Positions 1-47,296 of a stretch of DNA of 47,296 nt are shown here, one piece after another. A program made the translations under genes and the position numbers. This stretch comes from Gammaproteobacteria bacterium (lineage in GTDB: Bacteria > Pseudomonadota > Gammaproteobacteria > Steroidobacterales > PWYM01): the NCBI GenBank assembly GCA_003567475.1, contig PWZL01000095.1:1-47296 (forward strand), read 5' to 3'. Under the pieces are notes generated by a model that was given only the letters and a program-made list of their open reading frames with translations, made no database searches and was not told the origin of the DNA. Within the stretch, counting starts at the first letter, position 1. Every line of letters begins with the position of its first letter.

Positions 1-1224
1 ATGAGCGTGCGGCGAGCACTGGGCATCGGCCTGCTGGCACTGGTGGGCGTGCTGCTGGTCGTCGGCGGCGCGGCGTATCTGTCCGACCCGTGGTTCTGGA
101 AGCGCTACGCCACTTCGATGCAGGGTCTCGACCCGACAGCCGTCGACTGGCGTCAGCCCCAGGAGCCGGTGCCCGGCGGGACTGCCCGTCTGCGCGAGGA
201 CGTGGTCGACGGGATTGCGCCGGAGGCGTTGCGCGCCGCGGTGGCCTATGCCGAGGAGATGGACAGTTTCGCATTCCTGGTTTACCACCGGGGGGCGCTG
301 GTGGTGGAGCGGTACTGGGACGGACATGGCCCTGACAGCCGCTTCGATACCGCCTCGATGCACAAGGGCGTGATGGCCATGCTGCTGGGGTTGGCCATCG
401 AGGATGGTCATATCGAGAGTCTCGATGATCCGGTGGGAAGGTACATCGAGGAATGGGCGGCCGATGAACGCGGACGGATCACGCTACGCCAGCTCGCGAC
501 CATGTCCAGTGGCCTGCTGGTGGAAGCCTTCCGGCCTTCGCCGTTCTCCAAAGGCATGCGACTGGTGCTGGGCAGCGACGTCGAAGACATCACCCTGTCA
601 TTGCCCGCCGAGGGCCCGCCTGGCGAAGACTTCCAGTACCTGAATTTCAGCTCGCAGGCCCTGGGCATCGCCCTCGGCCGGGCCCTGGATGAACGCTATG
701 CGAGCTATCTTTCGCGGCGCCTGTGGCAACCCATGGGTGCGCCGGAGGCGGCGGTCTGGCTGGATCGCGAAGGCGGCCAGCCGCGGATGTTCTGCTGCCT
801 GCTGGCGAGCGCGCCGGCCTGGGTGCAGGTGGGCCGACTGCTGCTCGATGACGGGCGCCTGGAGGGTCGCCAGATCCTGCCCTCCGGCTGGGCCGCCGAG
901 ATGATGCGTCCCTCGGCAGCCAACCCCAATTACGGGTTGCAGCTCTGGCTGGGTGCCCCGCAGGATGGGGTGCGCCGCTACAACCGCCTGAGCACCCTGG
1001 AGGTGCCGCATGCCGAGCCCTTCCTCGCGCCTGACGTGGTCTTCTTCGACGGCGCCGGCGGCCAGCGGGTCTACATCGTGCCCAGTGAGGCGCTGGTGGT
1101 GGTCCGGATTGGCCGGGCGCGACTGGATTTCGATGATGCGATCATCCCGAACGCCCTGCTTCGGGGCATGCGCGGCTCGACAGGCGTCGAGGCGGCAGGC
1201 CTGACGGGCGAACCGCAACCCTAG
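1..1224 (+). CDS. Serine hydrolase, class C beta-lactamase-like family
   Basis: Penicillin-binding-protein/class C beta-lactamase fold hydrolase of about 407 residues. Residues 7-27 form a hydrophobic N-terminal segment (signal anchor or signal peptide), so the enzyme probably acts in the periplasm. The catalytic SxxK tetrad is seen as SMHK at residues 119-122, and the YxN motif as YLN at 213-215. A typical C-terminal strand (AGGQRVYIVPS) is present. The ATG is the first base of the window, so the true start could lie further upstream. The gene converges on the minus-strand gene at 1221-1916, and the two stop codons share bases in CTAG at 1221-1224. The substrate cannot be predicted. No link to photosynthesis is visible; it looks like a flanking gene. 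Confidence 0.8.
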   Translation: MSVRRALGIGLLALVGVLLVVGGAAYLSDPWFWKRYATSMQGLDPTAVDWRQPQEPVPGGTARLREDVVDGIAPEALRAAVAYAEEMDSFAFLVYHRGALVVERYWDGHGPDSRFDTASMHKGVMAMLLGLAIEDGHIESLDDPVGRYIEEWAADERGRITLRQLATMSSGLLVEAFRPSPFSKGMRLVLGSDVEDITLSLPAEGPPGEDFQYLNFSSQALGIALGRALDERYASYLSRRLWQPMGAPEAAVWLDREGGQPRMFCCLLASAPAWVQVGRLLLDDGRLEGRQILPSGWAAEMMRPSAANPNYGLQLWLGAPQDGVRRYNRLSTLEVPHAEPFLAPDVVFFDGAGGQRVYIVPSEALVVVRIGRARLDFDDAIIPNALLRGMRGSTGVEAAGLTGEPQP

Positions 1225-1916
1225 TCGGTCGCGTCCGCCCCCGGTGCCTCCTGTCCGCGGTGGACGGTGGCGAACACCTCCAGCGCGCGGCGCAGGGCAG
1301 CGGTGTTGGCGTCATCCGGGCCGCCCTTGAACAGCCAGCGTGGCTGGCCCGCAGCGTCGGCCAGTACCAGCGTCGGTTCATCGTCGAGCGTCAGTCCGGC
1401 TGCGGCCGCGAAGGCTGCCGAGTCGTCCACGAACAGCATCGCCGCGCGGTCGTTGGGCACGCGGTCGGCAAACGTCCGCCGCATGGCCCGGCGGATGGCG
1501 CCCCGAATGAACCGGGGCGGGGATTCGATCACCGGGAAGTGATAGATCGCCGCACCGGGCGGCAGGGGGGTCTCAGCCTCCAGCCAGGCCTGCCAGTCCA
1601 GCAGGACGCCCTGCTGGTATTCGCCGTTGGCGCGGCTCGTACTCATCGCCACGCCAAGGATCAGCGGGTTGCCTTGCAGGTCTGCTGGGAAGCTGAATGC
1701 CTCACCGTCCATGGTTTCCGCGGCTACGGTCTGGAACCGCCCTGTTGGCGCCGGCAGTTCCTCGGCGGCTTCCGTGGCGGCGGCAGGTCCGGTCACGCCG
1801 ATCAGGCCGAACACCACGATCGCCGCGAGGAGCAGGGTGGCGGTCCGTGTGCGCTCACAGGCTTGGGGCCGGGGGTGTGCGGCGTGCGACACGGGGCAAA
1901 ACGGGGCGCGAAACAT
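1221..1916 (-). CDS. Exported thioredoxin-like protein without CxxC
   Basis: Protein of 231 residues from the ATG at 1916. That start places a basic N-terminus (about residues 1-23) directly before a hydrophobic stretch (about 24-44) ending in an Ala-rich cleavage-like region, as in a signal peptide or anchor. The rest resembles a thioredoxin/peroxiredoxin-like fold: a beta strand reading LILGVAM, a surface helix, and a late strand with PTLVLADAAG followed by a Trp and a KGGP turn. No CxxC is present. The pattern of Arg-rich middle, 'LVLAD..GQPRW' and 'KGG' recalls the ATP10-like family, but that is a tentative comparison. It sits next to crtI, divergently transcribed, across a 206-bp intergenic region. 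A longer reading frame to 2078 exists, but it would run through the crtI promoter. Confidence 0.6.
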   Translation of the reverse strand: MFRAPFCPVSHAAHPRPQACERTRTATLLLAAIVVFGLIGVTGPAAATEAAEELPAPTGRFQTVAAETMDGEAFSFPADLQGNPLILGVAMSTSRANGEYQQGVLLDWQAWLEAETPLPPGAAIYHFPVIESPPRFIRGAIRRAMRRTFADRVPNDRAAMLFVDDSAAFAAAAGLTLDDEPTLVLADAAGQPRWLFKGGPDDANTAALRRALEVFATVHRGQEAPGADATD

Positions 1917-2021
1917 GGCTGGATTCCAGCGGCCGGCGACCCTGCCATGATCGCATGTCCTGCGTCCGCCGGGTCGATTGCCGGGCGCGGGCGGTTTCCG
2001 CGTCATGCCACCCAGGGCAGG

Positions 2022-2077
2022 TGACAATTCAAGTTGACACCCCGCGCGATCGTGACTACTGTCAACGCCGGCGAACA
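2022..2077 (+). promoter_or_regulatory. crtI promoter with two PpsR/CrtJ-type palindromes
   Basis: A perfect TGT-N12-ACA palindrome lies at 2060-2077 and a one-mismatch copy (TGA-N12-ACA) at 2022-2039, separated by 20 bp. A sigma70-like promoter fits between them: -35 TTGACA at 2034-2039, 17-bp spacer, -10-like TACTGT at 2057-2062. The ACA of the upstream palindrome is the end of the -35 box, and the downstream palindrome covers the -10. PpsR/CrtJ binding to TGT-N12-ACA and aerobic repression of crt and bch genes is established for Rhodobacter. Use here is inferred from ppsR being in the same cluster. Confidence 0.7.
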
Positions 2078-2122
2078 CAGCCCGTGGACGCCATCTGTCA
2101 CAGGGATTTCCCGGGAGCGATC

Positions 2123-3652
2123 TTGGCAGTTTCGATACGCGCCGAAACGGCGCCCGCGGTCGACGATACCCGACCGCACGCCGTGGTCATCGGCAGTGGA
2201 TTCGGTGGGCTGGCGGCGGCCGTCAGGCTCGGTGCCCGCGGCTACCGCGTCACCGTGCTGGAGAAACTCGATGCCCCGGGCGGCCGGGCGTACGTGTTCC
2301 GCCAGGATGGCTTCACCTTCGATGCCGGTCCGACCATCATCACCGCGCCGTTTCTGCTCGAGGAGCTCTGGGAGCTCTGCGGCCGGCGGCTGGCCGACGA
2401 TGTCGAGCTCAAGGCGATGGAGCCGTTCTACCGCATCCGCTTCCACGACGGTGAGCACTTCGACTGCGGCAGCGATCCCGAACTGGTGCGTGCCGAGGTG
2501 GCCCGGTTGTCGCCGGGCGACGTCGACGGCTATGAGCGCTTCATGCAGGCCAGCGAGCAGATCTTCCGCATCGGCTTCGAGGAGCTCGGTCACGTGCCTT
2601 TCGGCAGCTGGAAGGACATGCTGCGCGTCGCCCCCGACCTGTTGCGGCTGCAGAGTTTCCGCAGCGTCTACGGCATGGTGGCGAAGTACGTGCGCGATCC
2701 GCGCATCCGCCAGGTGCTGAGCTTCCACCCGCTGCTGGTCGGTGGCAACCCGTTCAGCACCACCTCCGTGTACTGCCTGATCTCCTTCCTCGAACGCCAC
2801 TGGGGGGTGCATTTCGCCATGGGCGGCACCGGCGCGCTGGTCACGGGCCTGGTGGACCTTATCGAAGGCCAGGGTAATCGTGTGCACTGCGATACCGAGG
2901 TGAAGGCCATCACGGTCGAGGGTCGCCGGGCGACCGGCGTCGAGCTGGCCGATGGCCAGCGCATCGCGGCCGATGTGGTGGTGTCGAATGCGGATTCCGC
3001 GGCCACGTATCGTGACCTTGTGCCAGCAGAGGTCCGCCGCCGCTGGACCGACCGCAAGCTCGAGCGCGCCACGTATTCGATGAGCCTGTGTGTGTGGTAT
3101 TTCGGCACCAACCGTCGCTATGACGACGTGCCGCACCACATGATCCTGATGGGTCCGCGCTATCGCGAGCTGCTCGAGGACATTTTCGAGCGCAAGGTGC
3201 TGGCCGATGATTTCAGCATGTATCTGCATCGGCCGACGGCCACCGACGCGTCACTGGCGCCGCCGGGCTGCGACGCGTTCTACGTGCTCTCGCCGGTGCC
3301 GCATCTCGGTGGCGAGACGGACTGGAACGTCCAGGGCGAACCCTTCCGCAAGGCCATGGAACGGGAGCTCGAGGCAACCGTGCTGCCCGGCCTGGGCGAG
3401 GCGGTGGTCAGCTCGCGCCTCATGACGCCGCTGGACTTCCGGGACCGGCTGAGTTCGGTGAACGGGGCGGCCTTCGGGCTCGCCCCGGTGCTGATGCAAA
3501 GTGCCTGGTTTCGCCCGCACAACCGCAGCGAGGAACTCGACCGCCTGTACCTGGTCGGCGCCGGCACCCATCCCGGCGCCGGTTTGCCGGGGGTGATTTC
3601 CTCAGCGCGCGTGCTTGACACTCTGGTGCCCGATGCAGCGGCGTTGGCCTGA
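2123..3652 (+). CDS. crtI: Phytoene desaturase
   Basis: CrtI introduces double bonds into phytoene to give neurosporene or lycopene for the spirilloxanthin series; it is an FAD-dependent, membrane-associated enzyme. The 509-residue protein has the Rossmann FAD motif GSGFGG at residues 24-29, the PGGRA block soon after, and the C-terminal GAGTHPGAGLPGV signature of carotenoid desaturases. Length matches the family (about 490-520). The TTG start at 2123 is chosen because GGGAG at 2113-2117 lies 5 nt upstream and homology begins soon after; no ATG or GTG fits better. The 3' end overlaps crtB by 20 bp, implying translational coupling. Expression is probably PpsR-controlled through the palindromes at 2022-2077. 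The number of desaturation steps cannot be read from sequence. Confidence 0.95.
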   Translation: MAVSIRAETAPAVDDTRPHAVVIGSGFGGLAAAVRLGARGYRVTVLEKLDAPGGRAYVFRQDGFTFDAGPTIITAPFLLEELWELCGRRLADDVELKAMEPFYRIRFHDGEHFDCGSDPELVRAEVARLSPGDVDGYERFMQASEQIFRIGFEELGHVPFGSWKDMLRVAPDLLRLQSFRSVYGMVAKYVRDPRIRQVLSFHPLLVGGNPFSTTSVYCLISFLERHWGVHFAMGGTGALVTGLVDLIEGQGNRVHCDTEVKAITVEGRRATGVELADGQRIAADVVVSNADSAATYRDLVPAEVRRRWTDRKLERATYSMSLCVWYFGTNRRYDDVPHHMILMGPRYRELLEDIFERKVLADDFSMYLHRPTATDASLAPPGCDAFYVLSPVPHLGGETDWNVQGEPFRKAMERELEATVLPGLGEAVVSSRLMTPLDFRDRLSSVNGAAFGLAPVLMQSAWFRPHNRSEELDRLYLVGAGTHPGAGLPGVISSARVLDTLVPDAAALA

Positions 3653-4742
3653 CTTCGAGCACGCGGCGCCGGCCGATCACGCCGCGTGCCGGGCGCTGCT
3701 GTGCGATGGCTCGCGGTCGTTTTTCGCCGCGTCGATGTTCCTGCCGCAGCACACCCGTGATGCTGCCACCGCACTTTACGGCTTCTGTCGGATGGCTGAT
3801 GACGCCATCGATCTCAGCGATGACCGCGAGCGCGCGATGGCCGAACTCTACGCGCGTCTCGATGGAATTTACGCGGGTGCCCCTCAGCCCATTGCCGTTG
3901 ACCGGGCCTTTGCCGACGTGGTCGAACGTTATGCCATTCCCCGCGATCTTCCTGCCGCGCTGCTGGAGGGTTTCGCCTGGGATACGGAAGTTCGGAATTA
4001 CTCCACCATCGGCGGGCTGGAGGCCTACGCGGTGCGCGTGGCGGGGACTGTCGGGGTGATGATGTCGCTGCTCATGGGCGTGCGCTGCGAGAGCGCGCTC
4101 GCGCGGGCCTGCGACCTCGGGGTGGCCATGCAGCTGACCAATATCGCGCGCGATGTCGGCGAGGATGCGCGGGCGGGGCGGCTGTACCTGCCGCTGGAGT
4201 GGCTGCAGGAGGCGGGCGTGGATCCCGAGGCCTTTCTGGCCGCGCCGGCCCACGGTCCCGAACTCGCCTCGGTGATCGCACGCCTGCTCGATGACGCCGA
4301 TCAGCTTTACCGCCGTGCGGAAGCAGGCATTGAATCGCTGCCCCGGCGTTGTCGCCCCGGTATTCGTGCGGCACGCTGGTTGTATGCCGAGATCGGACGC
4401 GAGCTCGAACGTCGTGGTCTGGATTCGGTCAATGGCCGGGCAGTGGTGCCGGGCTGGCGCAAGGGTCAGGTGCTGCTGCGGGTGCTGGCCAGCGGGGAGA
4501 CCTGTGAGGACATGTTGGCCGAGGCGCCGGTCCCCTCGGCAACCTTTCTGGTGGAGGCGGCGGTGGCAGCAGGTCTGGCCGAGCCCGAGGCCGCCCAGGT
4601 GCCCGCTGGACGTGTCGAGGAGCGTATCAACTGGCTGATCGAGCTGTTCCAGCGCGTGGATGAGCGTCAGCGCCTGCGGGCTGCGGATGCGGGGGAACCG
4701 GAGGGTGCCCGCGCGCTGCAGCTGCAGGGCGAGACCCGTTGA
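3633..4742 (+). CDS. crtB: 15-cis-phytoene synthase
   Basis: CrtB condenses two geranylgeranyl diphosphates to 15-cis-phytoene, the first committed carotenoid step. The 369-residue protein has both Mg2+-diphosphate binding aspartate motifs: DDAID around residues 56-60 and RDVGED around 173-178, preceded by QLTNIA, as in squalene/phytoene synthases. The ATG at 3633 lies inside crtI (20-bp overlap). A TTG in the same frame at 3615 would add six residues. The protein is somewhat longer than usual because of a C-terminal tail after the trans-prenyl fold. It is second in the crtI-crtB operon; its last bases overlap a small membrane ORF in a TTGA arrangement. Confidence 0.95.
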   Translation: MQRRWPDFEHAAPADHAACRALLCDGSRSFFAASMFLPQHTRDAATALYGFCRMADDAIDLSDDRERAMAELYARLDGIYAGAPQPIAVDRAFADVVERYAIPRDLPAALLEGFAWDTEVRNYSTIGGLEAYAVRVAGTVGVMMSLLMGVRCESALARACDLGVAMQLTNIARDVGEDARAGRLYLPLEWLQEAGVDPEAFLAAPAHGPELASVIARLLDDADQLYRRAEAGIESLPRRCRPGIRAARWLYAEIGRELERRGLDSVNGRAVVPGWRKGQVLLRVLASGETCEDMLAEAPVPSATFLVEAAVAAGLAEPEAAQVPAGRVEERINWLIELFQRVDERQRLRAADAGEPEGARALQLQGETR

Positions 4743-4936
4743 GCACCTCCACCCTCATCATTGTCGAACTGCTGTTGATCGTCGGCATCGTGTTCGGCCT
4801 GGCTGCGCGCGAACTCATCTCACTGCGCCGTGAACGGCAGCGCGACGAGCAGCGTCGCTCAGCGCCGACGGGCGCGTCTGGGCATGCGAAAGGGCAGCAT
4901 GAACTGCACCACCGGGGAGCGAAACCGCTGGAGTGA
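4739..4936 (+). CDS. Small single-pass membrane protein downstream of crtB
   Basis: Putative 65-residue protein. Residues 5-24 are strongly hydrophobic (one membrane segment) and are followed by a highly charged stretch (ELISLRRERQRDEQRR), as in small cytochrome-assembly or scaffold-like membrane proteins. The TTG start overlaps the crtB stop by 4 bp (TTGA), which supports translational coupling. The last 78 bp overlap the 3' end of convergent crtC on the other strand, so the distal third may reflect crtC coding constraints. No family is recognised. It could be a carotenoid-enzyme membrane anchor, but that is speculation. It could also be a chance reading frame. Confidence 0.5.
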   Translation: MSTSTLIIVELLLIVGIVFGLAARELISLRRERQRDEQRRSAPTGASGHAKGQHELHHRGAKPLE

Positions 4937-5938
4937 CAGGCTCTCGTGTATCGCCGTGACCTCTTCGCCGAGCAGTCGGGTCGACAGCAGCGAGCGCGCG
5001 TAGAACGGGGTGTCTTCCAGCGTCTCGATCACCTTCGCACGCCCGTGTTCCGCCCGCGTCTGCCGCTGGACCCGCCAGCCGCTGCCCGGGAGCTGGACCC
5101 GTTCAGGCGCCACGAACGTCTGCGTGCGGCCCTCTGGGTCGAAATGCAAGGCCAGCAGGCGTTCGTCCCGCGCCGCGCGCCCGCGCGCTTCGTACAGCAC
5201 GGCGGTAGAGCCGTCGGCCAGCGTGGCGCGTGACCAGTCCCAGTCGCGGAACCCGGCCTCCAGTGGCTCGGTGCCAAAGTTGCTGTCGAAATACCCGTGA
5301 CCCTGCCAGCGCAGACGGGGGTGCTCGAGCTCGACCGCCAGCGCGGCGCACGGTGCGAAAGGTTGCCAGTCATGGCGGCCGTCCGGGTCGAGCGCAAACC
5401 GCCGGCCCGGCAGCGCCGTGGGCGTCAGGCACAGCTCGCCGCGCACGCGCCTGGGGAGGGGCGCTGCGATCTCATCGAACACCACGCGCAGCCGTCCGTC
5501 TTCCCAGCGCACACTGCTCGGGCCGATGTCCAGGCGCGTCGGTCGACGTCGCAGGTCCTCGCGACCGCGCTCGGTCATGGTCCAGCGATTGGCACCACGG
5601 CCGTAGAGCGCGACATTCAGGGCGCAGTAATGCTGCGGGTCTGCCGGGGTGCGGCGGCCGCGCGCCCATTTGTAGTACGGCGAGAACACGCTGCCGACAA
5701 AGGCAATGATGGTGATGCCCTGGGCGCCATCGTCGCTGACCCCGTCGACATACCACCAGCCATAGCCGCCGGTGTTTACTTCCCGAGTGAAGTCAGGTCG
5801 CCCAGCAGCGTTCTCGCCGCCAGGCGGCCCGAAAGCGCCGCCATCGGGACCCCGGGGCCTGGATGGACGCTGCCCCCCGCGAGGTAGAGCCCCGGCAGGC
5901 GGGTCCGCGTCCCCGGGCGGCTGAACGACGCCTGCCAT
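4859..5938 (-). CDS. crtC: Acyclic carotenoid 1,2-hydratase (hydroxyneurosporene synthase)
   Basis: CrtC adds water to the 1,2 double bond of acyclic carotenoids (neurosporene or lycopene), the step before CrtD and CrtF. Family hallmarks are GGYGWWYVDGVSDDG, IIAFVGSVFSPYY and HGYFDSNFGTEPLE, and the C-terminus matches the family. The start is uncertain. The only canonical in-frame start upstream of the conserved region is the ATG at 5938, inside crtD (163-bp overlap), giving 359 residues whose first ~45 look like a shadow of crtD. No ATG, GTG or TTG occurs between 5938 and the conserved core near 5800. The short Rhodobacter-type protein would begin around IIAFVG, where only ATC/ATT codons occur. 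It is the second gene of crtD-crtC and converges with the crtB operon. Confidence 0.85.
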   Translation of the reverse strand: MAGVVQPPGDADPPAGALPRGGQRPSRPRGPDGGAFGPPGGENAAGRPDFTREVNTGGYGWWYVDGVSDDGAQGITIIAFVGSVFSPYYKWARGRRTPADPQHYCALNVALYGRGANRWTMTERGREDLRRRPTRLDIGPSSVRWEDGRLRVVFDEIAAPLPRRVRGELCLTPTALPGRRFALDPDGRHDWQPFAPCAALAVELEHPRLRWQGHGYFDSNFGTEPLEAGFRDWDWSRATLADGSTAVLYEARGRAARDERLLALHFDPEGRTQTFVAPERVQLPGSGWRVQRQTRAEHGRAKVIETLEDTPFYARSLLSTRLLGEEVTAIHESLSLQRFRSPVVQFMLPFRMPRRARRR

Positions 5939-7311
5939 CCATGTGAGGCCTGGCCATACAGTGCGCCCCCGGTGCCCGGAAACAGCCGGTGCCAATCCCG
6001 TGGAGTCGTGCGCTGACATTGCGGCGGCGCGAACGTCAGCGTCAGTCCACAGCGCTCCAGCAGTCGGAAAGTCTCGGTCTCGCATCGCTCGATCTCCGCA
6101 GGGTCGAGTGGGTCAGGGGCGTGATCGCCGACTGCCGGGGCATTCACCAGGCAGAGCAGCCGCTCCATGCCGGCCGGCATCCCAGCCTGTGCAGCGCCCC
6201 GGTCCTGGGCGCAGACGTAAACCGTCGGGCGACGTGGTAGCCGACCGCGATCGAAGATATCGGTGAATTCGCCGGCGTAATCGTCGGAGAAGAAGACATT
6301 GTGGTGACTGAGCCCGAAGCCGACCGGGCGGGCCACCAGGTTCCAGGTCAGCGCCGAGAGTGAGCGCGTGGGGCGGCGCGGCGTACGACGTGTCGCCTGC
6401 CGCCCGGCCTGTCCGAGCAGACCCTGGGACAGGGCCGTCGCATCGCCGTTGAACACGACGGCGGCGGCTTCCAGGACGTCGCCGTCAGCCAGCCGCACGC
6501 CGGTGATCCGCCCGCCGCGCTGCTCCAGCTGCTGCACCTCGCAGCCATAACGCAGGCGCACGCCGCGGGCCTCGGCCAGAGATGCCAGCGCCCGGGCCAG
6601 CGCGTGCATGCCGCCACGCAGTCGCCAGACCCCCTCAAGTTCGACATGCGCAATCAGCATCAGGGTGGCGGGCGCTGCGAATGGCGAGGAGCCGCAGTAG
6701 GTGGCATAGCGTCCGAACAGCTGGCGCAGACGTGCGTCGTGGAAGTGCTCGCCGAGCGCGCCCCACAGCGTGCCGAAAGGTGAGATCCGCAGCATGTCGG
6801 GCAGGCCACGCAGGCCGGCGCGACCGACCAGGCTCAGCGGATTCGGTCGGGATGCCCGGATGAAAGTGTCGCGCAGGGCCTGGTAGGTTCGCTGCGCGCG
6901 GGTGCAGAACGCCTCGTAGCGCCGTGCTTCGGCGGCGCCGGCGAACTCGCCGATCGCGGCGAGATTGCGGGCGTGCTCGGCATGCAGGTCCAGCTGCCCA
7001 CCGCTCAGCCACGCATGACGGGCGAGGATCGATGCGGGTTCGAGTGCAATGGTGTCTTCCAGTGTGGTGCCCGCGACCGCGCAGAGTTCGTCGAATACCC
7101 AGCGCATGGTCAGCACGGTGGGTCCGGCGTCGATGGCCTGTCCGCCGACGGCCACCTGGCGCATCTTTCCGCCCGGGGTATCCTGGCGTTCGAGAAGTTC
7201 GACGGCGACGCCTCTGGCGGCCAGCTCGATCGCGGCAGCGAGCCCACCGATGCCGGCACCGACGATGATGACCGGCGACTCGGGCACGCGCGGTTTCCTT
7301 CTTTGACTCAC
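5776..7311 (-). CDS. crtD: Hydroxyneurosporene/methoxyneurosporene desaturase
   Basis: CrtD makes the 3,4 double bond in 1-hydroxy (or methoxy) acyclic carotenoids. The 511-residue protein is a CrtI-family FAD enzyme: Rossmann motif GAGIGG at residues 18-23, PGGKM at the second block, and a C-terminal YLAGGSVHPGPGVPM signature, which is typical of CrtD. The GTG start at 7311 has AAGG a few bases upstream. It is transcribed away from crtE from a shared 73-bp intergenic region carrying two PpsR-type palindromes; TAGAAT (minus strand, plus-strand positions 7327-7332) is a good -10 candidate inside the first palindrome. crtC follows and overlaps its 3' end. Confidence 0.93.
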   Translation of the reverse strand: MSQRRKPRVPESPVIIVGAGIGGLAAAIELAARGVAVELLERQDTPGGKMRQVAVGGQAIDAGPTVLTMRWVFDELCAVAGTTLEDTIALEPASILARHAWLSGGQLDLHAEHARNLAAIGEFAGAAEARRYEAFCTRAQRTYQALRDTFIRASRPNPLSLVGRAGLRGLPDMLRISPFGTLWGALGEHFHDARLRQLFGRYATYCGSSPFAAPATLMLIAHVELEGVWRLRGGMHALARALASLAEARGVRLRYGCEVQQLEQRGGRITGVRLADGDVLEAAAVVFNGDATALSQGLLGQAGRQATRRTPRRPTRSLSALTWNLVARPVGFGLSHHNVFFSDDYAGEFTDIFDRGRLPRRPTVYVCAQDRGAAQAGMPAGMERLLCLVNAPAVGDHAPDPLDPAEIERCETETFRLLERCGLTLTFAPPQCQRTTPRDWHRLFPGTGGALYGQASHGWQASFSRPGTRTRLPGLYLAGGSVHPGPGVPMAALSGRLAARTLLGDLTSLGK

Positions 7312-7321
7312 TCTGACCTTG

Positions 7322-7365
7322 TGTCTATTCTACATGACACACGCCAATGATCACGTCACGTGACA
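7322..7365. promoter_or_regulatory. Paired PpsR/CrtJ palindromes between crtD and crtE
   Basis: Perfect TGT-N12-ACA at 7322-7339 (inside the longer dyad TGTGTC-N10-GACACA at 7320-7341) and TGA-N12-ACA at 7348-7365, with exactly 8 bp between them. Two palindromes 8 bp apart is the arrangement known for cooperative PpsR/CrtJ binding at bchC-type promoters. The pair sits midway between the divergent crtD and crtE starts, so it could repress both. Confidence 0.8.
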
Positions 7366-7384
7366 AGCTCGGGGAGATTGCCTG

Positions 7385-8254
7385 ATGGACGCCGCGATGC
7401 GCATTGAAAACGCCCTGAGGGCCACGCTTGACCACGCGTCGTCGACCGGGGGACCGCCGCGGCTGGCCGAGGCCCTGGAATACGCGGTGTTTCCCGGCGG
7501 CGCGCGGGTCAGGCCGCGTCTGACGCTGGCCGTGGCGGGCGCCTGCGGCGCGGGGGATGCCCCGCTGGTCGATGCCGCGGCCGCGGCGATCGAACTGCTG
7601 CACTGTGCTTCGCTGGTGCACGACGATCTGCCCTGTTTCGATGATGCGACCATGCGCCGGGGCAAGCCTGCGCTGCACGCGGCCTACGGGCAGCGCCTCG
7701 CGGTGCTCGCCGGTGATGCGCTGATCGTGCTGGCGTTCGAGACGCTGGGGCGCGCCGCACAGGCGGATCCCGCCAGGCTCGTGCCGGTGCTGATGACCGT
7801 CGCGGGCGGCGTGGGCGCACCCCACGGCATCGTGGCCGGCCAGGCGTGGGAATGCGAGCCCAGTGTGGTGCTCAGCCAGTACCAGCAGGCAAAAACCGGC
7901 GCGCTGTTCGCCGCGGCCACCATGGCCGGGGCGGCGGCGGCCGGTGTCGATTCGGCGCCCTGGGGCGCGCTCGGTGAACGGCTCGGGGAAGCCTACCAGG
8001 TGGCCGATGATCTCCGCGATGTGGTGGCGCAGGCCGAGGACCTCGGCAAGCCGGTCGGGCGCGACGTCGCTCTCGATCGTCCGAGCGCGGCGCGCGAGCT
8101 CGGGGTCGACGGTGCGGTTGTGCGGCTGCGTGAGCTGGTCGACGGGGCCCTTGCCGCCATTCCGGAATGCCCCGGTCGCGAGGACCTCGCGACGCTGTTG
8201 CGCACCCAGGCGGCGAGTTTCCTGCCGAAGGAGCTGGCGCAGCAGGCCGCGTGA
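7385..8254 (+). CDS. crtE: Geranylgeranyl diphosphate synthase
   Basis: CrtE extends farnesyl diphosphate to GGPP, precursor of both the carotenoid and the bacteriochlorophyll tail. The 289-residue all-helical prenyltransferase shows the first Asp-rich motif DDLPCFDD at residues 80-87 and the second, DDLRD, at 208-212, with GGARVRP near residue 38. GGGGAG at 7371-7376 is 8 nt before the ATG. It heads the crtE-crtF operon, divergent from crtD under the paired PpsR sites. The stop overlaps the crtF GTG (GTGA). Confidence 0.94.
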   Translation: MDAAMRIENALRATLDHASSTGGPPRLAEALEYAVFPGGARVRPRLTLAVAGACGAGDAPLVDAAAAAIELLHCASLVHDDLPCFDDATMRRGKPALHAAYGQRLAVLAGDALIVLAFETLGRAAQADPARLVPVLMTVAGGVGAPHGIVAGQAWECEPSVVLSQYQQAKTGALFAAATMAGAAAAGVDSAPWGALGERLGEAYQVADDLRDVVAQAEDLGKPVGRDVALDRPSAARELGVDGAVVRLRELVDGALAAIPECPGREDLATLLRTQAASFLPKELAQQAA

Positions 8255-9414
8255 GCGCCACCGCGGGTGCCGCTGGCGGTCGCCCGCCGGACGAGCCGGT
8301 GGCCAGCACACTGATGATGCGTCTGCGCAGTCTACGCAACCGGCTGCTGGCCAGTCCGCGATTCCAGCGCTGGGCGGCAGCCTTCCCCCTGACCCGGCCC
8401 GTGGCCCGACGCCACACCCGTGAGCTGTTCGATCTGGTGGCCGGCTTTGTGTACTCCCAGACCCTTGCCGCCTGCGTGCGTCTGGACCTGTTCGAACGCC
8501 TGGCTGCCGGCGGCCCCGCCACCTCTGCCACACTCGCCGCGGCCTGCGACGTGCCTGCGGACCGGCTGGAGGTGCTGCTGCGCGCGGCCGCCGCCCTGCG
8601 CCTGCTCGAGCGCGATCCCGGCGGGGCCTGGGACCTCGGGCCTCTTGGGGCCGCGCTGCGGGGTAATCCCGGCGTTGTCGCCATGATCCGACACCATGCC
8701 TTGCTCTACGAAGACCTGCGCGACCCCGTGGCGCTGCTGCGCGATGGCGGGCCAACGACACTGGGGGCGTTCTGGGGTTACGCCGGGGCTGAAGTGCCTG
8801 CCGCCCTGGCCGGCCAGGCGGTCGGCGACTACTCGACCCTGATGGCTGTCTCCCAGCAACTGGTGGCCGAAGAAATTCTGGCGGCCTATCCGCTGCGACG
8901 CCACCGGCGGCTGCTGGATGTGGGCGGCGGTCACGGCGCGTTCACCTCCGCAGTGGCGGCGCAGGTGCCTGACCTGGACCTGGCGATGTTCGATCTCCCG
9001 GCCGTGGCGGCACAGGCCCGGGAGCACCTCGGGCAGGCTGGGCTTGGCGAACGCATCGAGGTATATGGTGGTGATTTCTTTAAGGATTCTCTGCCGGGCG
9101 GCGCGGATGTCATCACCCTCGTGCGCATCGTCCATGATCACGATGATGACGCCGTCCGGCGTCTGCTCCGCGCGGTTTACGCGGCGCTGCCGCCCGGCGG
9201 GCGACTCCTGCTGGCCGAACCGATGGCCGAGACCCGTCGTGCCGAGCCTGCTGGAGATGCCTACTTTGGCGTCTACCTCCTGGCCATGGGCAGCGGCCGG
9301 CCCCGCAGCCGCCAGGTCCTCGAGGCGATGCTGGTCGAGGCGGGGTTCGCCCGCGTGCGCGAACGGCGCACTTACACCCCTCTGCTGACCCGTCTGCTGG
9401 TCGCGGAACGCTGA
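8251..9414 (+). CDS. crtF: Hydroxyneurosporene O-methyltransferase
   Basis: CrtF methylates the 1-hydroxyl of hydroxylated acyclic carotenoids with S-adenosylmethionine, leading to methoxy carotenoids such as spirilloxanthin. The 387-residue protein has the small-molecule O-methyltransferase layout: N-terminal helical dimerisation domain with a FERLAAGGPAT-like segment near 81-91, then the SAM-binding motif LLDVGGGHG at 221-229. The GTG at 8251 is chosen because it overlaps the crtE stop by 4 bp. An in-frame ATG pair about 22 codons in is an alternative. In many purple bacteria crtF is followed by bchCXYZ; here the puf leader follows at once. Confidence 0.92.
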   Translation: MSATAGAAGGRPPDEPVASTLMMRLRSLRNRLLASPRFQRWAAAFPLTRPVARRHTRELFDLVAGFVYSQTLAACVRLDLFERLAAGGPATSATLAAACDVPADRLEVLLRAAAALRLLERDPGGAWDLGPLGAALRGNPGVVAMIRHHALLYEDLRDPVALLRDGGPTTLGAFWGYAGAEVPAALAGQAVGDYSTLMAVSQQLVAEEILAAYPLRRHRRLLDVGGGHGAFTSAVAAQVPDLDLAMFDLPAVAAQAREHLGQAGLGERIEVYGGDFFKDSLPGGADVITLVRIVHDHDDDAVRRLLRAVYAALPPGGRLLLAEPMAETRRAEPAGDAYFGVYLLAMGSGRPRSRQVLEAMLVEAGFARVRERRTYTPLLTRLLVAER

Positions 9415-9461
9415 TGTCGCCATCCGGGGACGTCGCCAAATGGGGACGTCGCCAAAAAGTG
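9414..9461 (+). repeat. Three 16-bp direct repeats upstream of the puf promoter
   Basis: The core (A)(C/T)GTCGCCA recurs at 9414, 9430 and 9446 with a strict 16-bp period. Two full copies, 9426-9441 and 9442-9457, are identical at 15 of 16 positions. The first, partial copy overlaps the crtF stop codon. Each unit contains GTCGC, which matches one half (GNCGC) of the loose RegA/PrrA consensus GCGNC...GNCGC. The array ends about 25 bp upstream of the -35 box. Confidence 0.7.
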
Positions 9462-9471
9462 ACGCTCTGGG

Positions 9472-9515
9472 TGTTAACTTTGCTTGACATCGGCTTTCGT
9501 CAGAGTAAACTGACA
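9472..9515 (+). promoter_or_regulatory. puf promoter overlapped by paired PpsR/CrtJ palindromes
   Basis: Perfect TGT-N12-ACA at 9472-9489 and CGT-N12-ACA at 9498-9515, again with 8 bp between. A sigma70-like promoter lies within: -35 TTGACA at 9484-9489, 16-bp spacer, -10-like TAAACT at 9506-9511. Transcription would start near 9518, leaving a leader of roughly 245 nt before pufB. The 9415-9764 interval holds no convincing gene; it contains the 16-bp repeats, this promoter and the leader. Confidence 0.75.
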
Positions 9516-9764
9516 CTCAGTCCAATGGAGTCCGCGCGAGAGGCACTCTCAAGCTCATGAACCAGAGTCCTGCACTGTCCACGCACCTTCCGCAAGCGCC
9601 GCTGCTCGCCGGCCTGTGGAGCGTCGGGATGGCTGCCGCGCGGGGGTGTATCGGCGACGTCGTCGGTGCGCTTCGGGACGAGGAATCACCTGGGTCCGGT
9701 GGCCTGGGTGTGTGCGTAGCCGCATTCGCGGTAGTGGCCGACAAGGCTGTAACGGGAGGTAGAA

Positions 9765-9911
9765 ATGTCAAACGGTAACGGTTCGCTCTCAGGGCTGACT
9801 GAGCAGGAAGCGAAAGAATTCCACGGAGTCTTCGTGACCAGCTTCATGATCTTCACCGCCATTGCGGTGGTGGCCCACATTCTCGTGTGGCTGTGGCGCC
9901 CCTGGCTGTAA
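9765..9911 (+). CDS. pufB: LH1 antenna beta polypeptide
   Basis: 48-residue light-harvesting 1 beta chain, one membrane helix, binding bacteriochlorophyll a around the reaction centre. Conserved residues: EFH with His20, the bacteriochlorophyll ligand His38 in [12 protein letters not shown], and the C-terminal WRPWL. GGGAGGT at 9754-9760 lies 4 nt before the ATG. First gene of pufB-A-L-M-C. A 73-aa reading frame at 9557-9778 overlaps its start in another frame and is not believed. Confidence 0.95.
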
Positions 9912-9993
9912 CGGCCTGGGGCCGCCGGTCGCGGGTTCGCCCACGGCATACCGGTCCAACACGATTTTCGATTCTAGATTAGGAGTTAAAGAC

Positions 9994-10203
9994 ATGTGGC
10001 GTATATGGATGCTTTTCGATCCGCGCAGGGTGCTGATTGCGCTCTTCACCTTTCTCTTTGCGCTCGCGCTGATCATTCACTTCATCCTGCTCAGTACCGA
10101 TCGTTTCAACTGGCTGGACGGCGGCTCCGCTGCAACGGCCTCGGTGCTCGTCGCGCCGGACGTCCAGGTGGCTCGCACCGAGGACGACGTCGCAAGGCTG
10201 TAA
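9994..10203 (+). CDS. pufA: LH1 antenna alpha polypeptide
   Basis: 69-residue light-harvesting 1 alpha chain. It opens with the classical [13 protein letters not shown]-terminus, has the ligand His29 in the single membrane helix, and continues [15 protein letters not shown]. About 25 residues follow that block (Ala/Val-rich, then acidic), longer than the usual tail; such tails are often trimmed. AGGAG at 9981-9985 is 8 nt before the ATG. It pairs with PufB to form the LH1 ring. Confidence 0.95.
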
Positions 10204-10221
10204 GCGTGCCGTGTCCCGGGT

Positions 10222-10253
10222 GGCGGGTGTGGACGCCGTGATCGCATCCCGCC
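10222..10253 (+). other. Inverted repeat between pufA and pufL
   Basis: GGCGGG at 10222-10227 pairs with CCCGCC at 10248-10253; two more pairs form if one base bulges. No T-run follows. The pufA-pufL gap in purple bacteria commonly holds hairpins that protect the pufBA mRNA segment so antenna chains outnumber reaction-centre chains. That role is assumed by position. Confidence 0.45.
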
Positions 10254-10295
10254 CGTCATCCAGGACGCTCGCTGTCATATCCGGAGGTTCGACTC

Positions 10296-11120
10296 ATGTC
10301 GATGCTGAGTTTTGAGAAAAAGTACCGCGTTCGTGGCGGCACACTGGTCGGCGGCGATCTGTTCGACTTCTGGGTGGGGCCGTTTTACGTGGGCTTCTTC
10401 GGTGTGCTCACCATTTTCTTCAGCCTGTTGGGCACGGCACTGCTGATCTGGGGCGCGGCGCTCGGCCCGACCTGGAATATCTGGCAGATCAACATCGAGC
10501 CGCCTGACCTGTCCTATGGTCTGGGGCTTGCGCCGATGCGTGAAGGCGGGATCTGGCAGCTGACCACGATCTGCGCTATCGGCGCCTTCGGGTCATGGGC
10601 GCTGCGCCAGGCGGAAATCTCGCGCAAGCTGGGCATGGGCTATCACATCCCCATCGCCTTCTCGGTTGCGATCTTTGCCTATATCGCGCTGGTGGTGATT
10701 CGGCCGATTCTGCTCGGTGCCTGGGGTCATGGCTTCCCCTACGGCATCCTCAGTCACCTCGACTGGGTCTCCAACGTCGGCTATCAGTACCTGCACTTCC
10801 ACTACAACCCGGCGCACATGCTCGCTGTGACGTTCTTCTTCACGACGACGCTGGCGCTCTCACTGCACGGCGCGCTGATTCTGTCGGTGACCAACCCGAA
10901 GAAGGGTGAGCCCGTCAAGACCCCCGAGTACGAGGACACGTTCTTCCGCGACACCATCGGCTACTCGATTGGCGCGCTGGGCATCCACCGTCTCGGTCTG
11001 TTCCTGGCGCTCAATGCCGGGTTCTGGAGCGCCGTCTGCATCATCATCAGCGGGCCGTTCTGGACGCGCGGTTGGCCCGAGTGGTGGAACTGGTGGCTCG
11101 ACCTGCCGATCTGGTCTTAA
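10296..11120 (+). CDS. pufL: Reaction centre L subunit
   Basis: Photosynthetic reaction-centre L chain, five membrane helices, 274 residues. Counting the initiator Met, the ligands fall one residue after Rhodobacter numbering: His154 and His174 (accessory and special-pair bacteriochlorophylls, in SHLDW and LHFHYNPAH), His191 and His231 (non-haem iron, QB side). GGAGG near 10282-10286 precedes the ATG. Third gene of the puf operon, 15 bp from pufM. Confidence 0.97.
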
Positions 11121-11135
11121 GCGAGGGGACCGACA

Positions 11136-12113
11136 ATGGCTGAGTATCAAAACATTTTCACGCAGGTCCAGGTGGCGCATGCGCCAGAGACCGGCGTACC
11201 GCTGCCCGAAGGCAGCTGGCCGCGGGCGGGCACGCCGGTGCTTCAGTACTGGCTCGGCGTCATCGGTAACGCCCAGTTGGGACCGATCTACCTGGGGTTC
11301 TTCGGTGTCGCCTCGATCCTGACCGGGCTGATCGCCTTCCTGATCATCGGCTTCAATTTCTGGGCGATGGTCAACTGGGATCCGCTGCAGTTCGTGCGCC
11401 AGCTGTTCTGGCTGGGGCTGGAGCCACCGGCGCCTGAGTATGGCCTCAGTCTGCCGCCTCTTCAGGAGGGTGGCTGGTGGCTCATGGCCGGCTTCTTCCT
11501 GACACTGTCGCTGGGTCTGTGGTGGGTTCGCATGTATCGCCGCGCCCGTGCGCTGGGCATGGGAACGCACGTGGCCTGGGCCTTCGCGGCGGCCATCTGG
11601 CTGTATCTCGTGCTGGGCTTCATCCGGCCGGTGCTGATGGGCAGCTGGAGCGAGGCGGTGCCTTTTGGCATCTTCCCGCACCTCGACTGGACGGCGGCGT
11701 TTTCGATCAAGTACGGGAACCTGTTCTACAACCAGTTCCACATGCTCTCGATCGCGTTCCTCTACGGCGCGACCCTGCTGTTCGCGATGCATGGTGCGAC
11801 GATTCTGGCGCTGGGCCGCTACGGTGGTGAGCGTGAGATCGAGCAGATCACCGATCGTGGCACGGCTTCGGAGCGCGCTGCGCTGTTCTGGCGCTGGACG
11901 ATGGGCTTCAACGCGACGATGGAGTCCATCCACCGCTGGGGCTGGTGGTTTGCGGTGCTTTGCCCGCTGACCGGCGGCATCGGCATCCTGCTGACGGGCA
12001 CGGTGGTCGACAACTGGTACCTCTGGGGCGTCCAGCATGGTATCGCGCCGACTTACCCCGACGTATATCCGCCGGTGGTCGATCCGGGTGCGATGGAGGG
12101 AATGGCGCGATGA
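11136..12113 (+). CDS. pufM: Reaction centre M subunit
   Basis: Reaction-centre M chain, 325 residues, five membrane helices. Residues align position for position with Rhodobacter: His182 and His202 (bacteriochlorophyll), His219, Glu234 and His266 (iron). The C-terminal extension (VDNWYLWG... then [14 protein letters not shown]) is like that of species whose reaction centre docks a tetrahaem cytochrome. A GAGGGGA ribosome site precedes the ATG. The stop overlaps the pufC start in ATGA. Confidence 0.97.
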
Positions 12114-13312
12114 GACACGACAACTTCCGCAAGACCACGCTCTCGCTGACCGTCCTCGCGGCCGCCGCGGCGCTGGCGGCCTGCGAGAACCCGGCCAACA
12201 TGGAAGCCGAGCAGCTTGGCTGGCGTGGGGTCGGGATGGAACAGGTCAGCAATCGCCGGAGCGAGGAAGCGTTGCGCGAGGCGAACCAGATGCCGGAGAT
12301 CACCCCTCCGGTCACCCCTGGCGGGCCGCGCGCGGGCGACCTCTATGAGAACGTCCAGGTGCTCGGCGATCTCACCATCACCGAGTTCAACCGGCTCATG
12401 ACTGCGGTCACCGCCTGGGTCTCGCCCGACGAAGGCTGTAATTACTGTCACGTGCCCGGGGACTTCGCCAGCGAAGACATCTACACCAAGGTCGTCTCGC
12501 GGCGGATGTTCGAGATGACCAAGACCATCAACGAGGACTGGCACGCGCACGTGGGCGACACGGGCGTCACCTGCTACACCTGTCACCAGGGCAAACCGGT
12601 GCCGGAGTATCTCTGGTTCGAGGAGCGCGGAGGTCCCGCGCAGGCGGGGGGCATGGCCGCGAGCCGCGCGGGCCAGAACCTGGCCGGTGCGCAGGTGGGT
12701 CTGAGCTCACTGCCAAACGATCCATTCACGCCGTTCCTGCTGGGCGATGAGGAAATCCGCGTGATCCCGACCACGGTGCTGCCGGAGGGAAGCAACCCCC
12801 GTAACATCATGGATACGGAGTGGACCTACGGGCTGATGATGCACATGTCCGACGGGCTTGGGGTGAACTGCACGTTCTGCCACAACTCCCGCTCGTTCTT
12901 CAGCTGGGATGGCTCGCCACCGCAGCGTGTCACGGCCTGGCATGGTATCCGCATGACCCGCGAACTCAATGTGGCTTACCTGGACCCGCTCCAGCCGGTG
13001 TATCCGGACTCGCAGCTCGGGCCGCATGGCGATGCGCCGAAAGCCAACTGCGCGACCTGCCATCAGGGCGTACACAAGCCGCTGTACGGCGCCAACATGC
13101 TCCAGCACTACCCGGAGCTCATGGCCGTCAGCCGCACTGGCCGCGATGACGATATGCGCGCTGAAGTCCGGGATGACGGCGCCGGCCCTGCGATCGACAC
13201 GGCCGCTGAGGAAGCGCTCGAGGCCGCACGCCAGGCCATAGACGCCATGGACGAGGCCGCCGAGATGGCCGAAGAAGACTACGCCGACGAAGAAGACGGC
13301 GACGGTATCTGA
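12110..13312 (+). CDS. pufC: Reaction-centre-bound tetrahaem cytochrome c
   Basis: PufC donates electrons to the photo-oxidised special pair. The 400-residue precursor has a lipoprotein signal peptide with lipobox LAAC (Cys25 acylated), so it is anchored on the periplasmic face. Four CxxCH haem sites occur: 110-114 (CNYCH), 155-159 (CYTCH), 254-258 (CTFCH) and 314-318 (CATCH). Met residues placed as axial ligands precede or lie between them (M133/M136, the MM-HM cluster near 243-246, M282). After haem 4, a tail of about 55 residues (345-400) is very rich in Asp, Glu and Ala and is unlike typical PufC. ATG at 12110 overlaps the pufM stop. Confidence 0.96.
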
Positions 13313-13334
13313 TCGCGGTGACGCGTTCGGAGCA

Positions 13335-13350
13335 CTGGCCGGGCGGCCAG
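13335..13350 (+). other. Hairpin between pufC and the LH2-type genes
   Basis: Perfect 6-bp stem CTGGCC/GGCCAG with loop GGGC, 23 nt after the pufC stop. A second GC-palindrome (GGGCGCCC) and ATTTTT follow before pucB. It may be a processing point or a leaky terminator that separates the pufBALMC message from pucBA. Confidence 0.5.
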
Positions 13351-13399
13351 CACGACGCAGGGCGCCCGGGATTTTTGGTGTGTTAATGGGAGTGGTGAT

Positions 13400-13570
13400 A
13401 TGGAAAACCAAAGAGATGGAGACGATCCGAACCGGGTATGGCCTACGGGCTTGACCCTGCCGGAGTCCGAGGAGCTGCACAAGCACGTTATCGACGGCAG
13501 CCGCGTGTTCTTCGTGATTGCGTTGTTTGCTCACATCCTGGCGTGGATCTACACGCCATGGCTCGGCTGA
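13400..13570 (+). CDS. pucB: LH2-type antenna beta polypeptide
   Basis: 56-residue antenna beta chain. From residue 21 on it resembles LH2 beta chains ([15 protein letters not shown]...AHILAW...TPWLG), not the PufB of this operon. Equivalents of the Rps. acidophila ligands are present: His27 (=H12), Arg35 (=R20, B800 pocket) and His45 (=H30, B850 ligand). It carries an extra acidic N-terminus of about 15 residues. GGAG at about 13389 precedes the ATG. Position directly after pufC is the place where some Chromatiales carry extra pufBA sets; the sequence type here is LH2. Confidence 0.9.
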
Positions 13571-13583
13571 GGGGGGCTGACTC

Positions 13584-13799
13584 ATGAACCAAGGTAGAAT
13601 CTGGCTCGTGGTCCAACCCACGGTAGGGCTGCCACTGTTCCTCGGTACGGTGCTGCTGATCTCGCTGCTCGTGCACTGGTCGGTGCTGTCGAACACCACA
13701 TGGTTTTCGGCGTTCTGGGAGGGTGGCGCAGCGGCGCAGGTGTCGCAGACGGCGGATCAGGACGCGATGCTCGCGGCCAATCGAGAGCTCAGGCCCTAA
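13584..13799 (+). CDS. pucA: LH2-type antenna alpha polypeptide
   Basis: 71-residue antenna alpha chain that follows the Rps. acidophila LH2 alpha pattern residue for residue in number: MNQGRIW N-terminus (Met1 region binds B800), His31 as B850 ligand, TTWF at 38-41, and residues 44-45 are Phe-Trp. In B850 complexes residue 44 is usually Tyr, which hydrogen-bonds B850; Phe here predicts a blue-shifted band. An acidic/Ala-rich tail of about 20 residues follows. A Shine-Dalgarno (GAGGGGGG) lies upstream. It is followed by a strong terminator. Confidence 0.92.
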
Positions 13800-13835
13800 T
13801 CCCGTCAACCCGGCACTGATCTTGTGTGCTGAACG

Positions 13836-13868
13836 GGGAGCGGGATCGCAGGATCCCGCTCCCTTTTT
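13836..13868 (+). terminator. Rho-independent terminator after pucA
   Basis: Perfect 12-bp stem (13836-13847 with 13852-13863), 4-nt loop GCAG, followed by five T at 13864-13868. It closes the pufBALMC-pucBA unit, 24 bp before pucC. Confidence 0.93.
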
Positions 13869-13892
13869 CGCTTCAACCCTCTTTTTGACATC

Positions 13893-15380
13893 ATGAAAAA
13901 AGGCCTGACCACGAAGGCGGTCAACCTCTGGGTGAGCCTGGGGCCGCGTTTCCTCCCGTTCGCCGATGCCGCGTCGGACGACCTGCCGTTGAGCCGTCTG
14001 CTTCGGCTCTCCCTGTTCCAGGTTTCGGTCGGGATGTGTCTGGTGCTGCTGGCGGGCACGCTGAATCGCGTGATGATTGTCGAGCTGGGCGTGCCGGCCT
14101 CGGTGGTCAGCGTGATGATCGCGCTGCCGATTCTGTTCGCCCCCTTCCGCGCCTTCATCGGCTTTCGCTCGGATCAGCATCGCTCCGAACTGGGGTGGCG
14201 CCGTGTGCCGTTCATGTGGAATGGCACGCTGATGCAATTCGGTGGTCTGGCCATCATGCCATTCGCGTTGCTGGTGCTCTCCGGGGGTGGCCAGGCGGGC
14301 GACTATCCCTCGTGGATCGGTCCAGCGGCAGCAGGGCTGTCTTTCCTGCTTATCGGCGCCGGCATGCACACGGTGCAGACGGTCGGCCTCGCCCTGGCGA
14401 CCGACCTTGCGCCGCAGGAGACCCAGCCGAGAGTGGTCGGTCTGATGTATGTCATGCTGCTCCTGGGCATGATCGCGAGCGCGTTGATCTTCGGCGCCCT
14501 GCTGGCCGACTTCACACCGGGTCGTCTCATCCAGGTGGTCCAGGGCGCGGCAGTGGCGACGGTCGCATTGAATGCCGTGGCGCTGTGGAAGCAGGAGACG
14601 CGCCGGCCGCGGCGGTTGCAGACCGAGCCGGCCCCGCAGTTGACGTTCGCCGAAGCCTGGGGGCGGATGAGTCGAGGCGCAGGCGCGATACGCAGCCTTG
14701 TTGCGGTAGGGGTCGGCACCCTGGCCTTCAGCATGGCCGATATCCTGCTCGAACCTTACGGTGGCCAGATTCTTGGCATGACCGTGGCCGAGACCACGCG
14801 TCTGACCGCCATCCTGGCGATGGGCACCCTGATCGGCTTCGCGCTCGCCTCGCGGTTCATGGCCCATGGGGTCGATCCGCTGCGTGTGGCGAGTGTCGGT
14901 GCGATCGTGGGCATCCCCTCGTTTCTCGCGGTGATCCTGTCGGCACCGATGGAGTCCACGGTGTTGTTCACGATGGCGAATTTCGCCATCGGTTTCGGCG
15001 CTGCCCTGTTCAGCCATGGGACGTTGACTTCCACCATGCGCCTCGCACCGCGTGAGCAGTCGGGTCTTGCGCTGGGGGCCTGGGGCTCCGTGCAGGCCAC
15101 CGCGTTGGGCCTGGGCATTGCCTTCAGCGGGATTGCACGCGATGTGGTGACCGCGCTCGGCGTGGGTGCCGAATGGGGCCTGCGTCTGGGCGGCGCGGCG
15201 GCCGGCTACATCGTGGTCTATGGTGTGGAGATCGTGCTGCTGCTGGCCACCGTCATTGTGATGATTCCGCTGCTCGGTCGGCTGCGCGGCTATGCGCTGC
15301 CCGGGTCGTCTCAGGACGCCGACCCCGCTGAAGGCGGACTGGCCCGCCAACCGGCGGGTCAGGCTGCCGGAGGGGGTTGA
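13893..15380 (+). CDS. pucC: PucC-type light-harvesting assembly protein
   Basis: Major-facilitator-like membrane protein of the PucC/LhaA (bacteriochlorophyll delivery) family, 495 residues, about 12 membrane helices. It shares the family N-terminus (GPRFLPFAD...LPLSRLLRLSLFQVSVGM), the LNRVMIVELGVP block and DILLEPYGG with LhaA at 19728-21173. It is needed for assembly of antenna complexes in Rhodobacter. Placement just after the LH2 genes supports the PucC assignment over LhaA. No clear ribosome site precedes ATG 13893, and the terminator lies just upstream, so expression may rely on readthrough or an unseen promoter. A C-terminal soluble tail of about 30 residues is not conserved. Confidence 0.88.
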   Translation: MKKGLTTKAVNLWVSLGPRFLPFADAASDDLPLSRLLRLSLFQVSVGMCLVLLAGTLNRVMIVELGVPASVVSVMIALPILFAPFRAFIGFRSDQHRSELGWRRVPFMWNGTLMQFGGLAIMPFALLVLSGGGQAGDYPSWIGPAAAGLSFLLIGAGMHTVQTVGLALATDLAPQETQPRVVGLMYVMLLLGMIASALIFGALLADFTPGRLIQVVQGAAVATVALNAVALWKQETRRPRRLQTEPAPQLTFAEAWGRMSRGAGAIRSLVAVGVGTLAFSMADILLEPYGGQILGMTVAETTRLTAILAMGTLIGFALASRFMAHGVDPLRVASVGAIVGIPSFLAVILSAPMESTVLFTMANFAIGFGAALFSHGTLTSTMRLAPREQSGLALGAWGSVQATALGLGIAFSGIARDVVTALGVGAEWGLRLGGAAAGYIVVYGVEIVLLLATVIVMIPLLGRLRGYALPGSSQDADPAEGGLARQPAGQAAGGG

Positions 15381-15384
15381 GTCG

Positions 15385-15888
15385 ATGCCGCGTCGTGAGG
15401 TGCTGACCTTCCCGGATCCCCGCCTGCGGCTGAGTTCGCAGCCGGTGGAGGTGTTTGACGCCGAGCTTGCGCAACTGGCCGAGGACCTGCTGGACACCAT
15501 GTACGCCGAACCGGCGATCGGGCTTGCCGCACCACAGGTGAACGTCCAGCGCCGCGTGCTGGTGATGGATGTCTCCGAGACCAGGACACGGCCGGAGGTG
15601 TATGTGAACCCCGAAGTGCTCACGAGTGCGCGCATCGGCTGGATCGAGGAGCGTTGCATGTCCGTGCCCGGCAGAAGTGGTCTGGTCCGGCGTGCCACCG
15701 AGGTCAAGATCCGTGCGCAGACGCTGGCGGGAGAGGCGTTCGAGCGCCGGCTCACCGGTCTCGGCGCGGTCTGCCTCCTGCACGAGCTTGATCACCTCGA
15801 AGGGCGGCTGTTCGTCGACCGGCTCTCGTGGCTGGGTCGACTGCGCTTTCGCGCCGCACTGGCCCTGCAGACGAGGCGTGCGGCATGA
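15385..15888 (+). CDS. def: Peptide deformylase
   Basis: Metallo-hydrolase removing the formyl group from N-terminal Met of new proteins. The 167-residue protein has all three motifs: GLAAPQ at 46-51 (preceded by AI in place of the usual GxG), EERCMS with metal ligand Cys91 (usual EGCLS), and HELDH with His133, Glu134 and His137. A strong GGAGGGGG ribosome site is upstream of the ATG, four bases after the pucC stop. It is not next to fmt, so it may be a second, accessory deformylase co-expressed with the photosynthesis genes; formyl-Met processing matters for antenna chains whose Met1 binds pigment. That link is inference. Confidence 0.88.
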   Translation: MPRREVLTFPDPRLRLSSQPVEVFDAELAQLAEDLLDTMYAEPAIGLAAPQVNVQRRVLVMDVSETRTRPEVYVNPEVLTSARIGWIEERCMSVPGRSGLVRRATEVKIRAQTLAGEAFERRLTGLGAVCLLHELDHLEGRLFVDRLSWLGRLRFRAALALQTRRAA

Positions 15889-16018
15889 CCCGCCTCGCGC
15901 ACATCGCTTCACAAGCCATCAAGCCCCCGGTATGCTCGACGTGCACGCGCTTCCTGCGGCACCGGTCGCCGAGGCCACGGATTTCATCAGTCATCTTGCT
16001 TGGCAGGGAGGTATGCCA

Positions 16019-16765
16019 GTGATCCACCCTATCGTTAGGCTGTATGCCAGCGCCGACAACGCTCAGGCGGCCGTCGGTAAACTCCAGGCGCGTGGCTTCG
16101 GCGCCCGGCAATACGATCTCGTCACGCCCCCGGAGTCACCGGCGGACGGCGCCGCGGCAGAGGAAACAGTCACCGCTGCGATCGCCGACGCTTATGTCGT
16201 CCGCGGCGAGGCCCGACGGTATGCCCGGCGGGTCCTGGACGGTCACTGGCTGGTGATCGTACGCGCGCCGATTGGTATGGGGCGGATCACCGAAGATCTG
16301 CTCGATGAGTGTGAGCCGGTGCCCAGTGGCTTCGAGCCCGAACCCGATCGTCTCATGGCCTGGGATGAAGCCGCGCCAATGAGCTCGATTCTGCATGTCG
16401 GGACCATCCTGCGCGACCCCACGCCGTTCTCGAACTGGATGGCCGGCATTCCCGTGCTCTCACGCAGTGGCAAGCGCACCTGCGAGCGGCTCAACATCCC
16501 TGAACTGGCCGATTCCAGCTGGACGCTCTCCGGGAAAGTCGGGCTTAAGCTGCTGTCAAAGGGGGCGGCCCCGTTGTCAGGAAAACTCAAGTGGCCGTTG
16601 CTCTCCAAGGGTCCGGCACCACTGTCGAGCAAGCTCAAGTGGCCGCTGCTCTCGGGCGGCCCGGCGCCGCTGTCATCCAAGCTCGGTTTGCCTGTGTTGA
16701 GTGGCAAAGCGGCGCCGCTGTCTTCGTCGCTGCGCATTCCGACGACCACACCACGCCGCGACTGA
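16019..16765 (+). CDS. Uncharacterised protein with five 16-residue repeats
   Basis: Protein of 248 residues. GTG 16019 is chosen because GGGAGG at 16006-16011 is 7 nt upstream, whereas the in-frame ATG at 16013 is only 1 nt from it. Residues 1-60 (VRLYASADNAQAAVGKLQ, then RGF) resemble the alpha/beta 'YflT/general stress' small domain. A middle section holds DPTPFSNWMAGIPVLSRSGK. From about residue 166 to the end come five 16-residue units with the pattern APLSxKLxxPLLSxG (48-bp DNA period, 16514-16753). It lies between def and convergent puhE inside the PGC. Function unknown; the amphipathic repeats suggest membrane or pigment-protein contact, but that is speculation. Confidence 0.75.
   Translation: MIHPIVRLYASADNAQAAVGKLQARGFGARQYDLVTPPESPADGAAAEETVTAAIADAYVVRGEARRYARRVLDGHWLVIVRAPIGMGRITEDLLDECEPVPSGFEPEPDRLMAWDEAAPMSSILHVGTILRDPTPFSNWMAGIPVLSRSGKRTCERLNIPELADSSWTLSGKVGLKLLSKGAAPLSGKLKWPLLSKGPAPLSSKLKWPLLSGGPAPLSSKLGLPVLSGKAAPLSSSLRIPTTTPRRD
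16514..16753 (+). repeat. 48-bp tandem repeat inside the repeat-protein gene
   Basis: Five in-frame units of 48 bp starting at 16514, 16562, 16610, 16658 and 16706. The second and third are the most alike at the protein level (16562: GAAPLSGKLKWPLLSK; 16610: GPAPLSSKLKWPLLSG). The outer units have drifted, which argues that the repeat is old and maintained at protein level. Confidence 0.85.
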
Positions 16766-16812
16766 GCCGATCTCGATCTGCCCGGGCGGCTGCCGGCGGT
16801 GGCCTCCCGCGG

Positions 16813-17634
16813 TCAGCTTCTGATCTTGACCTGACCGGGATCCGGAGACTGCCCGCTGCCGGGCAGTTCTTCCTGTTGGCGTGAGCGGAAACCCCAGCGA
16901 AACAGGGCGTCGATGGTCACTGGCAGCACCAGAAACCAATGCTCGATGATGCCCAGCGCGAGCAGCGTCCCCACCAGGAAGAGCCCGGCCGTCAGATGCT
17001 CGGGCACGTCCGGTGCCAGTGCCGCTCGAAAGACCAGGAAGGTCGCCGCGGTGGCGGCCGTAATGGAAAACGGAAACAACCAGTTCATCGGCCGGCGCTT
17101 GAAATAGCTCTCCAGATACCGCAATCGCAGCGGCAGCCAGTTCTCGCTGAGGTTCCGCACGCCCAGAAAGATGTTCAGTTTGGTGCTCAGACGCATCAGC
17201 CAGAGCGCGCTGAAGGTCCATAGCGCCACCGGATTACTGGCGCCCCAGGTGAGCGCCATCACGGCCAGCAATGCCGCGAACAGCGTCAGCTCGTGATGCG
17301 AGAGCGCCTGCCACGCGTAGCCGAAGCGACGCCATCCGCGCGCGCCGGGCGGCAGCGCCGTGCGCCGCGAACCCGTGATGAAGCCAAGCAGAAAACTCAT
17401 CTCCACCCAGCCCCAGAAGAGCAGGGCGCAGCTGAAGGCGCCATAGGTCGCGAACAGCGTCTCCTGTTGACTGAAGGCCGCGATCCCCCACAGTGCGGGC
17501 AGGGCGACCAGCGTGGCGCCGAACAGGCTCCATCGATAGGTGCGCTCAGGCAAACCGTCGAGGTAGAGAATGAGCCCGGTGCTGAACCACCAAAGGAGCA
17601 GCGCAAACAGCACAGGCGCGAGAATCGTGCTCAT
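16813..17634 (-). CDS. puhE: Photosynthetic complex assembly protein PuhE (DUF3623)
   Basis: PuhE is a polytopic membrane protein of the puh operon that affects reaction-centre and bacteriochlorophyll levels in Rhodobacter. The 273-residue protein has about seven hydrophobic segments, the FWGWVEMSFLLGF block and KLNIFLGVRNLSENWLP, which I associate with DUF3623. ATG 17634 is picked as the first Met before the first membrane helix; GGAG is directly adjacent, an unusually short spacing. Last gene of lhaA-puhA-B-C-E. In many PGCs acsF lies between puhC and puhE; here only 31 bp separate them. Confidence 0.88.
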   Translation of the reverse strand: MSTILAPVLFALLLWWFSTGLILYLDGLPERTYRWSLFGATLVALPALWGIAAFSQQETLFATYGAFSCALLFWGWVEMSFLLGFITGSRRTALPPGARGWRRFGYAWQALSHHELTLFAALLAVMALTWGASNPVALWTFSALWLMRLSTKLNIFLGVRNLSENWLPLRLRYLESYFKRRPMNWLFPFSITAATAATFLVFRAALAPDVPEHLTAGLFLVGTLLALGIIEHWFLVLPVTIDALFRWGFRSRQQEELPGSGQSPDPGQVKIRS

Positions 17635-17665
17635 CTCCAGTGCCAGGGCAGCCGACGGCGGGCCG

Positions 17666-18130
17666 TCAGCGCTGCTCCGTCTGCGACGCGCTGGCAAGCA
17701 GCCGTGCGAAGGCCACTGTGTTATCCGGGCCGAATGCCGCGAGCTCGATCCAGCGGCCGGTCTCGGGATCGTCCAGCGTCAGGCGACCATCCGACCAGTA
17801 TTGCAGCCGATAGGGCGGCTCCGCGCCGACATTGCGCGCCCGTCGCTCCCTGGCCATCCCTCGCATGACGCCGCGCACAAAGCCGTGGGTGCCCGGGTCG
17901 AGGACGCTGACTTCACGACCGCGGAGGTCGTAGACCACCACTGCGCCATCGTAGCGGTCTTCAAACCGCAGCTCTTCGCTCTGGAGCACATAGGCATCGG
18001 GGTCCCGGCTGTCGCTGATCACGCCGCCCGAACTGCGGAAAATCGCAACGGCGACCACCAGGGCCAGCATTGCCGCCACGCCGTACCAGGGGCCACGGGA
18101 TGTGGGCGGCCTATCCGTTTGCTCGCTCAT
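17666..18130 (-). CDS. puhC: Photosynthetic complex assembly protein PuhC
   Basis: PuhC helps build the LH1-reaction-centre core in Rhodobacter. The 154-residue protein has one N-terminal membrane helix (about residues 15-31) followed by a soluble domain with EELRFEDRYDGAVVVYDLRG, LDPGTHGFVRGVMRGMARERR and a final 'GPDNTVAFARLL' segment, the usual PuhC pattern. AGAGGTG precedes ATG 18130. It lies between puhB and puhE in the minus-strand puh operon. Confidence 0.9.
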   Translation of the reverse strand: MSEQTDRPPTSRGPWYGVAAMLALVVAVAIFRSSGGVISDSRDPDAYVLQSEELRFEDRYDGAVVVYDLRGREVSVLDPGTHGFVRGVMRGMARERRARNVGAEPPYRLQYWSDGRLTLDDPETGRWIELAAFGPDNTVAFARLLASASQTEQR

Positions 18131-18195
18131 GCACACCTCTTCTGCGGTGGTGTGCCCGCTGCATGCGCGGCACCCCCCGGAACTGCCTGTCACCC

Positions 18196-18858
18196 TCAGC
18201 CGGCGGTCTGTCCGTCAGCGGAGAAGACACCGCTCGCCGCGCGGCCTGTCTGCGACTGTCCCGGCAGCGGGGACACCGGCTCTCGCTTGAGTGCGCGACC
18301 GAGCAACGTGGCGACGCTCGCGGCGCCGTCGATCCCCCTCAGCATCGGCTGGGCGCGGGTCATGCTCCACGGCCGCACGTGCGGCCACATGACAATATAC
18401 GAGACCCGGTGCTCGGGATCGAGTTCCAGCGGGATGTCGCCCGTTCCGTCAGCATAGGTCTTCAGGGCTGCGGAGCGGATGACCGAGAACGGCAGATTGA
18501 CCGCCATCTGGAAGGACACGCCAAATCGCATGACGACACGCTCGGTCGTGATGGTGTAGACCGTAACCCGCGCGGTCAGCCAGGCCAGCAGTAACAACAG
18601 CCCCATGGCGGCGGCGGACAGGCCGATGAACAGCATCGTGGACTGCAGCGCCTCGAACGGCCCCTGGCCCTGGGTCATGCTCCAGATGTATCGCCACGCC
18701 AGGAAAATGCCCAGATACAGGCCGATCTTGCGGACATGGAAGGTGCGCCGCGCGACGCTCCGCCAATGCGGTCCCCCCTGCCACAGAATCCGCTCCCCGG
18801 CCGGCGGGACCTCCGGCAGCCCAGGGAGCGGTTCGAGCATGTGTTCGCGTTCACTCAT
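18196..18858 (-). CDS. puhB: Photosynthetic complex assembly protein PuhB
   Basis: PuhB is a dimeric membrane protein with a PH-like domain, required for efficient reaction-centre assembly. The 220-residue protein starts with EPLPGLPEVPPAGERILWQG (typical), then has two or three membrane segments (about 45-62 and 70-95) and the PH-like part TVYTITTERVVMRFG..., with LPFSVIRSAALK and GDIPLEL. Its ATG overlaps the puhA stop in ATGA. The C-terminal about 25 residues are low complexity. Confidence 0.92.
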   Translation of the reverse strand: MSEREHMLEPLPGLPEVPPAGERILWQGGPHWRSVARRTFHVRKIGLYLGIFLAWRYIWSMTQGQGPFEALQSTMLFIGLSAAAMGLLLLLAWLTARVTVYTITTERVVMRFGVSFQMAVNLPFSVIRSAALKTYADGTGDIPLELDPEHRVSYIVMWPHVRPWSMTRAQPMLRGIDGAASVATLLGRALKREPVSPLPGQSQTGRAASGVFSADGQTAG

Positions 18859-19697
18859 ACGAACGGCTCGGCCCGGTCGAGTGCGAACAGATGACCTCCA
18901 CCGAAGTAGGCCATGGCTTTATCTTCCTCGAGCCGTGTGACCTCATCGGGGTTCTTGGTGACTGGCGCGTCCTTGAAGTGATGCGCACACACGGATTTGA
19001 CCACTACCTCATACGGACGGCTGTCGATCAGCCGCTTGTGCAGCTTGTTCTCGAGACCGGCCGGGGCGCGGCGCATCCGGCGCAACTTCACCAGCATGTT
19101 CGGGACCAGCACGTTGCGTGGGCCGGCGTCGGTCGGAACCTCCACCTCGAGGTAGCGGATCATCGGTTCCGAGCGGTCCACCCAGACGTCACGCACAGTG
19201 CCCGCCACCTCGCCATCGGCGGCGATCACGGGCAGTCCGCGGGGGTCGGGATCCCGCGAAACCACGCGGTAATCACTATCGGCGCGCATCGGGACGATGC
19301 GCAGTCGACCGTCGAAGGTCACGTCGGGGACATCGGCGCGTTCGGCCCATGCTGCGGGGCCGACCCCGTCGACCAACGGGTTACCGGTCGGTTCGAATGG
19401 TGCGCCCGGCCAGCCGCCGATCGGCGCAAGCTTGATTTCACGCGAGTCGCCACGGCCATCGCCGATCACGGCCTCGGTACCTTCCGGTCGGCCGTCTGCC
19501 AGTTTGTAGCTCTTGACTGGCGGCACTGCAGGGAAGCCCTGGACCACCACCCGCCGCTTTGGATCGGACTCAAGCGGATAGCCCTCGCGCTTGTTTTCGC
19601 GATGCAGCCAGATGACCAGCGCGAAAAAGAAAATCCAGAACGCATAAAGCGTGACCTGGGCGACGTTCACATACTCTGTAATGGCACCTGTAGGCAT
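18855..19697 (-). CDS. puhA: Reaction centre H subunit
   Basis: PuhA caps the reaction centre on the cytoplasmic side and guides protons to QB. The 280-residue protein has one membrane helix near residues 14-32 followed by LHRENKREGYPLE, the GWPGAPFEPTGNPLVDGVGPAAW block and the cytoplasmic beta-barrel (VRDVWVDRSEPMIRYLEVEV, VLVPNMLVK), all standard for H. GGAG lies about 10 nt upstream of ATG 19697. Second gene after lhaA; overlaps puhB by 4 bp. Confidence 0.96.
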   Translation of the reverse strand: MPTGAITEYVNVAQVTLYAFWIFFFALVIWLHRENKREGYPLESDPKRRVVVQGFPAVPPVKSYKLADGRPEGTEAVIGDGRGDSREIKLAPIGGWPGAPFEPTGNPLVDGVGPAAWAERADVPDVTFDGRLRIVPMRADSDYRVVSRDPDPRGLPVIAADGEVAGTVRDVWVDRSEPMIRYLEVEVPTDAGPRNVLVPNMLVKLRRMRRAPAGLENKLHKRLIDSRPYEVVVKSVCAHHFKDAPVTKNPDEVTRLEEDKAMAYFGGGHLFALDRAEPFV

Positions 19698-19727
19698 GGC
19701 TAGGTCTCTCCGGGGGTGATGGGTGGG

Positions 19728-21173
19728 TCAGCCAGGAAACTCCGCAAGGCCGAACCTGTCCGTGGGCCTCACCGGTGAGCGTTTCACCGACCTGACCAGC
19801 GGACCGATGGCGATCAACGTCGCGAACAGCAACGCGATCTCCAGGTGATAGACAAAACTGTAACCGGCGGCGGGCGCGGTGATGCCATCGCCGAAGTCGC
19901 CACGGGTCACCACGGCGTTGACGACGTCGCGAAGCGCGCCACCAAGAAATATCGAAAATCCGAGGGCCGAGGCCTGGACGGCGCCCCAGGCGCCGAGTGC
20001 GATGCCGCTTTGGCCGCCGTTTTCGCGGCTCATGGCCGCAATCAGCGTGCCCACCGCGAAGAAACCGCTGCCGACCCCGATCAGGAAGGCCCCGGCACGA
20101 AATACATTAGGCGAGTCCAAAGGAGCCGCGAAGATCACTGCCGAGAAGCCTGCCACGCCCACCAGGACCCCGACCGCGGCAAGGCGGTACGGATCGCTGC
20201 CGCGGGAGAGTTGCCGGGCCGAGATGCCGAACGCGAGCAAGGTGCCCATGGCCCAGATCGCGGTGAGGACCGTGGTGGCGCTGACCGACAGGCCAAGCAC
20301 CTCACCACCGTAGGGCTCCAGCAGGATGTCCTGCATATTGAAGGCGGCGGTCCCCAGGCCCACAGCCACCAGGAAGCGGACCGCGCGATCATTGGCAATG
20401 TAGGCCTGCCAGGCCTCGCGAAACGCCTGACGCGGCACTTCCGGATCGGTGAGGGCCGGTTGCCGCACTTCCTGTTTCCACAGGGCGATGCCATTGAGCA
20501 CGATGGTGACCACCGCCGCGCCCTGGATGACCTGGACGAGCTTGAGCTGGGTGAAGTCGATGAGCAGCAGCCCGAACACGGCGGCACTGCCTGCCATGCC
20601 GACCAGCAACATGACATACAGCAAGGCGACTACGCGTGGGCGGTTTTCCGGTGCCGCGAGATCCGCCGCGAGCGCCAGCCCGGCGGTCTGGGTGGTGTGC
20701 AGACCGGCGCCGACCAGCAGGAAGGCCAGCGCGGCGCTCGCGTGGCCCACCCAGGCGGGCCCGTGGGTGTCGCCCGAGAGAATCAGCAGCGAGAAGGGCA
20801 TGATGGCGAGGCCGCCGAACTGCAGCAGGGTGCCGAACCAGATGTAAGGGACCCGCCGCCAGCCGAGTGCCGAGCGGTGGGTATCCGAGCGGTGGCCGAT
20901 CAACACCCGGAATGGCGCGACCAGCACCGGGAGCGCCACCATCAGCGCGACCAGCCACGCTGGCACACTCAACTCCACGATCATGACGCGGTTGAGTGTG
21001 CCGGTCAGCAGGACCAGTGCCATACCTACCGACACCTGGAACAGTGCGAGCCGCATCAGTCGCGACAGCGGCAGCTCGCGCGTGGCGACATCCGCGAACG
21101 GAAGGAACCGCGGGCCGACCTGAGTCCAGACCCTGGCCAGCGCCTCATTCACTGATTTGACCGATTGCTGCAT
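19728..21173 (-). CDS. lhaA: LH1 assembly protein LhaA (PucC family)
   Basis: LhaA is a 12-helix membrane protein of the bacteriochlorophyll-delivery family that promotes LH1 assembly; it normally precedes puhA, as it does here. The 481-residue protein is clearly paralogous to PucC at 13893-15380 (shared GPRFLPFAD, LNRVMIVEL, DILLEPYGG, ALGAWGAVQASALG). ATG 21173 is chosen; a TTG three codons upstream is possible. No strong ribosome site is seen. It heads the minus-strand lhaA-puhABCE unit, transcribed from the region at 21217-21257. Confidence 0.92.
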   Translation of the reverse strand: MQQSVKSVNEALARVWTQVGPRFLPFADVATRELPLSRLMRLALFQVSVGMALVLLTGTLNRVMIVELSVPAWLVALMVALPVLVAPFRVLIGHRSDTHRSALGWRRVPYIWFGTLLQFGGLAIMPFSLLILSGDTHGPAWVGHASAALAFLLVGAGLHTTQTAGLALAADLAAPENRPRVVALLYVMLLVGMAGSAAVFGLLLIDFTQLKLVQVIQGAAVVTIVLNGIALWKQEVRQPALTDPEVPRQAFREAWQAYIANDRAVRFLVAVGLGTAAFNMQDILLEPYGGEVLGLSVSATTVLTAIWAMGTLLAFGISARQLSRGSDPYRLAAVGVLVGVAGFSAVIFAAPLDSPNVFRAGAFLIGVGSGFFAVGTLIAAMSRENGGQSGIALGAWGAVQASALGFSIFLGGALRDVVNAVVTRGDFGDGITAPAAGYSFVYHLEIALLFATLIAIGPLVRSVKRSPVRPTDRFGLAEFPG

Positions 21174-21216
21174 ACCCGCCAACGACCTGCGTCAGGACCC
21201 GCCCTGCGTCAGATAG

Positions 21217-21257
21217 AGTGTCGCCAATACGCGCCATATTGTCAATCAGAATAGACG
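21217..21257 (-). promoter_or_regulatory. Candidate lhaA-puh promoter with degenerate PpsR sites
   Basis: On the minus strand, -35 TTGACA (plus 21240-21245), 17-bp spacer, -10-like GACACT (plus 21217-21222). TGT-N12-ACG at 21240-21257 and TGT-N12-CCA at 21219-21236 are each one base from the PpsR consensus and overlap these boxes. Confidence 0.5.
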
Positions 21258-21267
21258 TAAATGAAGG

Positions 21268-21296
21268 TTGACAAACTGTCAGGCCCAAGCGATTAT
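21268..21296 (+). promoter_or_regulatory. Candidate plus-strand promoter in the lhaA-aerR gap
   Basis: -35 TTGACA at 21268-21273, 17-bp spacer, -10-like GATTAT at 21291-21296. It starts inside the short dyad TGACA-AAC-TGTCA. It is about 600 bp before aerR, so a long leader or a small RNA would result. The whole 21174-21894 interval holds no gene I can support; it contains these promoters, an AT-rich IHF-like site and the aerR operator. Confidence 0.4.
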
Positions 21297-21579
21297 CCGC
21301 TTCGGGGTCAGCCTGCGCCTCGACCCGGCGCTCAAGCGCCTGTGAGGGCAGTCGCGGTCGCAGGCAAACTCGCGCAGTTCGAGCGCTCAAGGTGGGCGGC
21401 GGACGCCACCACGTGGTGCTGGCAGCTGTCGTGCTCCGCCACCGGATGAGGCCGGGCTCCGACGTCCGATGTCAGGTCGATATTGCTATGCAAAATAACT
21501 ACACAAGGCCGAAGCGCGACCTCAACGCCTGGATGGCGGCCCATCATGGGCGCGACATATTTGGATTTTATTTAAATGT

Positions 21580-21592
21580 AATCAATAAGTTA
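21580..21592 (+). promoter_or_regulatory. IHF-like binding site in an AT-rich island
   Basis: The 13 bases match the IHF consensus WATCAA-N4-TTR at every defined position, inside about 40 AT-rich bases (21557-21600) in otherwise GC-rich DNA. DNA bending here could bring together the divergent lhaA and aerR control regions. Confidence 0.5.
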
Positions 21593-21851
21593 ATCAAAGT
21601 CTTCGCGGGCGTTAACCGGCCTTCCCGAGACGTCTCTCCAGCTTTGGCCCCGCTTGGCTTTTTGCGCCTGCACAACACGGCGTCCGGGGCCGGATCGCCT
21701 GCGCTGTCCGCTGCGCAAGCGCAGAGAAAGCCGGTGTCGGTTTTTACGCAGTTTGCCCCTTGCTCCCAGTCTGGAATACTCCCACCCGAGGGTGGTGACT
21801 CGAGAGGCAGGGCCAGCGTGGCGTTGCCCTCACGGGTTCCTGGCAAGCGCG

Positions 21852-21878
21852 GACCGACACTGTCGGTCGATAGAGACA
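21852..21878 (+). promoter_or_regulatory. aerR operator: PpsR palindrome overlapping a perfect dyad
   Basis: Perfect TGT-N12-ACA at 21861-21878. The left half overlaps a perfect 17-bp dyad, 8-bp arms GACCGACA/TGTCGGTC with a single central C (21852-21868). It ends 16 nt before the aerR ATG, so a bound repressor would block transcription into aerR. It suggests PpsR control of its own antirepressor; binding is inferred. Confidence 0.6.
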
Positions 21879-21894
21879 GGGGGGAGGGCACTCC

Positions 21895-22842
21895 ATGGGA
21901 AGCATGCGCGAGGGACTGCTTGAGGGGGGGTGGTCGCTCAAAGACACCCGCCCGCGTGATGAGGGCGAACACCGGCCGGTCGACGGTCGGGCCGGCGTGG
22001 CGCAGGGCACCGGCCCGGAAGGCCGGCACCACCGCATGCTCGACGACGAGCGGCTTGGCCGGTTGGCTGACGTGATCGAGGGCGAAATCATCCCCCGGCT
22101 CATGATGGCGCACCGGGCAGGTGGCACGTCCAACGGGCGCGCCGCCGCGCCTATCGAGATGGATGCGGAAATCTCCCCGGAACACATCGCCCGGTTCACC
22201 GATCTGGTGCTCGAGGACGAGCTCGGTCCGGTTCGCGACTTCTACACCGGTCTGCTGCGCGAGGGGGCTGCGCCCCCCAATCTGCTGGTCGGGCTGCTGG
22301 CGCCCTGCGCCCGGCGACTGGGCACGCTATGGGACGAAGACCAGGTGGATTTCACGGCGGTGACCGTCGGCCTTTGCCGTCTGCAACAGGTCATGCGCGA
22401 GATCAGTCACGCCTGCGATGGTGAATATGATGGCGATGAGGCAGTGGGTGCTCCGCGGGTCCTGCTGGCCCCGGCGCCCGGAGAACAACACACCTTCGGC
22501 ATGTTGATGGTCGCGGAGTTCTTCCGGCGTGCCGGTTGGGAGGTCGCCGGTGACTGCGCGCTCTCGCCGGCGGAGTTGCGCGATATGGTCTCGCGCGACT
22601 GGTTCGCCGTGGTCGGTTTGTCCGCCGCTTACGACACCATGCTGCCGGAGCTCGCCCAGGCCATCGCGAGCTTGCGGGAAAGTTCGCGCAACCCGGATCT
22701 CCAGGTGCTTGTGGGTGGACGGGTGTTTGCGGACAACCCCGCGCTTGCCGATGAGGTGGGCGCAGATGCCACCGCGGCCGATGCCGAAGGGGCGCTGGCG
22801 CTGGCGCAGGAGATTCTGGTCCGCAAAGCGGTCCGTCCGTGA
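21895..22842 (+). CDS. aerR: Cobalamin-binding antirepressor AerR/PpaA
   Basis: AerR-type proteins bind hydroxocobalamin in light and counteract PpsR/CrtJ. The 315-residue protein has a helical B12-cap-like region (about 95-175) and a cobalamin-binding domain with PGEQHTFG at 195-202, where His199 fits the cobalt-ligand His of DxHxxG-like motifs, then MVAEFFRRAGWEV, VVGLSAAYD and VLVGGRVF. Gene order aerR-ppsR is typical. GGGGGGAGGG 8 nt before ATG 21895 supports the start. Residues 1-47 are a polar extension and an internal Met48 (22036) could start a short form, as described for long and short AerR in R. capsulatus. Confidence 0.88.
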   Translation: MGSMREGLLEGGWSLKDTRPRDEGEHRPVDGRAGVAQGTGPEGRHHRMLDDERLGRLADVIEGEIIPRLMMAHRAGGTSNGRAAAPIEMDAEISPEHIARFTDLVLEDELGPVRDFYTGLLREGAAPPNLLVGLLAPCARRLGTLWDEDQVDFTAVTVGLCRLQQVMREISHACDGEYDGDEAVGAPRVLLAPAPGEQHTFGMLMVAEFFRRAGWEVAGDCALSPAELRDMVSRDWFAVVGLSAAYDTMLPELAQAIASLRESSRNPDLQVLVGGRVFADNPALADEVGADATAADAEGALALAQEILVRKAVRP

Positions 22843-22855
22843 CACAACACTAGGC

Positions 22856-22889
22856 GCGGGTGCTGGCCGGGGACGGCTGAGGCACCCGC
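22856..22889 (+). other. Hairpin in the aerR-ppsR intergenic region
   Basis: Perfect 8-bp arms GCGGGTGC (22856-22863) and GCACCCGC (22882-22889) with an 18-nt loop, 13 nt after the aerR stop. No T-run follows, so it may reduce, rather than end, readthrough into ppsR. Confidence 0.5.
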
Positions 22890-22948
22890 AAGGTCAACCC
22901 CGGAGAGTGCACGGATGCCCACTCCCCTGAACAGGATCATCGGATATC

Positions 22949-24400
22949 GTGGAACACCGTCCGACCATCGAAGCTGGCGACCGGTTCCGGGGGGCTGGCA
23001 CCTGGCTGTCACGGCTCACCGAGGAACAGGCCGCCTCGTTGATCGCCGCGGCGGCTGATGTCACCTTGGTGCTTGATGACGACGGGATCATTACCGATCT
23101 CGCTTTCGGCAGCGACGAGCTGAGCCACGAAGGCTATTCCGCGTGGCTGGGGCAGCCCTGGGTGGAGACCGTGACCCGCGAGAGCCGGGCCAAGGTCGAG
23201 GCGCTGCTGCGTGAGGCCGATGAGAAGCGCTCGCCGCGCTGGCGGCATATCAACCATCCCACCGCCCGGGGGGATGCCGTCCCGGTGCAGTACGCCACGC
23301 TGAAAGTCGGCAAGGGCGGCCCGGTGGTCGCCCTCGGACGGGATCTGCGCAGCGTGGCCGCGCTGCAGCGGCGCCTGGTCGAGGCGCAGCAGACGATGGA
23401 GCGCGAATACGCCCGGCTGCGCAATGCGGAAACCCGCTATCGCCTGTTGTTTCGTGTCTCCTCGGAGGCGGTCGTGATTGCCGATGCCGCGAGCGGTCGT
23501 CTGCTTGAGGCCAACCCTGCCGCGGCGCGGCTGCTGGGGCACAGTGTCCGTGAGATCACCGGTCAGGACCTGGCGGGCATGTTCGATCGCAAAGGTGCCA
23601 AAGCCGTGGCCGGCATGTTCGCGCAGGTGGGAGGGGGTGCGGTGATCGAGGAGGTCACCGCGCAGGTGGCCGATGGCGGCCCCAAGCTGAAGATATCAGC
23701 GTCGAGCTTCCGACAGGATGGCGCGAGTTACCTGCTGGTGCGGATGGGGCGCGACGAGCCGCGTTCTAATGGCGCCCGGCCCTCCGGGATGGCGTCCACG
23801 CTGTTGTCGCTGGTTGAGCAGGTCCCCGATGGCTTCGTCATCACCGACCTCGCAGGCAATATCCTCCTGTGTAACCCGGCTTTCCTCGAGTTGGCGCAGA
23901 TGCCCACCCAGGAACAGTTGCGCGGCGAATCCCTGAGTCGCTGGCTGGGTCGCCCCGGTGTGGATCTCAATGTGCTGCTGGACAGTCTCCGGGAACACGG
24001 TTCAGTGCGGCTGTTCGCCACCTCGGTCCACGGCGAATACGGCTCGGTCGCCGATGTCGAGATCTCCGCGGTGGCAGTGTCCGGGGGTGAGCAGCCCTGT
24101 CTCGGCTTCAGTGTCCGCAACGTCACGCCGCGCCTGGCCCCTGAGCCTGATACGCCGCTGGATCTGCCGCGCTCGGTGGAGCAGCTCACGGCCCTGGTGG
24201 GTCGCGTTCCCCTGAAGGACCTGGTGCGCGAGAGCACCGACATGATCGAGCGCCTGTGCATCGAGGCGGCACTCGAACTGACCAAGGACAACCGCGCGTC
24301 AGCGGCCGAAATGCTCGGCCTGAGCCGACAGAGTCTCTACGTGAAGCTTCGCCGATATGGTCTGGGAGACCTTGCCGGCGACGACGACGGCAAGTCCTGA
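22949..24400 (+). CDS. ppsR: Photosynthesis gene repressor PpsR/CrtJ
   Basis: Redox/light-responsive repressor of bch, crt and puc genes. The 483-residue protein has the PpsR layout: N-terminal PAS-like region (about 25-130), a helical Q-linker (about 132-165), two further PAS domains (about 165-265 and 282-392) and a C-terminal Fis-type HTH (about 433-472, with NRASAAEMLGLSRQSLYVKL). Cys437, just before the HTH in RLCIEAALELT, matches the conserved DNA-binding-domain cysteine. No Cys is present between PAS1 and PAS2; the others are Cys308 and Cys384. GTG 22949 is the start, with CAGGA 12 nt upstream. Likely binds the TGT-N12-ACA sites listed here. Confidence 0.95.
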   Translation: MEHRPTIEAGDRFRGAGTWLSRLTEEQAASLIAAAADVTLVLDDDGIITDLAFGSDELSHEGYSAWLGQPWVETVTRESRAKVEALLREADEKRSPRWRHINHPTARGDAVPVQYATLKVGKGGPVVALGRDLRSVAALQRRLVEAQQTMEREYARLRNAETRYRLLFRVSSEAVVIADAASGRLLEANPAAARLLGHSVREITGQDLAGMFDRKGAKAVAGMFAQVGGGAVIEEVTAQVADGGPKLKISASSFRQDGASYLLVRMGRDEPRSNGARPSGMASTLLSLVEQVPDGFVITDLAGNILLCNPAFLELAQMPTQEQLRGESLSRWLGRPGVDLNVLLDSLREHGSVRLFATSVHGEYGSVADVEISAVAVSGGEQPCLGFSVRNVTPRLAPEPDTPLDLPRSVEQLTALVGRVPLKDLVRESTDMIERLCIEAALELTKDNRASAAEMLGLSRQSLYVKLRRYGLGDLAGDDDGKS

Positions 24401-24446
24401 GTGATCGGCACGCCGGCCAGCGGACGGGCGCGTGCTCGATGGTGGC

Positions 24447-24478
24447 TTGACGCTCCATGGTGTCAAGGATAGTTTACG
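24447..24478 (+). promoter_or_regulatory. Candidate bchG promoter with degenerate PpsR site
   Basis: -35 TTGACG at 24447-24452, 17-bp spacer, -10-like TAGTTT at 24470-24475, with TGT-N12-ACG (24461-24478, one mismatch) over the -10. The bchG ATG is at 24482, so a transcript from here would be almost leaderless; the nearest purine-rich site, AAGGA, is 12 nt from the ATG. Confidence 0.45.
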
Positions 24479-24481
24479 CCA

Positions 24482-25381
24482 ATGACGCAACTCCCGCCCC
24501 CCGTAAGCGTCACGGTGCCGCCGCCCCGTGCCGTCCTCAGGCTGCTGAAGCCGGTGACCTGGTTCCCACCGATGTGGGCGCTCGCCTGCGGTGTGGTGTC
24601 GGCAGGCGCCTCGCTGCAGGGACGTTGGCATCTGCTGGCCGTGGGGATCGCGTTGGCCGGCCCGCTGGTCTGTGGGACCAGCCAGGTGGTCAACGACTGG
24701 TTCGACCGCCACGTCGATGCCATCAACGAGCCGGGTCGTCCGATCCCTTCCGGCCAGGTGCCCGGACAGTGGGGCCTGTGGATCGCGATCGCCTGGACAC
24801 TGCTGTCACTCGCGGTGGCGACGATCCTCGGCCCCTGGGGGCTGGCCGCGGCGGCCGTCGGCCTGTTGCTGGCCTGGGCCTACAGCGCGCCGCCAGTCCG
24901 CCTGAAGCGCGATGGCTGGTGGGGCAATGGCGCGGTGGCCATGTGCTACGAGGGTCTGCCATGGTTCACCGGCGTCGTGGTGATGACCGGGGTGTTCCCA
25001 GACCCGCGTATTCTCGCCATCGCGCTGCTCTACAGTATTGGTGCGCACGGCATCATGACCGTGAACGATTTCAAGGCTGTCGAGGGCGACCGGCGCATGG
25101 GCGTGGCGTCCCTGCCGGTGCAGTTGGGGGTCGACATGGCGGCGCTGCTGACCTGCTGGGTCATGGTCTTGCCGCAGATCGTGGTGATCGCGCTGCTCTG
25201 GCACTGGGGTGTGCCAGGGTATGCCGCGGTCATTGCGGCGCTGGTGGTCGCGCAGGTGTTTTTCATGCGTCGCTGGGTCGGCAAGCCACGGGAGCTCGCG
25301 CCCTGGTACAACCTGACCGGCATCAACATGTATGTGATCGGCATGATGGTCACGGCCGTCGCCTTGCGCGGCTTGCAGTGA
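24482..25381 (+). CDS. bchG: Bacteriochlorophyll a synthase (geranylgeranyl transferase)
   Basis: BchG esterifies bacteriochlorophyllide a with geranylgeranyl diphosphate in the membrane. The 299-residue UbiA-family protein has about nine helices, the first Asp motif NDWFDRHVDAINEPGRP at 71-87 (D72, D75, D79), and a second, NDFKAVEGD, near residue 195. Length matches BchG. It starts the bchG-bchP-tspO run. No strong ribosome site precedes the ATG (see the promoter entry). Confidence 0.94.
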   Translation: MTQLPPPVSVTVPPPRAVLRLLKPVTWFPPMWALACGVVSAGASLQGRWHLLAVGIALAGPLVCGTSQVVNDWFDRHVDAINEPGRPIPSGQVPGQWGLWIAIAWTLLSLAVATILGPWGLAAAAVGLLLAWAYSAPPVRLKRDGWWGNGAVAMCYEGLPWFTGVVVMTGVFPDPRILAIALLYSIGAHGIMTVNDFKAVEGDRRMGVASLPVQLGVDMAALLTCWVMVLPQIVVIALLWHWGVPGYAAVIAALVVAQVFFMRRWVGKPRELAPWYNLTGINMYVIGMMVTAVALRGLQ

Positions 25382-25448
25382 GCCGTCGTTCGAACAGGCG
25401 CCGCACGGGTATGGCCCCGTGCGGCTGTAGCCCACGGAGGATCCTGGC

Positions 25449-26639
25449 ATGAGTACACAGTTACGGACATTCGACACGGTCGTCGTCGGTGGTGGCCCGG
25501 CGGGGGCGACGGCTGCCAACGATCTGGCCCAGGCCGGCAAGGCCGTCATGCTGCTGGACCGCGCTGGGCGCATCAAACCCTGCGGCGGCGCCATCCCGCC
25601 GATTCTGCTGGATGAGTTTGCGGTACCGGAATCGCTGCTGGTTGCCAGGGTGAAGGCTGCGCGGATCGTCTCACCCAGTGATCGCAAGGTGGACATGCCG
25701 GTCGGCGACGGCTTTGTCGGCATGGTCGATCGTGACGTATTCGACGAATGGCTGCGTGAGCGTGCGGCAAACAGCGGGGCTACCCGCGTCACCGGCACGT
25801 TCAAGAAATTCCTGCGCGATGACGATGGCACAGCCATCATTCTTTATCGGGATGCCGAGGGCGTCGAGCAGCAGGTGCGCGCCCGGTTCGTCATTGGTGC
25901 TGACGGTGCGCGCTCCGAGATCGGTCGTCAGACCGTGCCTGGGGCCGACAAGGTCCCCTATGTGGCGGCCTATCACGAGATTGTCGAATCACCCGCGCAG
26001 GGTACCCGGGACTTCGATGGCGCGCGTTGCGATGTCTACTATCGCGGCTCGCTATCGCCGGATTTCTACGCCTGGGTGTTCCCGCATGGGAACGTCACCA
26101 GCGTCGGCGTCGGCTCCGCCCAAAAGGGCTTCTCGCTGCGCCGGGCGGTGGATGAACTGCGTGAGGCGACCGGGCTTGATCTCGGCAAGACCGTGCGGCG
26201 TGAGGGCGCGCCCATTCCGCTGAAGCCGATGAAGCGCTGGGATAACGGGCGAGACGTGCTGCTCGCAGGCGATGCCGCGGGGATCGTGGCGCCGGCCTCG
26301 GGCGAGGGCATCTACTACGCGATGCTCGGCGGTCGCCTGGCCGCCGAGGCCGTGGCCCAGGCGCTGGCGACCGGCAAGGCCTCCGCGTTGCGCAGCGCGC
26401 GCAAGCGGTTCATGCGCCAGCATGGCAAGGTGTTCTGGGTGCTGGGGATCATGCAGTCGTTCTGGTACTCCTCCGACAAGCGTCGTGAGCGTTTCGTCAC
26501 GATCTGCGGAGATGAGGACGTGCAGTACCTGACCTGGCAGGCGTATATGTACAAGAAGCTCGTGCGCGCCAAACCGATGGCTCATGTGCGTATTTTCTGC
26601 AAGGACATGGCGCATCTCCTGGGTCTGGTGCGTGCATGA
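25449..26639 (+). CDS. bchP: Geranylgeranyl reductase
   Basis: BchP reduces three double bonds of the geranylgeranyl tail to phytyl. The 396-residue FAD flavoprotein has GGGPAGATAA near residues 14-23, the 'KPCGGAIPP' Cys block near 44-52, VIGADGARSEIG in the middle, and DVLLAGDAAGIVAPASGEG as the second FAD motif. GGAGGATCC precedes the ATG. The stop overlaps the tspO start in ATGA. Gene order bchG-bchP is standard. Confidence 0.95.
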   Translation: MSTQLRTFDTVVVGGGPAGATAANDLAQAGKAVMLLDRAGRIKPCGGAIPPILLDEFAVPESLLVARVKAARIVSPSDRKVDMPVGDGFVGMVDRDVFDEWLRERAANSGATRVTGTFKKFLRDDDGTAIILYRDAEGVEQQVRARFVIGADGARSEIGRQTVPGADKVPYVAAYHEIVESPAQGTRDFDGARCDVYYRGSLSPDFYAWVFPHGNVTSVGVGSAQKGFSLRRAVDELREATGLDLGKTVRREGAPIPLKPMKRWDNGRDVLLAGDAAGIVAPASGEGIYYAMLGGRLAAEAVAQALATGKASALRSARKRFMRQHGKVFWVLGIMQSFWYSSDKRRERFVTICGDEDVQYLTWQAYMYKKLVRAKPMAHVRIFCKDMAHLLGLVRA

Positions 26640-27127
26640 CGCCGGCGCGACCCCGGCGCTGGAAAATCATCGCCACGGCGGCGATCGCAGCGTTCGGGGT
26701 CGCCATCGTCGGCGCACTGATGACCGATCTGTCGCCATGGTATTTCGAGCTGGAACAGCCGTCATGGAAACCGCCGGATGCGCTTTTCGGGCCGGTGTGG
26801 ACGTTGATCTTCGCGCTGTGCGCCGTAGCAGGCGTCAAAGCCTGGGAGCGCCGGCCAGAGCGCGGCTACCGCGAATGGCTGCTGGTCTTCTTCACCCTCA
26901 ACGCGTTTCTCAATGTCTTCTGGAGTTTGCTGTTTTTCCGGTTGCAGCGTCCGGACTGGGCGTTATTCGAGGTGAGCTTCCTGTGGGCTTCCGTCGCGCT
27001 GCTCATCTGGTGGTTGTCCCGGGCGTCCTGGAAAATCGCGTTGCTGCTGCTGCCCTATCTGGTGTGGGTGACCATCGCCGGCGTGCTGAACAGTGCCGTG
27101 GTCGAACTGAACGCGCCGTTCGGCTGA
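26636..27127 (+). CDS. tspO: TspO/MBR family tryptophan-rich sensory protein
   Basis: Five-helix membrane protein that binds porphyrins and, in Rhodobacter, affects photosynthesis gene expression in response to oxygen. The 163-residue protein has the family's PSWKPPDALFGPVWTLIF block near residues 42-59, several Trp residues, NAFLNVFWSLLFF, and PYLVWVTIAGVLN in helix 5. The ATG overlaps the bchP stop by 4 bp, so it is probably co-translated with bacteriochlorophyll genes. Confidence 0.93.
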   Translation: MTPARPRRWKIIATAAIAAFGVAIVGALMTDLSPWYFELEQPSWKPPDALFGPVWTLIFALCAVAGVKAWERRPERGYREWLLVFFTLNAFLNVFWSLLFFRLQRPDWALFEVSFLWASVALLIWWLSRASWKIALLLLPYLVWVTIAGVLNSAVVELNAPFG

Positions 27128-27194
27128 TTCTCGAGATCTGCGGGCGCGATCCGCACGCCCGCCGAGGACCGGCCGACACCCCAACGGAGACCTG

Positions 27195-27494
27195 ATGGCC
27201 GGGTTCTTCGCAAGCGGCCAGGCCATCGACCTGGTGTTGTGTGTCATGGCTCTCGAGGCCGGTGTGCTGACGTGGCTGTATCGTCGGCGCGGCATCGGCG
27301 TGGCGCCGCGTGTCTTGTGGCCCATGCTCATTGCCGGTGCGGCGCTGCTATTGGCCCTGCGGGCGGCGCTGACCGGCGCGGGCTGGGTGTCGCTGGCCGG
27401 CCTCCTGCTGGCAGCCCTGGCAGCCCACCTGTTCGATCTCGCCGGTCGCTGGCGAGCGCGCGACCCCGGTACTGTGGCGGGGTCACGACCATGA
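27195..27494 (+). CDS. Small polytopic membrane protein
   Basis: 99-residue protein with three hydrophobic segments (about 10-27, 37-58 and 63-82), joined by a short basic loop (YRRRG). The start has an upstream GGAG, and its stop overlaps the fni ATG (ATGA), so it belongs to the same operon. No family recognised; small membrane proteins of this size are seen in some PGCs next to tspO or idi, but I cannot name this one. Confidence 0.7.
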   Translation: MAGFFASGQAIDLVLCVMALEAGVLTWLYRRRGIGVAPRVLWPMLIAGAALLLALRAALTGAGWVSLAGLLLAALAAHLFDLAGRWRARDPGTVAGSRP

Positions 27495-28573
27495 GTGCGC
27501 AATCGCCAGTCGGCGAACCCGAGGTGAGGACCGCACCACCACGCCGCGACCCGGCGGCCAAGCGTCAGCACCTCGATGTGTGCCTGTATGAGGACGTCGA
27601 GTACCGCAAGCCGACGGGGCTCGAGGCCTGGACGTTTCAGAATGAGGCCTTGCCGGAAGTCTCTCTCGAGCACCTTGATCTGAGCTGCTCGCTGGCCGGC
27701 CGGCGCCTGGCCGCGCCGCTGATGATCTCGCCGATGACCGGTGGGACGCCGCGCGCCGGCGAGCTCAATCTCCGGCTGGCCCGCGTGGCCCAGCGCTTCG
27801 GTCTGGCGATGGGGGTGGGCAGTCAGCGCCTGGCGCTGGAGGATGCGGCGCGGGCGCGCTGGTTCAAGGTGCGCCATGTCGCGCCGGATATTGCCCTGTT
27901 CGCGAATTTCGGTGGCGCTCAGCTGGTGCGGGGCTGGGGCGTCGACGAGGCCCGGCGGGCGGTCGAGATGATCGAAGCGGATGCCCTGTTCATTCATCTC
28001 AACCCGATTCAGGAAGCGATCCAGGGGGGCGATCAGGACTTCCGGGGTCTTTCGGCGCGCCTTCAGGGTCTGTGCACGGCACTGCACGCCGAGGGTATTC
28101 CGGTTTTCGCGCGGGAAGTGGGGTTCGGGCTCAGCGAAAATGCCGCGCGACGGCTGCTCGATTGCGGCATCGCGGGGCTGGATTGCGCGGGTGCAGGGGG
28201 GACGTCCTGGGCGCGGGTGGAGGCGTTGTGCGCGCGCAGCGAACGCCGCCGGGTCCTGGGTGAGCGTTTTGCGGAGTGGGGGATTCCCACCAGTCAGAGT
28301 ATCCTCAACGTCCGCCGGGTGTCGGCTGACATCCCGCTGATCGCCTGTGGCGGTCTGCGCGACGGGATGGACGTCGCACGGGCACTGGCGTTAGGGGCCG
28401 ACGTCGGCTCCATGGCGAGAGCCATGCTGCTGCGGGCGAACGAGTCGGAGGCGGCGCTCGCCGCGTTCGTGGAGTCGGTGCTGACCGAACTTCGGGTGTG
28501 CATGTTCGGCAGCGGCGCGGCCAACGTGAAGGCCCTCCGGGGCCGCGTGTTCCGCGACGATCCCGCGGTCTGA
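27491..28573 (+). CDS. fni: Type 2 isopentenyl-diphosphate isomerase
   Basis: FMN-dependent enzyme interconverting isopentenyl and dimethylallyl diphosphate, feeding CrtE. The 360-residue TIM-barrel protein has KRQHLDVCL at the start, PLMISPMTGGT (flavin contact), MGVGSQRLAL, LFIHLNPIQEAIQ with the catalytic Gln region, and IACGGLRDGMDVARALALGAD binding the FMN phosphate. ATG 27491 overlaps the previous stop by 4 bp. It is the flavin-dependent type, not the zinc type-1 Idi found in Rhodobacter PGCs. Confidence 0.92.
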   Translation: MSAQSPVGEPEVRTAPPRRDPAAKRQHLDVCLYEDVEYRKPTGLEAWTFQNEALPEVSLEHLDLSCSLAGRRLAAPLMISPMTGGTPRAGELNLRLARVAQRFGLAMGVGSQRLALEDAARARWFKVRHVAPDIALFANFGGAQLVRGWGVDEARRAVEMIEADALFIHLNPIQEAIQGGDQDFRGLSARLQGLCTALHAEGIPVFAREVGFGLSENAARRLLDCGIAGLDCAGAGGTSWARVEALCARSERRRVLGERFAEWGIPTSQSILNVRRVSADIPLIACGGLRDGMDVARALALGADVGSMARAMLLRANESEAALAAFVESVLTELRVCMFGSGAANVKALRGRVFRDDPAV

Positions 28574-28641
28574 ATCAGCGTCTGGACCGGCGCCGTACGT
28601 CGCGCGGCCGCTGGCCTTCGAGTGGGCAGGAGATCCCCAGA

Positions 28642-29973
28642 ATGCAACAGCACACCCCTTCTGACGCCCTGCTGCTGCACGGGTTGCAGGATCATCCGCA
28701 GCGAACGATTGTTGCGGCCGAACTGCATGCCAGGCCGTTCGAAACCTTCACCGCACCCCTGCGCGCATCGCACCTGGCCATGCTCGGCAGCGATGGCGCC
28801 GCCGATCGTGCCCATGTCGCCCGTCTATGTGAGGCGCTCGATCAGCGGGTCCCTGGGGACGGCGCCACGCATCACAGTGTCGAGCTTGGCTCCTTCCGTC
28901 TGCGCTGGGAGCGCCACACCGAGTTCTCCACCTACACGTTCTTCATCACCGATTACAGCGCCTACGGGCAGGAGCCTTTCGATGTCGTGGCGCTGGACAA
29001 GGTCCCCGAGGCCTGGCTGGCCGCGATCGCGGGTCGCATGATTGCCGGCGTGCATCTGACGCTCGAGGCGTCCAGTCGCCCGGCGCGCGGCGTCCACGAG
29101 GTCATCGAGATGTTCCGCACGCCGAACGTCGCCGGCAGCCATGTCGCGGACGGCGGTGCGCTGGTGTTCACCGATTTCCGTCTGCACGGTGATGGCTTCG
29201 GACGCCTGCTCGTGCAGGACCGGGGGTTGCCGCCCATGCGCACCGGGCGTCTCGTGCAGCGCCTGCTGGAGATCGAGACTTATCGACTGATCGCGCTGCT
29301 CGCCTTTCCCGTGGCGCGGGCAGCCAGCCCTGAGCTCAATGCCATCGAACAGCGGCTGCAGACCATCACCGACCGCATGGCCGGCGACTGTGCCCTGGAA
29401 GAGCAGCAGGGTCTGCTGGACGAGATCGCCGGCCTGGCGAGTGAGCTGGCCCGCGCCAGCGCCGCAAGGAACTTCCGGCTCAGCGCGGCACGCGCCTATC
29501 ACAGCATCGTCATGCACCGGATTCAGGCGCTGCGGGAGCAGCGCCTCAGCGGATTACAGACCATTGGCGAGTTCATGGATCGACGGTTCACGCCGGCGAT
29601 GCACACCTGCCAGTCCGTGGTGGATCGACAGGAGGCGCTGTCACGCAGTCTGGCCCGCGCGACGGACCTGCTGCGCACCCGCGTCGACGTGGCGCTGGAA
29701 CGTCAGAATCGCGATCTGCTGGCCTCGATGAACCGACGCACAGATCTACAGCTGCGCCTGCAGCAGACGGTCGAGGGCCTCTCGGTGGTGGTGATCAGCT
29801 ATTACAGCGCCGGGTTGCTGCATTTCATGCTCAAGGGGCTGGTGGCTGCCGGGCTGGCGATCAATGTCGACCTCACCATGGGCCTGGCAGTCCCGGTGCT
29901 GGTGCTGGCGATCTTCTTCAGCATCCGCACCATGCGCCGGCGTCTGCTGCGTCAACCCCCAAGCGAGGGTTGA
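28642..29973 (+). CDS. DUF3422 family membrane-anchored protein
   Basis: 443-residue protein I recognise as DUF3422-type: N-terminal soluble part beginning with HPQRTIVAAELHARPFE and RWERHTEFSTYTF, a long helical section (about 230-380, coiled-coil-like), then two C-terminal membrane helices (about 385-430) and a basic end (RTMRRRLLRQ). AGGAG at 28628-28632 fits ATG 28642. Function is unknown; the topology recalls CorA-like proteins. It overlaps convergent bchO by 22 bp. Confidence 0.78.
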   Translation: MQQHTPSDALLLHGLQDHPQRTIVAAELHARPFETFTAPLRASHLAMLGSDGAADRAHVARLCEALDQRVPGDGATHHSVELGSFRLRWERHTEFSTYTFFITDYSAYGQEPFDVVALDKVPEAWLAAIAGRMIAGVHLTLEASSRPARGVHEVIEMFRTPNVAGSHVADGGALVFTDFRLHGDGFGRLLVQDRGLPPMRTGRLVQRLLEIETYRLIALLAFPVARAASPELNAIEQRLQTITDRMAGDCALEEQQGLLDEIAGLASELARASAARNFRLSAARAYHSIVMHRIQALREQRLSGLQTIGEFMDRRFTPAMHTCQSVVDRQEALSRSLARATDLLRTRVDVALERQNRDLLASMNRRTDLQLRLQQTVEGLSVVVISYYSAGLLHFMLKGLVAAGLAINVDLTMGLAVPVLVLAIFFSIRTMRRRLLRQPPSEG

Positions 29974-30899
29974 GGGGGTGCTGTGGGCGCCGTCCCCGAC
30001 GGCTCTGGCGCCCCGTCGGGTGGGGCCGGTCGGCGCGCGGCCTCGGCGATCAGTCTGGCGAAGGTCTCCGGGCGCTCTTCATGGGCAAGGTGCCCAAGGC
30101 CCGGTAACTCCACCAGGCGAGACCCCGGCACCAGGCGACTGACGCGGCCGGACTCGGCTGGCGGGACCGTACGGTCGTTCCCGGTGGCGATCAGTACCAG
30201 TGGCACGGCCAGGCGGGGCAGGTCGCGTTGCAGTGCGCGAAGATCCCAGTTGGCCATCATGCTCAGGACGTCGCGCACGTGGGCCGGATTGCTCACCAGA
30301 CGCTGGTAGAGCGCCTGGCCCGCGGGGTCGATCACCGAACCCGTGCTGTCCATCAGTTTGGCGACCATCCTGCCGTCTACGGCGCGCCGCGCGACCAGCC
30401 GCGGCAACAGGGGTGTGGCGACCATCAGCCGCCCGACGGCGAGGAACAGCGGCACCGGCATCCCGGGCAGCGGCAACAGTGCGCCATTGAGACTGATCAG
30501 CTGCGCCGGCGCTGCGTGCCCATCGAGCACCATCCGGCTGGCAATGGCCGCCCCCGCAGAGTGGCCGACGATCAGCGTCGGGCTCATGCCCAGTTCGCCA
30601 AGGAGCTCGGCGGTCAGCGCTGCCATCCCCGGCAGGGTGAAGCCCGATCGCGACATCGGGGCGCCGGTAAACCCATGACCGGGGAGGTCCGGTGCGATGA
30701 CCGTGTACTCGCGCGCCAGCAACGGCAGCAGTTCGCGCCAGGAATGGGTCGCGGCGCCGGTGCCGTGCAGCAGCAGCACGGGCGGGCCCTCCCCGGCGAC
30801 CTGGACATGCCAGCGGAGCCGGCCTGCATCGACGAATCGGCTGTGAGCCCTGTTGGGCCAGTCCCGGCCCTCACGCGCCCAGTCGAGGCGCGGGCTCAT
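29952..30899 (-). CDS. bchO: BchO, alpha/beta hydrolase of bacteriochlorophyll synthesis
   Basis: BchO is an alpha/beta-hydrolase-fold protein encoded in PGCs and linked to magnesium chelation. The 315-residue protein opens with the BchO signature (RDWPNRAHSRFV, AGRLRWHVQ) and has the oxyanion region LLLHGTGAATHSWR, the nucleophile elbow GHSAG with Ser114, an acid in LIATGNDRTVP and the final His in LGHLAHEERP. It is the last gene of the minus-strand set starting at 33236. bchID (Mg chelatase) is not in this window. Confidence 0.9.
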   Translation of the reverse strand: MSPRLDWAREGRDWPNRAHSRFVDAGRLRWHVQVAGEGPPVLLLHGTGAATHSWRELLPLLAREYTVIAPDLPGHGFTGAPMSRSGFTLPGMAALTAELLGELGMSPTLIVGHSAGAAIASRMVLDGHAAPAQLISLNGALLPLPGMPVPLFLAVGRLMVATPLLPRLVARRAVDGRMVAKLMDSTGSVIDPAGQALYQRLVSNPAHVRDVLSMMANWDLRALQRDLPRLAVPLVLIATGNDRTVPPAESGRVSRLVPGSRLVELPGLGHLAHEERPETFARLIAEAARRPAPPDGAPEPSGTAPTAPPQPSLGG

Positions 30900-30938
30900 G
30901 ACCAGGGTCGGCCGACAGGGCGCCTCAACCGCTTACCC

Positions 30939-31775
30939 TCAGCCGCTGAACCGGAAGACGCCCAGCAGGAAGCGCCGGGTCACCGGCTGCGGCGCCTCGA
31001 GGTCCGGCCACTCGGCCGCCGCGAAGGCGTCCAGGCGGCGCATGGTCTCGGTGAGGACATCGTCCGGCAGGACCCAGCTTTCCGCATCGTCGCGGGAGCG
31101 GATGCCGTCCAGCACCTGGCGGGGCGTGAGCTCGGTGCGCCATTCTGCGCCGATGACCTCCCCTTCGCCGACCGGCCGGGCGCCGAGGGCCATGAGGGTC
31201 TTGACGATGGCCGCACCGCCGCTGGGTGGGGCCGCTGCCGTCGCTCCGGGAGGCAGCATTTCCGTGCCGACTTCCACCACGGTCTTGCGAAAGGTGTTGC
31301 GGATCATGCCCGCGAAGGACTCGGGATCGACCCAGTCGCGGCCGAGCACCAGGGTGCCGCCAGGTCTCACCAGCCGGCTGACCTGGGCCAGTACCCCGGC
31401 CCAGTCGGCGACCAGATGCAGCACATGCACCGCCATCGCGCCGTCGAAAACGCCCTCACGAAACGGCAGCCTGGTGATGTCGGCCTGGGCCAGGTGGATG
31501 CCCTCCAGTCCGTCGTCATCGATGCGTCTGGACAGCGCCGCCAGCATGTGCGCCGAGAGATCGACACCATAGACCTCGCAGCCCGCGGCGGCGACCGGCA
31601 GGGCGATGCGTCCGGTGCCCACGCCGAGTTCCAGGACTCTGGCGCGCTCGCCCACCTGGCTCGAAATGGCGCGTCCGATGTCTCCCGAGACCTCGGGAGG
31701 ATGGCCACGCAGGGCGTCATACTGCACCGCGACGCGTGTATCGAAGCGGTAGTCCAGGCCAGGCTGTCCACTCAT
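30939..31775 (-). CDS. SAM-dependent methyltransferase upstream of bchO
   Basis: Class I methyltransferase of 278 residues: SAM motif VLELGVGTG at 47-55, acidic residue in VYGVDLSAHM, then VFDGAMAVHVLHLV and LVRPGGTLVLGRD. The C-terminal 120 residues form a region with few recognisable motifs. It is not BchM by sequence pattern. It lies between the third PucC-like gene and bchO, all minus strand, so a pigment-related role is possible but unproven. No ribosome site is evident before ATG 31775. A GC-rich hairpin lies upstream. Confidence 0.72.
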   Translation of the reverse strand: MSGQPGLDYRFDTRVAVQYDALRGHPPEVSGDIGRAISSQVGERARVLELGVGTGRIALPVAAAGCEVYGVDLSAHMLAALSRRIDDDGLEGIHLAQADITRLPFREGVFDGAMAVHVLHLVADWAGVLAQVSRLVRPGGTLVLGRDWVDPESFAGMIRNTFRKTVVEVGTEMLPPGATAAAPPSGGAAIVKTLMALGARPVGEGEVIGAEWRTELTPRQVLDGIRSRDDAESWVLPDDVLTETMRRLDAFAAAEWPDLEAPQPVTRRFLLGVFRFSG

Positions 31776-31813
31776 AAAACGGTATCCGCAAACGTGTTCG
31801 AGTCCCGATGATA

Positions 31814-31835
31814 CCCCGCCCGGCGCGTGGCGGGG
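31814..31835 (-). other. GC-rich hairpin between the third pucC and the methyltransferase
   Basis: Perfect 7-bp stem (31814-31820 with 31829-31835) and 8-nt loop, 21 bp downstream of the PucC-family stop in minus-strand reading. No T-run follows, so it is a candidate attenuator or mRNA-stability element. Confidence 0.4.
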
Positions 31836-31856
31836 CAGGGCCGCAGGCGCGGGGTG

Positions 31857-33236
31857 TCAGGCGCTTGCCGCGCTGCCGGCTGGCAGCGGCGTATCGGCGG
31901 ATCGATCCACGTTGACCGGCGTGCTGGCGCTCGCGGCGAACTTGCGAACGTTGACGCGATAGAGAATATAGCCCGCGACCAGTAGGCCTGCGGCTTCAAG
32001 CATGAAAATGCCGAAATAGGCGTACTTGGGTGCCAGCAGACCACTGCCGATCAGCGACGTGTGCAGGGCGCCGCTGCCCAGGGAAGACATCCCCATCCCC
32101 AACGCCTGCGCGGTACCCCAGAGACCCATGTACAGACCCGTGGCGCCGGCGACGGTCATTTCCATCATTAACGCCAGTGCCCCGACATTGAACATCCCGA
32201 TGAACAGCCCCATGGCAAACAGTCCGGGTTTGACGACCGGCTGGATTTCCATCACCGACACGGCGCCAAGCAGGACAAAGCCCGCGGCGGTGCCGGCAAG
32301 ACCGGTGATCACCAGGGTTTTCCGCGAGACCTTGAAGATGTAGCTGAATACGCCGGTCAGCAGCATGCCGAGCATGATGCCTCCGCCCCAGAAGCGCTGG
32401 AACGTGGAGGTTTCGGTGATTGACATGGCGAAGACTTCAGCCCCGAACACCTCGATGATGTTCTCCTGCAGGAAAATCGAGAACATCGCCAGGGAAATGA
32501 AGGCGAAAAAGGCACGGGTCTGCGGGTTCTGCTGAAGCAGCTTGACTGCGGACATCAGCGGATTGCCGGGAGGGGCGAGCGAGCGGGCCTTGACGCGAGC
32601 TTCTTCGAGCTGCGTGGCGGTCATGCGCCGTTCCATGCCGATCACACCGATCAGCGTGCTGCCGACCACAATCAGCGGTGTGAGGTTGTACAGATTCTGC
32701 ATGGCTTCCGGGGTGAACTCCGGCCGCACGATGTTCATCACCACCGTGGCGAGGATGGTGCTCATGATCATCACCAGCCAGACCACGGAAATCACCAGAC
32801 TGCGGGTTTCGGGTGTGGTGACTTCGGCGAGCAGCGAATGGTAGGTGTCAGCGATCACCGCCATCGACAGACCGAACAGCGTGAACAGCACGATGGCGCT
32901 CAGCATGGCCACCGCGGAGCCGGTGCCCATGGCCATCGTCACCGTCGGCAACGCGAGAAACAGCAGGCTGGCGGTGATGCTGCCGAGCAGCAGGTAGGGT
33001 GTGCGCCGGTAGCCGAACAGCGGCATGGTGTCGGCAATCCGGCCGATCACCACCTGGAACGGGGCCATGAAGTAGTGAATCGACAGCAGGGCGGTGACGA
33101 TGATCGCGGCGATACCGAGTTCAAAGATCGCCACGCGATTGAAGTCGATGGTGAGCAGGGCGAACATCCAGCCGGTGGCGACCTTGGGCAGGGCAATACG
33201 CAACGTCCAGAAGATCGCTCTGATGGCCTGCCACAT
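31857..33236 (-). CDS. Third PucC/LhaA-family membrane protein (Bch2/ORF428-like)
   Basis: 459-residue, 12-helix protein of the bacteriochlorophyll-delivery family: LTIDFNRVAIFELGI corresponds to the LNRVMIVELGVP block of PucC and LhaA, and IHYFMAPFQVVIGRIAD to the loop after helix 2. It is more distant from the other two than they are from each other, and fits the Bch2 (ORF428) branch that in Rhodobacter accompanies bchG/bchP. GGGGGAG precedes ATG 33236. Its promoter carries a perfect and a near-perfect PpsR palindrome. A Ser/Ala/Pro-rich tail ends the protein. Confidence 0.85.
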   Translation of the reverse strand: MWQAIRAIFWTLRIALPKVATGWMFALLTIDFNRVAIFELGIAAIIVTALLSIHYFMAPFQVVIGRIADTMPLFGYRRTPYLLLGSITASLLFLALPTVTMAMGTGSAVAMLSAIVLFTLFGLSMAVIADTYHSLLAEVTTPETRSLVISVVWLVMIMSTILATVVMNIVRPEFTPEAMQNLYNLTPLIVVGSTLIGVIGMERRMTATQLEEARVKARSLAPPGNPLMSAVKLLQQNPQTRAFFAFISLAMFSIFLQENIIEVFGAEVFAMSITETSTFQRFWGGGIMLGMLLTGVFSYIFKVSRKTLVITGLAGTAAGFVLLGAVSVMEIQPVVKPGLFAMGLFIGMFNVGALALMMEMTVAGATGLYMGLWGTAQALGMGMSSLGSGALHTSLIGSGLLAPKYAYFGIFMLEAAGLLVAGYILYRVNVRKFAASASTPVNVDRSADTPLPAGSAASA

Positions 33237-33260
33237 GGTGAAGGAACTCCCCCGAAATAA

Positions 33261-33304
33261 TGTAAACTTTGTATTACACCTGCGGGCGTATTGCAAGCTT
33301 GACA
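33261..33304 (-). promoter_or_regulatory. Paired PpsR/CrtJ palindromes upstream of the third pucC gene
   Basis: Perfect TGT-N12-ACA at 33261-33278 and CGT-N12-ACA at 33287-33304 with exactly 8 bp between. In minus-strand reading a -35-like TTGCAA and a -10-like TACAAA are 17 bp apart within this block. The nearest palindrome ends 25 bp before the gene start. Confidence 0.75.
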
Positions 33305-33352
33305 CGCGGCTTTCGCGGGCGCCTGACCGCAGGCCGGCCGGGGCGTGTTCGA

Positions 33353-34702
33353 TCAGCGTCCCGGGGGGGTGGGGCTGCTCGGGGCGGCGGTCCTCGGGAC
33401 GGGGGGCGCCGGCGTCGCCGCGGTCGTGGCGGCGAAGTCCAGGGGTCGCACGAACCACATGTTGATTGCACCGATCAGGGCCACCGCCGCCACGATCAGG
33501 AAGGGGAGCAGATAGTCGCCCGTCGCGTCTCGCAGCAGGCCGATGCCGGCAATGCCGAGCACCGCGCCGATGGTATCAATGAAGATGATCAGGCCGAGGA
33601 TCCGCCCGAGTTCGCGCTGGCCGAAACTGGCGATGCACACCAGCTGGATCATCGTGAATGCACCCCCGAAGCCCAGCCCGTAGACCAGCGTGAACACGGC
33701 CAGCTGGGGCACCCTGTCGGTGAGCATGAGCGTCCCGCCGGGCCACTGGAACAGCAGCAGGCAGCCGGCCAGCATCACCAGGCTGGCGACGATCATCACC
33801 TCCTGCTTGGGCCGATGATCGGCCAGCCAGCCGAAGAGGAACTTGCCCGCCACCGAAAACCCGAGGACCAGTGAGTAGAACAGCGTCGCCTGGCGGATGC
33901 CGAGACCGGCCTCCTGCTCGAGAAACAGCGTGAGCTGGCTGTTGACCGCGGTGATGGAAAACCACAGGCAGAACGAGCCGAGCGCGAGCGCCCACAGGGT
34001 GCGGGTGCGCAGGGCCTCGCGCAAGGTCACCCCGGGCAGGGCCTGGGGGTTCTCATGGCCGCGCGGCGGGGCGTCCAGCCCGTCGGCGAACTGCCCGACG
34101 TCGGCGGGCTGCTCGCGCACGAACAGCCAGACGGCGGGGACCGGCAGCAGCCAGATCAGCGCGGCCGCGAGCCCGAAGCCCCAGCGCCAGCCGTAATCGG
34201 GGCTGGCGACGAGTCCGGAGATCAGGTTCGGCAGCACGAAGCCGGCAAGGCTGGAGCCGGCCACCAGCACGCCGATGACCCTGCCGCGCTTGACGTTGAA
34301 CCAGTTCGACAGCAAGACGACATTGATCATCAGCCCGGCGCTGACCATTGTCACACCGAAGAGCATGTGCAGCAGGTAGAGCTGCCACAGGCTGGCGGTG
34401 AACGGATAGAGGGTCGCGGTGATCGCCAGCACGAGGATGCCGCAGCGCAGCACCTTGACCGTGCCGTAACGGTCGATCAACAGCCCGGCCAGCGGCGCGC
34501 TCAGGCCGCCGACCATGAAGGTCAGGGCGCCAGCCAGGCTGACCTGGCTGACCGTCAGTCCGAAGTCCTCGATCAGTCGCGGGAAGAGGTTCTGCGGCAG
34601 GTAATAGGCCACGCCGTTGGTGAAGAAATACGCCAGCGTGGCGCCGCCGGAGACGATCCAGCCGTAGAAGAACCCCTGTCCCTGGCGCCCTCCGCGACTC
34701 AC
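33353..34702 (-). CDS. MFS transporter (monocarboxylate/oxalate-formate antiporter type)
   Basis: 449-residue major facilitator with 12 helices. The N-terminus (GFFYGWIVSGGATLAYFFTNG) and 'LVYGLGFGGAFTMIQLV' are like OFA/monocarboxylate porter families. Loop 2-3 has DRYGTVKVLR. GTG 34702 begins 4 bp after the stop of the 117-residue gene, so it is part of one operon with the 117-aa protein and the methyltransferase at 35057-36289. Substrate unknown; an organic acid is plausible. Confidence 0.8.
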   Translation of the reverse strand: MSRGGRQGQGFFYGWIVSGGATLAYFFTNGVAYYLPQNLFPRLIEDFGLTVSQVSLAGALTFMVGGLSAPLAGLLIDRYGTVKVLRCGILVLAITATLYPFTASLWQLYLLHMLFGVTMVSAGLMINVVLLSNWFNVKRGRVIGVLVAGSSLAGFVLPNLISGLVASPDYGWRWGFGLAAALIWLLPVPAVWLFVREQPADVGQFADGLDAPPRGHENPQALPGVTLREALRTRTLWALALGSFCLWFSITAVNSQLTLFLEQEAGLGIRQATLFYSLVLGFSVAGKFLFGWLADHRPKQEVMIVASLVMLAGCLLLFQWPGGTLMLTDRVPQLAVFTLVYGLGFGGAFTMIQLVCIASFGQRELGRILGLIIFIDTIGAVLGIAGIGLLRDATGDYLLPFLIVAAVALIGAINMWFVRPLDFAATTAATPAPPVPRTAAPSSPTPPGR

Positions 34703-34706
34703 GACG

Positions 34707-35060
34707 TCAGTTCTTCGCGATGTCCTCGAGAGTCTCCGAGTAGCGCTCGCCGCTGTCCTGCTCGCTGAGTTCGGTGATGTCCTTGCGCAGCAGGTAGAAC
34801 AGCCGGTCCATGAAATCCTGGCGACGCTGCTCACGGTCCGCCAGCACGTCCTGGTCGGGTTGCCAGGCGTCGATTTCCTCGCCGAGGATCAGCTTTTTCT
34901 CGGCGGCGATCCGCTCGATGGTGTCGAGGCGGTCGCGGGTCACGTTGAGTTCGCTGGCGAGCACCATGACCATCGACATCAGGGTGTCGTTGACCGGATC
35001 GCCATAGATCTGCGGGCGCTTGCCACGAGCATCGCGGCGCACTTTGACCTGCGCGCTCAT
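34707..35060 (-). CDS. Uncharacterised 117-residue protein
   Basis: Acidic, helical soluble protein with no membrane segment. Visible pattern: basic start (VKVRRDARGKRPQIYGDP), then long helices (VLASELNVTRDRLDTIERIAAEK) suggesting a coiled coil, and a C-terminal LLRKDITELSEQDSGERYSE. Its ATG overlaps the upstream methyltransferase stop in ATGA and the MFS gene follows by 4 bp, so the three are tightly coupled. Not recognised; it could be a partner subunit of the methyltransferase. Confidence 0.75.
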   Translation of the reverse strand: MSAQVKVRRDARGKRPQIYGDPVNDTLMSMVMVLASELNVTRDRLDTIERIAAEKKLILGEEIDAWQPDQDVLADREQRRQDFMDRLFYLLRKDITELSEQDSGERYSETLEDIAKN

Positions 35061-36289
35061 GCCTGCACCTCCGGCTTGCGCCCGATCAGGACCTCCCAAC
35101 CGCCGCCCGGCGCGAACTCGCCGCTCTTGAACTCCTTGGACTCCGGGTCCAGCGCGGCCGCCGCATTGCCTGCCTGGGCCGCCGCGGCCAGTTCGAGGAT
35201 GGCCATGGGCGCGGTATCGAACGCCACGTCTTCGCGCCGGAAGCCCGCTTTCTCGGCCAGTTCGATCTGGTCGGCTTCCCGCATCGCGCCCCAGAAGGGT
35301 TCGTTGTTGTAGTAGGTCTCGAGATCCAGGATGAACTGCGAGAAGGTGTCCATCTTGGTAAACGGCGGCAGGTCCGCGTGGATCATGACGCCGCCTGGCT
35401 TCAGCAGTCGATAACATTCCTTGAAGATGCGCGGCATGGCTTTACCCGAGGTCTCGTGCAGCAGGATGTGGCTGACGATGAGATCGAAACTCTCGTCTTC
35501 GAACGCCGTCTGTTCCGCGTTGCCGAGGACGAAGTTCACGTCGTGGCCGAGGCCCTTGGCCCGGGCATGCGCGTAGCGCACCAGCGGCGCGCCAACGTCC
35601 AGGCCGTAGACTTCGGCTGCGGGAAACCGCTCCTTGTAGGGCACGGTGGAATGGCCGACGGAGCAGCCCATGTCAAGAATCCGCGTGGGCTTGAACGCCG
35701 GCATGTTGCGTTGCAGGTAGTTGCAGACCGAGCGCCCCATGTCGTCGTTGTAGGGCCCGATGAACCCCATGGCGTAGAGATAGACGCCGCGGTCGTAGAG
35801 CGCGGCCACGGCCACGTCGTCCTCGGTGAACTCGTCGGCATAGCCGCCTGGCATGCAATGGATGTCGATGGCGGTGGCGTAGCGTGGCGGGGTGAAGTCG
35901 GGGTCGATCGACAGCTCCGCCTTCGAGGCTGCGGACAGGGCTTTCGCGGTGTCGATCAACTCGGGCAGCTGGCGCTCGATCGAGGTCGTGACCGACTCCC
36001 AGATCAGCTCCTGGGCGATGCGGTTGATGCTGATGTAATGCTGGAAGTAGGTGTCGCGCTCCATGGCCTTGCGGATGTCGCGACGGCTTTCGGGCGCGCG
36101 CGCCTCGGTCTTCTCGAAGTTTCTCGCGGCACGGGCCTGGTAGACGGTCTGGAGTCCGGGCAGCAGCTTCTGCTGGATACAGTTCTTCAGGCTCTTGCTG
36201 AATTCCTGGCGCGACCGCTCGTCGTGGTCGGTCTTGGGCAGCACGGGATGATCGAGCTGCTGGAAGGTGTTGAGCATGACACCGGCCAT
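35057..36289 (-). CDS. SAM-dependent methyltransferase with large N-terminal domain
   Basis: 410-residue protein. Residues 1-200 form a conserved-looking helical domain (ERDTYFQHYISINRIAQELIW; IDIHCMPGGY) of unknown role; residues 201-345 are a class I methyltransferase with ILDMGCSVG at 204-212, YGLDVGAPL, FDLIVSHILLHE and LLKPGGVMIHAD. GGAGGAGACACTC precedes ATG 36289. It is first of a three-gene unit with the 117-aa protein and an MFS transporter. Substrate unknown; small-molecule modification coupled to transport is a reasonable guess. Confidence 0.8.
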   Translation of the reverse strand: MAGVMLNTFQQLDHPVLPKTDHDERSRQEFSKSLKNCIQQKLLPGLQTVYQARAARNFEKTEARAPESRRDIRKAMERDTYFQHYISINRIAQELIWESVTTSIERQLPELIDTAKALSAASKAELSIDPDFTPPRYATAIDIHCMPGGYADEFTEDDVAVAALYDRGVYLYAMGFIGPYNDDMGRSVCNYLQRNMPAFKPTRILDMGCSVGHSTVPYKERFPAAEVYGLDVGAPLVRYAHARAKGLGHDVNFVLGNAEQTAFEDESFDLIVSHILLHETSGKAMPRIFKECYRLLKPGGVMIHADLPPFTKMDTFSQFILDLETYYNNEPFWGAMREADQIELAEKAGFRREDVAFDTAPMAILELAAAAQAGNAAAALDPESKEFKSGEFAPGGGWEVLIGRKPEVQA

Positions 36290-36409
36290 GAGTGTCTCCT
36301 CCAGTGATTTAAAGATTGAGTGACCGAGCCCCGGCCACAAAGGTAGCATGCGCGGCCGCGGCAGGCGGCGTTCCCGGCAGGGGGGGTGACCGCCTGTCGG
36401 ATCGCCGGC

Positions 36410-37759
36410 TCAACGTTCGCGTCCATGGCGCCACAGCAGCAGCGCACCGGCCACGTTCAGCAGTCCGGGGAGCACGCCGAAGCTCAGCACAATGCCGCTC
36501 AAGGCGCGCGAGGACTGCTCCAGACCCGCCACCGCTCGCGCCGAGTCGAATCCGAAGGCCCCCAGCACCAGTCCGACCAGCAACGTGCCGCCCAGGGCAA
36601 ACGCGATCTTGTCCACCGCGATCCAGGCCGCTGAATACAGGCCCGCATGCGACCGGTCCTCGGCGGCGATGTCGGAGAGCATCGAGAAGCCGAGCATGGC
36701 CCAGCCAGAGTTGCCCATGGCGCCGGCGAACACCAGCACGTAGATCACCCATAACGGTGCCCCTGCGGACAGCGACCAGGCGCTGTAACAGCCGGCGTAC
36801 AGCAGGCTGGCGATCACATAGGTCGGGATCTTGCCCAGGCGGCGCGACACGGCGACCCACAGGGGCTGGGCGATGACGATGCCCGCGCAGGCCAGGAACA
36901 CGACCAGCCCGATGAGCTGGAAGGCATCGTTGCGGCCCATGTTGTACATCAGGAAATACAGCAACGACGCATAGGCCATGCCGGCGCCGGTCAACTGCAG
37001 CATGGCCGCGCCGGCCAGCACGGCAAAGCGCGGCCGTGACAGCAGCAACAGCGCCTCGCGCAGGCTGATCGCCAGGCGCAGCGACGTGTCCTCGACCAGT
37101 CCGCTGCGTCCGGCGCCCCGCCGGGCACCGAAAAAAGCCACGATCAGCGCCACCGGGCAAATCACGGCCAGCACCAGCGCCATGCTTTCGTAGGCGGCCT
37201 GCCCACCGCCGCGAGCGTCGATGATGGCGGGGGCGAGCGCCCCCGCGGTGAGAATGCCGAGTGCGGAGAACACCAGCCGCCAGGCCATCAGCACGGTGCG
37301 CTGCTGGGGGTCGCCGGTCATTTCACCAGCGATGGCGAGATAGGGCACGGAGAACACCGCGAACACCAGCATGTACAGCGTGAAGGCGACGATGATCCAG
37401 CCGACCTGGCCCGCCATCGGCAGCGCAGGCACATGAAACAGCAGCAGCATCGCCAGTGGTGCCCCGGCCGCCCCGGCCAGCAGCCACCAGCGCCTGGGGA
37501 TGCGCGTGCGCCAGCGGTCGGAGAGCACCCCGACCAGCATGTCGCCCACCACCCCGCACACGAGTTTCGGGATGAAAATTGCGGCGCCCGCGATGCCCGG
37601 TGGAATCCCGAGTACGGAGGTCATGAAGAACAGCAGCAGCAGCGAGGGCAGGTCGCGGAAGACCTGCCCGGCGACCTGTCCGCTGCCGTAACCGACCTGA
37701 GAGAGCAGGTCGATCCGGCGCCCTGGCGACGCTGCGACCGCCTGCTGGGCGGTGGCCAT
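36410..37759 (-). CDS. GPH-family (sugar:cation symporter-like) MFS transporter
   Basis: 449-residue, 12-helix transporter. GYGSGQVAGQVFRDLPS near the start, a GVLSDRWRTRIPRRWW loop after helix 2 and 'VFSVPYLAIAGEMTGDP' fit the glycoside-pentoside-hexuronide (MelB-like) branch. ATG 37759 begins just before conserved sequence; GTG 37813 or ATG 37789 would give longer forms. It is divergent from the FAD oxidase gene at 38004 across 244 bp, where I see no clear operator. Confidence 0.78.
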   Translation of the reverse strand: MATAQQAVAASPGRRIDLLSQVGYGSGQVAGQVFRDLPSLLLLFFMTSVLGIPPGIAGAAIFIPKLVCGVVGDMLVGVLSDRWRTRIPRRWWLLAGAAGAPLAMLLLFHVPALPMAGQVGWIIVAFTLYMLVFAVFSVPYLAIAGEMTGDPQQRTVLMAWRLVFSALGILTAGALAPAIIDARGGGQAAYESMALVLAVICPVALIVAFFGARRGAGRSGLVEDTSLRLAISLREALLLLSRPRFAVLAGAAMLQLTGAGMAYASLLYFLMYNMGRNDAFQLIGLVVFLACAGIVIAQPLWVAVSRRLGKIPTYVIASLLYAGCYSAWSLSAGAPLWVIYVLVFAGAMGNSGWAMLGFSMLSDIAAEDRSHAGLYSAAWIAVDKIAFALGGTLLVGLVLGAFGFDSARAVAGLEQSSRALSGIVLSFGVLPGLLNVAGALLLWRHGRER

Positions 37760-38003
37760 CGGGTCAGCCGCCCGCCGCCGCCACGGCATCACCGGGGCGT
37801 TCGCCTGTGCCACTCGCGTACACGCCGCTCTCCCTGTTGACCGATAGGTCCGAATGCCAGCATGTCACGGCGGCGGCAGGGGTTTTCCGAGGATTGAATT
37901 GCCCGTCCACGAGGTGGATAGTGAGGTGCGAGGCTTTCCTGTCCGGCGGGCCGATCTGAAAGACTGATGCCGGCGACAGTGTGATCTGATGGAGGTCAGA
38001 CGG

Positions 38004-39587
38004 ATGCAGACCCAAGCCCAGGTAGAGCCTGTCGGGCTCGTAGAGCGTGTGGCGGCGTTGCTCGGCCGCGAGCACGTGCTCACGGATGCCGACGAGATCG
38101 CCTTCTACTCGACCGATATCTATTCCGCGCGCGAGCGCCCGCTGGCGGTGGTGCGCCCCGGCAGCCTCGAGGACGTCGCCGCGCTGGCGAAGCTTGCCAC
38201 GGCCGAGGGCGCGAGCCTCGTGCCCCGTGGCGGTGGCGCCTCGTACACTGACGGCTACCTGCCGACGGAGAGCCATTCTTTCCTGATCGACACCTCGCGG
38301 CTGGACGCGATCCTCGAGATCAACCAGGACGACATGTATGTCACCGTCCAGGCTGGCGTGCCCTGGGCAAAGCTCAACGACGCGCTCAAGCCGCTGGGCC
38401 TGCGGACCCCGTTTTACGGGCCGTTTTCCGGTCTGCACGCGACCGTCGGCGGCAGTATTTCGCAGAACAGTGTCAGTTGGGGGACCGGCACCTATGGCGT
38501 CTCTGCCGAGTCGGTGCTCGGTGTCGAGGTGGTGTTGTCCAGCGGTGAGGTGCTGCGCACCGGCACCTGGGGCACGGAGACGTCCACCCCCTTCTTTCGC
38601 CATTTCGGCCCGGATCTTACCGGATTGTTTACCGGTGACGTGGGTGCGCTTGGCATCAAGACCGCGGTGACCCTGCGGCTGATCGCGAGGCCGGCCGAGT
38701 TCATCGGTCTGTCATTCAAGTTCCCGGATTTCGACAGCATGCGCCAGGCGATGACCGCGGTCGCGAAGCTTGGTATCAACACCATCAACTTCGCGCTCGA
38801 TCCCAAGCTCCAGCAGGGTCAACTGGGCAAGGCGAGCGCCGCCGATGCGATGACGGCGGCGCTGGCGGTGTTCAAGTCCTCCCGCAATCCACTGGATGGC
38901 CTGGTGCAGGTGGTGCGCATGGGCCTCGCTGGCAAGCGCTTCCTGTCGCCGGAGAACTACTCGGTGCACTATGTCGTCGAGGGCGTCGACCGGGCCTCGG
39001 CCAAGGCCTCGGCGGCGGCGCTGCGCCGGGCGGTAGCGGCGTTCGGCGCCGAGACGGCGAACACGATTCCGAACATCGTGCAGGCGATGCCCTTCGCGCC
39101 TTTCACCAACGTGCTTGGACCGAAGGGCGAGCGCTGGGTGCCGATCCACTGCGTGCTGCCGTTCTCCCGTGCCCTGGCGTTTCGTCACGACCTCGAGGCG
39201 CTCTACGCACGCTATGCCGAGCGCATGGAACGCCACAAGGTGACCTATGGCGCGATGTTCATGACAGTCAGTACCAATGCCTTTCTCTATGAGCCGGTGT
39301 TTTACTGGGAAGACGAGCGTAATGCCTGCAGCGAGCGCATGGTGCCTGCCGAGTATCTGGCCGACCTGCCGGTGTATCCACCGAACCCCGAGGGCCGTGA
39401 GCTGGTTGCGGAGATGAAGCAGGCGATCATCGATCTGATGCACCAGCATGGCGGCGCGCACTTCCAGATCGGCAAGCTCTATCCTTACCTGGTCGACCGC
39501 AACCCGGCGGCCGAGCGGCTGCTACGGGACATCAAGCAGGCGGTGGATCCCGAGCGCCGGGTGAACCCCGGCGCCCTCGGGCTTTAG
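38004..39587 (+). CDS. FAD-linked oxidase (FAD-PCMH / VAO family)
   Basis: 527-residue flavoenzyme of the vanillyl-alcohol-oxidase/glycolate-oxidase superfamily. VRPGSLEDVAALAKLA and VPRGGGASYTDGYLP (74-87) mark the FAD-binding PCMH domain; the C-terminal half ends in DRNPAAERLLRDIKQAVDPERRVNPGAL, the typical FAD-oxidase C-terminal seal. ATG 38004 is preferred because GGAGG at 37991-37995 is 8 nt upstream; ATG 37989 lacks such a site. It begins a plus-strand run with an aldehyde dehydrogenase and FAD monooxygenase, consistent with stepwise oxidation of an alcohol or hydroxy acid. Substrate unknown. Confidence 0.85.
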   Translation: MQTQAQVEPVGLVERVAALLGREHVLTDADEIAFYSTDIYSARERPLAVVRPGSLEDVAALAKLATAEGASLVPRGGGASYTDGYLPTESHSFLIDTSRLDAILEINQDDMYVTVQAGVPWAKLNDALKPLGLRTPFYGPFSGLHATVGGSISQNSVSWGTGTYGVSAESVLGVEVVLSSGEVLRTGTWGTETSTPFFRHFGPDLTGLFTGDVGALGIKTAVTLRLIARPAEFIGLSFKFPDFDSMRQAMTAVAKLGINTINFALDPKLQQGQLGKASAADAMTAALAVFKSSRNPLDGLVQVVRMGLAGKRFLSPENYSVHYVVEGVDRASAKASAAALRRAVAAFGAETANTIPNIVQAMPFAPFTNVLGPKGERWVPIHCVLPFSRALAFRHDLEALYARYAERMERHKVTYGAMFMTVSTNAFLYEPVFYWEDERNACSERMVPAEYLADLPVYPPNPEGRELVAEMKQAIIDLMHQHGGAHFQIGKLYPYLVDRNPAAERLLRDIKQAVDPERRVNPGALGL

Positions 39588-39597
39588 GCGGCGGGCC

Positions 39598-41121
39598 GTG
39601 TCGGGCGAGCATGGACAGGCGCCGGCAGTCACGCCGGAGCTTCGTCAGCAGGTGGCGGGTTTTCTTGCCGAACCGCATCTGCAGTTTATCGGCGGTCGCT
39701 GGTGCGAGGGTGCGGCGAGCGGTACGCTGCCGGTGGAGAATCCGGCGACCGAAGTCGCGATCAGCGAAGTCGTGCTGGGCACCGGCGCCGATATCGATGC
39801 GGCGGTTGCCGCCGCGCGCAAGGCCCTGGAGGGGCCGTGGGGGCGGCTGAAGGCCTTCGAGCGGGCGCGGCTCCTGCTGGCCTTCGCCGACGAGGTGGCG
39901 CGAAACGCCGAACTGCTCGCCTGCGTCGAGACGCTGGAGAACGGCACGCCGTTCGCACTCTCGCTCGCCTCGACACAGGGGTTGATGCCGGAGCTGCTGC
40001 GCTACTACGCCGGCTGGCCCACCAAGCTCACCGGCGAGACGGTGCCGGCGGCACCGGCCGGCCGGGAATCCCTGGACTGGCTGGTCTACACCGAACGCGA
40101 GCCGATCGGTGTCGTCGGCGCGATCACGCCCTGGAACGCGCCGCTGAACATCATTCTCCTGAAGCTTGCGCCTGCGCTGGCTGCAGGCTGCACGGTGGTG
40201 CTCAAGCCCGCCGAGCTCACGCCCCTGACGGCCGAATTGCTGGTGCGGCTGGCGCAGGAGGCCGGTCTGCCGGAGGGCGTGCTCAATCTCGTACAGGGTC
40301 GGGGCGAGGAGGTGGGGGCGGCACTCGCCGAGCATCCCGGCGTCGACAAGATCAGTTTCACCGGCTCCACCGAAGTGGGCCGCAGCATCGTGCGCGCCGC
40401 TGCGGGCAACCTGAAGAAGGTCACCCTGGAACTCGGCGGCAAGTCGCCGATGGTGGTGTTCGGTGATGCCGACCTGGAAGACGCCATCCCCACCGCCGCC
40501 ATGGCGTGTTTTTTCCTGAGTGGACAGAACTGCATGGCGGGCACGCGGCTGTTCGTGCACGAGAGCATCCATGATCAGTTCGTCGCCGGGGTCAGCGGTA
40601 TGGCCCAGGCGCTGAAGGTCGGCGATGGCCTCGAGCCTGATACGGTCCTCGGGCCGTTGATCTCTGCCGCCCAGCGCCGCCGAGTGCTCGATTACATCGC
40701 CCTCGGCGAGGACGAAGGTGCCCGCCGGGTGACGCCGGCACGGACGTTCGAGGGTCCCGGTCACTTCGTGGCGCCCGTGGTGTTTGCCGACTGTCATGCG
40801 GACATGCGGATCGTGCGCGAGGAGATCTTCGGGCCGGTGCTGACCGTCCAGCGTTTCGGCGGCGAGGATCTGGAGGCCCTGGCGACACGGGTCAACGACA
40901 CGATTTACGGCCTGTCGGGCAGCGTCTGGAGCCGCGATCTCACCACCGCGCTGAGTTTCGCGCGGCGGATCGACTCCGGCCAGGTGGCGGTGAACGCGCA
41001 TGCCGCGGTCAGCCCCGAGACCCCCTTCGGCGGCAATCGCCAGTCGGGCTGGGGACGGGAGATGGGTCGTGAGAGCCTCGACGCCTATCTCAAGACCAAG
41101 GCCGTCAGCGTCAGGCTTTGA
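39598..41121 (+). CDS. NAD(P)-dependent aldehyde dehydrogenase
   Basis: 507-residue aldehyde dehydrogenase with all catalytic residues: Asn180 in TPWNAP, Lys203 in VLKPAE, Glu278 in LELGGKSP and the nucleophile Cys312 in SGQNCMAG. EEIFGPVL binds the cofactor side. Length is standard. GTG 39598 starts 10 bp after the FAD oxidase stop, so the pair is co-transcribed. It probably oxidises the aldehyde made by its neighbour. Confidence 0.93.
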   Translation: MSGEHGQAPAVTPELRQQVAGFLAEPHLQFIGGRWCEGAASGTLPVENPATEVAISEVVLGTGADIDAAVAAARKALEGPWGRLKAFERARLLLAFADEVARNAELLACVETLENGTPFALSLASTQGLMPELLRYYAGWPTKLTGETVPAAPAGRESLDWLVYTEREPIGVVGAITPWNAPLNIILLKLAPALAAGCTVVLKPAELTPLTAELLVRLAQEAGLPEGVLNLVQGRGEEVGAALAEHPGVDKISFTGSTEVGRSIVRAAAGNLKKVTLELGGKSPMVVFGDADLEDAIPTAAMACFFLSGQNCMAGTRLFVHESIHDQFVAGVSGMAQALKVGDGLEPDTVLGPLISAAQRRRVLDYIALGEDEGARRVTPARTFEGPGHFVAPVVFADCHADMRIVREEIFGPVLTVQRFGGEDLEALATRVNDTIYGLSGSVWSRDLTTALSFARRIDSGQVAVNAHAAVSPETPFGGNRQSGWGREMGRESLDAYLKTKAVSVRL

Positions 41122-41146
41122 CGACAGGTCAGCGGGGAGTGCGGCC

Positions 41147-42331
41147 ATGAGTACATTGCGGGATGAGGCGGCCCCGATCGCCGTCATCGGGGCCGGCCTT
41201 GGGGGGCTGGCGACAGCCATCGGCCTGCTGAAACAGGGGTTTCGGGTGCAGGTGTTCGAGCAGGCTGATGCCTTCGGCGAAGTCGGCGCGGGCATCTCGC
41301 TGTCGCCCAACGCCAGCAAGATCCTGGCGGCCTGGGGTCTCGGCGAACCCTTGGCGGCCATGGCCAGCGTGCCGCTTACCGGCAATATCATGAACGGCCT
41401 CACCGGCGAGCTCATCCAGTCCCAGCCGCTGGGGGAGGTGCTGGAGCAGCTGTTCGGCTCGCCGTATTACCAGGTGCTGCGGCCTGATCTGCATGCGCTG
41501 CTGGTGGGCGAGGTGCGGCGGCTTGCGCCTGACGCGTTTCGCCTGGGGTGCCGGCTGGTCGATATCGAAGGCCCGGAGGAGGCCCCCGTGCTGGTGTTCG
41601 CCAACGGCGAACGCGCGGCGGCCTCCCTGGTGATCGGTGCGGATGGCGCACGCTCGGTGGTGCGGGCGCGACGCTTCGTCGACGAACCGGCCCGCTTCAC
41701 CGGCCACATCGCCTTCCGCGGCGTGCTGCCGATGGCCGAGCTGCCGGCGCAGTATCACGCGCCCCGCTCGGTGGTCTGGCTGGGCGATCGTCGGCAGCTG
41801 GTCCACTATCCGCTGGACAACGGACGGGCGTTGAACGTCGTCGCCTTCGTCAGTGATGTCAGCTGGGATCGTGAGGGGTGGCAGGAGCGGGCGGAGCTGT
41901 CCGAGCTGCGCGAGGCCTTTGCGGGTTTCTGTGACGAGGCGACCGGGGTGCTCGAGCACTTCGAGGGGCGCGAACTCTACAAGTGGGCTCTCTATGATCG
42001 CGAGCCCGTGGACGACTGGGTCCGCGGGCGGCTGGTGCTGCTGGGTGACGCCGCCCATCCCATGCTGCCGTATCTCGGCCAGGGGGCGGCCATGGCGATC
42101 GAGGACGCCTGGGTGCTTGCTGGCGTGCTCGGCCAGCATGAGGCCCCGGCCGATGCGCTGGCCGACTACCAGGCCCGGCGGGTCGAGCGTGCGCGCTGGG
42201 TGCTGCTGGAATCCCGCGAAGCCGGCCGCCGTTTCCATGAGCCCGGTCAGGACGAGTCGCGATTCTCTGACGATGCGGCCATGCGCACCCGGGAGCTGTT
42301 CGCACCCGGGCCGGCGTCGCTGCTGGGTTAG
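41147..42331 (+). CDS. FAD-dependent aromatic-ring monooxygenase (salicylate hydroxylase-like)
   Basis: 394-residue group A flavoprotein monooxygenase: Rossmann GAGLGG at 15-20, VIGADGARSVVR (DG motif) near 165-176, and GDAAHPMLPYLGQGAAMAIEDA (GD motif) near 297-318. This pattern matches salicylate and 6-hydroxynicotinate hydroxylases. GGGGAG at 41134 is about 8 nt before ATG 41147. It completes the FAD oxidase-aldehyde dehydrogenase-monooxygenase set, suggesting use of an aromatic or cyclic compound. Substrate not predictable. Confidence 0.85.
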   Translation: MSTLRDEAAPIAVIGAGLGGLATAIGLLKQGFRVQVFEQADAFGEVGAGISLSPNASKILAAWGLGEPLAAMASVPLTGNIMNGLTGELIQSQPLGEVLEQLFGSPYYQVLRPDLHALLVGEVRRLAPDAFRLGCRLVDIEGPEEAPVLVFANGERAAASLVIGADGARSVVRARRFVDEPARFTGHIAFRGVLPMAELPAQYHAPRSVVWLGDRRQLVHYPLDNGRALNVVAFVSDVSWDREGWQERAELSELREAFAGFCDEATGVLEHFEGRELYKWALYDREPVDDWVRGRLVLLGDAAHPMLPYLGQGAAMAIEDAWVLAGVLGQHEAPADALADYQARRVERARWVLLESREAGRRFHEPGQDESRFSDDAAMRTRELFAPGPASLLG

Positions 42332-42350
42332 GGTGGGGCGGCCCCGGAGT

Positions 42351-43154
42351 TCATTGCCCCGTCGCGAAGCGTGCCACGGCCTCGCACCAGGCATCCGGTT
42401 GCTCATCCACGATGTCGTGGGTGCCGCCTTCCAGTTCGACGTAGGCGAAGTCCGGGCGCAGCTCGCGGGCCCGCTGCACCGCCTGGTAGATGTCATCCCC
42501 GGTGTTGGTGAGGATCAGCGTCGGCTGGGTGATCCGCGCGATGGGATCGGCGATGTCGTGGGCGAAGGCGGCATGGTGGCCGTACCACTCGGTCTCGCCG
42601 GCCAGCAGCATCTGCACCACGCCGCGGTGCATGGCCTCCAGGTGGCTCCAGCCGGGCGTGAAGAACACCCGGCGGTTCCAGAGGTCCAGCAGGTGCGAGC
42701 CGTCGGCCTCGATGCCGATCTTCGGTGCGTTGGCCAGCGCGCTGCGGAAATGTTCGCGTTCCTCGGCAGTCAGCACGGGCGGGCCGTTGAGCACCAGCCG
42801 GCTGACCTGCTCCGGTGCGCGCACGGCGATCTCGGCGGCAATCGAGGCCCCGGTGTGATGGCCCAGCAGCACGACCGGGCCGAGGTCCAGGCCGCGCAGG
42901 GCGGCGATCAGCGCCTCGGCATAGTCACCGATCGTGGGCAGGTGGCCCGGCAGGTCCGACAGCCCGAAGCCCGGCGTGTCCAGGCCGATGGCGCGCAGGC
43001 CGTGTGCGGCGAGACGCGGGTAGGCCGCCAGGAACATCTCCGAGGAACTGGGGCTCTGGTGCAGCAGCACCAGGGGCGATCCCTCGCCGGCCTCACGGTG
43101 GTGAATCTGGCCGAAGGGGCCATCGACATAGCCCTTGCGAATTCCCTGTGTCAT
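42351..43154 (-). CDS. Alpha/beta-fold hydrolase with atypical nucleophile elbow
   Basis: 267-residue alpha/beta hydrolase. HQSPSSSEMF follows strand 3, LDTPGFGLSDLP strand 4, and the elbow reads GHHTG at 98-102, so the residue at the nucleophile position is His100 in place of Ser, Cys or Asp. A late acid (NTGDD) and His in GGTHDIVDEQPD are present. GGGAGACGCTC precedes ATG 43154. Convergent with the monooxygenase gene. It may be a non-esterase member, such as a lyase or cofactor-free oxygenase. Confidence 0.8.
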   Translation of the reverse strand: MTQGIRKGYVDGPFGQIHHREAGEGSPLVLLHQSPSSSEMFLAAYPRLAAHGLRAIGLDTPGFGLSDLPGHLPTIGDYAEALIAALRGLDLGPVVLLGHHTGASIAAEIAVRAPEQVSRLVLNGPPVLTAEEREHFRSALANAPKIGIEADGSHLLDLWNRRVFFTPGWSHLEAMHRGVVQMLLAGETEWYGHHAAFAHDIADPIARITQPTLILTNTGDDIYQAVQRARELRPDFAYVELEGGTHDIVDEQPDAWCEAVARFATGQ

Positions 43155-43266
43155 GAGCGTCTCCCGCGCACCGTAAGCGAGTCCGGATGATGCGGGAGAT
43201 GACCCCGGCCCCGGGCGATGCCGAGGCCAGCTGACCGTCGCGTGGTCAGCCGGCGAACAGCCGGGT

Positions 43267-43695
43267 CTACAGGATGACGAGATGGCGGGGCTCGGCCCCC
43301 TCGACGGCCGCAGTGGGGACATTGCGGTCGAAGGTGACCAGGCGTCCGCCATGGTGGACGGCCAGGGCGAGCAGGTAGGCGTCGGTGACCTGGCGGGCGC
43401 CGAGCAGCCGGTCGGATCTGATCCGCGCCGTATCCAGCAGACTGAGATCGTCTGGCCAGAAGCGGTGCCAGCGGGCGATCGTGGCGGCGCGTAGCCGTTC
43501 GGCGATCGCGGCGGGAGGCAGTGCACCTGGATAAGCGGGTTGCGACATGATCCGGACACAGCCGTTTTGGGTGAGCGGGCACGACGCCCACCCGGCGGCC
43601 ATGTGGGTGTCCAGCCAGCCGTGCGCGGCGCGGTGATGAACATGGTCGACGTCGAGTAGCGCGATCAGCACGTTGACGTCGAACAGGGCGCGCAT
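43267..43695 (-). CDS. vapC: VapC-like PIN-domain toxin
   Basis: 142-residue PIN-domain ribonuclease toxin. Metal-binding acids are visible at Asp6 (LFDVNVLIALLD), Asp105 (TDAYLLALA) and Asp123 (TFDRNV). The second acidic position of many VapC is occupied by Gln43-Asn44 (PLTQNGCVRI). GGAAGG precedes the ATG. It overlaps the antitoxin stop by one base (TGATG), the normal toxin-antitoxin arrangement. Confidence 0.87.
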   Translation of the reverse strand: MRALFDVNVLIALLDVDHVHHRAAHGWLDTHMAAGWASCPLTQNGCVRIMSQPAYPGALPPAAIAERLRAATIARWHRFWPDDLSLLDTARIRSDRLLGARQVTDAYLLALAVHHGGRLVTFDRNVPTAAVEGAEPRHLVIL

Positions 43696-43943
43696 CAAAT
43701 CCCTTCCTGGTCTCTCAGCCGTTCGATCATCTCGTCGGTGATGACCTGTCCGCGTGAGGCGAATGGCTTGAATCCGTAATGTGGCGGGGGCTCGCCGACT
43801 GCAGCGGCCCGATCGCTGGCCGGCTGGGTCATGGCCACGCGCAGCAACTCGGAGACGACGTCCCCGACGCTCCGACCCTCCCGGTGGGCGCGGGCCTTGG
43901 CTGCTGCAAGCACATCGTCGTCGAGGTTGAGTGTGGTTCTCAT
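43695..43943 (-). CDS. vapB: VapB-like antitoxin
   Basis: 82-residue antitoxin. Residues 1-40 (MRTTLNLDDDVLAAAKARA, then EGRSVGDVVSELLR) are a ribbon-helix-helix DNA-binding motif; the Pro-rich C-terminus (FKPFASRGQVITDE) should wrap the toxin. It is translationally coupled to vapC and probably autoregulates from the 43944-44076 interval. Confidence 0.85.
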   Translation of the reverse strand: MRTTLNLDDDVLAAAKARAHREGRSVGDVVSELLRVAMTQPASDRAAAVGEPPPHYGFKPFASRGQVITDEMIERLRDQEGI

Positions 43944-44076
43944 CGCGGGCCAGCCCGTATCGATGCAGTGATGCGTTGATGTTATCGCATCGAACGGGCC
44001 CCTGCCAGCCCCCGTCGCGCACTGCCGACCGGGCGACCGGTGGGTCGGTACGCCAGTTCGGCTACACTCGCGACCC

Positions 44077-44697
44077 ATGACTGCACCGCTCAGGCTGATC
44101 GTCGGTCTCGGCAATCCCGGGCCCCGGTATGAACAGACCCGCCACAACGCAGGGTTCTGGTTTGTCGACCTGCTCGCCGAGCGGGAGCGCGGGCGCTTCG
44201 CCATGGAAGCGAAGTTCCAGGGCGAGCTCGCGCGCATCGTGCTGGCCGGGGACGAGCTGCGGCTGCTGAAGCCCCAGACCTTCATGAACCTCAGCGGCCA
44301 GTCGGCCGGCGCCGTGGCGCGGTTTTTCAAGCTGGCGCCGGAGCAGGTGCTGGTGGCGCATGATGAGCTCGACCTGTTACCCGGCACCGCGCGGCTGAAG
44401 CGCGGCGGCGGCCACGGCGGACACAACGGGCTGCGCGATCTCATCCGCCACATCGGTGCCGACTTCTGGCGGCTGCGGATCGGGATTGGTCATCCCGGTC
44501 ACCGTGACCAGGTCACCGATTATGTGCTCACCCGTGCGCCGGCGGCCGAAGACACCCTGATCCGCGAGAGCCTCGCCGACGCCGCCGCCGCGGTAGAGAA
44601 GATGCTCGCCCAGGGCGCAGAACGGGCGATGCACCAGCTGCACAGCCGCGGCGTGCAGGCCAGGCCCTACCGCAAACCGGAGGCGACCGATCCATGA
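44077..44697 (+). CDS. pth: Peptidyl-tRNA hydrolase
   Basis: Recycles tRNA from prematurely released peptidyl-tRNA. The 206-residue protein has IVGLGNPGPRYEQTRHNAG with Asn and the catalytic His in the first 25 residues, KPQTFMNLSG, VAHDELDLLPG with Asp, and GGGHGGHNGLRDL. No strong ribosome site is seen; a -10-like TACACT at 44063-44068 ends 8 nt before the ATG, so the message may be nearly leaderless. Stop overlaps the next ATG by 4 bp. Confidence 0.95.
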   Translation: MTAPLRLIVGLGNPGPRYEQTRHNAGFWFVDLLAERERGRFAMEAKFQGELARIVLAGDELRLLKPQTFMNLSGQSAGAVARFFKLAPEQVLVAHDELDLLPGTARLKRGGGHGGHNGLRDLIRHIGADFWRLRIGIGHPGHRDQVTDYVLTRAPAAEDTLIRESLADAAAAVEKMLAQGAERAMHQLHSRGVQARPYRKPEATDP

Positions 44698-45500
44698 GCG
44701 AGTTCGAGACGCTGCGCTACGAGGCCAGTGACGGCGCCATCCGCGTGACCCTGGCGCGCCCCGCGTCGCTGAATGCGATGAACGGACGGATGATCGAAGA
44801 CCTGCACGCGGCGGCGAACCGCATCGCCTCCGACGCGCAGGCCCGGGCGGTCCTGCTGCGGGCCGAGGGCCGCGGCTTCTGTTCCGGCGCCGATCTCGCC
44901 GCCGACGATCTTCCGCCCGACCCCGCGTTGAGCCGTGGCGAGAACATCGCGCGGCGCCTGGTCACCCGCTTCAATCCGATGATCGAGGCATGGCGTAGCC
45001 TGCCGGTGCCGGTGGTGGTGGCGGTCAACGGCGTCGCCGCTGGCGGAGGCGTCGGCCTGGCGCTCACCGGCGATATCGTGGTCGCTGCCCGCTCGGCTTC
45101 GTTCGTGCAGGTGTTCGGCCCACGGCTCGGGCTGGCGCCGGATCTCGGCTGCAGCTGGGTGCTGCCGCGACGCGTGGGCGATGCCCGGGCACTCGGGCTG
45201 ATGCTGCTCGGCGACCCCCTGGACGGATCCGCCGCAGCGGCCATGGGTCTGATCTGGGCCTGCGTCGATGATGCCGAGCTGGCACCGCAGACCGAGTCGC
45301 TGCTCACACGCCTGGCGGAGGGGCCGACACAGGCGTTTCGTCGGATCAAGACGCTGGTGGCAGCGTCCCAGGACACGAGCCTGGCCGCGCAACTGGCGCT
45401 GGAAGCGGAGGCCCAGGGCGAGCTGGGTGATACCGGGGATTTCGCCGAAGGCATCAGCGCGTTTCTGGAGAAGCGTGCACCTCGGTTCGAGGGACGCTGA
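44694..45500 (+). CDS. Enoyl-CoA hydratase/isomerase (PaaG-like)
   Basis: 268-residue crotonase-fold protein. RPASLNAMN is the first family mark, FCSGADL and GVAAGGG build the oxyanion hole, and GLAPDLGCSWVLPR with Asp at the acid site resembles PaaG-type isomerases more than classical hydratases. Translationally coupled to pth by ATGA. It converges with a thiolase-like gene 7 bp away. Probably acyl-CoA metabolism; substrate unknown. Confidence 0.85.
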   Translation: MSEFETLRYEASDGAIRVTLARPASLNAMNGRMIEDLHAAANRIASDAQARAVLLRAEGRGFCSGADLAADDLPPDPALSRGENIARRLVTRFNPMIEAWRSLPVPVVVAVNGVAAGGGVGLALTGDIVVAARSASFVQVFGPRLGLAPDLGCSWVLPRRVGDARALGLMLLGDPLDGSAAAAMGLIWACVDDAELAPQTESLLTRLAEGPTQAFRRIKTLVAASQDTSLAAQLALEAEAQGELGDTGDFAEGISAFLEKRAPRFEGR

Positions 45501-45507
45501 CCTGCCG

Positions 45508-47052
45508 TCAGTGCGGGACGAAGAGGTTGCGGCCGTTCGTGTGGCTCGCCTTGCCCAGGCTGCCGATCGCATCGTCGGCCATCAGTCGCTGCCACGCGTC
45601 CGTATCACCGGGCGGGGTGTTGGCGACAAAACGCGCCCCGGAATCGAGCCGCCGCGCGATGACGATACCGAGCTGCGGCCCCTCCCGGCCATGCATCACC
45701 GTGCAGGTCTCGATGCGGGCTTCACCCTCGGGGTATTCGGTCACTGGCGGAGACGGCTGGGCGTCGATCTCGGCCTGCAGGCGCCTGGTCTCCGGCGGCT
45801 GCCACGGCAACTGCGGTGGCGTGGCGGACAGGACGCTCGCGGCATGCTTGGAAAGTATCCCGCCGTTGCCGGTGATCAGCGCATGGCTCTGCGGAGCCTC
45901 GCGAAGGCGGGTGATCGCGGCCACCAGTGCGTGCATGGAATAGTTGTTGCCGGGCCCGCCGAAGAACGGCAGCCCACCGGTGAGCGTGAGTCCGCGCGGG
46001 TCGTCCTCGGCCAGACCGAGCGCCTCGCAGGCGATCTCCACCGCCGAGGCGAAGCAGCTGTAGAGATCGAAGCAGGCGATGTCATCGAGACCGAGCCCCG
46101 CCATCTCGAGCGCCGCGCCTCCCGTGCGGGCCATGGCCGGACTGCTCGCGTAATCGACCCGGTCGAGCATCAGCATTTTCTCGTTGAGGTCGCAGGCGCC
46201 GTGCAGGAACACCTGCCGCTCGGCCGGGATGCCAAGTTCGCGCGCAAGCCCTGCCGAGGTGAGCACGATCGCGGCGGCCTGGTCGACGTTGTCCCGGGCG
46301 TTGACGAGGCGGGTGTAGGGGAAGCCCAGCCAGGGGTTCTCCGCCGAGGGGGTGACCAGCGCCTCCGCCGCCAGCGGGGACGGCCAGGCGGCATGGGGAT
46401 TGTCGCGGGCCACGGCGTTGAGCGAGGCCAGCAGCCGTCCCATGCGTGCGAGGTGCGCCTCGACACTCAGCCCACGTGCCGCACGCAGCGCCTGCTCGAA
46501 CAGCGGATAGGTGTTGACCGGGATCCCCAGCCCGTGGGCCAGTTCATGCGGCGTGACCAGGCGCTCGCCGAACCCGCGGTCCTCAATGCTGCCTGCATCG
46601 CTGCGCTGCCAGTCGAGCGTGAGGCCAGCCCGCGCCGCCGCACGTTCCGTGGCCATGCATTCCGCGCCGGTGAGCAGCACCGCCGCCGCCTCGCCCCGGC
46701 GGATGCGTTCTGCCATCTGATGCAGGTATTTCTGTGGCGTGTTGCCGCCGACTTCCATGTAGATCGCTGTGCGGGGGCGTGCCCCGAGCTGTGCGGCCAC
46801 GGCCAACGGCGGGTTGTCCGCGCGGCCATGCCCGTGCGCCCGGCGGGGGGTGGAGTCCGAAAACAGCCGGGTCACGGCGATGCTGTCCAGCCGGGTCGGC
46901 AGCTTGCCGCCCGCGCCACTGTCGCCAAGCGCGAGCCGCGCGGCCTCGGCGGCGAGCGCCATCGGGGCCAGGGCTTGTTGAGGGTCGCGCTCGCGCTGGG
47001 TGAGTTGCCCTGCGCCGACGATGACGGGGGTGGTGTCAGGGATCGACCTCAT
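45508..47052 (-). CDS. Thiolase-like protein (SCP2/TLP1 type)
   Basis: 514-residue thiolase-fold protein with an extra C-terminal domain of about 120 residues (from about residue 400), as in 'thiolase-like protein type 1'. At the usual nucleophile position the sequence reads EVGGNTPQKYLHQM, with no Cys. DLYSCFASAVEIACEALG and TGGLPFFGGPGNNYSMHAL (His of the GHP-like loop) are present. Classical thiolysis is therefore unlikely. It faces the crotonase gene. ATG 47052 is followed upstream by a weak GGACGG site. Confidence 0.82.
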   Translation of the reverse strand: MRSIPDTTPVIVGAGQLTQRERDPQQALAPMALAAEAARLALGDSGAGGKLPTRLDSIAVTRLFSDSTPRRAHGHGRADNPPLAVAAQLGARPRTAIYMEVGGNTPQKYLHQMAERIRRGEAAAVLLTGAECMATERAAARAGLTLDWQRSDAGSIEDRGFGERLVTPHELAHGLGIPVNTYPLFEQALRAARGLSVEAHLARMGRLLASLNAVARDNPHAAWPSPLAAEALVTPSAENPWLGFPYTRLVNARDNVDQAAAIVLTSAGLARELGIPAERQVFLHGACDLNEKMLMLDRVDYASSPAMARTGGAALEMAGLGLDDIACFDLYSCFASAVEIACEALGLAEDDPRGLTLTGGLPFFGGPGNNYSMHALVAAITRLREAPQSHALITGNGGILSKHAASVLSATPPQLPWQPPETRRLQAEIDAQPSPPVTEYPEGEARIETCTVMHGREGPQLGIVIARRLDSGARFVANTPPGDTDAWQRLMADDAIGSLGKASHTNGRNLFVPH

Positions 47053-47106
47053 TTTCGACCGTCCATTGCTGATCCGCGTGTCGTGGATTGATTATGATGC
47101 ACGGGT

Positions 47107-47124
47107 TGCGTCAATTGAGACGCA
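47107..47124. promoter_or_regulatory. 18-bp dyad between the thiolase-like and GST-like genes
   Basis: TGCGTC (47107-47112) and GACGCA (47119-47124) around AATTGA, in the 111-bp divergent intergenic region. It is the size of a TetR- or GntR-type operator. No regulator gene is in view. Confidence 0.45.
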
Positions 47125-47163
47125 GCGTACGCTCGCCATAGGCTGGTCCAGGAGTCTACGCGC

Positions 47164-47296
47164 ATGCATTACGACCCCCCCGAACGCGCCCGTGAACTCG
47201 GCGGGCTTCGTCTTGCACTCACCGTCGGTGTGCCCGCCCCCTGGGGCGAGGCGGCCAAGGCGCTGTGCCACGTCCGCAAGATCGAATACACGCCGG
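47164..47296 (+). CDS. Partial glutathione S-transferase-like protein
   Basis: Open frame from ATG 47164 to the window end (44 codons, cut off). AGGAG at about 47151 is a good ribosome site. The start (RARELGGLRLALTVGVPAP, then WGEAAKALCHVRKIEY) recalls GST-N-type proteins of Gammaproteobacteria in which WGEAAK replaces the usual CP motif. Assignment is by pattern only because most of the gene is missing. Confidence 0.5.
   Translation, partial: MHYDPPERARELGGLRLALTVGVPAPWGEAAKALCHVRKIEYTP

Follow-up and report, generated by a model that had tools for sequence, protein, structure and literature searches.

LH2, which forms the outer light-harvesting ring in purple bacteria, is a much-studied membrane antenna whose usual description comprises the alpha and beta polypeptides and PucC. 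PucE of Rba. capsulatus, encoded in pucBACDE, is a 14-kDa peripheral LH2 subunit; PucD and PucE of this organism have about 113 and 118 codons, respectively. The pucBACDE arrangement has been termed the typical LH2 cluster (PMC9231093), and PucC is required for efficient LH2 assembly (PMC4949548). In Rps. palustris, a further polypeptide, LH2-gamma, forms an extended six-repeat ribbon close to the cytoplasmic side, in which the Ser of each repeat ligates one BChl; its authors found it in Rhodopseudomonas only (PMC9618040). The deposited LH2-gamma chain (PDB 7ZCU, 7ZDI, 7ZE3, 7ZE8) has a period of 16 residues with an identity of 0.76, and its gene, RPA1495, is three locus numbers away from pucBAe (RPA1491-1492).

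The stretch of DNA analysed here (47,296 nucleotides, hereafter the window) contains a photosynthesis gene cluster with pufLMC followed by an LH2 operon, pucB-pucA-pucC-def-gene, whose last member, the gene after def, encodes a protein with a repeat tail. The genes puhE, puhC, puhB, puhA and lhaA are convergent to it. Its position between def and puhE, reported in the first-pass annotation, was confirmed, and the features of the locus are as follows:

13400-13567, plus strand: pucB, LH2 beta polypeptide (LH2-type beta, VWPTGLT...H...PWLG)
13584-13799, plus strand: pucA, LH2 alpha polypeptide (...H...LSNTTW)
13835-13864, plus strand: strong terminator-like stem-loop between pucA and pucC, 13 pairs and then a T run (consensus scan only)
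13893-15380, plus strand: pucC, LH2 assembly/bacteriochlorophyll delivery protein, 58-67% identical to pucC of gene-holding puc clusters in other genera
15385-15888, plus strand: def, peptide deformylase paralogue of the puc operon; most such operons have a def of 46-61% identity after pucC
16005-16011, plus strand: ribosome-binding site AGGGAGG (from reading the sequence)
16013-16765 (or from GTG 16019), plus strand: LH2-operon repeat-tail protein
16013-16333, plus strand: predicted N-terminal YflT-like domain of ferredoxin type, b-a-b-a-a-b-a (AlphaFold; Pfam YflT in relatives)
16334-16525, plus strand: linker with the single motifs AAPMSSILHVGTIL and DPTPFSNWMAGIPVLS; the APFS..LGLPVL motif is conserved among relatives
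16526-16765, plus strand: tail of five 16-residue units (first and last degenerate), basic, predicted to be disordered
16813-17697, minus strand: puhE, convergent neighbour at the end of the puh operon

The open frame ends with a stop codon at 16763-16765 and offers two in-frame starts, GTG 16019, chosen at first pass, and ATG 16013, two codons upstream, which give products of 248 and 250 residues, respectively. The ribosome-binding site is located 7 nt before GTG 16019, a better spacing than that for the ATG. Two same-genus orthologues were identified in gammaproteobacterial MAG records (RECU01000057 and SKYU01000189; identity 81-88%), one of which is shorter by exactly one 16-residue unit. 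The dN/dS values of the window sequence versus these two were 0.08-0.13 for the whole gene and 0.11-0.18 for the repeats, and those among all three sequences 0.08-0.15 and 0.11-0.26, respectively. These values and the loss of one unit demonstrate that the gene is real and under purifying selection, with a variable number of repeats. The window protein was assigned to no family by Pfam, NCBIfam or PHROGs, the PDB sequence look-up gave a single chance match (E 0.34), and an Rfam scan of the window had no match.

The C-terminal tandem array pointed out at first pass is real: residues 172-250 (the last 79 residues) repeat with a period of 16, and the lag-16 identity over a 72-residue core is 0.73, as compared with a maximum of 0.42 in 20,000 shuffles. 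Inside the unit there is a sub-period of 8 (half-units PLLSKGPA and PLSSKLKW). The initial count of 'five APLSxKL units' was slightly generous: five 16-residue units exist, starting with LSGKVGLK, LSGKLKWP, LSSKLKWP, LSSKLGLP and LSSSLRIP, but unit 1 is degenerate (WT before it and KV in place of KL), and so is unit 5, which has SL in place of KL and decays after 8 residues. Every unit contains a Ser, and units 1-4 are more alike as protein (9-14 of 16 residues) than as DNA (23-35 of 48 bases). The description of the array as 'fold-prone' was not borne out, as the tail is predicted to be disordered, with a mean pLDDT of about 26 in a full-protein structure prediction based on a shallow alignment of three close sequences.

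The N-domain, modelled alone with AlphaFold (pLDDT 84.9, pTM 0.78), has the predicted element order b-a-b-a-a-b-a. Its nearest solved shapes are those of the ActD subunit (DUF3341) of alternative complex III, with VIA-align Z scores of 7.0-7.9 (6LOD, 8K9E and 6BTM chain D), followed by PII-like proteins (Z about 6-7). Matches to ferredoxin-like chains reach only Z 6-8. Structural matches with Z <8 may reflect a common arrangement only, and ActD, although similar to the N-domain in predicted fold, belongs to a different complex. In Foldseek searches, neither model had a counterpart with E ≤0.001. The window protein has no Pfam match of its own, and its tie to YflT (PF11181), a family of heat-induced stress protein, runs through profile alignment with its relatives; 5 of 13 family members match YflT at some level, and the relative from G320 is above the curated cut-off (26.3 versus 26.2 bits). 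By this profile comparison, the N-domain is related to YflT, which agrees with the 'small stress-like domain' noticed earlier. The two families have a related N-terminal domain; common YflT proteins carry a glycine-rich insert, which the LH2-operon proteins lack, and the latter possess an LH2-linked, mostly basic, mostly repetitive tail.

Relatives were sought with a family profile built from the window protein in some 1,000 genomes of Gamma- and Alphaproteobacteria, comprising order-, class- and phylum-level sets. They are only about 24-43% identical; their shared features are the N-domain, the APFSxxLGLPVL motif of the linker and a tail that is mostly repetitive. A tailed protein was found in 17 of the roughly 1,000 genomes: 11 at the order level, one at the class level (G651) and five at the phylum level (G707, G1000, G864, G888 and G918). 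Weak matches without a tail were left out by judgement after reading each sequence; they are visibly different, having a glycine-rich insert or another extension. Those from G298, G346, G364, G371, G420, G432 and G565, along with most phylum-level weak matches, were mostly tail-less YflT proteins, and the weak profile match in G240 was a chance overlap. A genus that we call 'Rhodobacteraceae-like' (g426), a label inferred from the sequences, was added to the comparison. Plasmids, searched with two Rhodobacteraceae-like members as well as the window protein, contained no relative, and neither did viral contigs in a scan; two pucC-like plasmid matches, on examination, were lhaA of photosynthesis clusters with no adjoining LH2 genes. 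The open-access literature searched contains no description of the family. The family, a previously unnamed probable partner of LH2, is absent from the curated libraries searched.

Of 23 proteins examined, 18 contain significant tandem repeats, whose units measure 12, 13, 14, 15, 16, 25 or about 30 (30-32) residues, exemplified by NYNLSFGIPRLQR, KVGMSTLTDNPAPLSS, SGRVSPGAISRL and MAKFPFAHLVPGHKF; some Rhodobacteraceae-like members have a basic tail with no significant repeats. In most members, almost all units have a Ser in register. The tail pI exceeds 10 in 21 of 22 family proteins, the exception being G651, whose tail is not basic (net charge -1); the N-domain is usually acidic, and none of the 22 contains a hydrophobic stretch sufficient for a membrane helix. 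Repeat sequence turns over between lineages while tail chemistry stays alike, making the family a clear case of fast tandem-repeat turnover, with units from 12 to about 30 residues.

Homologues are not common in non-phototrophs, the occurrence that the first-pass annotation had set against its proposal of a role in photosynthetic membranes: reaction-centre L/M genes were identified in 17 of 17 genomes with a tailed protein. In the order sample, 55 of 396 genomes have reaction-centre genes, and all 11 carriers are among them (p 1.5e-10, a value overstated, as are the others, by uneven sampling and non-independence of related genomes); the genus-level count is safer, with carriers in 8 of 16 reaction-centre-positive versus 0 of 56 reaction-centre-negative genera (p 1e-6). 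This phototroph-only distribution supports the proposed role, but the association is with LH2 (pucBA) and not with puhE or phototrophy at large. Using an LH2-type beta profile that scores LH2 at E <1e-20 and LH1 beta at E about 1e-4 to 1e-11, we found 14 of the 55 order phototrophs to be LH2-positive; they include 11 of 11 carriers, and none of the 41 others carries the gene (p 3e-9 at the genome level). In one genome, G104, LH2 beta is cut off by the contig end. The same distribution is seen within genera: in that of the window, LH2 and the gene occur together in G003 and G004, whereas the phototrophs G001 and G002 have neither, and in g426 the gene is present in 8 of 13 genomes, exactly the eight with LH2. 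Together with this genus, 23 of 23 carriers possess LH2-type beta genes, while 0 of 51 sampled LH2-negative genomes of phototroph lineages carry the gene. Phylum-level phototrophs with generic YflT only (G716, G824, G832, G848 and G951) have LH1 only.

That a general stress-type (YflT) protein is a mere hitch-hiker in the photosynthesis gene cluster is therefore highly improbable. Its YflT-like N-domain would allow for it, as would the generic YflT proteins with glycine-rich inserts in many non-phototrophs, but the latter are tail-less, with 13 of 18 tested genomes that encode them lacking reaction centres, and it is the tailed form that tracks LH2 across classes and rearrangements. No copy was detectable in three LH2-positive genomes (G192, G372 and G335), although a homologue might be missed at such divergence; the gene thus appears not to be essential for LH2 in general. 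G192 (L121) and G372 (L122) have pucBAC with no def, and in G335 (L123) the contig ends within pucC, with no puc-linked def seen.

Same-strand linkage to puc genes occurs in four orders: pucBAC-def-gene in the window's genus; pucBA-gene-pucC-def in G108, G149, G651 and G707, from both Gamma- and Alphaproteobacteria; gene-pucBAC-def in G083, G320 and G377; and, at the Rhodobacteraceae-like loci L105-L108 (G864, G888, G918 and G1000), pucBAC-gene, in one case with a pair of genes. Six further g426 genomes also have pucB and the gene on one strand, the gene about 2 kb further downstream. Repeated linkage in differing orders supports a shared job better than would one conserved order, and a family that tracks LH2 almost perfectly over two proteobacterial classes and four puc arrangements suggests that a part of LH2 biology has been missed.

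Direct placement after pucC is confined to L105-L108, where the gene or gene pair holds the position of PucD/PucE; in the window def lies between, and members from other genera are encoded ahead of pucC or pucB. This position, pucBACDE being the order described as typical for LH2, and the LH2-specificity shared with PucD/PucE would be expected if the family were a divergent form of the Rba. capsulatus proteins. We give this little credence, as the members found have 190-350 residues, about twice the length of PucD and PucE, and a genus-wide search revealed no short form; PucE could still be a short relative, the comparison here covering position and length.

Some members are placed away from the puc operon. 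In G011, G024 and G379 the gene is apart from puc, with pucBAC-def elsewhere in the genome. G011 (L011 8993-12034) and G024 (L012 6973-10008) each have two tandem copies with 13-residue NYNLSFGIPRLQR repeats, and G379 (L089 11307-12359) has the longest array seen, about 22 units of 12 residues (ISRLSGRVSPGA), near a contig end. Second copies of about 350 aa were identified in G1016:C1 and G864:C1 (L137 and L138), on contigs other than the puc-linked ones; their MAKFPFAHLVPGHKF-type repeats contain His instead of Ser.

The N-terminal net charge of LH2 beta is -2 to -4 (LH1 beta, -2). A soluble protein that is made with LH2 and whose tail is basic and multivalent would be drawn to this acidic cytoplasmic face or to the anionic lipids there. 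We favour, with confidence evenly poised, a cytoplasmic accessory factor dedicated to LH2, with its tail on the cytoplasmic side contacting several units or rings. The protein, made from the LH2 (puc) operon, would consist of a small acidic YflT-like domain and a long disordered, mostly basic repeat tail, in which each repeat combines a core of hydrophobic residues and proline with a Ser (or His). Most likely the tail would run along the cytoplasmic side of LH2, near the LH2 beta N-termini and lipid head groups, where it might engage several alpha/beta units or rings at once and might stabilise, cap or organise LH2 once PucC has aided assembly; the N-domain could serve as a grip, limit size or bind a partner. 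LH2 binding, multivalency and an effect on LH2 are all what we infer, and a purely electrostatic mechanism is weakened by the net charge of the G651 tail.

Basic, disordered and multivalent tails of variable length on proteins with no membrane spans might also befit an organiser of membranes and not of single rings, which would bridge LH2 arrays or anionic lipid and thereby pack or curve photosynthetic membranes, and the tandem duplicates in G011 and G024 are in keeping with this. Yet LH2-free phototrophs, which have photosynthetic membranes as well, lack the gene, making such a role quite unlikely.

Mean N-domain identity across the puc-linked loci is 29%, versus 65% for PucC and 71% for PucB, which indicates fast evolution of the repeat-tail protein, common for accessory proteins; N-domain distances correlate with pucC distances (Mantel 10/5000). 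Among the BCD-family light-harvesting assembly proteins (PucC/LhaA), PucC is co-operonic with the gene and serves LH2, but is an integral membrane protein with no sequence relation to the family. The gene product could nevertheless act outside mature LH2 as an assembly factor with PucC and the puc-linked deformylase, recruiting nascent alpha/beta or docking on PucC. The need for PucC in efficient assembly speaks for this, as does the position of the gene, which most linked loci have beside pucC or pucC-def. So too does the stem between pucA and pucC, a consensus match only, which suggests that it could set a high pucBA versus a low pucC-def-gene output. We nonetheless rate an assembly factor as rather unlikely, considering that three LH2 genomes lack the gene and that arrays as long as that of G379, with about 22 units, are more scaffold-like than chaperone-like.

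LH2-gamma invites the closest comparison with the dedicated accessory factor proposed above, as both proteins are encoded near puc genes and have repeats of 16 residues in which the positions of Pro-Leu and Ser are fixed. The tail might then wrap the outer cytoplasmic rim of one ring, with approximately one repeat per alpha/beta pair and Ser/His ligating an extra BChl, for which the pigmented gamma ribbon, encoded close to pucBAe, is a precedent and to which the in-register Ser of most members would correspond. However, we detected no sequence homology above scrambled controls: summed local alignment scores were matched by 41 of 300 register-scrambled gammas, with the repeat profile, 2 of 100 scrambled gammas outscored genuine gamma, and a PDB search with the repeat profile had no match. 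Moreover, one Ser per 16 residues is not a family-wide pattern, since periods of 12, 13, 14, 25 and 30-32 occur in other members and His replaces Ser in G1016b. LH2-gamma (97 aa) lacks the N-domain, and its repeats include E and K, whereas most tails of the LH2-operon family are poor in acidic residues. By this comparison, the two may be alike in working but would not be one family; the gamma-like arrangement is unlikely, and the window protein may possibly bind pigment. A wider proposition, that LH2 antennas of Proteobacteria widely have a third, repeat-built, puc-encoded polypeptide, a two-domain counterpart of the supposedly Rhodopseudomonas-only LH2-gamma, with a fast-evolving tail that follows the cytoplasmic rim of the ring and in some lineages binds extra BChl, seems doubtful to us; were it true, many alpha/beta-only models of LH2 would be short of one subunit.

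The neighbouring def follows pucC also at L084, L085, L086, L087, L090, L091, L104, L125, L126 and L127, and a puc-linked def is absent from G192, G372 and the Rhodobacteraceae-like loci. In LH2 of Rba. sphaeroides, the carboxylated N-terminus of alpha Met1 ligates B800 (PMC8775250); the puc-linked deformylase is a candidate that might deformylate LH2 alpha Met1. The window is furthermore enriched in TGT-N12-ACA sites of the PpsR/CrtJ type, with 12 versus 4.3 expected, a count reached in 0 of 100 shuffles. None of these 12 is just upstream of pucB; examples are located at 7322-7339, 9472-9489, 21861-21878 and 33261-33278.
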